From Bacilli bacterium (lineage in GTDB: Bacteria > Bacillota_I > Bacilli_A > RF39 > UBA660): a stretch of 34,058 nt of DNA. Under the pieces are notes generated by a model. The model saw only the letters and a program-made list of their open reading frames with translations. It was not told the origin of the DNA and did no database searches. This document shows positions 1-34,058 of the stretch, one piece after another; the stretch's first letter is position 1, and every line of letters begins with the position of its first letter. The translations under genes and the position numbers were made by a program. Location: positions 1 through 34,058 of the forward strand of contig JAFXPU010000018.1 in assembly GCA_017527675.1 (NCBI GenBank), given 5' to 3'.

Positions 1-66
1 TTGGATATTATTTTATAACACAACTAGATTAAAGTCAAAAGTCAAGAAAAAGAGAAAAACTTACAC

Positions 67-94
67 AAAAAGAGAAAAATAATTTTCTCTTTTT
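67..94 (+). terminator. Intrinsic terminator, probably bidirectional
   Basis: A perfect 12-bp hairpin: the arm at 67-78 (AAAAAGAGAAAA) pairs with 83-94 across a 4-nt loop, ending in a run of T. It presumably ends a transcript entering from the left of the window. A second copy of the left arm lies at 47-59. The symmetry would also allow termination on the minus strand. Confidence 0.6.
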
Positions 95-159
95 AATCTA
101 CTGTCTTTTTTTATTATGTCTCCTATTTGGGGTTCACATCACATTGAATATCTTTTTTA

Positions 160-189
160 TTGTCATTAAAGGTATAATAATGGTATAAT
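160..189 (+). promoter_or_regulatory. Sigma-A promoter for the PH-domain gene
   Basis: The -35 TTGTCA (160-165) and -10 TATAAT (184-189) are separated by 18 bp. A second TATAAT at 173-178 has no matching -35. Transcription would start near 196, just ahead of the GAGGTG ribosome binding site at 201-206. Confidence 0.65.
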
Positions 190-210
190 ATATATAGTTG
201 AGGTGAATAT

Positions 211-618
211 ATGGCAATAGGTGTTGATAATATTAATGATGTAGAATATGAGGTTATATGGGAAGATAGACCAGCTGGTCTTTGGCAACGTTTTTTAACT
301 TTAATACATCTAAATTTTACAAAATATCAAATAACTAAAGATGAATTAATAATTCAAAAGGGATTTTTTAATCGTCGTACTAATTCAATTGAATTATATT
401 TATTAAAAGATCCAGATGTTAAAGAAAGCATCTATCAAAGATTACTAAAAATTGGTACTTTATCAGTAAAAGTTGATACAAGATCTGGTGTTGAAGGTCA
501 AACAAGAATATTTGTTTTAAGAAATGTTCGTAATTGTGAAGCAGTTCGTAAGTTACTTCGTGATAACATTGAAAGAGATGTAATGGAAAGAAAGATAACA
601 TACTTTGATCATATTTAG
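211..618 (+). CDS. Bacterial PH-domain (bPH_2/DUF304-like) protein
   Basis: A 135-residue soluble protein. The middle (about residues 40-105: ITKDELIIQKGFF, then IELYLLKDPDV, then RIFVLRNVRN) has the alternating beta-strand pattern of bacterial PH domains of the DUF304/bPH_2 type, ended by a C-terminal helix (CEAVRKLLRDNIERD). The N-terminal part has a short hydrophobic stretch (LWQRFLTLIHLNF) that could touch the membrane but is too short and polar to be a clear transmembrane helix. Members of this family are usually membrane-associated proteins of unknown role. GAGGTG sits 4 nt before the ATG. The downstream HTH gene follows after 11 nt, so the two are probably cotranscribed. The family call is by pattern only. 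Confidence 0.65.
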   Translation: MAIGVDNINDVEYEVIWEDRPAGLWQRFLTLIHLNFTKYQITKDELIIQKGFFNRRTNSIELYLLKDPDVKESIYQRLLKIGTLSVKVDTRSGVEGQTRIFVLRNVRNCEAVRKLLRDNIERDVMERKITYFDHI

Positions 619-629
619 AAGGTGATAAT

Positions 630-971
630 ATGGAAAGAAAGGAAGAAGCAGTTTTCTTAATTAGAAAAAAACTTAATAAAGAAACCTTATTAACTTATAA
701 GGAAATTGCGGCCTTAACAGACTACCACCCTAAATATATTTTAAAATTAAAAAAAGAAATTCTTGAAGGCAAGATTTCTTTAGTACATGGTAATAAAAAC
801 AGAAAACCAGTTAACACAATAAGTGATACAGAAAAACAATATATAATTAACCTATATAAAAGAAGTAATGCTAGTATTCGTAAATTTTGTAAGTTCTATG
901 ATCGTAGAAGTTATTCATGTATCTATAATATTTTAAAAGAAGCAAATTTATTAGATGAAAAAGAAATGTAA
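630..971 (+). CDS. Small helix-turn-helix protein, transposase N-terminus-like
   Basis: A 113-residue protein made of two predicted HTH units. The first (about 22-45, YKEIAALTDYHPKYILKLKK) is followed by a basic linker with VHGNKNRKP, then a second helical unit (67-110) containing TISDTEKQYIINLYKRS. HTH, then (H)GN(R/K)xRKP, then a second HTH is how the DNA-binding half of ISNCY/integrase-core transposases is organised. No DDE catalytic domain follows: the reading frame ends in a clean TAA inside a terminator hairpin. It could be a transposase remnant or a domesticated regulator; the good ribosome binding site (GAAGGTG) and intact frame favour an expressed gene. Confidence 0.55.
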   Translation: MERKEEAVFLIRKKLNKETLLTYKEIAALTDYHPKYILKLKKEILEGKISLVHGNKNRKPVNTISDTEKQYIINLYKRSNASIRKFCKFYDRRSYSCIYNILKEANLLDEKEM

Positions 972-986
972 TCATTTCTTTTTTTT
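958..986 (+). terminator. Terminator containing the HTH gene's stop codon
   Basis: An 11-bp stem (AAAAAGAAATG, 958-968, with its complement from 973) closes on a 4-nt TAAT loop and runs into a T tract. The TAA stop of the HTH gene (969-971) lies in the loop. Confidence 0.75.
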
Positions 987-1014
987 GTCGATTTTTTTAT
1001 TACATATTTATAAT
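985..1014 (+). promoter_or_regulatory. Sigma-A promoter for the P-type ATPase
   Basis: TTGTCG (985-990) and TATAAT (1009-1014) are 18 bp apart, starting in the T tract of the preceding terminator. Transcription would begin about 20 nt before the AGGAGG site at 1035-1040. Confidence 0.65.
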
Positions 1015-1047
1015 AAAAGCCAATATATTTTCTTAGGAGGATTTTTT

Positions 1048-3570
1048 ATGAGAGAATATAGTGGTTTAACTGATGCAGAAGTAATTGAAAATCGAAAAAT
1101 GTATGGATCTAATGAAATAGTTAAAGGAAAAAATAATAGTTTATTTAAAATCGTTATATCTTCTTTAGGGGATCCTATTATTAGAATACTATTAATTGCT
1201 TTGGCAGTTAAAACATTTTTCTTTTTACAACATTTTGATTGGTTTGAAACAATAGGTATTTTAATAACAATAATCATGGCATCGTTTATTTCGAGTATAT
1301 CGGAATATGGTAGTGAAAAAGCTTTTAATATTTTATTTGAAGAAGCATCTAAGTTAAAATGCTTATGCATGCGTAATAAACAAAAAATAGAAATATATGA
1401 AAGTGAATTAGTAAAAGATGATATTGTTTTTTTAGAAAGTGGAAATAAAGTGCCTGCTGATGGAGTGGTAGTTGAGGGAATTATAGGTGTTGATGAATCA
1501 AGTTTAAATGGTGAGACAAAAGAAAAAAGAATAGGTTATAATGAAATGATTTTAAAAGGCTCAATTGTTCTATCAGGCAAAGGTGTTATGAAAGTTACTA
1601 ACGTTGGTGTTAATACTTTTTATGGTAAATTAGCTGAAGAATTAAAAGAAAAAAGTCCCAATAGTCCTTTAAAATTAAGATTATTAGGCTTAGCTAAAAT
1701 GATAAGTGTTTTTGGATATATAGGTGCATTTATTATTTTTATATCTTATATACTTTTGAATGGATTAAATATTGAAAATATTATTTATGCTTTAACTTTA
1801 GCTGTTACAATTATAATTGTATGTGTTCCAGAAGGATTACCAATGATGGTAACACTTGTTTTATCTTCTAATATGAAAAAAATGTTAAAAGATAATGTCC
1901 TAGTTAGAAAATTAATGGGTATTGAAACAGCTGGTTCATTAAATATATTGTTTACTGATAAAACTGGAACATTAACTAAAGGTCAATTAGAAGTAACTAA
2001 TTTTGTAAGTGCTAATTTAAGAAAATATGATTATAGTGAGTTAATAAAAAGTCCACTATCTAAAATAGTTAAAATATCTTGTACAGTGAATAATTCTAGT
2101 TCTTTTTCAGATAATAAGGTTGTTGGTGGTAATATAACAGATCAAGCTATTTTAAGATTTATAAAGAAGAATAATATAAATATAACAAAGATAAAAGAAT
2201 TACCTTTTGATTCTAAAAATAAGTATATGGTTACTCAAATAGAAGATAAAGAACGTATAAATCTTGTTAAGGGAGCACCAGAAGTATTATTGCAACATTG
2301 TCGTAGTTTTTATAATGAAACAGCAAAAAAAGAAAAATTAGATTTAAAAAATATGTTAAATATTAGTAAGTATATTAAAAAAGAATGTGAAAAAGGTAAT
2401 CGTGTTATTGCCTTAATTACTAATACTAATATGGATATTAATAATTTTAATAATTCTTGTTTAGTAGGCTTTTTATTAATTAAAGATGATATTAGAATGC
2501 ATGTTAAAGAAAGTTTAAATAGTATGAAAGATGCAGGTATTGATGTTGTTATGCTAACTGGTGATAATAGGGAAACAGCAATTTCAATAGCAAATGATTT
2601 AAATATGCTTAATATGGATTCAATGGTTTTAACTAGTCAAGAATTAAACTTAATGTCAGATGATGAATTAAAGAAAAATATTAAAAAAATTAAAGTAATT
2701 GCTAGAATGCTTCCTAGTGATAAAAGCCGTTTAATTAGAATTTGTCAGGAATTAGATATGGTTGTGGGTATGACTGGTGATGGTGTAAATGATGCACCGG
2801 CTTTAAAAAAAGCTGATGTTGGTTTTAGTATGGGTAGTGGAAATGAAGTTGCTAAAGAAGCCAGTGATATTGTTATACTAGATAATAATTTTTTATCAAT
2901 AACTAAGGCAATATTATATGGAAGGACAATCTTTAAAAGTATTCGTAAATTTGTCATGCTTCAATTAACTATTAATTTTTGCGCTTTATCCTTAAGTATT
3001 ATTGGCCCATTTATTAATATTAATACTCCTATAACAGTAATGCAAATGTTATGGATTAATATGGTTATGGATACTTTAGCAGGATTAGCTTATGCTTTTG
3101 AACCGCCTTTGGATCGCTATTTAAAAGAAAAACCAAAATTAAAAAATGAACCAATATTAAATAAGTATATGTTTATTCAAATATTTACTATGGGTATTTT
3201 TTCATCAATTTTATGTTTATTATTTCTAAAATTACCTTTAATAAATAATTTATATCGTAATTCAAAAACCTTAATGGCTGCATTTTTTGGTTTATTTATT
3301 TTTATTGATATTTTTAATAGTTTTAATGCACGAACATCGCGTATAAATATTTTTAGTAATATTTTATATAATAAAGTATTTGTACTTATAATGATTATAG
3401 TTTTGATAATTCAATTAATAATGATTTATTATGGTGGTTCTTTATTTCGTACAACAGCTTTAAATATAAAAGAGTTGTTTGTAATGATTTTTATTTCATC
3501 TTTAATAATACCTTTTTCAACATTATTAAAAATATATTTAAAAAATAAAAATGTTAATAATGATGTATAA
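1048..3570 (+). CDS. Calcium-type (P2B/PMCA-like) P-type ATPase
   Basis: An 840-residue cation pump. The start at 1048 is chosen because AGGAGG lies 7 nt upstream; the open frame reaches 955 but would overlap the HTH gene and the terminator. Visible features are a cation_ATPase_N start (YSGLTDAEVIENR), the actuator loop DESSLNGE, a TM4 site with CVPEGLP (259-265, E262), the phosphorylation motif DKTGTLT (D304), the KGAPE nucleotide-binding motif and the hinge TGDGVND (576-582). TM6 has N671 and D675 in WINMVMDTLAGLA, the PMCA pattern (SERCA has NLVTDG). PMCA-type pumps have one Ca2+ site, and the missing acidic residue in TM5 (LQLTINFCAL) fits. It most likely exports Ca2+ across the cell membrane. 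No terminator separates it from the next lipoprotein gene. Confidence 0.93.
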   Translation: MREYSGLTDAEVIENRKMYGSNEIVKGKNNSLFKIVISSLGDPIIRILLIALAVKTFFFLQHFDWFETIGILITIIMASFISSISEYGSEKAFNILFEEASKLKCLCMRNKQKIEIYESELVKDDIVFLESGNKVPADGVVVEGIIGVDESSLNGETKEKRIGYNEMILKGSIVLSGKGVMKVTNVGVNTFYGKLAEELKEKSPNSPLKLRLLGLAKMISVFGYIGAFIIFISYILLNGLNIENIIYALTLAVTIIIVCVPEGLPMMVTLVLSSNMKKMLKDNVLVRKLMGIETAGSLNILFTDKTGTLTKGQLEVTNFVSANLRKYDYSELIKSPLSKIVKISCTVNNSSSFSDNKVVGGNITDQAILRFIKKNNINITKIKELPFDSKNKYMVTQIEDKERINLVKGAPEVLLQHCRSFYNETAKKEKLDLKNMLNISKYIKKECEKGNRVIALITNTNMDINNFNNSCLVGFLLIKDDIRMHVKESLNSMKDAGIDVVMLTGDNRETAISIANDLNMLNMDSMVLTSQELNLMSDDELKKNIKKIKVIARMLPSDKSRLIRICQELDMVVGMTGDGVNDAPALKKADVGFSMGSGNEVAKEASDIVILDNNFLSITKAILYGRTIFKSIRKFVMLQLTINFCALSLSIIGPFININTPITVMQMLWINMVMDTLAGLAYAFEPPLDRYLKEKPKLKNEPILNKYMFIQIFTMGIFSSILCLLFLKLPLINNLYRNSKTLMAAFFGLFIFIDIFNSFNARTSRINIFSNILYNKVFVLIMIIVLIIQLIMIYYGGSLFRTTALNIKELFVMIFISSLIIPFSTLLKIYLKNKNVNNDV

Positions 3571-3609
3571 ATAAAGAAATATTAATCACAATAATAAGGG
3601 AGGGAAAAA

Positions 3610-4143
3610 ATGAAAAAAGTATTAACCTTATTATTGTTATTACCAATTTTTATAACAGGATGTGGGAAAGATAAAAAAATGGAAACACCATCAGATAAAG
3701 TTAAAAATTATCTAGATAGTTATATAAATTTAGATGATAATGTTTTAACAGATTTAGATGATATGATTGATAATATGACAGATTATAATGATAATCAAAA
3801 AGAAAGATATAAAAAAATAATGAAAAAACATTATGAAAATATATCTTATGAAATTAAGTCTGAACGTGTAGATGATGATGTTGCAACTGTTGCTGTGGAA
3901 ATTGAAGTATTTGATTATAGCCCAATAATCAATAATGAATATGATGAGGAAGATTTCACTTTAGAAGACGGTAGTTACGATGTTGAAAAATTTAATGATT
4001 TTGAATTAGATTTATTTGAAAAGGTGGATAAAAAAACAAGATATACTATAACATTTAATTTATCAAAACAAGATGATGTTTGGGTTATAGATGAACCAGA
4101 TGATATAGTTATTCAAAAAATTCATGGAATATATGCTTATTAG
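3610..4143 (+). CDS. Lipoprotein of unknown function
   Basis: A 177-residue protein with a lipoprotein signal peptide: MKK, a Leu-rich core and the lipobox ITGC with lipidated C18. The mature part is strongly acidic and starts with a helical region (PSDKVKNYLDSYINLDD), followed by beta strands (VATVAVEIEVFDY, YTITFNLSKQDDVWVIDEPD) that resemble the NTF2-like/DUF4878 layout of many Firmicutes lipoproteins. That fold is inferred, not shown. The GGGAGGG site is optimally placed. It lies 39 nt after the Ca2+ pump with no terminator between, so cotranscription is likely. Confidence 0.75.
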   Translation: MKKVLTLLLLLPIFITGCGKDKKMETPSDKVKNYLDSYINLDDNVLTDLDDMIDNMTDYNDNQKERYKKIMKKHYENISYEIKSERVDDDVATVAVEIEVFDYSPIINNEYDEEDFTLEDGSYDVEKFNDFELDLFEKVDKKTRYTITFNLSKQDDVWVIDEPDDIVIQKIHGIYAY

Positions 4144-4158
4144 CATATATTTTTTTTG
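4128..4158 (+). terminator. Terminator spanning the lipoprotein stop codon
   Basis: The arms AATATATGC (4128-4136) and GCATATATT (4143-4151) enclose a 6-nt loop and are followed by a T run. The TAG stop at 4141-4143 is at the loop/arm boundary. Confidence 0.7.
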
Positions 4159-4187
4159 CTATTTTCATATTATTAATAGGTGATAAA

Positions 4188-5246
4188 ATGAAAAAAATAT
4201 TTTATTTAATTATTGGTGTAATGTGTTTATTACCTATTAAAATATTTGCTGTAAATATAACTGCTTCAAGTGCTATTCTTATGGATATGGATTCGAATCG
4301 CATACTTTATTCTAAAGATATACATAATATTAGGAGTGTTGCTTCTATTTCTAAAATTATGACAGCAGTTATAGCTATTGAAAGTGGAAAATTAGATGAA
4401 GTTGTAACAATTGGCGATGAAATAGATAAAGCCTATGGGTCAGGTATATATATAAAAAAAGGTGAGCAGTTATCACTTAGAGATTTAGTATATGGTCTTA
4501 TGCTTCGTAGCGGAAATGATGCAGCATTTGCTATTGCCAAGTATGTTGGTGGTAGTGAATTTATTGAAATGATGAATAATAAAGCAACTGAAATAGGAAT
4601 GATTAATACAACATTTAATAATCCTTGCGGTTTGGATGAAGAAAGTGGTAATTACTCTACTGCCTACGACATGGCTATATTAACCTCATATGCTATGAAA
4701 TTGGATGAATATAAAAAAATAATTGGCACAAAAACCTATAAACTTAAAACTAATAAAAATAACTATATATGGCATAATAAACACAAATTATTAGGTAAAT
4801 ATGAATATGTAACAGGTGGTAAAACTGGTTATACTAAAAAAGCATTACGTACACTTGTAACTACAGCTTCAAAAGATAATTTAAATTTAGTCGCGGTAAC
4901 TTTAAATGATGGAAATGACTTTAAAGATCATATATCATTATTTAAATATGGTTTTGCTAATTATAAAAAAGAAGATATTTTAACTAAAGGTAAAATAAAT
5001 ATATATGATGATATTTACTATGGTATTTATGATTTATCTATTGATAAAAATATAAGTTATCCTATAAATAATCAAGATAATGTTTATTTAAAGTATCGAC
5101 TTGATCAAAAGCCACATGAGGGAAGTGTTGGAACCGTTACATTATATGTTAATGAAAAAGAAGTATTAAATGAGAATGTTGATGCTAAAAAAATTAAAAG
5201 AAAAGAAAGTCATAATATAATAGAATGGTTTGGTAATTTATGGTAA
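4188..5246 (+). CDS. dacB: D-alanyl-D-alanine carboxypeptidase (DacB/DacF type)
   Basis: A 352-residue penicillin-binding protein of peptidase family S11. A signal peptide (MKKIFYLIIG to about A21) sends it across the membrane. The three active-site motifs are intact: S53-I-S-K56 (nucleophile and base), S108-G-N110 and K212-T-G214. The enzyme removes the terminal D-Ala from peptidoglycan pentapeptides. A beta-rich C-terminal domain (about 255-340) ends in a short amphipathic segment (HNIIEWFGNLW) suited to membrane attachment. The order dacB-spmA-spmB-(lipoprotein)-rluB matches the Bacillus subtilis sporulation block, where DacB with SpmA/SpmB controls cortex cross-linking; that suggests the sporulation version of the enzyme. 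Its stop overlaps the spmA start by 7 nt. The AGGTGA site is 4 nt from the ATG. Confidence 0.9.
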   Translation: MKKIFYLIIGVMCLLPIKIFAVNITASSAILMDMDSNRILYSKDIHNIRSVASISKIMTAVIAIESGKLDEVVTIGDEIDKAYGSGIYIKKGEQLSLRDLVYGLMLRSGNDAAFAIAKYVGGSEFIEMMNNKATEIGMINTTFNNPCGLDEESGNYSTAYDMAILTSYAMKLDEYKKIIGTKTYKLKTNKNNYIWHNKHKLLGKYEYVTGGKTGYTKKALRTLVTTASKDNLNLVAVTLNDGNDFKDHISLFKYGFANYKKEDILTKGKINIYDDIYYGIYDLSIDKNISYPINNQDNVYLKYRLDQKPHEGSVGTVTLYVNEKEVLNENVDAKKIKRKESHNIIEWFGNLW

Positions 5247-5812
5247 GTAAGTTGTGGGGATATTTTATTGTAATAGGATGTCTATTTAGTTTGTTTAATG
5301 GAAAAGTTGCAGATGTAAATGAGGAAATAATAAAAAGTGCTAAAACTAGTTTTGACTTAATATGTCAAATATTTCCAATTTTAACATTATGGTTAGGTAT
5401 AACTAAAATAGCTGAGGTTAGTGGTTTAATGAATAAATTAGCTTCAAAATTATCATTTGTTTTAAAACCACTTTTTAAAGATATTCCTAAAAATCATATA
5501 TCATTAAGTTATATGGCTAGTAATATTATAGCTAATTTATTTGGTTTAGGTTCTGCTGCTACTCCTTTTGGTCTAAAAGCAATGGAAAGCCTTCAAGAAT
5601 TAAATCCTAACAAAATGGAAGCAAGTAGAAGTATGATTATGTTTACAACAATTAATACAAGTGGCTTAACAGTTGTACCAGCTACAGTTATTGCACTAAG
5701 AGTAATGTATGAAAGTAAGTCACCAACAATTATAGTTTTTGCTTCAATTATAGCAACTTTAATGGCAACTATTTCAGGTATTATTTTAAATAAAATAATT
5801 GTAAGGAGGTAA
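5240..5812 (+). CDS. spmA: Spore maturation protein A
   Basis: A 190-residue integral membrane protein of the nucleoside-recognition (Gate) domain family, near the usual SpmA length of about 195. It has several hydrophobic segments and the family motifs NIIANLFGLGSAATPFGLKAM and TINTSGLTVVPATVIALR. SpmA and SpmB act together in spore core dehydration in Bacillus; the transported species, if any, is unknown. The start ATG lies inside the end of dacB (7-nt overlap), implying translational coupling. Its TAA stop is in the same frame as spmB, only 3 nt before the likely spmB start, and its last codons contain the AGGAGG that serves spmB. Confidence 0.92.
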   Translation: MVSKLWGYFIVIGCLFSLFNGKVADVNEEIIKSAKTSFDLICQIFPILTLWLGITKIAEVSGLMNKLASKLSFVLKPLFKDIPKNHISLSYMASNIIANLFGLGSAATPFGLKAMESLQELNPNKMEASRSMIMFTTINTSGLTVVPATVIALRVMYESKSPTIIVFASIIATLMATISGIILNKIIVRR

Positions 5813-5815
5813 AGT

Positions 5816-6316
5816 ATTTCAAATTATATAATTCCATTAATGATATTATTAGTTGTTGGTTATGGTATTTTCAAAAAAATAGATGTATTTGATAATTTTC
5901 TTTTAGGATGTTCAGATAGTTTTAAATTAGTTTTAAAAATTTTTCCTAACCTTTTAGCAATGATTTTTAGTGTCAATATATTAATTAGTAGTGGTTTTTT
6001 AGATTTCTTTTTAAATATAATTTCACCATTAATTAAAATACCTATTGAAATAATATCAATGGCTTTAGTTAGACCTATTTCTGGCAATGCATCTCTAGCT
6101 TTATTAAATAATATATATACAAAATATGGTGTGGATAATTTTTATAGTTTAATGGCATCAGTTGTTCAAGGTTCAACGGATACAACTTTTTATATTTTAG
6201 CATTATATTACGGCAGTATTGGTGTAAAAAAATTAAGATATGCTCCAATTACCAGTTTATTTGCTGATTTTGTGGGCATAATAAGTGCAATAACCATTTC
6301 TTATTTATTATTCTAA
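5816..6316 (+). CDS. spmB: Spore maturation protein B (probable ATT start)
   Basis: About 166 residues, a second Gate-domain membrane protein paired with SpmA. Family motifs include MALVRPISGNASLALLNNIY and GSTDTTFYILALYYGSIGVKK. The first ATG in frame is 5840, but it has no ribosome binding site and would cut the first membrane helix (IIPLMILLVVGYG) nearly in half. AGGAGG at 5804-5809 sits 6 nt before an in-frame ATT at 5816, which restores a SpmB-like N-terminus (ISNYIIPLM). I therefore place the start at ATT; 5840 is the conservative alternative. A readthrough SpmA-SpmB fusion is also possible, because both genes share a frame with one TAA between them. Confidence 0.88.
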   Translation: MSNYIIPLMILLVVGYGIFKKIDVFDNFLLGCSDSFKLVLKIFPNLLAMIFSVNILISSGFLDFFLNIISPLIKIPIEIISMALVRPISGNASLALLNNIYTKYGVDNFYSLMASVVQGSTDTTFYILALYYGSIGVKKLRYAPITSLFADFVGIISAITISYLLF

Positions 6317-6318
6317 TG

Positions 6319-6347
6319 TTGAAAATAATGGATATTTTTGCTATAAT
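6319..6347 (+). promoter_or_regulatory. Strong sigma-A promoter, extended -10
   Basis: TTGAAA (6319-6324), a 17-bp spacer and TATAAT (6342-6347) preceded by TGC. It begins just after the spmB stop and serves the lipoprotein-rluB-pseudopilin transcript. Transcription starts about 10 nt before the ATG, so the leader is little more than the ribosome binding site. Confidence 0.75.
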
Positions 6348-6362
6348 TAAATAGGTGAGAAT

Positions 6363-6794
6363 ATGAAAAAGACAATATTTTTTTTAGCAACAATTTTAAT
6401 CTTAACTGGTTGTGGTAAAAAAGGACCAGAAATTATAAATTTAAAATGTACAAAGACTATATCCGATAGTAAGAGTAGTGTAGTATATGAAAATAAATAT
6501 ACATATGAGGAAGGCAAATTAACAAGTGCTGAAACCGATACGACTTTAACATTTACAACTGAGGGTGCAGATAATTTGGAAACTTTTAAAACCTATGCTG
6601 AATCATCTAAAGATGAATATAATAAAAAAGCTGGTGTTGAGGCAAAATTAACAACGAATGATACTTCCATAAATATTATTGTTAAATATAATCTTGATAA
6701 AATGGAAAAAACAGAAGTTGAAAACAATGGATTTAATAATGATTTAAATACTTTAAGAGAAGCAAAAGAAAAAGAAGGGTATACTTGTAAGTAA
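6363..6794 (+). CDS. Small lipoprotein, DUF1307/YehR-like
   Basis: A 143-residue protein with signal peptide and lipobox LTGC (14-17, lipidated C17). The mature chain starts near a cysteine (LKCTKT, C29), has an alternating strand pattern (VVYENKYTYEEGKLTSAETD), and ends in GYTCK, so a C29-C142 disulfide is possible. Start and end cysteines with this strand pattern recall YehR/DUF1307 lipoproteins of Firmicutes; this is a resemblance only. It has its own strong promoter and leads into rluB with a 9-nt gap. Confidence 0.65.
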   Translation: MKKTIFFLATILILTGCGKKGPEIINLKCTKTISDSKSSVVYENKYTYEEGKLTSAETDTTLTFTTEGADNLETFKTYAESSKDEYNKKAGVEAKLTTNDTSINIIVKYNLDKMEKTEVENNGFNNDLNTLREAKEKEGYTCK

Positions 6795-6803
6795 GAGGTT
6801 TTT

Positions 6804-7523
6804 ATGGAACGATTACAAAAAGTAATAGCTGAAAAAGGATATTGTTCAAGAAGAAAAGCTGAAGAATTGATTGCAGCTGGAAAAGTTGAAGTAAATGGTA
6901 AAATAGTAACTGAAATGGGTTATAAGGTATCGTTTGATGATGATATTTTAGTAGAAGGAAATCAATTAAGTGATAAAGAGGAAAAAGTATATTTCCTTTT
7001 AAATAAACCAAGAGGAGTTGTTACAACAGTTCATGATGAAAAAAGCCGTAAAACGGTAGTTGATTTAATACCTACAACATCAAGAATATATCCTGTTGGA
7101 CGATTAGATTATGATACAACCGGTATCTTAATATTAACAAATGATGGTGAATTAACAGAATTGTTAACTCATCCTAAAAATAATATTGAAAAAACATATG
7201 TGGCTAAAGTAAATGGTTTTTTGACATCAGAAAACATAAACAAATTAAAAAATGGTGTAGTAATTGATGGTAAAAAGACTAATAAAGCTAAAGTAAAAGT
7301 AAAAAAATACGATAAAAAAACTAATACATCATTAGTTGAACTTGTTATTCATGAAGGTAAAAATCATCAAGTAAAAAAAATGTTTGAAGCAATTGGTTTA
7401 AAAGTGTTAAAATTAAGAAGAGAAAAAATAGCTTTTTTAACATTAACTGGTTTAAAATCTGGTGAGGTACGTGAACTAACTATTCATGAAGTAAAAAAAT
7501 TATATTCGTTAGGAAGTAAGTGA
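6804..7523 (+). CDS. rluB: 23S rRNA pseudouridine synthase B
   Basis: A 239-residue RsuA/RluB-family enzyme. An N-terminal S4 RNA-binding domain (1-55: RLQKVIAEKGYCSRRKAEELI, GKVEVNG) precedes the catalytic domain with the family signature GRLDYDTTGILILTNDG, in which D102 is the nucleophile. KPRGVVTT and HEGKNHQVKKM are further conserved motifs. RluB makes pseudouridine in the peptidyl-transferase region of 23S rRNA (position 2605 in E. coli numbering). An rluB gene just after spmB is the Bacillus arrangement. The stop is TGA, evidence against recoded TGA. Confidence 0.92.
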   Translation: MERLQKVIAEKGYCSRRKAEELIAAGKVEVNGKIVTEMGYKVSFDDDILVEGNQLSDKEEKVYFLLNKPRGVVTTVHDEKSRKTVVDLIPTTSRIYPVGRLDYDTTGILILTNDGELTELLTHPKNNIEKTYVAKVNGFLTSENINKLKNGVVIDGKKTNKAKVKVKKYDKKTNTSLVELVIHEGKNHQVKKMFEAIGLKVLKLRREKIAFLTLTGLKSGEVRELTIHEVKKLYSLGSK

Positions 7524-7532
7524 GGTTAAAAT

Positions 7533-7886
7533 ATGAGTAAAAAGGGATTTACATTAATAGAATTACTAGGAACATTAGTTGTAATAGCTTTAATATCTAT
7601 TTTAGTAGTACCAAGAATTGTTGATTGGTATTCAAATAGTACAGATAATTACAAAGAGTTGAATGAGGAATTAATTATCGAGGCAGCACGTACTTATGTT
7701 GAAGAAAATCCTAATATATATTTAAAAACAGATGGTAGTGTTTATTATATTACTATGCAACAATTAATAAATTATGGTTCGCTAGAAGAAAATAATGTAA
7801 AAAAAGTTGGTAAAGATGATTATGAAGATTCGCAAGTAAAGGTTATTTATAATGGAACTTACTTTGAATATTACTTAGAAAAATAA
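7533..7886 (+). CDS. Type IV pilin-like (pseudopilin) protein
   Basis: A 117-residue protein with a class III signal: MSKKG|FTLIELLGTLVVIALISILVV, with cleavage expected after G5 and the conserved Glu at +5 (E10). The hydrophobic helix is followed by a small soluble domain (about 85 residues, ending FEYYLEK), the size of ComG-type minor pseudopilins. No prepilin peptidase, ATPase or other pilus gene is in the window, so its assembly partners must be elsewhere. It follows rluB by 9 nt and ends in a strong terminator shared with the convergent ferredoxin gene. Confidence 0.85.
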   Translation: MSKKGFTLIELLGTLVVIALISILVVPRIVDWYSNSTDNYKELNEELIIEAARTYVEENPNIYLKTDGSVYYITMQQLINYGSLEENNVKKVGKDDYEDSQVKVIYNGTYFEYYLEK

Positions 7887-7919
7887 AAACATTTTCAAAT
7901 GAAAATGTTTTTTTATTTT
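7885..7919 (+). terminator. Bidirectional terminator between pseudopilin and ferredoxin
   Basis: A perfect 12-bp stem, AAAAACATTTTC (7885-7896) with 7901-7912, and an AAAT loop. A T run follows on the plus strand; on the minus strand the A-rich left flank gives the U tract. It closes both convergent genes. Confidence 0.85.
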
Positions 7920-8101
7920 TCTTCTGTAATAGCTCCAACTGGACATCCTTGAGCTGCATCTTTAGCTTCTTCAATATTAGCATCAGTAGCTTCATTTGTA
8001 GCAGCAGCTAATCCATCATCTTCTATTTCAAATACATCAGGACATATTGCTTGACAAGCACCACATCCAATGCAAACATTCTTATCAACATTAAATTTCA
8101 T
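7913..8101 (-). CDS. fer: Ferredoxin, single [4Fe-4S]-type
   Basis: A 62-residue electron carrier. The start at 8101 is chosen because AGGAGG lies 6 nt upstream and the protein then begins MKFNVDKNVCIGCGAC; the frame stays open to 8161 without a better signal. Cluster ligands are C10, C13 and C16 with C53 in the C-terminal QGCPVGAI motif; C20 is an extra cysteine from the ancestral two-cluster fold. It is acidic, as expected for a low-potential donor. It is monocistronic on the minus strand, with its own promoter and a terminator shared with the pseudopilin gene. Confidence 0.92.
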   Translation of the reverse strand: MKFNVDKNVCIGCGACQAICPDVFEIEDDGLAAATNEATDANIEEAKDAAQGCPVGAITEEK

Positions 8102-8119
8102 ATTATTCCTCCTAGTAAA

Positions 8120-8148
8120 ATTATAGTAAAAACCATATAAAAAATCAA
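8120..8148 (-). promoter_or_regulatory. Sigma-A promoter for ferredoxin
   Basis: On the minus strand TTGATT (8148-8143) and TATAAT (8125-8120) are 17 bp apart; the AGGAGG ribosome binding site follows closely. Confidence 0.7.
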
Positions 8149-8175
8149 TAATATATACCAAAAATATCTATTTTA

Positions 8176-8184
8176 TGTTAAAAT
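8176..8184 (+). promoter_or_regulatory. Extended -10 element for the tail-anchored gene
   Basis: TGTTAAAAT (8176-8184) fits a TGn-TAAAAT extended -10. No convincing -35 is visible. Transcription would start near 8191, which favours the ATG at 8201 over the one at 8183. Confidence 0.4.
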
Positions 8185-8200
8185 GTATATGGTGATTCTT

Positions 8201-8887
8201 ATGGCAAGTAGAATGGATCGATATCGTGTTGGTGAAGGACGTAGTGTCCGTAATCAAGATATATATAAGCAATTAGAGGAATTAGGTACGTATACTAATA
8301 TAGAGGGTATTGCTAGTATAGAAGATAATAATGAGATAGATATTTCTAAAATAAAAGAAATGTTAAATAATCGCGAAAATTATCAAAAGCAAAAAAAATA
8401 TAAAGAACTATTAAATAATGAAGAAAAAGTTGAAAACCTTCAAAAAGATATTGAAGAAATTGAAAAAAAATATGATATAAAAGATGTTTTATCAGATGCT
8501 TTAAAAAATCGTAATGTTATGGAAAATGATAATCATAAAATTGAATTATCAAAATATGAAATAATTAAAGAATTAATTGATAAAAAGAATAAAGAAGAAC
8601 AAAAAGAAGATTTATCTAATAATTTACTTGATGATTTAATTGGTGGTAAAACTGAAAATGAAAAAACAATTAAACAAGTAATTGAGGAAGCTAAAAATGA
8701 ACAAGAATTAGAAGAGACGATGGATAAGTCCTTCTTTACTAATAGTTTAAATTTAACTAATAGTGATTTTGAAAATTTAAAAGAAATGCACACAGATATA
8801 AAGAAAAACAATAAATTGTTAATGATTATATCATTTATTGTTGTAGTTGCTATTATAGCAGTTTTAGTTGTTTTACTAATAAAATAA
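8201..8887 (+). CDS. Tail-anchored coiled-coil membrane protein, unknown function
   Basis: 228 residues from the ATG at 8201, preceded by GGTGAT; an upstream in-frame ATG at 8183 lacks a site. Residues 1-30 are basic and conserved-looking (MASRMDRYRVGEGRSVRNQDIYKQ). Residues 50-195 are charged, helical and coiled-coil-like, with many E/K/N. The last 23 residues form one hydrophobic helix (LLMIISFIVVVAIIAVLVVLLIK), so the protein should be anchored by its C-terminus with the bulk in the cytoplasm. I do not recognise the family. It has its own terminator and is divergent from ferredoxin. Confidence 0.75.
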   Translation: MASRMDRYRVGEGRSVRNQDIYKQLEELGTYTNIEGIASIEDNNEIDISKIKEMLNNRENYQKQKKYKELLNNEEKVENLQKDIEEIEKKYDIKDVLSDALKNRNVMENDNHKIELSKYEIIKELIDKKNKEEQKEDLSNNLLDDLIGGKTENEKTIKQVIEEAKNEQELEETMDKSFFTNSLNLTNSDFENLKEMHTDIKKNNKLLMIISFIVVVAIIAVLVVLLIK

Positions 8888-8890
8888 TAA

Positions 8891-8921
8891 TGTCAACCAA
8901 AAAAGGTTGACATATTTTTTT
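8891..8921 (+). terminator. Terminator overlapping the rpsP promoter
   Basis: TGTCAACC (8891-8898), an A6 loop and GGTTGACA (8905-8912), followed by a T run. The right arm contains the TTGACA -35 box of the next promoter. Confidence 0.8.
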
Positions 8922-8935
8922 GACTGTGGTATATT
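8907..8935 (+). promoter_or_regulatory. Sigma-A promoter for rpsP-khpA
   Basis: A consensus -35 TTGACA (8907-8912), 17-bp spacer and TATATT (8930-8935). The -35 is part of the terminator stem of the preceding gene. Confidence 0.7.
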
Positions 8936-8959
8936 ATTAAAAGTGAATGGAGGGATATT

Positions 8960-9244
8960 ATGGCAGTAAAATTAAGATTAAGAAGAATGGGTGCTAAGAA
9001 AAAACCTTTTTACCGTGTAATTGCCGCTGATTCTAGAAGCCCAAGAGACGGAAGATTTATCGAAGAAGTAGGATACTATGATCCAACAAAAGTTCCTGCT
9101 GATATTAATATTAAAGAAGAAATTGCATTAAAATGGTTAAATCAAGGTGCTCAACCAACTGATACAGTAAGAAGTTTATTTAGTAAAGCTGGAATCATGA
9201 AAAAATTTCATGAATCAAAAGCAACTAAGAAAGAAAGTAAATAA
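8960..9244 (+). CDS. rpsP: 30S ribosomal protein S16
   Basis: A 94-residue bS16, starting with the standard [23 protein letters not shown] signature and [13 protein letters not shown]. It binds 16S rRNA in the 30S body. The Lys-rich tail is normal. Its TAA stop overlaps the khpA ATG (TAATG), so the two are translationally coupled. In Bacillus rimM and trmD follow; here the operon stops after khpA at a terminator. Confidence 0.97.
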
Positions 9245-9486
9245 TGAAACTAGAAGAATTAACTGAATATCTAGTTAAAAATTTAGTTCAAGATAAAGAA
9301 GCCGTATTAGTTGAAAGAGAAGATGGTGATAATGGTATCACTATTACAGTTTTAGTATCAAAAGAAGAAATTGGTGCAGTTATTGGTCGTAATGGTAAAA
9401 TTGCTAATGCAATTCGTACTATTGTACAAGCAGCTGCATATACTACAAAAGCTGGTTTTGTAAAGATAAATATTGATACAAAGTAA
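9244..9486 (+). CDS. khpA: KH-domain RNA-binding protein KhpA
   Basis: An 80-residue single KH domain. The GxxG loop is G48-R-N-G51 within EIGAVIGRNGKIANAIRTIV. KhpA (YlqC) forms a dimer with KhpB in streptococci and affects cell size and small-RNA stability. The position immediately after rpsP is the classical Firmicutes location. It starts on the last base of the rpsP stop codon and ends in a terminator with a GAAA loop. Confidence 0.93.
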   Translation: MKLEELTEYLVKNLVQDKEAVLVEREDGDNGITITVLVSKEEIGAVIGRNGKIANAIRTIVQAAAYTTKAGFVKINIDTK

Positions 9487-9520
9487 AAAATAAGTGAAAA
9501 CTTATTTTTTTTCTTTATTT
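9486..9520 (+). terminator. Terminator after khpA
   Basis: A 10-bp stem AAAAATAAGT (9486-9495) with 9500-9509, a GAAA tetraloop and a long T-rich tail. Confidence 0.8.
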
Positions 9521-9566
9521 TTAAAAAAAATATAGTATAATATAGGAAGAAAAAAGCGGTGATGGT

Positions 9567-10373
9567 ATGCAAAACCTTGTAGAAATAAAGAAATTAGATT
9601 TTAGTTATGGTGAAAAAGTTATATTTAAAGATTTTGATTTGGAGATTAAACCTAAAAGATTTGTAACAATTTTAGGTAAAAATGGTTCTGGAAAAACAAC
9701 CTTAATTAATATTTTAATGGGACTAATTGATTCTAAAGGTAAAATAATTATAGATGGTATTATTTTAAGCAAAGAGACTAAAAAATTTTTGCGAAAGGAT
9801 ATTGGTATTGTATTTGAAAATCCTGATGAACATTTTGTTACCGATAGAGTATATGATGAACTTGCATTTATTTTGGAAAGCCAAGATTATCAAAAAGATG
9901 ATATTGATGACAAAATAGTTAAAGTATCAGAATTAATAGGTATTGAAGATTTATTGAATAGAAAAATAATATCTTTATCAGTTGGTGAAAAACAACTTGT
10001 CGCTTTAGCTATTGCTATTATAAATAAACCAAAATTATTGATAATGGATGAAGGCTTATCTAATGTTGATTCATACTATCGTGAAATAATTTTAAAAATA
10101 TTAAATGTTTTAAGAAAAAGAGGTATGACTATTATTAATATTACTAGTAATTCAGAAGATTCTGTTTATGGAACTGATATTGTTATTATTAATAATGGTA
10201 AAGTTGTTTTAAATAAAACTTTGCTACGTGCATATAAAGAAGAAAAGGAATTTATAAATAGTGGCTTATCCTTGCCACTTATTGCTGATTTATCTTTAAA
10301 ACTAAAGTACTATAATTTAACTAACAAAGTATATATAGATGAGAAGAGTTTGGTGGATGAAATATGGAAATAA
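9567..10373 (+). CDS. ecfA1: ECF transporter ATPase, EcfA-like with altered motifs
   Basis: A 268-residue ABC ATPase of the energy-coupling-factor family, identified by position (EcfA-EcfA-EcfT-TruA) and the NPDEHFVTD segment that ECF ATPases carry after the Q-loop. Walker A is intact (37-44, GKNGSGKT), as is Walker B with the catalytic Glu (IMD161-E162). Other sites deviate: the Q-loop Gln is Glu (E84 in FENPD), the signature LSGGQ reads LSVGE (137-141), the DEPT segment reads DEGL, and the switch histidine is Ser (S194 in NITSNSED). It should sit on the cytoplasmic side bound to EcfT. It overlaps the next gene by 10 nt. Whether it still hydrolyses ATP normally is open. Confidence 0.85.
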   Translation: MQNLVEIKKLDFSYGEKVIFKDFDLEIKPKRFVTILGKNGSGKTTLINILMGLIDSKGKIIIDGIILSKETKKFLRKDIGIVFENPDEHFVTDRVYDELAFILESQDYQKDDIDDKIVKVSELIGIEDLLNRKIISLSVGEKQLVALAIAIINKPKLLIMDEGLSNVDSYYREIILKILNVLRKRGMTIINITSNSEDSVYGTDIVIINNGKVVLNKTLLRAYKEEKEFINSGLSLPLIADLSLKLKYYNLTNKVYIDEKSLVDEIWK

Positions 10374-11200
10374 AGGTAAGTAATATTTATTATAGTATTG
10401 ATGATAAAGATTTATTTAGTAATCTAAGTATTGAATTTAAAGATAATGAGATAACTGGGGTAATTGGACCAGTTGGAAGTGGTAAAAGTATTTTATTAGA
10501 ATTAATAGGTAATTTAAGAGACGTAAATGATGGACAAATTGATATCGGTTCAATTTGTTTAAATGCAAAACCTAAAAAGAAAGATTTGCATAAGCACCAT
10601 AAAGAAGTTGGAATATTATTTCAATCGCCTTATGATCAGATATATAATTTAACAGTTAAAAAAGAGTTGTTCTTGTGCTTAAGTGATTTAAAATTAAGTA
10701 AAGATGAAATAAATGAACGAATTTCTAGTACCTTAAAATTGGTTGAACTAGATGAAAGTTATATGTCTAAAAATCCATTTGATTTAAGTCAAAGTGAACT
10801 TAAGAAAGTTGCTTTAGCAAGTGTTTTGATTAGAAAACCTAAACTATTGCTTTTAGATGAACCAACAGCAGGTTTTGATGCAAGTGGTATAAAAATGCTA
10901 ATAAATATGCTAAAACTTCTAAGAAAAAAAGAAAGTATTACGGCAATTATAGTTTCAAGCGATGTAGACTTTATAAATCAAATTGCTGATGAAATAGTAG
11001 TTTTAAAACAAGGTAAAGTAATTAAAAAGGGTAAAAGGTTGGATGTGTTTAAGGATGAAAAATTCTTAAAGGATAATGGAGTAAATGTGCCAAAGATAAT
11101 TGAATTTGAAAATTATGTTCTTAATGAAAAGGGAATTAAAATTGGATATCGTGAAGAAATAAATGATTTATTGAAGGATATATTTAGATATGCGAAATAG
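10364..11200 (+). CDS. ecfA2: ECF transporter ATPase, second EcfA-like with altered motifs
   Basis: A 278-residue partner ATPase. Walker A is GPVGSGKS (35-42), the Q-loop Gln is present (Q87 in LFQSPYDQIY), and Walker B is LLLLD165-E166-PTAGFD. The signature is strongly altered, LSQSE (141-145) instead of LSGGQ, and the switch histidine is again Ser (S199 in VSSDVDF). An EcfA C-terminal region follows (200-278). In normal ECF complexes the two different ATPases share the two ATP sites, so the changes in both matter. It starts inside ecfA1 and overlaps ecfT by 11 nt, which indicates one tightly coupled operon. Confidence 0.85.
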   Translation: MEIKVSNIYYSIDDKDLFSNLSIEFKDNEITGVIGPVGSGKSILLELIGNLRDVNDGQIDIGSICLNAKPKKKDLHKHHKEVGILFQSPYDQIYNLTVKKELFLCLSDLKLSKDEINERISSTLKLVELDESYMSKNPFDLSQSELKKVALASVLIRKPKLLLLDEPTAGFDASGIKMLINMLKLLRKKESITAIIVSSDVDFINQIADEIVVLKQGKVIKKGKRLDVFKDEKFLKDNGVNVPKIIEFENYVLNEKGIKIGYREEINDLLKDIFRYAK

Positions 11201-11918
11201 TATAAAATCAAGTAATTATTATGGCATTTCTTCATGTGTTCATGAAATGAATCCTATTGTTAAAATATTATGTAGTATTATTTTCGTTTTAATTATATTT
11301 TTGGCAAAAACAATTTGGTTAAATTCTATTTTACTAGTATTATTATGTATTAATATTTTATTAACAAATATTCCAATAAAAGTTTATTTAGGTATAATCA
11401 AAAAGTCTATTTTCTTTATTATATTGATATTCTTAATTGATTATTTTTTGAACGTTAGTTTATATACTAATATTATAATATGTATTAAATTCTTGGAAGT
11501 AATTATATATGCATGTTTAGTTTCTATTACTACAAAACCATTATATATAGTTAAAAGTTTAAATATTATGTTTAGCCCGTTAAAACTAATTGGCATACCT
11601 GTTTATTACATTTCCTTTTTTATCTTGTTTATATTTCAATACATTTCTAATCTATTCGATGTATCAAAACTTATAAACAAAAGTCAAAAAAGTCATGGTA
11701 ATATGAGTTTTATTAAAAAAATGAGATATAAGACTATACCATTATTTGTTATAGATTATCAAAATAGTAAAAAATTAAAAGATAGTATGGATATTAAGCT
11801 ATATGATATAAAGTGGCAAAAAAATCATAGTTTTAAATTTAAATTTACATCATATGATTTAGCGATGCTTATATTATATATATTTGTTTTAATATTAACA
11901 TTTTTTGAAGAGGTATAA
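11190..11918 (+). CDS. ecfT: ECF transporter transmembrane protein EcfT
   Basis: A 242-residue membrane protein beginning with the EcfT-type start (VHEMNPIVKILCSIIFVL) followed by hydrophobic helices and a long cytoplasmic region before a final helix (YDLAMLILYIFVLILTF). EcfT normally has two coupling helices with an Ala-Arg-Gly motif each. The corresponding stretches here read SQKSHGN (about 165-171) and SMDIKLYD (about 199-206), so neither keeps ARG. It should couple the two ATPases to a substrate-binding S component; none is encoded in the window. The stop is 1 nt before the truA start. Confidence 0.82.
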   Translation: MRNSIKSSNYYGISSCVHEMNPIVKILCSIIFVLIIFLAKTIWLNSILLVLLCINILLTNIPIKVYLGIIKKSIFFIILIFLIDYFLNVSLYTNIIICIKFLEVIIYACLVSITTKPLYIVKSLNIMFSPLKLIGIPVYYISFFILFIFQYISNLFDVSKLINKSQKSHGNMSFIKKMRYKTIPLFVIDYQNSKKLKDSMDIKLYDIKWQKNHSFKFKFTSYDLAMLILYIFVLILTFFEEV

Positions 11919-11919
11919 A

Positions 11920-12648
11920 ATGCGCTATTTAATGACATTTTCTTATGATGGTAGTAATTTTTATGGCTACCAAGTTCAAAATAATAAAAGAACAGTTCAA
12001 GGTGAAATTGAAAATTGTTTAACAAAGATAAATGGTAATAAGAAAGTAAGAATAGTGGGCTCTGGTCGCACTGATCGTGGTGTACATGCAATGGGACAAA
12101 GAGCTCATTTTGATTTTAAAGAGATTGATTTGAATAAATTACAAACAAGTTTAAATAAACTATTACCATTAGATGTTTATGTTCAAAAAATTGAAAAAGT
12201 TGAGGATGATTTTCATGCTCGTTTTGATGTTGTAAAAAAAGAATATATATATAAAATTAATATGGGGGAATATAATCCTTTAAAATATAAATATGAATAC
12301 CAGTTAAATAAAAAGTTGGATGTTGATAAAATGAAAGAAGCATCTAAATATTTAATAGGCGAACATAATTTTAAGGCATTTACTAAAACTGATGAAGAAA
12401 AAGATGACTATGTTAGAATAATATATGATATTGATTTTGAAATAAAAAATAATATTTTAACAATTAAGTTTGTTGGCTCTGGTTTTTTAAGATATATGGT
12501 TAGAAATATTGTGGGCTTATTTGTTGAAATTGGCCTTGCTAAAGCTAATTCAAATGTTGCTAAAGCTATTTTAGATTCTTGTGATCGCACGAAGGGTTTT
12601 AAAACATTTAGCCCAAGCGGATTATACTTAAATAAAGTATATTATTAG
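11920..12648 (+). CDS. truA: tRNA pseudouridine synthase A
   Basis: A 242-residue enzyme making pseudouridine at positions 38-40 of tRNA anticodon arms. The catalytic motif is GSGRTDRGVHAMGQ with D52 as nucleophile. Other TruA motifs are FSYDGSNFYGYQ near the start and GSGFLRYMVRNIVG in the C-terminal half. The start ATG at 11920 has GAAGAGGT upstream; a TTG at 11905 is in frame but lies before that site. truA after ecfA-ecfA-ecfT is the common Firmicutes order. Confidence 0.95.
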   Translation: MRYLMTFSYDGSNFYGYQVQNNKRTVQGEIENCLTKINGNKKVRIVGSGRTDRGVHAMGQRAHFDFKEIDLNKLQTSLNKLLPLDVYVQKIEKVEDDFHARFDVVKKEYIYKINMGEYNPLKYKYEYQLNKKLDVDKMKEASKYLIGEHNFKAFTKTDEEKDDYVRIIYDIDFEIKNNILTIKFVGSGFLRYMVRNIVGLFVEIGLAKANSNVAKAILDSCDRTKGFKTFSPSGLYLNKVYY

Positions 12649-12655
12649 ATTTCTA

Positions 12656-12683
12656 TTGAAAAAAAATAAAAATCTAGTATAAT
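12656..12683 (+). promoter_or_regulatory. Sigma-A promoter for the Pro/Glu/Val/Ala-rich protein
   Basis: TTGAAA (12656-12661) and TATAAT (12678-12683), 16 bp apart. The -10 lies in the recurrent string CTAGTATAAT (12674-12683). Confidence 0.65.
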
Positions 12684-12707
12684 TATATTAGAATATGAGG
12701 TGTTGAT

Positions 12708-13949
12708 ATGAACGAATTAATGATTTTTGATGAGGAAAACAAAGAAGTAAAAAGTTATGCGATTTATTATACAATAAATGAAAGATTTTATGCTATTTAT
12801 ACTACAAAAGAAAAAGATGAAAACAATTATGTAATTTTACATATTGCTAAGGTGTTAAAAGAAGTTAACAATACACCAGAAGGAATTGTTCCAACTGGAA
12901 AATATATAGGTTTAGAAATTTCTGACCAAAGTGAATGGGATAATGCCAAAGCAAATATAGGAGAAATTGTTGCTAATAAACAAAATAACACTCCAACATC
13001 TGTAACATATTTGCCTGTTTCTGAAATAAATGGTATTAGTATTAAAAGTTCTAAAACATTTAAATTAAGAGAGGATGTTGTTGATTCGATTATTGTTAAT
13101 GAAACTGCAACTGTTATTCCAGAAACACCAGCTATTGCTGAAGAGCCTGTTGTGGCTGCTAATCAGGAATTAACACCAACTTCATTGGATAAATTTACTC
13201 CTGAAGTTCCAGTTGTAGCTGAACCAGCAATAGCAGAGGAAGTTTCAGTTGAACCTGTAGTAAGTCCATTTGAAGCGCAGCCAGAAGTTGCACCTGCTGT
13301 TGAAACTCCTTTTGAAGTAACACCTGTAAATGAACCATTGGTTGCTCCAGCAATTGCTCCAAATCCATTTGAAATGCAACCAGATATTGAAATTCCAACA
13401 CCTGTTGTTCAACCAGAGGAACGACCAGTAAATCCATATGAGGTAATGCAACAACAAAGGGCAGAGGAAATGGTAAATGCACTTGCAAATGATAATATGC
13501 AAGATATTGTTGCAGCACCTGTTATACCAGTTTCTGAATTAGAAAATAAAACCGAAGAACCAGTTGGAGAAGAAATTGTAACACCAGTTGCTTCAGAAGT
13601 AGTTCCAGTAGAAGTTGCTGCAGCACCTGCAGAAATACCAACTGAGCAACCATCACAAGTTATAGTTGAAAATAATGTTGAACCAGAGGTTACACCTACT
13701 ATTGAGGCTCCTGCTTCAGAAGTAGCTCCGGTTGATAATAAAGAAGAAGTTATTAGTAGTGAATCATTTGTAGATTCAATTGTTGCTGATGTATCTGATA
13801 TTCTTGATAAAAAAGAGGAAACATCACCAGAGGAAAAAGAAGATTATGAAAGACTATATAATGATGCATTAGAAAAAACAGTTGAGTTAGAAAAGGAATT
13901 GGCTGAACTACATAATAAATTAAATAATATTAAAAATATTATAGAATAA
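12708..13949 (+). CDS. DUF1292-like domain protein with long disordered Pro/Glu/Val/Ala region
   Basis: 413 residues in three parts. Residues 1-110 form a small folded domain (MIFDEENKEVKSYAIYY, YVILHIAKV, SEWDNAKANIGEIV) that resembles DUF1292/YrzB in strand order and in the closing EW motif; this is a pattern match, not certain. Residues 130-350 are low-complexity, rich in P, E, V and A, with four short motifs: SPFEA (186), TPFEV (200), NPFEM (219) and NPYEV (242). Residues 375-413 form a coiled coil (YNDALEKTVELEKELAELHN). There is no signal peptide or membrane segment, so it should be cytoplasmic. Its GC content is locally higher because of Pro/Ala codons. It has its own promoter and terminator. 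Function unknown. Confidence 0.75.
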   Translation: MNELMIFDEENKEVKSYAIYYTINERFYAIYTTKEKDENNYVILHIAKVLKEVNNTPEGIVPTGKYIGLEISDQSEWDNAKANIGEIVANKQNNTPTSVTYLPVSEINGISIKSSKTFKLREDVVDSIIVNETATVIPETPAIAEEPVVAANQELTPTSLDKFTPEVPVVAEPAIAEEVSVEPVVSPFEAQPEVAPAVETPFEVTPVNEPLVAPAIAPNPFEMQPDIEIPTPVVQPEERPVNPYEVMQQQRAEEMVNALANDNMQDIVAAPVIPVSELENKTEEPVGEEIVTPVASEVVPVEVAAAPAEIPTEQPSQVIVENNVEPEVTPTIEAPASEVAPVDNKEEVISSESFVDSIVADVSDILDKKEETSPEEKEDYERLYNDALEKTVELEKELAELHNKLNNIKNIIE

Positions 13950-13970
13950 GCATAGCTTATTCTTTTTTTT
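13944..13970 (+). terminator. Terminator containing the stop codon of the preceding gene
   Basis: GAATAAGC (13944-13951), ATA loop and GCTTATTC (13955-13962), then eight T. The TAA stop (13947-13949) is inside the left arm. Confidence 0.85.
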
Positions 13971-13983
13971 AATAAAATATAAT

Positions 13984-14805
13984 ATGATAAATACTATAAA
14001 ATATTATTATAATTTAAATATTAATGACTTAAAACAAGTTGAAAATGATTTTTATTTTGATGATTATATTTTAAAAATGTGTTATAGAGATTTAAATATT
14101 GAATTATATAATTATTTAATAAAACAATCAATTTATCTATATCCAATTATATATAATCGAAATAATGAGTATATAACGATAATTAATAATAAGCCTTACA
14201 TACTTTTAAAAGTTAATAAGCATAATAAAATATCTTTAGAATTGCTTAATAAATATAATGTGCCTTTAATTTTTCCTGAGCAGCCTGATTGGGCAACTAA
14301 GTGGTCAATTAAGGTGGATTACTACGAAAAAAATATAGAAAATGTTAAAGATGAAACAATAAAAAAATCATTTCAATATTATATTGGAATGACTGAAAAT
14401 GCTATATTACTTTTTAAAACATTAAAACTATCAAATTTCACTTTTTTATGTCATTTAAGATTTGATAATGATTATTCTTTTTATGATCCTCTTAATATAA
14501 TTGTAGATTATAAAATGCGTGATTATGCGGAATATATTAAAGAAGAATTTTATAAAAATAATAAGTATTACAATGATTTCATTGAAAAAATAATAAATAA
14601 TTATCATTATAATGATGTAATGTTATTTTTTATTCGAATGCTTTATCCAACTCAATTTTATGATGCATATGATAATTATTTAAAAAAAGAAAAAGTTAAT
14701 TATAATTTCTTTTTTAAAAAGGATAAATACGAAATGTATTTAAAAAGTATATTTAAAAAAATAAGTAAAAAATATAATGTTATTAATATTGATTGGTTAA
14801 AATAA
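13984..14805 (+). CDS. YutH/CotS-like spore-coat kinase-fold protein (tentative)
   Basis: A 273-residue soluble protein. The pattern TENAILLF, CHLRFDNDYSFYDPLNIIVDY, MRDYAEYIKEEFY and VMLFFIRMLYPTQFYDAYDNY recalls the C-terminal half of YutH-type spore-coat proteins, which have an aminoglycoside-phosphotransferase-like fold. The catalytic-loop Asp is not clear, so it may be a pseudokinase. There is no Shine-Dalgarno sequence, and TATAAT (13978-13983) abuts the ATG directly, which is unusual. It is very rich in Tyr and Asn. A spore-coat role would agree with the nearby dacB-spmAB genes. The family call is by eye and moderate at best. Confidence 0.5.
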   Translation: MINTIKYYYNLNINDLKQVENDFYFDDYILKMCYRDLNIELYNYLIKQSIYLYPIIYNRNNEYITIINNKPYILLKVNKHNKISLELLNKYNVPLIFPEQPDWATKWSIKVDYYEKNIENVKDETIKKSFQYYIGMTENAILLFKTLKLSNFTFLCHLRFDNDYSFYDPLNIIVDYKMRDYAEYIKEEFYKNNKYYNDFIEKIINNYHYNDVMLFFIRMLYPTQFYDAYDNYLKKEKVNYNFFFKKDKYEMYLKSIFKKISKKYNVINIDWLK

Positions 14806-14830
14806 AAAGTTGTTAATCTACATTAACAAC
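14801..14830 (-). terminator. Terminator of the NifU-like gene
   Basis: The stem GTTGTTAAT (14809-14817) with 14822-14830 includes the last codons and stop of the minus-strand gene. Read on the minus strand it is followed by TTTTTATTTT. The plus strand has no T tract after it, so it mainly serves the minus strand. Confidence 0.7.
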
Positions 14831-15040
14831 AGCTTTTACTTCAGGAATTTCGGCTACTATGGCTGCTTCAACGCCCTCTTTTAAAGTAATATCTAAAATG
14901 CCACACATAGCACATGCTCCAACAAATCGAACATAAACAATATTATCTTCATATTTAACGAACTCTATATTTCCACCATCATTAATTAAAAATGGTCTCA
15001 ATTTATCTAATATTTCTTTAATTTTTTCTTCTGTATTCAT
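14813..15040 (-). CDS. NifU C-terminal-domain (Nfu-like) iron-sulfur protein
   Basis: A 75-residue stand-alone NifU-like domain: KLRPFLINDGGNIEFV, then VYVRFVGACAMCGILDITLKEGVE, with the cluster-binding pair C43-x-x-C46. Such proteins (YutI in Bacillus) carry or deliver [4Fe-4S] clusters to client proteins; the ferredoxin in this window would be a plausible client. AGGTGATTAA precedes the ATG. It is convergent with the YutH-like gene; in Bacillus yutH and yutI also lie close together, which gives the neighbour call some weight. Confidence 0.9.
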   Translation of the reverse strand: MNTEEKIKEILDKLRPFLINDGGNIEFVKYEDNIVYVRFVGACAMCGILDITLKEGVEAAIVAEIPEVKAVVNVD

Positions 15041-15094
15041 TTAATCACCTAAAACAATTATATCATATTTTAGGTTTTTTTTAATTAAAAAATG

Positions 15095-15103
15095 TGTTAT
15101 AAT
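15095..15103 (+). promoter_or_regulatory. Extended -10 promoter for the S1-domain gene
   Basis: TGTTATAAT (15095-15103) is a TGn-TATAAT extended -10. The T-rich region upstream has no clear -35. The leader is about 10 nt, with AGGTGG before the ATG. Confidence 0.5.
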
Positions 15104-15120
15104 TTAGGCAGGTGGTATAA

Positions 15121-15498
15121 ATGACTAAATATAAGAAAGGAAGAATTATACGTGGTACAGTAACAGGTATAGAATCATATGGTGCTTTCGTTTCATGCGA
15201 TGAGTATTATAGTGGTTTAATACATATATCTGAAATATCTCATAATTTTGTTAAAAATATAACGGATTATGTTAATGTTGGAGATGTAATATTTGTAGAA
15301 ATCTTAGATGTTGATGAAGAATTAGGACAATTAAAATTAAGTATTAAAAATATTGAATATAAGAAAAAGACAATTATAAAAAGAAAAAAAATAATTGAAA
15401 CAAGTTTAGGATTTACGACATTAGCTTATAAACTTCCTATCTGGATTGAAGAAAGTGTAAAAAATATAACAAGTTTAAAAAATACTATTGACAAATAA
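15121..15498 (+). CDS. S1-domain RNA-binding protein, CvfD/YugI (GSP13) family
   Basis: 125 residues. Residues 5-78 are one S1 domain (KGRIIRGTVTGIESYGAFVS, GLIHISEIS, VNVGDVIFVEILDVDEE, GQLKLSIKN). A basic stretch and a C-terminal segment (LGFTTLAYKLPIWIEESVKN) follow; the LGF.L...LP.WI pattern is typical of the CvfD/YugI family. In streptococci CvfD is a post-transcriptional regulator; YugI is ribosome-associated in Bacillus. The last codons contain the TTGACA -35 of the tRNA promoter. Confidence 0.88.
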   Translation: MTKYKKGRIIRGTVTGIESYGAFVSCDEYYSGLIHISEISHNFVKNITDYVNVGDVIFVEILDVDEELGQLKLSIKNIEYKKKTIIKRKKIIETSLGFTTLAYKLPIWIEESVKNITSLKNTIDK

Positions 15499-15516
15499 TA
15501 TTAATTCTAGTATATT
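15488..15516 (+). promoter_or_regulatory. Sigma-A promoter for the first tRNA array
   Basis: Consensus TTGACA (15488-15493), 17-bp spacer and TATATT (15511-15516). The -35 lies within the final codons of the S1-domain gene; the -10 lies in CTAGTATATT (15507-15516). Confidence 0.75.
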
Positions 15517-15537
15517 TTATATTGTCAATGTTTTTCC

Positions 15538-15614
15538 GGGCGATTAGCTCAGTTGGTTAGAGCACCTGCCTTACAAGCAGGGGGTCACAGGTTCGAGTCC
15601 TGTATCGCCCACCA
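15538..15614 (+). tRNA. tRNA-Val(UAC)
   Basis: Acceptor stem GGGCGAT/ATCGCCC, anticodon TAC in the loop TTACAAG, T-loop GTTCGAGTC, and encoded CCA. First gene of a five-tRNA array. Confidence 0.97.
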
Positions 15615-15622
15615 TTTTATGT

Positions 15623-15698
<76 letters not shown>

Positions 15699-15706
15699 TT
15701 TATTAT

Positions 15707-15790
15707 GGAGGGATAGCGAAGTGGTCAAACGCGGCAGACTGTAAATCTGTTCCTTCGGGTTCCATGGTTCAAATCCATGTCCCTCCACCA
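15707..15790 (+). tRNA. tRNA-Tyr(GUA)
   Basis: Acceptor GGAGGGA/TCCCTCC, anticodon GTA (ACTGTAAAT), a long variable arm (GTTCCTTCGGGTTCC region) as in bacterial tRNA-Tyr, and encoded CCA. Confidence 0.97.
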
Positions 15791-15800
15791 CTTTAGGTAT

Positions 15801-15875
15801 TGCCTCGTAGCCAAGCGGTAAGGCACCACACTTTGACTGTGGCATGCGCTAGTTCGAATCTAGCCGAGGCAGCCA
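15801..15875 (+). tRNA. tRNA-Gln(UUG)
   Basis: Acceptor TGCCTCG/CGAGGCA starting with U1, as is normal for tRNA-Gln; anticodon TTG (loop CTTTGAC); discriminator G; encoded CCA. Confidence 0.96.
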
Positions 15876-15887
15876 CTTATTGTTTAT

Positions 15888-15963
15888 GTTCCGTTAGCTC
15901 AGTCGGTAGAGCATTTGACTTTTAATCAAAGGGTCTGGAGTTCGAATCTCCAACGGGACACCA
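15888..15963 (+). tRNA. tRNA-Lys(UUU)
   Basis: Acceptor GTTCCGT/ACGGGAC with one U-G pair, anticodon TTT (loop CTTTTAA), encoded CCA. Last of the first array, before a strong terminator. Confidence 0.96.
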
Positions 15964-15972
15964 TTTGAAAAT

Positions 15973-16008
15973 AAAAATGAAATACGTTTGTATTTCATTT
16001 TTTGTTTT
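15973..16008 (+). terminator. Terminator after the first tRNA array
   Basis: A 13-bp stem AAAAATGAAATAC (15973-15985) with 15990-16002, a GTTT loop and a T-rich tail. It may also serve the convergent minus-strand RHH gene. Confidence 0.85.
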
Positions 16009-16017
16009 CTTAATTAA

Positions 16018-16188
16018 TTATTTATTGTCTTCTAAGCATGCTTCAATCATACTAATAACTACATTATTAAATGAAGTGTTATTTTCTTGTGCAATTTTCT
16101 CAATTTCTTTAACAAGTTTATCTTTTATGTATAATGACTTATAACTAGCTGTTTCTTTGTGCTTAGTCTTTTTAATTTCAAAACTCAT
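16018..16188 (-). CDS. Small ribbon-helix-helix (CopG/Arc-like) protein
   Basis: A 56-residue reading frame on the minus strand. After a basic start (MSFEIKKTKHKETASY) comes the RHH pattern: a short beta strand KSLYIKDKL, helix VKEIEKIAQENN, turn TSFNN, helix VVISMIEACLED. Such proteins bind DNA as dimers and are often autoregulated antitoxins or plasmid/phage repressors. GGGTGAT lies 5 nt before the ATG. It lies between two tRNA arrays and is divergent from a 62-residue coiled-coil ORF; the AT-rich gap between them holds repeated sequences that could be its operator. No toxin is recognisable. Confidence 0.72.
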   Translation of the reverse strand: MSFEIKKTKHKETASYKSLYIKDKLVKEIEKIAQENNTSFNNVVISMIEACLEDNK

Positions 16189-16293
16189 TGTATCACCCTT
16201 ATAAATATTTTAATATGTTAATAAAATATATAATATATTAGAAAATTCTAGTATATTTTTAAAAAAACTAGTATAATCTTATATGGTGATATT

Positions 16294-16482
16294 ATGAGCA
16301 AATCAGTAGAATATAATGAAAAAATAATTAAAATACAACAAAAGAGAGTAAAAGAATATGAAAAAAAATATCATAGTAAAGATTGTTCTTTTGATGATCT
16401 AAATAACGAAAATATAAAATTATTTAAAAAATATAATAATTTAGAAAAAATAATGAAAGATGAAATGAATGATAACAAGTAA
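16294..16482 (+). CDS. Small coiled-coil protein, unknown function
   Basis: A 62-residue, highly charged helical protein (VEYNEKIIKIQQKRVKEYEKKYHSK, then LNNENIKLFKKYNNLEKIMKDEM) without signal or membrane segment. GGTGAT precedes the ATG, and TATAAT at 16272-16277 provides a -10 without a clear -35. It is divergent from the RHH gene, so the two may be regulated together. I do not recognise a family. Confidence 0.55.
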   Translation: MSKSVEYNEKIIKIQQKRVKEYEKKYHSKDCSFDDLNNENIKLFKKYNNLEKIMKDEMNDNK

Positions 16483-16534
16483 CATATAATTAATATGTAA
16501 AAATGTAAAAAAATAATTTTTTTTAATAAAATAC

Positions 16535-16563
16535 TTGTCAAACCATAAAAAATATTATATAAT
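16535..16563 (+). promoter_or_regulatory. Sigma-A promoter for the second tRNA array
   Basis: TTGTCA (16535-16540), 17-bp spacer and TATAAT (16558-16563), about 30 nt before tRNA-Leu. Confidence 0.75.
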
Positions 16564-16600
16564 GAACTAGTAATTCCGTCAAAGAATTATATAAAAATGT

Positions 16601-16689
16601 GCCTGAGTGGCGAAATTGGTAGACGCACAGGACTTAAAATCCTGCGGGAGTCAAATCCCGTGCCGGTTCAAGTCCGGCCTTAGGCACCA
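16601..16689 (+). tRNA. tRNA-Leu(UAA)
   Basis: Acceptor GCCTGAG/CTTAGGC, anticodon TAA (loop CTTAAAA), long variable arm, encoded CCA; 89 nt. Confidence 0.97.
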
Positions 16690-16700
16690 TATATGTTATT

Positions 16701-16729
16701 AAATTCTATATCTATTGTGTATAGAATTT
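16701..16729 (+). repeat. Inverted repeat in the tRNA-Leu/tRNA-Ser spacer
   Basis: AAATTCTATA (16701-16710) and TATAGAATTT (16720-16729) form a perfect 10-bp stem with a 9-nt loop. No T run follows, so it is not a standard terminator; a processing structure is possible. Confidence 0.6.
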
Positions 16730-16735
16730 ATATTT

Positions 16736-16826
16736 GGAGAAATACCCAAGTCTGGTTGAAGGGACTGGTCTTGAAAACCAGGAGGTCGGCGACGGCGCGG
16801 GGGTTCGAATCCCTCTTTCTCCGCCA
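16736..16826 (+). tRNA. tRNA-Ser(UGA)
   Basis: Acceptor GGAGAAA/TTTCTCC, anticodon TGA (loop CTTGAAA), long variable arm (GTCGGCGACGGCGC region), discriminator G, encoded CCA; 91 nt. Confidence 0.97.
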
Positions 16827-16846
16827 TTTATTATTTTTATTTATAT

Positions 16847-16923
16847 CGCGGGGTGGAGCAGCTTGGTAGCTCGCTGGGCTCATAACCCAGAGGTCATAGG
16901 TTCAAATCCTATCCCCGCAACCA
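16847..16923 (+). tRNA. Initiator tRNA-fMet(CAU)
   Basis: Anticodon CAT. Two initiator marks are visible: an unpaired C1-A72 at the top of the acceptor (CGCGGGG/CCCCGCA) and three G-C pairs in the anticodon stem (TGGGCTCATAACCCA). Encoded CCA. Confidence 0.96.
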
Positions 16924-16926
16924 AAT

Positions 16927-17002
16927 GGTTCCGTGGTGTAGCGGTTATCACGTCTGCCTGTCACGCAGAAGATCGCGAGTTCGATTCTCGTCGGAACCGC
17001 CA
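16927..17002 (+). tRNA. tRNA-Asp(GUC)
   Basis: Acceptor GGTTCCG/CGGAACC, anticodon GTC (loop CTGTCAC), discriminator G as expected for Asp, encoded CCA. Confidence 0.96.
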
Positions 17003-17008
17003 TTTATT

Positions 17009-17084
17009 GGTTCTATAGCTCAGTCGGTAGAGCACAAGACTGAAAATCTTGGTGTCGGTGGTTCAATTCCACCTGGAACCACCA
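17009..17084 (+). tRNA. tRNA-Phe(GAA)
   Basis: Acceptor GGTTCTA/TGGAACC with one U-G pair, anticodon GAA (loop CTGAAAA), encoded CCA. Last of the second array. Confidence 0.96.
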
Positions 17085-17094
17085 TCTGAAAAAC

Positions 17095-17122
17095 AAATCG
17101 AAGTAACTTCGATTTTTTTGTT
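17095..17122 (+). terminator. Terminator after the second tRNA array
   Basis: The stem AAATCGAAG (17095-17103) with CTTCGATTT (17107-17115), loop TAA, is followed by a T run. Confidence 0.8.
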
Positions 17123-17133
17123 TCCTATTGTAT

Positions 17134-17161
17134 AAAAAGGTCAATAATTGTTGACTTTTTT
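17134..17161 (+). terminator. Second terminator-like hairpin carrying the next -35
   Basis: AAAAAGGTCAA (17134-17144) can pair with TTGACTTTTTT (17151-17161) across a 6-nt loop (one G-U pair). Its right arm starts with the TTGACT -35 of the next promoter. Confidence 0.5.
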
Positions 17162-17179
17162 TGAGGTATATTCTATAAT
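17151..17179 (+). promoter_or_regulatory. Sigma-A promoter for the FDENG-repeat operon
   Basis: TTGACT (17151-17156), 17-bp spacer and TATAAT (17174-17179). The leader is short and ends in the AGGAGAGG binding site. Confidence 0.75.
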
Positions 17180-17203
17180 TAGTGTATAGTAGGAGAGGAT
17201 TGA

Positions 17204-17497
17204 ATGAATACAGAAGGTCAAGTTATAAATGTAACAGGTCAAAGTTTCTTAGATGCTGGTGCTAGCTTTGAAGAAATTGGAAATAATCTTATTGAGTACA
17301 TTAATAACATAAAAAAGGAAATGGAAAAATTAAATAGTAGTAAAAATATTCTTTCATCAATTAGATTAGAAAAATCATGCAACAATGTTATTAAGGTTGG
17401 AAAAGATTGCCTTGTAATTGGAGATATTGCTAAAGATATTGGTGCTTCTTATGATGAAATAGATGTTGAAGAACCAAGTATAGGGAGAAATTTATAA
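17204..17497 (+). CDS. Small helical protein, unknown function
   Basis: 97 residues, mostly helical, acidic, without signal peptide or membrane helix. Two long helices (about 14-43, FLDAGASFEEIGNNLIEYIN; and 52-85, IRLEKSCNNVIKVGKDCLVI) with a short link give a WXG100-like hairpin size, but the WXG motif is absent, so that comparison is weak. Two cysteines (C59 and C69) lie in the second helix. It is the first gene of a two-gene operon; its stop overlaps the ATG of the repeat protein (TAATG), suggesting that the two proteins are made in fixed ratio and may interact. Confidence 0.65.
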   Translation: MNTEGQVINVTGQSFLDAGASFEEIGNNLIEYINNIKKEMEKLNSSKNILSSIRLEKSCNNVIKVGKDCLVIGDIAKDIGASYDEIDVEEPSIGRNL

Positions 17498-18510
17498 TGA
17501 ACGAAGAAAATAATTTTGAAATAATTAATACAGAAAATCCAATTGAAAACAAGGTTGATGAATTAAAAGAAGAAATTGATTTAAATAATCTAGATGAAGA
17601 ATTAAAAAATATAGATTTATCTTATGTTAATGATGATACTAATATTGTGGAGCCATCACATGAAAATACTCAAAAGTTATTTGATGATGAAAAACCTAAA
17701 AAAACAAAATATAAGTTTGATGAAAATGGCGTTGTAACATCAGTTTCTAAAAATCCAGAAGAAAAATATGAATTTGATGAAAGAGGATATGTAGTATCTG
17801 TTAACGGTGAAGATGAAATTGAAAAAAAGGCAGATAATGAATCATCACTTTCAAAATACACTTTCGATGAAAACGGTCGTGTGGTATCTGTTAATGGTGA
17901 AGAAGAAATAGAAACAATTTCAGCTCGTGAACCATCACTTCAAAAGTATACTTTTGATGAAAATGGATTAGTTGTTGCTGTTGCAGATGAAAATCAAAAA
18001 TCAAAATACAATTTTGATGAAAATGGTGTAGTAGTTTCTATAAATGACAAAGAAGATACTATTGATGAAAACAATGATATAGTTATGGTTGACTATAATG
18101 AAAAAGTTAAACCGGTTATTGAAGATGGTGTTAGATTTACGTTTGATGAAAACGGCGTAGTAACATCAATTGCTGGTGCTGATGAACCAATTAAAACTGA
18201 AGTTTTATATGATGAAGAAAAGGAAGAAATAGAGTCTCCTACAAATGATTCAGAAAAAGAAAAATCAATAAATATTATTTGTGATTATCGTGAAAAAGTT
18301 AATGCTGAATTTGCAAAAATAAATAAAATAATTGAACTTGCAAAAAAAACGGGAACTTCTAATTCACCATTCGTTGAAGAATCATTTGAAAAAATGAATG
18401 TTTTTAATTTAGTAGATCAAAGATTTAATACAGATTTTGATAATTATCTTGCAGATTTAAATAACAGTGATTTAAATAATGATACAGAATTATCAAATAT
18501 GCAATTTTAA
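17497..18510 (+). CDS. Acidic protein with six FDENG repeats, unknown function
   Basis: 337 residues, very acidic, no signal peptide or membrane segment. After an acidic N-terminus (1-70) come six copies of a unit with consensus KYxFDENGxVxSV, starting at residues 71, 90, 120, 150, 170 and 213. The spacing is variable (19, 30, 30, 20, 43), filled with Glu/Asp/Ser linkers. Each unit looks like a beta-hairpin with a D-E-N-G turn, slightly like the YD repeats of Rhs proteins, but those are large secreted proteins. A separate helical C-terminal domain (about 255-325: INIICDYREKVNAEFAKINK) is repeat-free. I know no family that fits. It is translationally coupled to the upstream helical protein and ended by a terminator. 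Confidence 0.72.
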   Translation: MNEENNFEIINTENPIENKVDELKEEIDLNNLDEELKNIDLSYVNDDTNIVEPSHENTQKLFDDEKPKKTKYKFDENGVVTSVSKNPEEKYEFDERGYVVSVNGEDEIEKKADNESSLSKYTFDENGRVVSVNGEEEIETISAREPSLQKYTFDENGLVVAVADENQKSKYNFDENGVVVSINDKEDTIDENNDIVMVDYNEKVKPVIEDGVRFTFDENGVVTSIAGADEPIKTEVLYDEEKEEIESPTNDSEKEKSINIICDYREKVNAEFAKINKIIELAKKTGTSNSPFVEESFEKMNVFNLVDQRFNTDFDNYLADLNNSDLNNDTELSNMQF

Positions 18511-18529
18511 AAGCCTTAGGGCTTTTTTA
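18509..18529 (+). terminator. Terminator after the FDENG-repeat gene
   Basis: AAAAGCC (18509-18515), TTAG loop, GGCTTTT (18520-18526), continuing in T. The stop codon (18508-18510) is at the base of the stem. Confidence 0.75.
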
Positions 18530-18569
18530 TTTTGTTTTTTTAAGGTATAATGTTTCTTAGGTGATTTAT

Positions 18570-19676
18570 ATGAGTTTAACAGCGGGAATTGTTGGATTAC
18601 CAAATGTTGGTAAATCAACATTATTTAATGCAATAACAAAAAAAAATATATTAGCGGCAAATTATCCTTTTGCAACTATTGAACCAAATGTTGGTGTAGT
18701 AGTTGTACCAGATAATCGCGTTGATAAATTAGATGAGATGTATAAACCTGCATCTTTAGTACGTACAGCTTATGAATTTTATGATATAGCTGGTCTTGTA
18801 AAAGGAGCATCAGCAGGTGAAGGATTAGGTAATAAATTCTTATCTCATATTCGTGAGGTGGATGCAATTGTTGAGGTAGTACGTTGTTATGAAAATACCA
18901 ACATAATCCATGTTGAAAATACAATAGATCCTATTCGTGATATTGAAATAATTGAAGTAGAATTAATATTAGCTGATTTAGAAGTTGTTGATAATCGCTT
19001 AGGTAAAATAGGTAAAAAAGCGCAAATGACTAAAGATAAAGAAGTAAAAATTGAAGCAGATCTTTTAAATAAATTACACGATAATTTAGAAAAGAATATA
19101 TCTGTTCGTGATATTGAACTTACTGAGGATGAAGAAAAATTAATTAAATCATTTAATTTATTAACAGGTAAACCAATTATATATATGGCCAATGTTTCTG
19201 AAGATGATTTAGCTAGTGGTACAAATGAGTATGTTGAAAAGGTTAAGGAATATGCTCATGCAAAGAATGCTGAAGTAATTGTTGTATGCGCTAAAATAGA
19301 AGAAGAATTAAGTTCTTTAGATGATGAAGAAAAAAATGAATTCTTACATGAATTAGGTGTTAAAGAAAGTGGACTTGATCAATTAGTTAAAGCTACATAT
19401 AGTTTATTGGGTTTAAAAACTTTCTTTACAGCTGGTAGTGATGAAGTACGTGCATGGACATTTAAAGATGGTATGAAAGCCCCAGAGTGTGCTGGTATTA
19501 TTCATACTGATTTTGAAAAAGGATTCATTAAAGCTGAGGTTATGAGTTATGACGATCTTGTAAATCTAGGTAGTGAAAAGGCTGTTAAAGAAGCTGGTAA
19601 GATGCGTCTTGAAGGAAAAGAATATTTAGTTCAAGATGGAGATATTTGTTATTTTAGATTTAATAAAACAAATTAG
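18570..19676 (+). CDS. ychF: OBG-family ATPase YchF
   Basis: 368 residues from ATG 18570, close to the usual 366; AGGTGA precedes it. A GTG at 18561 is in frame but overlaps that site. P-loop GLPNVGKST (9-17), switch region NYPFATIEPNVG, DIAGLVKGAS (72-81) and NVSE in place of the GTPase NKxD motif, which is why YchF prefers ATP. The C-terminal TGS domain carries TFFTAGSDEVRAWTFKDG and the standard end (YLVQDGDICYFRFN). It binds ribosomes and acts in translation and stress responses. A TATAAT at 18546-18551 may be its -10; no clear -35 is seen. Confidence 0.96.
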   Translation: MSLTAGIVGLPNVGKSTLFNAITKKNILAANYPFATIEPNVGVVVVPDNRVDKLDEMYKPASLVRTAYEFYDIAGLVKGASAGEGLGNKFLSHIREVDAIVEVVRCYENTNIIHVENTIDPIRDIEIIEVELILADLEVVDNRLGKIGKKAQMTKDKEVKIEADLLNKLHDNLEKNISVRDIELTEDEEKLIKSFNLLTGKPIIYMANVSEDDLASGTNEYVEKVKEYAHAKNAEVIVVCAKIEEELSSLDDEEKNEFLHELGVKESGLDQLVKATYSLLGLKTFFTAGSDEVRAWTFKDGMKAPECAGIIHTDFEKGFIKAEVMSYDDLVNLGSEKAVKEAGKMRLEGKEYLVQDGDICYFRFNKTN

Positions 19677-19712
19677 TTGGCATAACATGTAATAAAATGT
19701 ATAAAAATAGTA

Positions 19713-19741
19713 TTGAAAAAATAAAAAAAATAGTTTATAAT
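19713..19741 (+). promoter_or_regulatory. Sigma-A promoter for rpsF-ssb-rpsR
   Basis: TTGAAA (19713-19718), 17-bp spacer, TATAAT (19736-19741), directly ahead of the S6:S18 leader. Confidence 0.75.
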
Positions 19742-19748
19742 TTAAAAC

Positions 19749-19801
19749 GAGTAATTTAATTACTCCTTGCAAGAAATTGCCAGAAGACCATAAGGAGGTG
19801 T
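19749..19801 (+). ncRNA. S6:S18 ribosomal-protein leader RNA (candidate)
   Basis: An outer stem CTCCTT (19763-19768) pairs with AAGGAG (19792-19797), which is the Shine-Dalgarno sequence of rpsF. Inside lies GCAA-GAAA-TTGC (19769-19780), and an unpaired CAGAAGACCAT (19781-19791) remains on the 3' side. This asymmetric layout matches the known S6:S18 leader, where the S6-S18 complex binds the bulge and blocks rpsF translation. A further hairpin GAGTAA/TTACTC (19749-19765) competes with the outer stem for 19763-19765. The canonical CCG of the bulge is not exact here (GCCAGAAG). Confidence 0.7.
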
Positions 19802-19805
19802 AGAA

Positions 19806-20108
19806 ATGAGAAACTATGAAATTATGTTTATCGTAAGACCTACATTAAGTGAAGAAGAAATTAAAAATGTTGCGGCATCTTTTAAGAATACTTTGGAAAC
19901 TAATGGAAGTAAAGTAACTTCTACTGATGAATGGGGTCAAAAAGCTTTAGCATACGATATGAAAAAAGGTTCAGAAGTATATAAGAGTGGTTATTACTTT
20001 GTATACGAAGTTGAAGCTGAAGATGATAAAGGTGTTAAAGAATTTGATCGTTTAGCAAGAATCAGTGCAGATATTATCAGAAGTTTAGTAATTAGAAAAG
20101 AGGATTAG
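19806..20108 (+). CDS. rpsF: 30S ribosomal protein S6
   Basis: A 100-residue bS6 with the typical start (MRNYEIMFIVRPTLSEEEI) and the DEWGQKALAYDMKK motif. It pairs with S18 on the 30S platform. The order rpsF-ssb-rpsR is the standard one. Its ribosome binding site is part of the leader hairpin, so translation should respond to free S6:S18. Confidence 0.97.
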   Translation: MRNYEIMFIVRPTLSEEEIKNVAASFKNTLETNGSKVTSTDEWGQKALAYDMKKGSEVYKSGYYFVYEVEAEDDKGVKEFDRLARISADIIRSLVIRKED

Positions 20109-20118
20109 GAGGTATATT

Positions 20119-20562
20119 ATGAATAAAGTAATGTTAGTTGGTAGATTAACTGCTAAACCAGAATTAAGATATACTGGTTCTAATACTGCTTTTTTAAGAT
20201 TTACAGTTGCTGTAAATAGACCTTTTGCCAATGCTGAGGGCAAAAGAGAAGCTGATTTTATCAACGTTGTTGCTTGGCGTAAACAAGCAGAAACAATTGC
20301 AAAATTTTTTGATAAGGGAAACCTTATTGGAATTGAAGGAAGATTACAAACAGGAAGTTACGATGATCAAAATGGAAATAAAAGATATACTACTGATGTT
20401 CAGTTAGATAATTTTGAATTTGTTGAAGGCAAAAAAGATGCTCAAGCATCTATTGATTCTGATAGTCCATATAACTATCAAGATGAAGGCGTTTCAGTTC
20501 AAGATGATCCATTTGCTGAATATGGTGATAGTGTTTCAATCGATGATAGCTTCCTAGATTAA
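20119..20562 (+). CDS. ssb: Single-stranded DNA-binding protein
   Basis: 147 residues. The OB fold (1-107) has the family signatures MNKVMLVGRLTAKPELRYT, FLRFTVAVNRPF, DFINVVAWRKQAE and FFDKGNLIGIEGRLQTGSY. The C-terminal tail is acidic, but the protein ends DDSFLD instead of the usual DDDIPF tip; an internal QDDPFAEY lies about 18 residues before the end. The tip normally docks replication and repair partners, so this is worth noting. It is cotranscribed with rpsF and rpsR. Confidence 0.95.
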   Translation: MNKVMLVGRLTAKPELRYTGSNTAFLRFTVAVNRPFANAEGKREADFINVVAWRKQAETIAKFFDKGNLIGIEGRLQTGSYDDQNGNKRYTTDVQLDNFEFVEGKKDAQASIDSDSPYNYQDEGVSVQDDPFAEYGDSVSIDDSFLD

Positions 20563-20578
20563 TAAGGAGGAATTATAA

Positions 20579-20797
20579 ATGGCAGAATTTTATAGAAAAA
20601 AGAAAAAAATTTGTCAAATGTGTGCTGGTAAAGATGTAGATTACAAAAATGTTGAAGTAATCAAAAAATATATAAGTGCTGATAAAGGTAAAATTTTACC
20701 TAGAAGAATTACTGGTGCTTGTGCAAAACATCAAAGATATATTGCAGTTCAAATTAAGAATGCGCGTTTTATGGGATTAGTACCATTTGTTAAATAA
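20579..20797 (+). CDS. rpsR: 30S ribosomal protein S18, zinc-binding form
   Basis: A 72-residue bS18 with C12-x-x-C15 and C48-x-x-H51, a probable zinc site (the C+ form), and the conserved IKKYISADKGKILPRRITG segment. S6 partner and part of the leader's regulatory complex. AAGGAGG lies upstream; a bidirectional terminator follows. Confidence 0.96.
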   Translation: MAEFYRKKKKICQMCAGKDVDYKNVEVIKKYISADKGKILPRRITGACAKHQRYIAVQIKNARFMGLVPFVK

Positions 20798-20814
20798 TTA
20801 TAAAATTGCAAAAT

Positions 20815-20850
20815 AAAAATGTAAGTTAAACTTACATTTTTTTTGTTTTT
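20815..20850 (+). terminator. Bidirectional terminator between rpsR and gpsA
   Basis: A 12-bp stem AAAAATGTAAGT (20815-20826) with 20830-20841, TAA loop, followed by T8-G-T5 on the plus strand and by an A-rich (U on minus) flank on the other. The gpsA stop codon is inside the stem. Confidence 0.85.
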
Positions 20851-21821
20851 ACTTCACCTAAATATTCATTTAATAAATCTATTGAACCATTATTATGAAT
20901 TATTTCATATAACATATTAATAAAATCATATGATTTATTTCTTTCATCAATCATTGCTTTTAAATGTTCAAGGTTTGATAAACCTTCAATAGTATTTTTC
21001 TTTTTATAATCTTCTATTATTTCTGGATGATCAGAATAAGAAGCAAGTAGTTTACCAAATGTGTAATTACGGCTTTTATCATTTAAACATGTTAACATTA
21101 TATCGCCAATTCCAGCGTATTCCATTAAAGTTTTTTCTTGGCCACCAAAATCTTGTAACATTTGTTTAACTTCATCTAACATTTTCATTAATAATTTAGT
21201 ATGAGGAGTTTCATTTAAATTTAAACTATTAGACATACCCATAACAATTGCCATAACATTCTTAACTGTTCCAAGTAATTGAACACCATATATATCGTTT
21301 GTTCTAGAAATGCCAATATTAGTATTTTCAAACATTCTTTCAATAGTATTTAAAGCACTATTACTTTCAGCAGCAGCAGTAACAACACCAGGATCACCAT
21401 TAGCAAGGTCCTTGGCAAATGTTGGCCCAGAAATAAAACCTAATTTTTTTTCTATATCAAATTTCCTTAATGTATTAGATAAAAAATCATTTTTATCATC
21501 ATCAAGTCCTTTAGAAGCAATGATAATATATTGTTTAGAATCAATTTTATCTTTCAAATTAACAAAGACACTATTTAAATATTTAGTTGGTATAGCAAGT
21601 AGTAAAGCGTCTTTTCCTTTTATTGCATTTTCTAAATCGGATGATATATCAATGTTATCATCAATTTTAATATTTTCTAAAGCTGGATTTATTCTTGTTT
21701 GATTTAACATTACCGCTTCATCAGGCAATGCTGTCCACATGTTTATTTCGTTTACTCCATTATTAAGTACTTTTGATAGGGCAATACCATATACACCAGT
21801 ACCTAAAATACATATTTTCAT
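20832..21821 (-). CDS. gpsA: Glycerol-3-phosphate dehydrogenase [NAD(P)+]
   Basis: A 329-residue GpsA, making sn-glycerol 3-phosphate from dihydroxyacetone phosphate for phospholipid synthesis. The N-terminal Rossmann motif is GTGVYG (7-12). Other family motifs: IASKGLD, SGPTFAKDLA (131-140), GTVKNV with the catalytic K187, and GIGDIMLTCLNDKSRNYTFG. Small deviations from the usual GPSFA and GALKN are seen but no catalytic residue is lost. It is monocistronic and convergent with rpsR. GGTGAT precedes the ATG. Confidence 0.95.
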   Translation of the reverse strand: MKICILGTGVYGIALSKVLNNGVNEINMWTALPDEAVMLNQTRINPALENIKIDDNIDISSDLENAIKGKDALLLAIPTKYLNSVFVNLKDKIDSKQYIIIASKGLDDDKNDFLSNTLRKFDIEKKLGFISGPTFAKDLANGDPGVVTAAAESNSALNTIERMFENTNIGISRTNDIYGVQLLGTVKNVMAIVMGMSNSLNLNETPHTKLLMKMLDEVKQMLQDFGGQEKTLMEYAGIGDIMLTCLNDKSRNYTFGKLLASYSDHPEIIEDYKKKNTIEGLSNLEHLKAMIDERNKSYDFINMLYEIIHNNGSIDLLNEYLGEVKTKKM

Positions 21822-21836
21822 TATATCACCATTATC

Positions 21837-21864
21837 ATTTTATCATATTTTTACAAAAATACAA
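21837..21864 (-). promoter_or_regulatory. Probable promoter for gpsA
   Basis: On the minus strand TTGTAT (21864-21859) and TAAAAT (21842-21837) are 16 bp apart. Confidence 0.45.
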
Positions 21865-21881
21865 AAAAGTGGAAAAATCCC

Positions 21882-21910
21882 TTGATTTTTAAATATAATT
21901 CTAGTATAAT
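21882..21910 (+). promoter_or_regulatory. Sigma-A promoter for the S10-spc ribosomal operon
   Basis: TTGATT (21882-21887), 17-bp spacer and TATAAT (21905-21910) within CTAGTATAAT (21901-21910). Confidence 0.75.
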
Positions 21911-21916
21911 TGACTG

Positions 21917-22038
21917 TGTGTGGCGTGCGAGGATGTGTGAGGTTGCCGATACACCAGGTTAAGTTGTCAAATAAAATTAACCTTAAAGTCGGGTTTTTTA
22001 CACGGAGCAAGTCTATACAAGATATAGGCGAAGGGAGG
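21917..22038 (+). ncRNA. S10-operon leader RNA with possible attenuator
   Basis: A leader of about 130 nt before rpsJ. AGGTTAA (21956-21962) pairs with TTAACCT (21977-21983). Outside it CCGAT (21946-21950) can pair with GTCGG (21988-21992), followed directly by a T6 run, which is a terminator-like arrangement. A further hairpin GTCTAT/ATAGGC (22011-22028 region) lies before the GGGAGG site. ACACGG (22000-22005) could pair with the 5' end (CTGTGT, 21914-21919). The segments GAGGTTGCC and ACACGGAG look like those ahead of rpsJ in other Bacilli (from memory). In E. coli this operon is controlled by L4 through its leader; the ligand here is unknown. Confidence 0.6.
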
Positions 22039-22046
22039 ACACAATA

Positions 22047-22355
22047 ATGTCAAAAGTAAAAGTTCGTATCAAATTAAAAGCTTTTGAGCATAAAAACTTA
22101 GATAAAGCTTGTGCGAAAATCGTTGAGACAGTTAAAAGAAATGGTGGCGAAGTAAGTGGACCAATTCCACTACCAACTGAAATTGAAAAAATCACTATTT
22201 TAAGAGCTGTTCACAAATATAAAGATTCTCGTGAACAATTTGAAAAGAGAACACACAAAAGACTTATCGATGTCATCAATCCATCAAAGGAGACTATTGA
22301 AGCATTAGCTCATTTAGATATTCCAAGTGGTGTTGATATCAAAATTATTAAATAA
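22047..22355 (+). CDS. rpsJ: 30S ribosomal protein S10
   Basis: A 102-residue uS10 ([61 protein letters not shown]). Also known as NusE, the transcription antitermination partner of NusB. First gene of the large ribosomal operon; its start follows the structured leader. Confidence 0.98.
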
Positions 22356-22370
22356 TAGGAGGAAAAGTAT

Positions 22371-23210
22371 ATGAAAGGAATCTTAGGTCGTAAAATTGGA
22401 ATGACTCAAGTATTTACAGAATCTGGTAAATTAATTCCTGTAACTGTTGTTGAGGTTGAACCTAATGTTGTTACACAAATTAAAACAATTGAAAACGATG
22501 GTTATGAAGCAATTCAACTAGGTTTTGATACAAAGAGAGAAAAGTTAGCGACTAAAGCTTCTGCTGGTCACACAGCAAAAGCAAAAACTACACCTAAGCG
22601 CTTCTTTAGAGAAATAAAAGGTGTAGATATCAATGATTATACTTTGGGACAAGAAATCACAGTTGATATCTTTGCTCCAGGTGAAGTTATTGATGTAACT
22701 GGAACTACTAAAGGTAAAGGGTTCCAAGGTGTTATTAAAAGACATGGTCAATCTAGAGGGCCTATGGGACATGGTTCTCATTACCACAGAAGACCAGGTT
22801 CAATGGGTACAATGAGACCTATGCGTGTTTTCAAAGGTAAAGCATTACCAGGACATATGGGAACACTTACAGTTACAATTCAAAATCTTGAAGTTGTAGC
22901 AGTTGATGCAGCTAATAATGTTATTTTAATTAAAGGAAACGTTCCAGGGCCAAAGAAAGGTCTAGTAGTAATTAAGAGCGCTGTTAAAGCTAATGGTGCT
23001 GTTAATGAAATGGAAAACCTTATCTCATATGAAACTGTAACAGAAGCTCCAGTTGCAGAAGAAGTTACAACTGAAGAAGTTGTAGAAGAAACTGCTACTG
23101 AAGAAGTTGCTGAAGAAACTCAAGAAGAAGTAACTGAAGAACCAGCTGCTGAAGAAGTAGCTACTGAAGAAGTTGCTCCTGAAGCAGAAGAAACTGCTGA
23201 GGAAAACTAG
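22371..23210 (+). CDS. rplC: 50S ribosomal protein L3 with acidic C-terminal tail
   Basis: 279 residues, against about 205-215 for ordinary uL3. Residues 1-205 are a normal L3 ([55 protein letters not shown]). Residues 221-279 form a tail built from E, V, A and T ([25 protein letters not shown]) with no Lys or Arg. Ribosomal proteins are normally basic, so a 59-residue acidic tail is unusual; it lies at the C-terminus and should not disturb the long loop that reaches the peptidyl-transferase centre. The frame runs cleanly to TAG and is followed by a normal rplD, so it is not a frameshift artefact. Confidence 0.95.
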
Positions 23211-23219
23211 GAGGTTCAT

Positions 23220-23846
23220 ATGAAAAAGATAGACGTTTTAAATATTAAAGGTGAAAAAGTAAAAGACATTAAATTAGCTGAAGAAGTATTTGGAATTACT
23301 CCAAACGATGCAGTATTATATGATGCTTTAATGTTAGCTTCATCTAATGCTCGCCAAGGAACACACAGTGTTAAATCACGTGCTGAAGTATCAGGCGGTG
23401 GAAGAAAACCATGGAAACAAAAAGGTACAGGTCGTGCTAGACAAGGTTCTACACGTGCACCACATTGGTATCATGGTGGTGTAGCATTCGGTCCACAAAC
23501 TGAAACTAACTACACTAAAAAACAAAATCGTAAAGAAAGAAGATTAGCATTAAAATCAGCTTTATCATATAAAGTTCTTGATAATGAATTAATCGTTCTT
23601 GATGAATTAAAATTAAATTCAAATAAAACAAAAGAAATGAAAGATATCTTAAATAATTTAAAAGTTGATAGAAGTATCTTAGTAGTAGTAGATGAATTAG
23701 ATGATAATGTAATTTTAGCTACTCGTAACTTAAATAATGTATTACTACTTTCAGCAGATGAAATTAATACAATGGATATCGTTTCAGCAAGAGCTTTAAT
23801 TGCAACTGAAGCTGCAGTTAAAACAATTGAGGAGGCGCTTAAATAA
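23220..23846 (+). CDS. rplD: 50S ribosomal protein L4
   Basis: A 208-residue uL4 with the conserved exit-tunnel loop (EVSGGGRKPWKQKGTGRARQGSTRAPHW split over 53-85). In many bacteria L4 regulates this operon through the leader, making it the first candidate ligand for the structure before rpsJ. Its stop overlaps the rplW ATG (TAATG). Confidence 0.97.
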   Translation: MKKIDVLNIKGEKVKDIKLAEEVFGITPNDAVLYDALMLASSNARQGTHSVKSRAEVSGGGRKPWKQKGTGRARQGSTRAPHWYHGGVAFGPQTETNYTKKQNRKERRLALKSALSYKVLDNELIVLDELKLNSNKTKEMKDILNNLKVDRSILVVVDELDDNVILATRNLNNVLLLSADEINTMDIVSARALIATEAAVKTIEEALK

Positions 23847-24124
23847 TGAGTGATTATAGAGATATTATAAAAGCACCAATCGTAACTGAAAAAAGTGCAA
23901 GTTTAAATGAAAATAATACAGTAGTTCTAAGCGTAGATCCAAAAGCAAATAAAACTCAAATTAAACAAGCTGTTGAAAAAGTTTTCAATGTTAAAGTTGA
24001 AAGCGTTAATACAATCAACATGCCAACTAAGAAAAAAAGAGTTGGAAGATATGCTGGAAGAACTAATAAAGTTAAAAAAGCTATTGTTAAATTAGCAGAA
24101 GGAAGTTCAATTGAACTTAACTAG
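23846..24124 (+). CDS. rplW: 50S ribosomal protein L23
   Basis: A 92-residue uL23 (DIIKAPIVTEKSASL, VDPKANKTQIKQAVEKVFNV, VNTINMPTKKKRVGR). It lies at the tunnel exit and docks trigger factor and SRP. Its ATG shares a base with the rplD stop. Confidence 0.97.
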   Translation: MSDYRDIIKAPIVTEKSASLNENNTVVLSVDPKANKTQIKQAVEKVFNVKVESVNTINMPTKKKRVGRYAGRTNKVKKAIVKLAEGSSIELN

Positions 24125-24144
24125 TCTAAAGGAGGAATATACGT

Positions 24145-24978
24145 ATGGCAATTAAAAGTTATAAACCAACAACTAGTGGTAGACGTGGTATGACTACTTT
24201 AGATAATAGTGAATTAACTAAAGTAGCACCAGAGAAATCATTAGTGGTTACACTAAAGAAAAATGGTGGTCGTAATAATCAAGGAAGAATAACTGTTAGA
24301 CATCAAGGCGGAGGCGCTAAGAGAAAATATCGTATTATTGATTTCAAAAGAAATAAAGATGGTATTGTTGGAACAGTTGCTTCAATTGAATATGATCCAA
24401 ATAGAACATCAAATATAGCTCTTATTAATTATGCTGATGGAGAAAAGAGATATATCATTGCTCCAAAAGGATTAAAAGTAGGAGATAAAGTTGAAAGTGG
24501 AGAAAACGCTGATATCAAAGTAGGTAATAGTTTACCACTTGCAAACATTCCTGAAGGTACAGTAGTTCACAATGTTGAATTAAAAGCTGGTAAAGGTGGT
24601 CAAATGGCTCGTTCGGCTGGTTCATCAGTTCAAATACTAGGACGTGAAGGAAGATACACTTTATTACGTTTAACTAGTGGTGAAGTTCGTAAAGTATTAA
24701 GTACTTGTCGTGCAACTATTGGTGAAGTTGGTAATGAAGATATTGAATTAGTAAACTTAGGTAAAGCTGGTCGTAAAAGACATATGGGTATTAGACCTAC
24801 AGTTCGTGGTTCTGTTATGAACCCTAACGATCACCCACATGGTGGTGGTGAAGGTCGTGCACCAGTTGGTCGTAAAGGACCTGTTACACCTTGGGGTAAA
24901 CCAGCTCTTGGTTATAAGACTCGTAAAGGTAAAAAACAATCAGATGAATTAATAGTTCGTCGCCGTAGAAGTAAATAG
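24145..24978 (+). CDS. rplB: 50S ribosomal protein L2
   Basis: A 277-residue uL2, full length. Conserved C-terminal segment [17 protein letters not shown] containing the histidine near the peptidyl-transferase centre, and the basic end [23 protein letters not shown] upstream. Confidence 0.98.
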
Positions 24979-24994
24979 GGAAAGGATGGTATAA

Positions 24995-25267
24995 ATGGCA
25001 AGAAGTCTTAAAAAAGGACCTTTCGTTGATGAAAGCCTTATGAAAAAAGTAGAAGCTAATAACGCTGCTGAGAAAAAAGAAGTTATTAAAACTTGGTCAC
25101 GCCGTTCAACAATATTCCCACAATTTATTGGTAACACATTCGCTGTACATAGTGGAAAAGAATTTGTTCCAGTTTATGTAACAGAAGATATGGTTGGACA
25201 TAAATTAGGTGAATTTGTTCCAACTCGTAAATTTGGTGGTCATGGCGATGACAAAGGTAAAAAGTAA
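24995..25267 (+). CDS. rpsS: 30S ribosomal protein S19
   Basis: A 90-residue uS19 ([52 protein letters not shown]). Located in the 30S head. Confidence 0.98.
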
Positions 25268-25296
25268 AAATTTGAACTTAAGGAAGGAGGACTAAA

Positions 25297-25632
25297 ATGG
25301 AAGCAAAAGCGATTGCAAAAGGAATTAGAATTCCAGCTCGTAAAGCCCGTTTAGTTATAGATTTAGTACGTGGAAAAAGCGTAGCAGAAGCTGATAAAAT
25401 TTTAGCTAACATAAATAAAGAAGCAGCTAGAGTTACTCGTAAAGTATTAACTTCAGCAGTAGCAAATGCTGAAAATAACTTAAGTTTAGATAAAACTAAA
25501 TTATATGTTAAAGAAGCATATGTTAATGAAGGTCAAACTTTAAAGAGAATGAAATTTGGTTCACGTGGTCACGTTGATCCAATTAAGAAAAGATCATGTC
25601 ACATTACAATTGTTGTAAGTGAGAAAAACTAA
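25297..25632 (+). CDS. rplV: 50S ribosomal protein L22
   Basis: A 111-residue uL22; its long loop ([20 protein letters not shown]) lines the exit tunnel. [19 protein letters not shown] and the [11 protein letters not shown] motif are typical. AAGGAGG precedes the ATG. Confidence 0.98.
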
Positions 25633-25649
25633 GTAAAGGAGGAACATTT

Positions 25650-26327
25650 GTGGGTCAAAAAGTTAGTCCAATAGGACTTAGAATTGGTGTAAACAAAACT
25701 TGGGAATCTAATTGGTATGCTGACAAGACTAATTTTGCTAAATATCTTGATAGCGATAACAAAATTCGTAAGTATTTAACCAAAAAATTAAAAGACGCAT
25801 CAGTTTCAAGTATTCTTATTGAAAGAAATGAAAAGAAAACCGAAGTTATTATTAACACTGCAAAACCTGGTGTTATTATTGGCCACGGTGGAGATGAAAT
25901 TGAAAAATTAAAAGCAGAATTATCTAAATTAGTAAACGAAAATGTTCAAATTTCTATTAAAGAAGTTAAAAATCCTGATTTAGATGCTGCATTAGTTGCT
26001 GAAAATATTGCACGTCAAATTGAAGGACGTGTATCATTCAGAATTGCTCAAAAAAGAGCTGTTAGAAATACAATGAAAGCTGGAGCTGAAGGAATTAAAA
26101 CTGCAGTTTCAGGACGTTTAGGTGGAGCAGATATGGCTCGTACTGAAGGTTATAAAGAAGGAAATATTCCATTACATACTTTAAGAGCAGATATAGATTA
26201 TGCACATAAAGAAGCAGATACTGCTTATGGTAAAATTGGCGTTAAAGTATGGATTTGTAAAGGTGAAATACTTCCTGGACAAGATAAGGGAGGTAATAAA
26301 GATGGCCGTAATTCCAAAAAGAACTAA
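25650..26327 (+). CDS. rpsC: 30S ribosomal protein S3 (GTG start)
   Basis: A 225-residue uS3 with KH domain ([19 protein letters not shown]) and the C-terminal [17 protein letters not shown] motif. It starts at GTG 25650, with AGGAGG 7 nt upstream and the universal GQKVSPIG N-terminus. The last 26 nt overlap rplP. Confidence 0.97.
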
Positions 26328-26727
26328 ACACCGTTGTGTACATCGTCTTCCTTATGATGGAAAAGCTAAAGGAAACACTGAATTACATTTCGGTACTTAT
26401 GGTTTAATGGCAATGGAAGGTGCTTGGATTACAGATCGTCAAATCGAAGCAGCCAGAGTTGCTATGACACGTTATATGAAACGTGGAGGAAAAATTTGGA
26501 TAAATATTTTCCCACACTTATCATTAACTAAAAAACCACTAGAAACTCGTCAAGGTAAAGGTAAAGGTTCTCATGATGCATGGGTTGCAGTTGTTAAAGA
26601 AGGTAAAATTATGTTTGAAATAGCTGAGGTTGAAGAAGCAGTAGCTCGTGAAGCATTCCGTTTAGCTATGCATAAATTACCTGTTAAATGTAAATTTGTA
26701 ATGAAAGATGGTGAAAGTAATGACTAA
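26302..26727 (+). CDS. rplP: 50S ribosomal protein L16
   Basis: A 141-residue uL16. The ATG at 26302 ([11 protein letters not shown]) follows GGGAGG and gives a normal length; the open frame extends further up inside rpsC without a site. Typical core motifs are [33 protein letters not shown] and [16 protein letters not shown]. It overlaps rpsC by 26 nt and rpmC by 8 nt. Confidence 0.97.
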
Positions 26728-26917
26728 TAAAGAAATAAGAGAATTATCAAATGAAGAAATACTTTCACGTATTGAAGAATATAAAGAAGAATTATTTAAC
26801 TTACGTTTTTCACAAGCAACAGGATCTTTAGAAAAACCTTCAAGAATTAATGAATTAAGAAAGTTAGTTGCACGTATGAAAACAATCTTACGTGAAAGAG
26901 AACTATCAGAAAAGTAG
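26720..26917 (+). CDS. rpmC: 50S ribosomal protein L29
   Basis: 65 residues from ATG 26720 ([14 protein letters not shown]), as usual for uL29; an in-frame ATG at 26708 would add MVKV but lies in front of the GGTGA site. The [18 protein letters not shown] and [16 protein letters not shown]-type motifs are clear. Confidence 0.95.
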
Positions 26918-26926
26918 GAGGATTTT

Positions 26927-27187
26927 ATGGAAGAAAAAAGAACTCGTGAATTAGTTGGTAAAGTTGTTAGTGATGTTAATGACAAAACTATAACTGTACT
27001 AGTAGAAACTTACAAAAACGATAGATTATATGGAAAAAGAGTTAAATATTCAAAAAAATACACTGCACATGACGAAAAGAATGAAGCTAAAAAGGGCGAT
27101 ATCGTTCGTATAGCTGAAACAAGACCATTATCAAAAACTAAACATTTCCGTTTAGTAGAAATAGTAGAAAAAGCTGTTATTCTATAA
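26927..27187 (+). CDS. rpsQ: 30S ribosomal protein S17
   Basis: An 86-residue uS17 ([56 protein letters not shown]). Confidence 0.97.
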
Positions 27188-27213
27188 TAGCTGTGACGAA
27201 GGAGGATTAATAT

Positions 27214-27582
27214 ATGATTCAACAAGAGAGCCGTTTAAAAGTTGCTGATAACTCTGGAGCAAAAGAATTACTTGTAATTCGTGTTCTAGGTGGATCAAAA
27301 GTAAAAACTGGCAATATTGGAGATATAGTGGTTGCAACTGTTAAAGATGCAACAGCTAACGGTACAGTTAAAAAAGGTAAAGTTGTTAAAGCTGTAGTTG
27401 TTAGAAGTAAACATGGTCTAAGAAGAGATGATGGATCTTATATTAAGTTTGATGATAACGCTGCTGTTATTATTAAAGATGATAAGAGTCCAGTAGGAAC
27501 TCGTGTATTTGGACCAGTAGCACGTGAATTACGTGACAAAGATTTTATGAAAATTATATCACTTGCTAAAGAAGTGTTATAG
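27214..27582 (+). CDS. rplN: 50S ribosomal protein L14
   Basis: A 122-residue uL14 ([47 protein letters not shown]). Start of the spc part of the operon; no separate promoter is visible in the 26-nt gap. Confidence 0.98.
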
Positions 27583-27600
27583 AAGTTTGGAGGAATAAAA

Positions 27601-27909
27601 ATGAACTTTAAAACTGGAGATAAAGTTGTTGTCATAGCTGGTAAAGATAAAGGTAAAGAAGGAACTATCACTACAGTATTACGTAAAGAAAATAAAGTTG
27701 TTGTTGAAGGTGTTAATATTGTTAAAAAACATATTAAAGGAAATGGACAACAAGCTGGAAGCATAGCTTCAGTTGAAGCTCCAATTCATGCTTCAAATGT
27801 AATGATTAAGGATCCAAAAACTGGAAAACCAACCAGAATAGGACATACAATTGATAAAAAAGGCAAAAAAATTAGAGTTGCTAAAAAATCTAATGAAAGT
27901 CTTAACTAA
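27601..27909 (+). CDS. rplX: 50S ribosomal protein L24
   Basis: A 102-residue uL24 with the KOW motif ([21 protein letters not shown]) and the [14 protein letters not shown] end. Confidence 0.97.
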
Positions 27910-27926
27910 TTGGAAGGAGGGTATAT

Positions 27927-28466
27927 ATGAACCGCCTAAAAGAGAAATACAATAAAGAGATTATTACTAGTTTAAGAGAAAAATATAATTATAAAAATGT
28001 TAATGAAGTACCAAAACTTGAAAAAATAGTTGTTAACATTGGTTGTGGAGATGCTACTTCTAATGCAAAATTATTAGAAGCTGCTATGGCAGACCTTGAA
28101 ATTATTACAGGTCAAAAACCAGTTGCAACTAAAGCAAAAAAATCAATTGCTGGTTTCAAATTAAGAGAAGGTCAAGCAATCGGTTGCAAAGTAACATTAC
28201 GTGGTGAAAAAATGTACAACTTCTTAGATAAATTAATTAGTATTACATTACCACGTGTAAGAGATTTTAGAGGTATATCTAATAAAGCATTTGATGGACG
28301 TGGAAACTATACATTAGGTTTAACTGAACAATTAATTTTCTCTGAAATAGAGTATGATAATGTTGTAAAAGTACGTGGAATGGATATTGTTTTTGTTACA
28401 ACAGCAAAAACAAACGAAGAAGCGTTTGATCTATTAAAAGGTTTCGGAATGCCATTTAAAAAATAA
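27927..28466 (+). CDS. rplE: 50S ribosomal protein L5
   Basis: A 179-residue uL5 contacting 5S rRNA ([56 protein letters not shown]). Confidence 0.98.
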
Positions 28467-28480
28467 TATAGGAGGCAATT

Positions 28481-28666
28481 ATGGCTAAGAAAAGTATGAA
28501 AGTAAAAGCTAGTCGCGAACCTAAATTCGAAGTACGTAGATATACACGTTGTAACAGATGTGGTAGACCACATACTGTACTAAAAAAATACGGAATTTGT
28601 AGAATTTGTTTCAGAGAATTAGCTTATAAAGGACAAATACCAGGAATGAAAAAGTCAAGTTGGTAG
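28481..28666 (+). CDS. rpsN: 30S ribosomal protein S14, zinc-ribbon form
   Basis: A 61-residue uS14 of the short, zinc-binding (C+) type: C24-x-x-C27 (CNRCGRPH) and C40-x-x-C43 (CRICF), ending GMKKSSW. This is the housekeeping form in Gram-positive bacteria, and it needs zinc. Confidence 0.98.
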
Positions 28667-28679
28667 AAGGAGGGATAAT

Positions 28680-29075
28680 ATGGTAACAGATCCAATAGCA
28701 GATATGCTTACGAGAATTCGTAATGTAAATCAAAATAGAGGAAAAGAAGTTGAAATGCCTTCTTCAAAAATCAAATTAGAAATCGCAAAAATATTAAAAG
28801 AAGAAGGATTTATAACTGATTTCAAAGTAAAGAAAAATAATGTTCAAGATATTTTAGTATTAACTCTAAAATATGGAGAAAATAAAGAACGTGTTATTAC
28901 TGGACTTAGAAGAATTTCTAAACCAGGATTACGTGTTTATGTTAAAGCTGAAGAAGTACCAAAAGTACTTAATGGTTTAGGTATCTCAATCATATCTACC
29001 TCAAAAGGTATTATGACTGATAAGGAAGCTAGACGTGAGTCACTTGGTGGAGAAGTTTTAGCATATATTTGGTAG
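28680..29075 (+). CDS. rpsH: 30S ribosomal protein S8
   Basis: A 131-residue uS8 ([54 protein letters not shown]). In E. coli it regulates the spc operon; no such site is obvious here. Confidence 0.98.
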
Positions 29076-29088
29076 AAAGGAAGATATT

Positions 29089-29622
29089 ATGAGTCGTGTT
29101 GGAAATAGAATTTTAAGTATTCCAGCTGCTGTAACTGTAACTGTAGATGGTAATGTTGTAACAGTAAAAGGACCTAAAGGTGAACTTTCTACTGAAATTA
29201 ATAAACACATTACTGTAGAAGTAAAAGAAAGTGAAGTTATAGTTAAAAGAGAAAATGATAATTTTAAAAACTTCCATGGAACAGCTAATGCAAATATTCA
29301 AAATATGATTATTGGTGTTACTGATGGTTTTGAAAAGAAACTTGAATCTGTTGGTGTTGGTTATCGTTTTCAAACTAAAGGAAACGAACTAGTTGTAACT
29401 GCTGGTTATTCACATCCAGTTAATGTAGAAATTCCTACAGGAATTACTTGTGAATGTCCATCAAATACTGAATTATTAATTAAAGGTATTGATAAACAAT
29501 TAGTTGGTGAATTTGCAGCTAACGTTAGAAAAATTAGAAAACCTGAACCATATAAAGGAAAAGGTATTCGTTATACTGATGAATATATTCGTCGTAAAGA
29601 AGGAAAGAAAGCTTCTAAATAA
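29089..29622 (+). CDS. rplF: 50S ribosomal protein L6
   Basis: A 177-residue uL6 (MSRVGNRILSIPAAVTV, GVGYRFQTKGNELVVTAGYS, RKPEPYKGKGIRYTDEYIRR). Confidence 0.98.
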   Translation: MSRVGNRILSIPAAVTVTVDGNVVTVKGPKGELSTEINKHITVEVKESEVIVKRENDNFKNFHGTANANIQNMIIGVTDGFEKKLESVGVGYRFQTKGNELVVTAGYSHPVNVEIPTGITCECPSNTELLIKGIDKQLVGEFAANVRKIRKPEPYKGKGIRYTDEYIRRKEGKKASK

Positions 29623-29641
29623 TAAGTAAAGGAGAGTAACT

Positions 29642-30004
29642 ATGATTAAGAAAATAGCTCGTAACGAAGCACGTACTGAAAGACATAAACGTGTTAGAGC
29701 AAAAGTAACAGGTACAGCTAGTGTACCAAGATTAAATGTTTTTAGATCAAATAGTAACATTTTTGCTCAAATAATCGATGATGAAAAAGCTGTTACTTTA
29801 GTTAGTGCCTCTTCTATTGATAAAGAGTTAAAGCTTACTAACGGTAGTAACGTTGAAGCTGCAACTAAAGTAGGAGAACTACTAGCTAAAAGAGCTAAAG
29901 ACGCAAAAATTAAAAAGGTAGTTTTTGATAGAGGTGGATATCTTTATCATGGACGTGTTAAAGCATTAGCTGATGCTGCACGTGAAAACGGCCTAGAGTT
30001 TTAA
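29642..30004 (+). CDS. rplR: 50S ribosomal protein L18
   Basis: A 120-residue uL18 binding 5S rRNA ([56 protein letters not shown]). Confidence 0.98.
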
Positions 30005-30012
30005 GGAGGACA

Positions 30013-30639
30013 ATGATGGAAGAAACAATCGAAAAAGTAGAAGAAGTTGCTGAAGAAGTTAAAGAAACTAAAGAAGCTACAGAAACAAAAGAAAATACAA
30101 AAAGAGCTCCTCGTAATAACAAAAAAGATAATAATAAACGTCAACCAAGAGCAAAACAACCAAAATTATATGAAGAAGACGTTATTTCTATCGGACGTGT
30201 AACAAAAGTTACAAAAGGTGGTAGACATTTCCGTTTTTCAGCAGTTGTTGTTGTTGGTGACAAAAAAGGTAAAGTTGGTCTAGGTACTGGTAAAGCAAAT
30301 GAAGTACCAGATGCAATTAAAAAAGCTGTTCAAGCTGCAACTAAGAATGTAATTAAGGTAGCTGTTGTTGATGAAAGAACAATACCACATGAAGCAATCG
30401 GTGTAGCTGGAGCAAGTAAAGTTATGTTAAAACCTGCTGCAAAAGGTACTGGAGTTAAAGCTGGTGGTCCAGTTAGATCAGTACTTGAAATGGCTGGTAT
30501 TAAAGATATTTTATCTAAATCACAAGGTTCAAATACAAAAATTAATATGGCATATGCAACATTAGAAGCATTAAAATCTCAAAAAACTATTGAAGAAGTT
30601 GCAAGACTTCGTGGTAAGAAAGTAGAGGAGATTAGATAA
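30013..30639 (+). CDS. rpsE: 30S ribosomal protein S5 with N-terminal extension
   Basis: 208 residues against about 165 in Bacillus. The standard uS5 starts near residue 52 ([20 protein letters not shown]) and contains [12 protein letters not shown] and the C-terminal fold. Ahead of it lies a bipartite extension: acidic/helical at 1-29 ([18 protein letters not shown]) and basic at 30-50 ([16 protein letters not shown]). ATG 30013 and ATG 30016 are adjacent; the second is better spaced (6 nt) from AGGAGG, so the first Met is uncertain. rplO follows after 1 nt, with no rpmD between. Confidence 0.95.
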
Positions 30640-30640
30640 T

Positions 30641-31084
30641 ATGAAACTACATGAATTAAAACCAAATGATGGTGCTACTAAAGCAAAGAAACGTTTAGGA
30701 CGTGGTACTGCTTCAGGTACTGGTAAAACTAGTGGTAAAGGACATAAAGGACAAAACGCTAGAAGCGGTGGTGGAGTAAGACCTGGATTTGAAGGTGGAC
30801 AATTACCATTATTCAGACGTTTACCAAAAAGAGGTTTCTCAAATGCTATGTTTAAAAAAGAATATGCCACAATTAATGTTAGTGATTTAAATAAATTTGA
30901 AGATGGAGCAGTTGTTACTCCAGAATTATTAAAAGAAATGGGTCTTTTGAAGAAACAACTTGCAGGTGTTAAAGTATTAGGTAATGGTAACTTAGATAAG
31001 AAAATTACCGTTAAAGCTAATGCATTCTCAAAATCTGCAATCGAAAAAATTGAAAATAAAGGTGGAAAAGCTGAGGTGATTTAA
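30641..31084 (+). CDS. rplO: 50S ribosomal protein L15
   Basis: A 147-residue uL15 ([42 protein letters not shown] split, [18 protein letters not shown]). It starts 1 nt after rpsE, where rpmD (L30) is normally found; its stop overlaps the secY start (TAATG). Confidence 0.97.
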
Positions 31085-32334
31085 TGTTTGCAACATTTGC
31101 ACAATTATTTAAACCTAAAAATAGAGATATTCAAAAGAAAATTTTGTTTACTCTTGGCGCTTTGTTTATCTTTAAATTAGGTACAGCAATTACTGTACCA
31201 GGAGTAAATCTTGATACTAAAAACTTAGGTTTTTTAGATATCGTTAATGCGATGAGTGGTGGTGCTTTTGAAAAAGCTTCAATATTCGCATTAGGTGTTA
31301 TGCCATACATTACAGCATCAATTGTTATTCAACTATTATCTATGGATATTATTCCATATTTATCTGATTTACGTAATCAAGGTGGCGTAGGAAGAAATAA
31401 ATTAAATCAAATTACAAGAATAACAGGTATTATACTTGCATTCTTCCAAGGATATTTATATTCATTTGCTTATATCAAAAATGGTTCTGCAATTGATTAT
31501 ATGACATATTCAATGGTATTAACTGCAGGTACTTGTTTATTACTTTGGATTGGTGATCAGGTAACAGCTAAAGGTATTGGAAATGGTATTTCCCTAATTA
31601 TCATGGCTGGTATTATTACTACATTACCAAGTATGTTTGTTAATTTATGGAATGAATTAATTGGTGGGGATAATGGTTTTTTAGGATTATTAACATTTAT
31701 CTTATTTGTAGCATCATTTATAGCTATAATAGTTGGTGTTATTTATACAGAATGTGCTGAAAGACGTTTACCTATCCAATATGCTAATAAATCAACAATG
31801 TCAGGTAATCAAAATTATATTCCATTTAAATTGAATAGTTCGGGAGTTATGCCAGTAATCTTTGCATCTGCTCCACTATCAATTATTCAAATTGTTGCCA
31901 AAGTTGTTAATAATTCAAAATTCTCATTATTTGTAACAAAATATTTAAGTTATGAAAAACCAGTTGGATTATTAATATATGTAATTTTGATAATCTTATT
32001 TGCATACTTCTATACATTTATGCAAATGAAACCATCTGAAATATCAGATAATTTAAATAAAAATGGTGGTTATATTTTAGGTGTTAGACCTGGAAAAGAA
32101 ACTACTGATTATATTACAAAAGTATTAAATCGTATTACATTTGTAGGAGCAATCCTACTTGCAATACTTGCTTCTCTTCCAATTTTAATTAGTAAATTCA
32201 CATCTATTAATACTAGTATTAGTATTAGTGGTACAGGACTTTTAATTGTTGTTGGTGTTGCACTTGAAACATGTAAACAATTAGAAGGTGAACTAGTTTC
32301 ACGTACTTATCAAAAAGGAAGAAGAGGTAGATAA
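31084..32334 (+). CDS. secY: Protein translocase subunit SecY
   Basis: A 416-residue, ten-helix channel protein of the Sec translocon. Typical motifs: ITVPGVNLD, the plug/TM2 region (MSGGAFEKASIFALGVMPYI), GIGNGISLIIMAGI, AERRLPIQYANK and the C-terminal loop FYTFMQMKPSEISDNLNKNG. It is coupled through TAATG overlaps to rplO upstream and adk downstream. Confidence 0.98.
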   Translation: MFATFAQLFKPKNRDIQKKILFTLGALFIFKLGTAITVPGVNLDTKNLGFLDIVNAMSGGAFEKASIFALGVMPYITASIVIQLLSMDIIPYLSDLRNQGGVGRNKLNQITRITGIILAFFQGYLYSFAYIKNGSAIDYMTYSMVLTAGTCLLLWIGDQVTAKGIGNGISLIIMAGIITTLPSMFVNLWNELIGGDNGFLGLLTFILFVASFIAIIVGVIYTECAERRLPIQYANKSTMSGNQNYIPFKLNSSGVMPVIFASAPLSIIQIVAKVVNNSKFSLFVTKYLSYEKPVGLLIYVILIILFAYFYTFMQMKPSEISDNLNKNGGYILGVRPGKETTDYITKVLNRITFVGAILLAILASLPILISKFTSINTSISISGTGLLIVVGVALETCKQLEGELVSRTYQKGRRGR

Positions 32335-32987
32335 TGAAAAGTATCATATTAATAGCTCCTCCAGCTGGAGGAAAAGGAACACAATCTAGTATGTTAAAAG
32401 AAGAATACAATCTTCCACATATTTCTACTGGCGATTTATTAAGAGGAGCTTCCAATAATGATAGTGAAATATCAATGCAAATAAAAGCTATTTTAAAAGA
32501 AGGAAAATTAGTTCCAGATGAAATAGTTATGAGTTTGTTAAAAGATAGAATCACAAAAGAAGATTGTAATAATGGTTATATTCTTGATGGTTTTCCAAGA
32601 ACTGTTGCTCAAGCTATATCTTATGAGGAAATATTAAAAGAGCTTGGAAAAGATGAAGGATATGTAATATTGTTAAATACTAATAAAGAAGATGCCAAAG
32701 CAAGAATTGCAAATCGTGTATCTTGTCCAAAATGTGGACGCGTATTCAATAATATTATTGAAGATTTAAAACCACAAGTCGAAAATAAATGTGATGATTG
32801 TGGCAGTGATTTAATTCATCGTGAAGATGATAATGCTGAAACATATGAAAAAAGATATAATGAATACCTAGAAAAAACTCAACCACTAATAGATTTTTAT
32901 AAAGATAAAAATTTATTATATGAAGTTGATAACAATGTAGATGTTGATTATACCTTTGCTCAAATAAAAGAAATTATAGGAGAGTAA
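32334..32987 (+). CDS. adk: Adenylate kinase, zinc LID, unusual P-loop
   Basis: 217 residues, catalysing AMP + ATP to 2 ADP. The LID domain carries a zinc site C131-x-x-C134 and C153-x-x-C156, as in most Gram-positive long forms. STGDLLR (31-37), DGFPRT (85-90) and the Arg-rich LID edge are conserved. The P-loop reads A8-P-P-A-G-G-K14-G-T rather than the nearly universal GPPGAGKGT; the catalytic Lys is kept. The order secY-adk-map-infA-rpmJ is standard. Confidence 0.96.
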   Translation: MKSIILIAPPAGGKGTQSSMLKEEYNLPHISTGDLLRGASNNDSEISMQIKAILKEGKLVPDEIVMSLLKDRITKEDCNNGYILDGFPRTVAQAISYEEILKELGKDEGYVILLNTNKEDAKARIANRVSCPKCGRVFNNIIEDLKPQVENKCDDCGSDLIHREDDNAETYEKRYNEYLEKTQPLIDFYKDKNLLYEVDNNVDVDYTFAQIKEIIGE

Positions 32988-32988
32988 T

Positions 32989-33735
32989 ATGATAAGTATT
33001 AAATCTGAAAGGGAAATTGAGTTACTACGCATAGCTGGTTCCATTGTTGGAGAAACACATAATTATTTAAAACAATATTTAAAACCAGGTATTACAACTA
33101 AAGAAATTGATGAATTAGCTCGTGATTTTATAATCAGTAAGGGAGCTACTCCATCATGTTATCATTATGAAGGCTATCCAGCAAATATATGTATTTCTGT
33201 TAATGATGAAGTTGTTCATGGTATTGCCTCTAAAAGAAAACTTAAAGATGGCGATATAGTAACATTAGATATTTGTGCATGTTATAAGGGCTATCATGGT
33301 GATAGTGCTTGGACATATGCTGTTGGAAATATATCTGATGAAAAAAAATATTTAATGGAACATACCGAAAAAGCATTATTTGAAGGATTAAGTGTTATTA
33401 AAAATGGTATTCATGTTGGTGATATTGGCTATGCTGTTGAACAATATGCTTTAGCACATCATTTAGGTGTTGTTAAAGAATTGGTTGGACATGGTGTAGG
33501 TAATCAGTTACATGAAGATCCAGAAGTTCCTAACTATGGTCACAAAGGTACTGGACCACTTTTAAAAAGTGGAATGGTTATTGCTGTTGAACCAATGTTA
33601 AATTTAGGAACAGCAGATGTATATCTTCTAGATGATGATTGGACAGTTGTTACAGCTGATGGAGAACCATCTGCACATTTTGAACACACAATATTAATAA
33701 CAGATGATGGTTATGAAATATTAACAAAGAGGTGA
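32989..33735 (+). CDS. map: Methionine aminopeptidase, type I
   Basis: 248 residues. The five metal ligands are all present: D94 (LDICA), D105 (HGDSAW), H168 (VGHGVG), E201 (VEPML) and E232 (FEHTI). It removes the initiator Met from new proteins. It begins 1 nt after adk and has GGAGAG as binding site. Confidence 0.97.
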
Positions 33736-33739
33736 TAAT

Positions 33740-33955
33740 ATGGCAAAAGACGATGTTATCGAAATTGAAGGTAAAGTATTAGAAGTTTTACCAGGCTATA
33801 AATTCAAAGTTGAATTAGCCAATAAACATGTAATTACGGCTGTTGTTTCAGGTAAAATGCGAATGAACATGATTCGTATCTTAGCTGGTGATACAGTAAT
33901 GGTTGAACTATCAACCTATGATTTAACACAAGGCCGTATAACCTATAGAAAGTAG
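33740..33955 (+). CDS. infA: Translation initiation factor IF-1
   Basis: A 71-residue OB-fold protein ([52 protein letters not shown]). It occupies the A site of the 30S subunit during initiation. Standard position between map and rpmJ. Confidence 0.98.
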
Positions 33956-33966
33956 GAGGTAAAAAA

Positions 33967-34058
33967 ATGAAAGTAAGAGCATCAGTAAAACCTATATGTG
34001 AAAAATGTAAGGTTATTAAACGTAAAGGTAAAGTAAGGGTTATTTGTTCTAACCCAAA
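33967..34058 (+). CDS. rpmJ: 50S ribosomal protein L36 (partial, cut by window end)
   Basis: The first 30 codons of bL36, zinc-ribbon form: [14 protein letters not shown] with C11, C14 and C27 visible (VICSNPK). The last ligand (His) and the stop are beyond the window. AGGAGG precedes the ATG. Confidence 0.95.

What the first reader, a model, noticed from the sequence alone, without database searches (positions are those of the whole stretch)
17204..18510. Two-gene operon with a new-looking FDENG-repeat protein
Six copies of KYxFDENGxVxSV with variable acidic linkers lie in a cytoplasmic acidic protein that also has a distinct helical C-terminal domain. Codons differ between copies while the residues are kept, pointing to old repeats under selection. 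The upstream 97-residue helical protein is coupled by a TAATG overlap. I know no family with this layout; YD repeats of Rhs proteins are only remotely similar and belong to large exported proteins. Aligned beta-hairpin units on flexible linkers could be a scaffold for multiple identical partners.
Basis: partly seen in the sequence, partly recalled or inferred. Interest (0 to 1): 0.66.

Follow-up and report, generated by a model that had tools for sequence, protein, structure and literature searches.

The report
Orphan T7SSb-type pair with FDENG repeats
The odd repeat protein carries the same short repeated motif that gut-bacterial relatives hang as tails on chaperones of a toxin-export machine (the type VIIb secretion system), so this gene pair is most likely a detached accessory or cargo pair of that machine, not an isolated new repeat family.

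Summary
Two genes (97 and 337 aa) overlap as TAATG, sit behind a near-consensus promoter, end at a terminator before ychF, and the second carries six diverged Y-x-F-D-[E]-[N]-G-x-V units (dN<dS in 13 of 13 usable unit pairs).

The repeat is not unique to this protein. [quoted passage not shown] A scan of about 85,000 species genomes added eight genomes with the same layout. Single-unit tails keep the unit at or near the C-terminus, which suggests a short docking motif used once or many times, not a rigid solenoid.

The window protein lacks DUF4176 and instead ends in a confidently predicted two-helix hairpin. Its 97-aa partner looks WXG100-like: it beats 89 controls against WXG100 profiles and has a correctly placed YxxxD (YDEID), but no WXG. 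The genome has one T7SSb, whose only DUF4176 protein has no such tail. The pair occurs in no other genome searched.

Best reading: an orphan T7SSb adaptor or substrate pair. The T7SSb link is likely; the mechanism is inferred.

The parts
17151..17179 (+). sigma-70-type promoter-like site TTGACT-17 nt-TATAAT
   Evidence: 11 of 12 consensus matches; consensus match only, not proof of function
17191..17198 (+). Shine-Dalgarno-like AGGAGAGG before the first gene
   Evidence: read from sequence
17204..17497 (+). gene 1: 97-aa acidic helical protein, WXG100-like (no WXG motif)
17450..17464 (+). YDEID (residues 83-87), YxxxD/E motif aligned with YEALD, YENLE and the like at the end of helix 2 of WXG100 proteins
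17495..17499 (+). TAATG stop/start overlap coupling the two genes
17497..18510 (+). gene 2: 337-aa acidic protein, FDENG repeats plus C-terminal helical hairpin; no DUF4176 domain
17497..17706 (+). N-terminal acidic region (residues 1-70), predicted mostly disordered
   Evidence: pLDDT below 50 for most of it
17707..17745 (+). FDENG unit 1 (KYKFDENGVVTSV)
17764..17802 (+). FDENG unit 2 (KYEFDERGYVVSV)
17854..17892 (+). FDENG unit 3 (KYTFDENGRVVSV)
17944..17982 (+). FDENG unit 4 (KYTFDENGLVVAV)
18004..18042 (+). FDENG unit 5 (KYNFDENGVVVSI)
18133..18171 (+). FDENG unit 6 (RFTFDENGVVTSI)
18247..18465 (+). C-terminal two-helix hairpin (residues 251-323)
   Evidence: pLDDT about 84-90
18509..18526 (+). 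intrinsic terminator-like site closing the two-gene unit before ychF

Best explanation
The two genes encode an orphan accessory pair of the type VIIb secretion system that this genome carries on another contig. The 97-aa protein is a degenerate WXG100-type helical hairpin that keeps a YxxxD export-arm-like motif. The 337-aa protein ends in a helical hairpin of the kind such partners stack on, and presents six FDENG beta-hairpin motifs on a flexible acidic chain. In relatives the same motifs, one to about twelve copies, hang from the C-terminus of the DUF4176 (Ltc) chaperone. I propose that each FDENG unit is a short docking motif for one common cytoplasmic T7SSb component (a multimer such as EssC is a candidate), that copy number sets avidity, and that here the docking tail was separated from the chaperone and put on a dedicated adaptor that brings its WXG100-like partner to the machine. 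Shown: motif sharing with T7SSb DUF4176 proteins, presence of one T7SSb and a tail-less DUF4176 protein in the genome, domain layout. Inferred: pairing of the two proteins, docking role, target, cytoplasmic location.
For: Unbiased profile search of 288 genomes of the order: the seven genomes other than the window's with three or more matches all carry the units on DUF4176 proteins in T7SSb-type cassettes. Genome-collection scan: 13 of 15 confirmed loci have the same layout and come from uncultured Bacilli-type MAGs; five of the 13 repeat contigs already found; the other two loci are unrelated look-alikes. Ten tested tail proteins all contain Pfam DUF4176 over the cut-off. EssC (TIGR03928) lies in the cassette in L135, L133 and L146 over the cut-off, and as a fragment in L134. 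Own genome: one EssC over the cut-off, four WXG100 proteins and one DUF4176 protein of 123 aa without tail. Single-unit tails keep the unit at or near the C-terminus (L026 ...HYRFDENGIIISE, L128 ...HYRFDENGIIITEEDN). The 97-aa protein scores above all 89 controls and all 60 shuffles against WXG100 profiles of this lineage, and YDEID aligns with the C-terminal YxxxD/E of those proteins. C-terminal hairpin confident. Literature: DUF4176 = Ltc chaperones, retained in the cytoplasm (PMC13355648); WXG100-like Lap1 proteins carry an FxxxD motif needed for export (PMC9600955); a C-terminal helical targeting domain with small helical partners exists in TslA (PMC10730906).
Against: The pair is not in the T7SSb locus. 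hhalign probability for the 97-aa protein is only 27% and Foldseek hits to EsxB and other WXG100 proteins are not significant (E above 1); its AlphaFold model is poor (pLDDT 51). The C-terminal hairpin shows no sequence kinship to WXG100 or Lap groups. Helical hairpins are common and single-sequence helices can be over-confident. T7SSb DUF4176 genes occur in 78 of 288 genomes of the order, so co-occurrence in one genome is weak evidence by itself.
Confidence: 0.45

Rival explanations
1. The pair is an exported T7SSb substrate complex. The 97-aa protein and the C-terminal hairpin of the 337-aa protein form a composite export signal in reverse order, as in TslA, and the FDENG chain is the cargo, an extracellular acidic repeat protein.
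For: C-terminal helical domain plus a small helical partner with YxxxD, encoded as an overlapping pair; neither protein has a hydrophobic signal or membrane stretch; reverse-arranged T7SSb substrates exist (PMC10730906).
Against: The homologous FDENG tails sit on DUF4176 chaperones, a class reported to stay in the cytoplasm (PMC13355648); no toxin domain and no immunity gene nearby; gene order (partner first, then effector) is compatible but not specific; no LXG or GxL motif was tested.
Confidence: 0.25
2. The FDENG chain is a YD/RHS-like or choline-binding-like beta-hairpin repeat protein that has nothing to do with T7SSb; its likeness to the DUF4176 tails is convergence on a DENG turn.
For: One unit passes Pfam RHS_repeat (23.5 bits, cut-off 22); Foldseek of the model lists teneurin, Rhs core and choline-binding hairpin solenoids (best E 0.04); phmmer lists teneurin and Tse5 (E 0.39-0.45); a choline-binding protein was hit as a look-alike (L152).
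Against: No match is significant; spacing is irregular (19, 30, 30, 20, 43 residues) where solenoids need regular spacing; no RHS_repeat at E<=0.01 in ten DUF4176 tails; all other multi-unit hits in the order are T7SSb proteins; the unit is extended beyond the turn (KYxFDENGxVxSV) and occurs in acidic linkers in both settings.
Confidence: 0.17
3. A lineage-specific remnant: FDENG tail and WXG100-like gene escaped from a lost second T7SSb cassette and are now drifting without function.
For: Orphan position beside tRNA genes, no orthologue in 382 other genomes, loss of the WXG motif.
Against: Both frames intact, overlap kept, promoter and terminator present, dN<dS between units (this selection could be ancient).
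Confidence: 0.1

Closest known systems
DUF4176 / Ltc chaperones of T7SSb (PF13780), FDENG-tailed subset in uncultured Bacilli MAGs
   Same: Same repeated unit YxFDxNGxV on acidic linkers, similar copy numbers (1 to about 12), T7SSb context.
   Different: Window protein has no DUF4176 domain, has a C-terminal helical hairpin after the repeats instead of ending with a repeat, and lies outside the T7SSb locus.
WXG100 (PF06013) and WXG100-like Lap1 (DUF3130) / Lap2 (DUF3958) proteins
   Same: 97-aa size, predicted two-helix layout, N-terminal pattern and a C-terminal YxxxD at the same place; outranks controls against WXG100 profiles.
   Different: No WXG motif (turn shortened by about 9 residues), no Pfam or NCBIfam hit.
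TslA with TlaA1/TlaA2 (reverse-arranged T7SSb substrate; PMC10730906)
   Same: Helical domain at the C-terminus and a small helical partner encoded next to it.
   Different: No lipase or other enzyme domain, one small partner instead of two, no immunity gene found.
RHS/YD repeats (PF05593, TIGR01643) and choline-binding repeats
   Same: Hairpin with aromatic-x-aromatic-D-x-x-G core; one unit reaches the Pfam cut-off.
   Different: Irregular spacing, small non-secretory-type protein, related tails do not match the profile.

Membership tests
DUF4176 / Ltc chaperone | DUF4176 domain (PF13780) | tested here: not met
   No PF13780 hit in the 337-aa protein; the only DUF4176 in the genome is the 123-aa protein at C11.
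DUF4176 / Ltc chaperone | Encoded in a T7SSb / LXG toxin locus | tested here: not met
   Pair lies between a tRNA array and ychF on contig C2; T7SSb is on C11.
FDENG-tail class (defined here) | Two or more YxFDxNGxV units on acidic linkers | tested here: met
   Six units, 26-38 bits each against profiles that contain them; phmmer of the whole protein finds tail proteins down to E 8.8e-15.
WXG100 (PF06013) | Profile match over the curated cut-off | tested here: not met
   No hit; hhalign to lineage-specific WXG100 set 27% probability, above all 89 controls.
WXG100 (PF06013) | Helical hairpin of about 100 residues | tested here: inconclusive
   Helices 22-43 and 49-78 predicted, pLDDT 51; top Foldseek rows are WXG100 proteins but E>1.
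WXG100 (PF06013) | W-x-G in the turn | tested here: not met
   Absent; the turn is shortened in the alignment.
WXG100 / T7SS substrate partner | C-terminal YxxxD/E motif | tested here: met
   YDEID, residues 83-87, aligned with YEALD, YEVLD, YENLE and others; short motif, could be chance.
Lap1 (DUF3130) / Lap2 (DUF3958) | Family profile match | tested here: not met
   No such Pfam family at E<=10.
TslA-type reverse substrate | C-terminal helical targeting domain binding small partners, and T7SSb export | not testable with these tools
   Hairpin predicted; binding and export need experiments.
RHS/YD repeat proteins | RHS_repeat / YD profile match | tested here: inconclusive
   One unit 23.5 bits against cut-off 22; TIGR01643 14.2 against 15.8; none at E<=0.01 in ten homologous tails.
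RHS/YD repeat proteins | Regularly spaced tandem units forming a shell in a large exported protein | tested here: not met
   Unit starts 19, 30, 30, 20, 43 residues apart in a 337-aa protein without signal peptide-like stretch.
Choline-binding (CW) repeats | Profile match and about 20-residue tandem units | tested here: not met
   No Pfam hit; irregular spacing.

The most novel reading that the evidence does not exclude
FDENG units are a previously undescribed, modular docking motif of a T7SSb branch in small-genome uncultured Bacilli, carried in 1 to about 12 copies on Ltc chaperones and, in this genome, moved onto a separate adaptor with its own WXG100-like partner; copy number would tune avidity for a multimeric machine component.
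Probability: 0.35. Interest if true: 0.65.

Novelty: new variant of a known kind. Interest (0 to 1): 0.45.

Why it matters
How T7SSb accessory proteins hand toxins to EssC is an open question (PMC13355648 says so directly). A repeated, easily recognised motif that hangs from Ltc chaperones in a whole lineage, and from an unrelated adaptor in one genome, gives a concrete, testable handle: find what the motif binds. It also shows that T7SSb parts can be recognised far from the T7SSb locus by a short motif.

Tried and rejected
Pfam, NCBIfam, PHROGs and PADLOC on both proteins gave no family beyond the marginal RHS_repeat hit. The PADLOC PtuB match (E 0.002) covers the acidic region and is taken as chance. 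L003 (thioredoxin reductase), L005 (phage protein), L025, L027, L152 (choline-binding) and L153 (integrase) were inspected and rejected as look-alikes. Hits of the C-terminal domain and of the 97-aa protein in other genomes (E 8e-4 to 1e-2) were inspected where possible and look like noise. A class-wide profile search was insensitive and gave no further multi-unit genome. Viral contigs, phage and plasmid records gave nothing. Scanning genome contigs with the 97-aa protein gave nothing. A test for FDENG motifs in LXG-like toxins of the fetched loci found only one weak instance (L014), so substrate mimicry of toxin segments is not supported. Conserved synteny with ychF was tested and not found. 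The key Ltc paper (PNAS 2025, PMC12478183) and the S. suis DUF4176 paper (PMC12482557) are not held, so whether they mention such tails could not be checked.

Full report
What is there. The window is one whole 34-kb contig (C2) of a 1.13-Mb, 24-contig genome, 88.6% complete. Between a run of tRNA genes ending at 17084 and ychF lie two overlapping genes, 17204-17497 and 17497-18510, with a TTGACT-17-TATAAT promoter-like site and a terminator-like stem just after the second stop. The surroundings are housekeeping genes (rpsF, ssb, gpsA, the ribosomal-protein operon, SecY). The second protein has six diverged copies of KYxFDENGxVxSV. Shuffled versions of the protein never give more than one, and between units dN is below dS in every computable pair, so the repeats are real, old and were kept by selection on residues.

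Where else the repeat occurs. A profile of the unit searched against 288 genomes of the order returned the window protein and seven genomes with three or more matches: G079, G236, G265, G165, G263, G136, G197. In all seven the units form the C-terminal tail of a DUF4176 protein. The genome-collection scan gave 13 loci with the same layout, eight of them not among the genomes above, all uncultured Bacilli-type MAGs, plus two look-alikes. All ten tail proteins scanned contain PF13780 over the cut-off. The DUF4176-tail gene usually ends a cassette of small genes: about 115 aa, WXG-like about 103 aa, about 165 aa, about 105 aa, WXG-like about 95 aa, about 103 aa, then DUF4176-FDENG; EssC over the NCBIfam cut-off lies in the same fetched stretch in L135, L133 and L146, and an EssC fragment in L134. 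Of 61 distinct DUF4176 ORFs in the fetched loci, 22 carry at least one unit and 19 at least two (the fetched set is enriched for tails, so this is not a frequency estimate). DUF4176 itself is in 78 of 288 genomes of the order. Units number from one to about twelve. Where only one is left it stays at or near the end of the protein (L026 ends ...HYRFDENGIIISE, L128 ...HYRFDENGIIITEEDN). That, and the irregular spacing, argue for a short linear motif used in one or many copies and against a stacked solenoid.

What DUF4176 proteins do. From the literature: DUF4176 proteins, renamed Ltc, bind a disordered region of some LXG toxins, stabilise them and stay in the cytoplasm (stated in PMC13355648); a DUF4176 protein co-purifies with TspA and its Lap partners and supports its secretion (PMC11322744; PMC11481500). 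Small WXG100-like partners carry an FxxxD motif that resembles the YxxxD/E export arm (PMC9600955).

How the window pair differs. The 337-aa protein has no DUF4176 domain. AlphaFold2, with tails of relatives as alignment, gives a mostly disordered N-terminus, strand-turn-strand at the units and a confident two-helix hairpin at residues 251-323. Nothing in the sequence ties this hairpin to a known family. The 97-aa partner has no database hit. Against profiles of WXG100-like proteins of this lineage it scores above 60 shuffles and above 89 controls, as high as or higher than most of the accepted small helical proteins of the same cassettes; the aligned N-terminal pattern and the C-terminal YDEID fall where WXG100 relatives have theirs. 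The model of it is poor, though the best Foldseek rows are B. anthracis EsxB and other WXG100 proteins, none significant. I therefore call it WXG100-like with moderate confidence and not a WXG100 member, because the WXG motif and the profile test fail.

The T7SSb of this genome. One EssC over the cut-off, four WXG100 proteins, a YukD-sized protein, large LXG-like toxins and one DUF4176 protein lie together on contig C11. That DUF4176 protein is 123 aa and has no FDENG unit. The window protein is the only multi-unit FDENG protein found in the genome. So in this genome tail and chaperone are separate.

Interpretation. Most likely the pair belongs to T7SSb biology (my estimate about 0.75). Within that, an adaptor with a multivalent docking chain (0.45) is favoured over an exported reverse-arranged substrate (0.25), because the homologous tails sit on chaperones reported to stay in the cytoplasm. 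The target of the motif is unknown; EssC, a multimer, is my inference only. An unrelated YD-like protein (0.17) and a decaying remnant (0.10) remain possible.

Limits. The pair is single: no orthologue in 383 genomes of the order or in the 98 genus-level samples, and its genus is represented by one genome. The genome is incomplete, so a second T7SSb cassette could be missing. Taxonomic placement beyond uncultured Bacilli is not established here. Novelty is judged against the held open-access literature only; no relevant paper was found that mentions the motif, and the main Ltc paper is not held.

Noticed in passing
L135 (G197:C20:6000-23507): One locus holds parts of two T7SSb units: an FDENG-tailed DUF4176 (L135:5844-6761) directly before essC, and further on an LXG-like toxin region with a second DUF4176 protein whose tail has two units (L135:16861-17433).
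   Followed up: partly
L132:3999-5114; L141:3668-4957: Some tails are long runs of nearly identical units (11 and 12), a sign of recent tandem expansion, unlike the diverged units in the window.
   Followed up: no
L142:2972-4513; L145:2780-4363: Two adjacent FDENG-tailed DUF4176 paralogues, one with few and one with many units.
   Followed up: no
L014:1392-3539, 4048-6729, 7766-13354 (own T7SSb locus, C11): Three large putative T7SSb substrates share a similar N-terminal leader (LKSYKTSFDNEKQ-like / LKNYKINFDREKN-like); the 1862-aa one has a weak transglutaminase-like match.
   Followed up: partly
window 16018-16188 (-) and 16294-16482 (+): Two small ORFs, one ribbon-helix-helix-like by eye, sit inside the tRNA array between tRNA-Lys and tRNA-Leu.
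   Followed up: no
proteins: FDENG tails trigger scattered unrelated Pfam models (MORN_2, AcrF2, DUF6980, DUF5640), some over their cut-off, a source of misannotation for such proteins.
   Followed up: no
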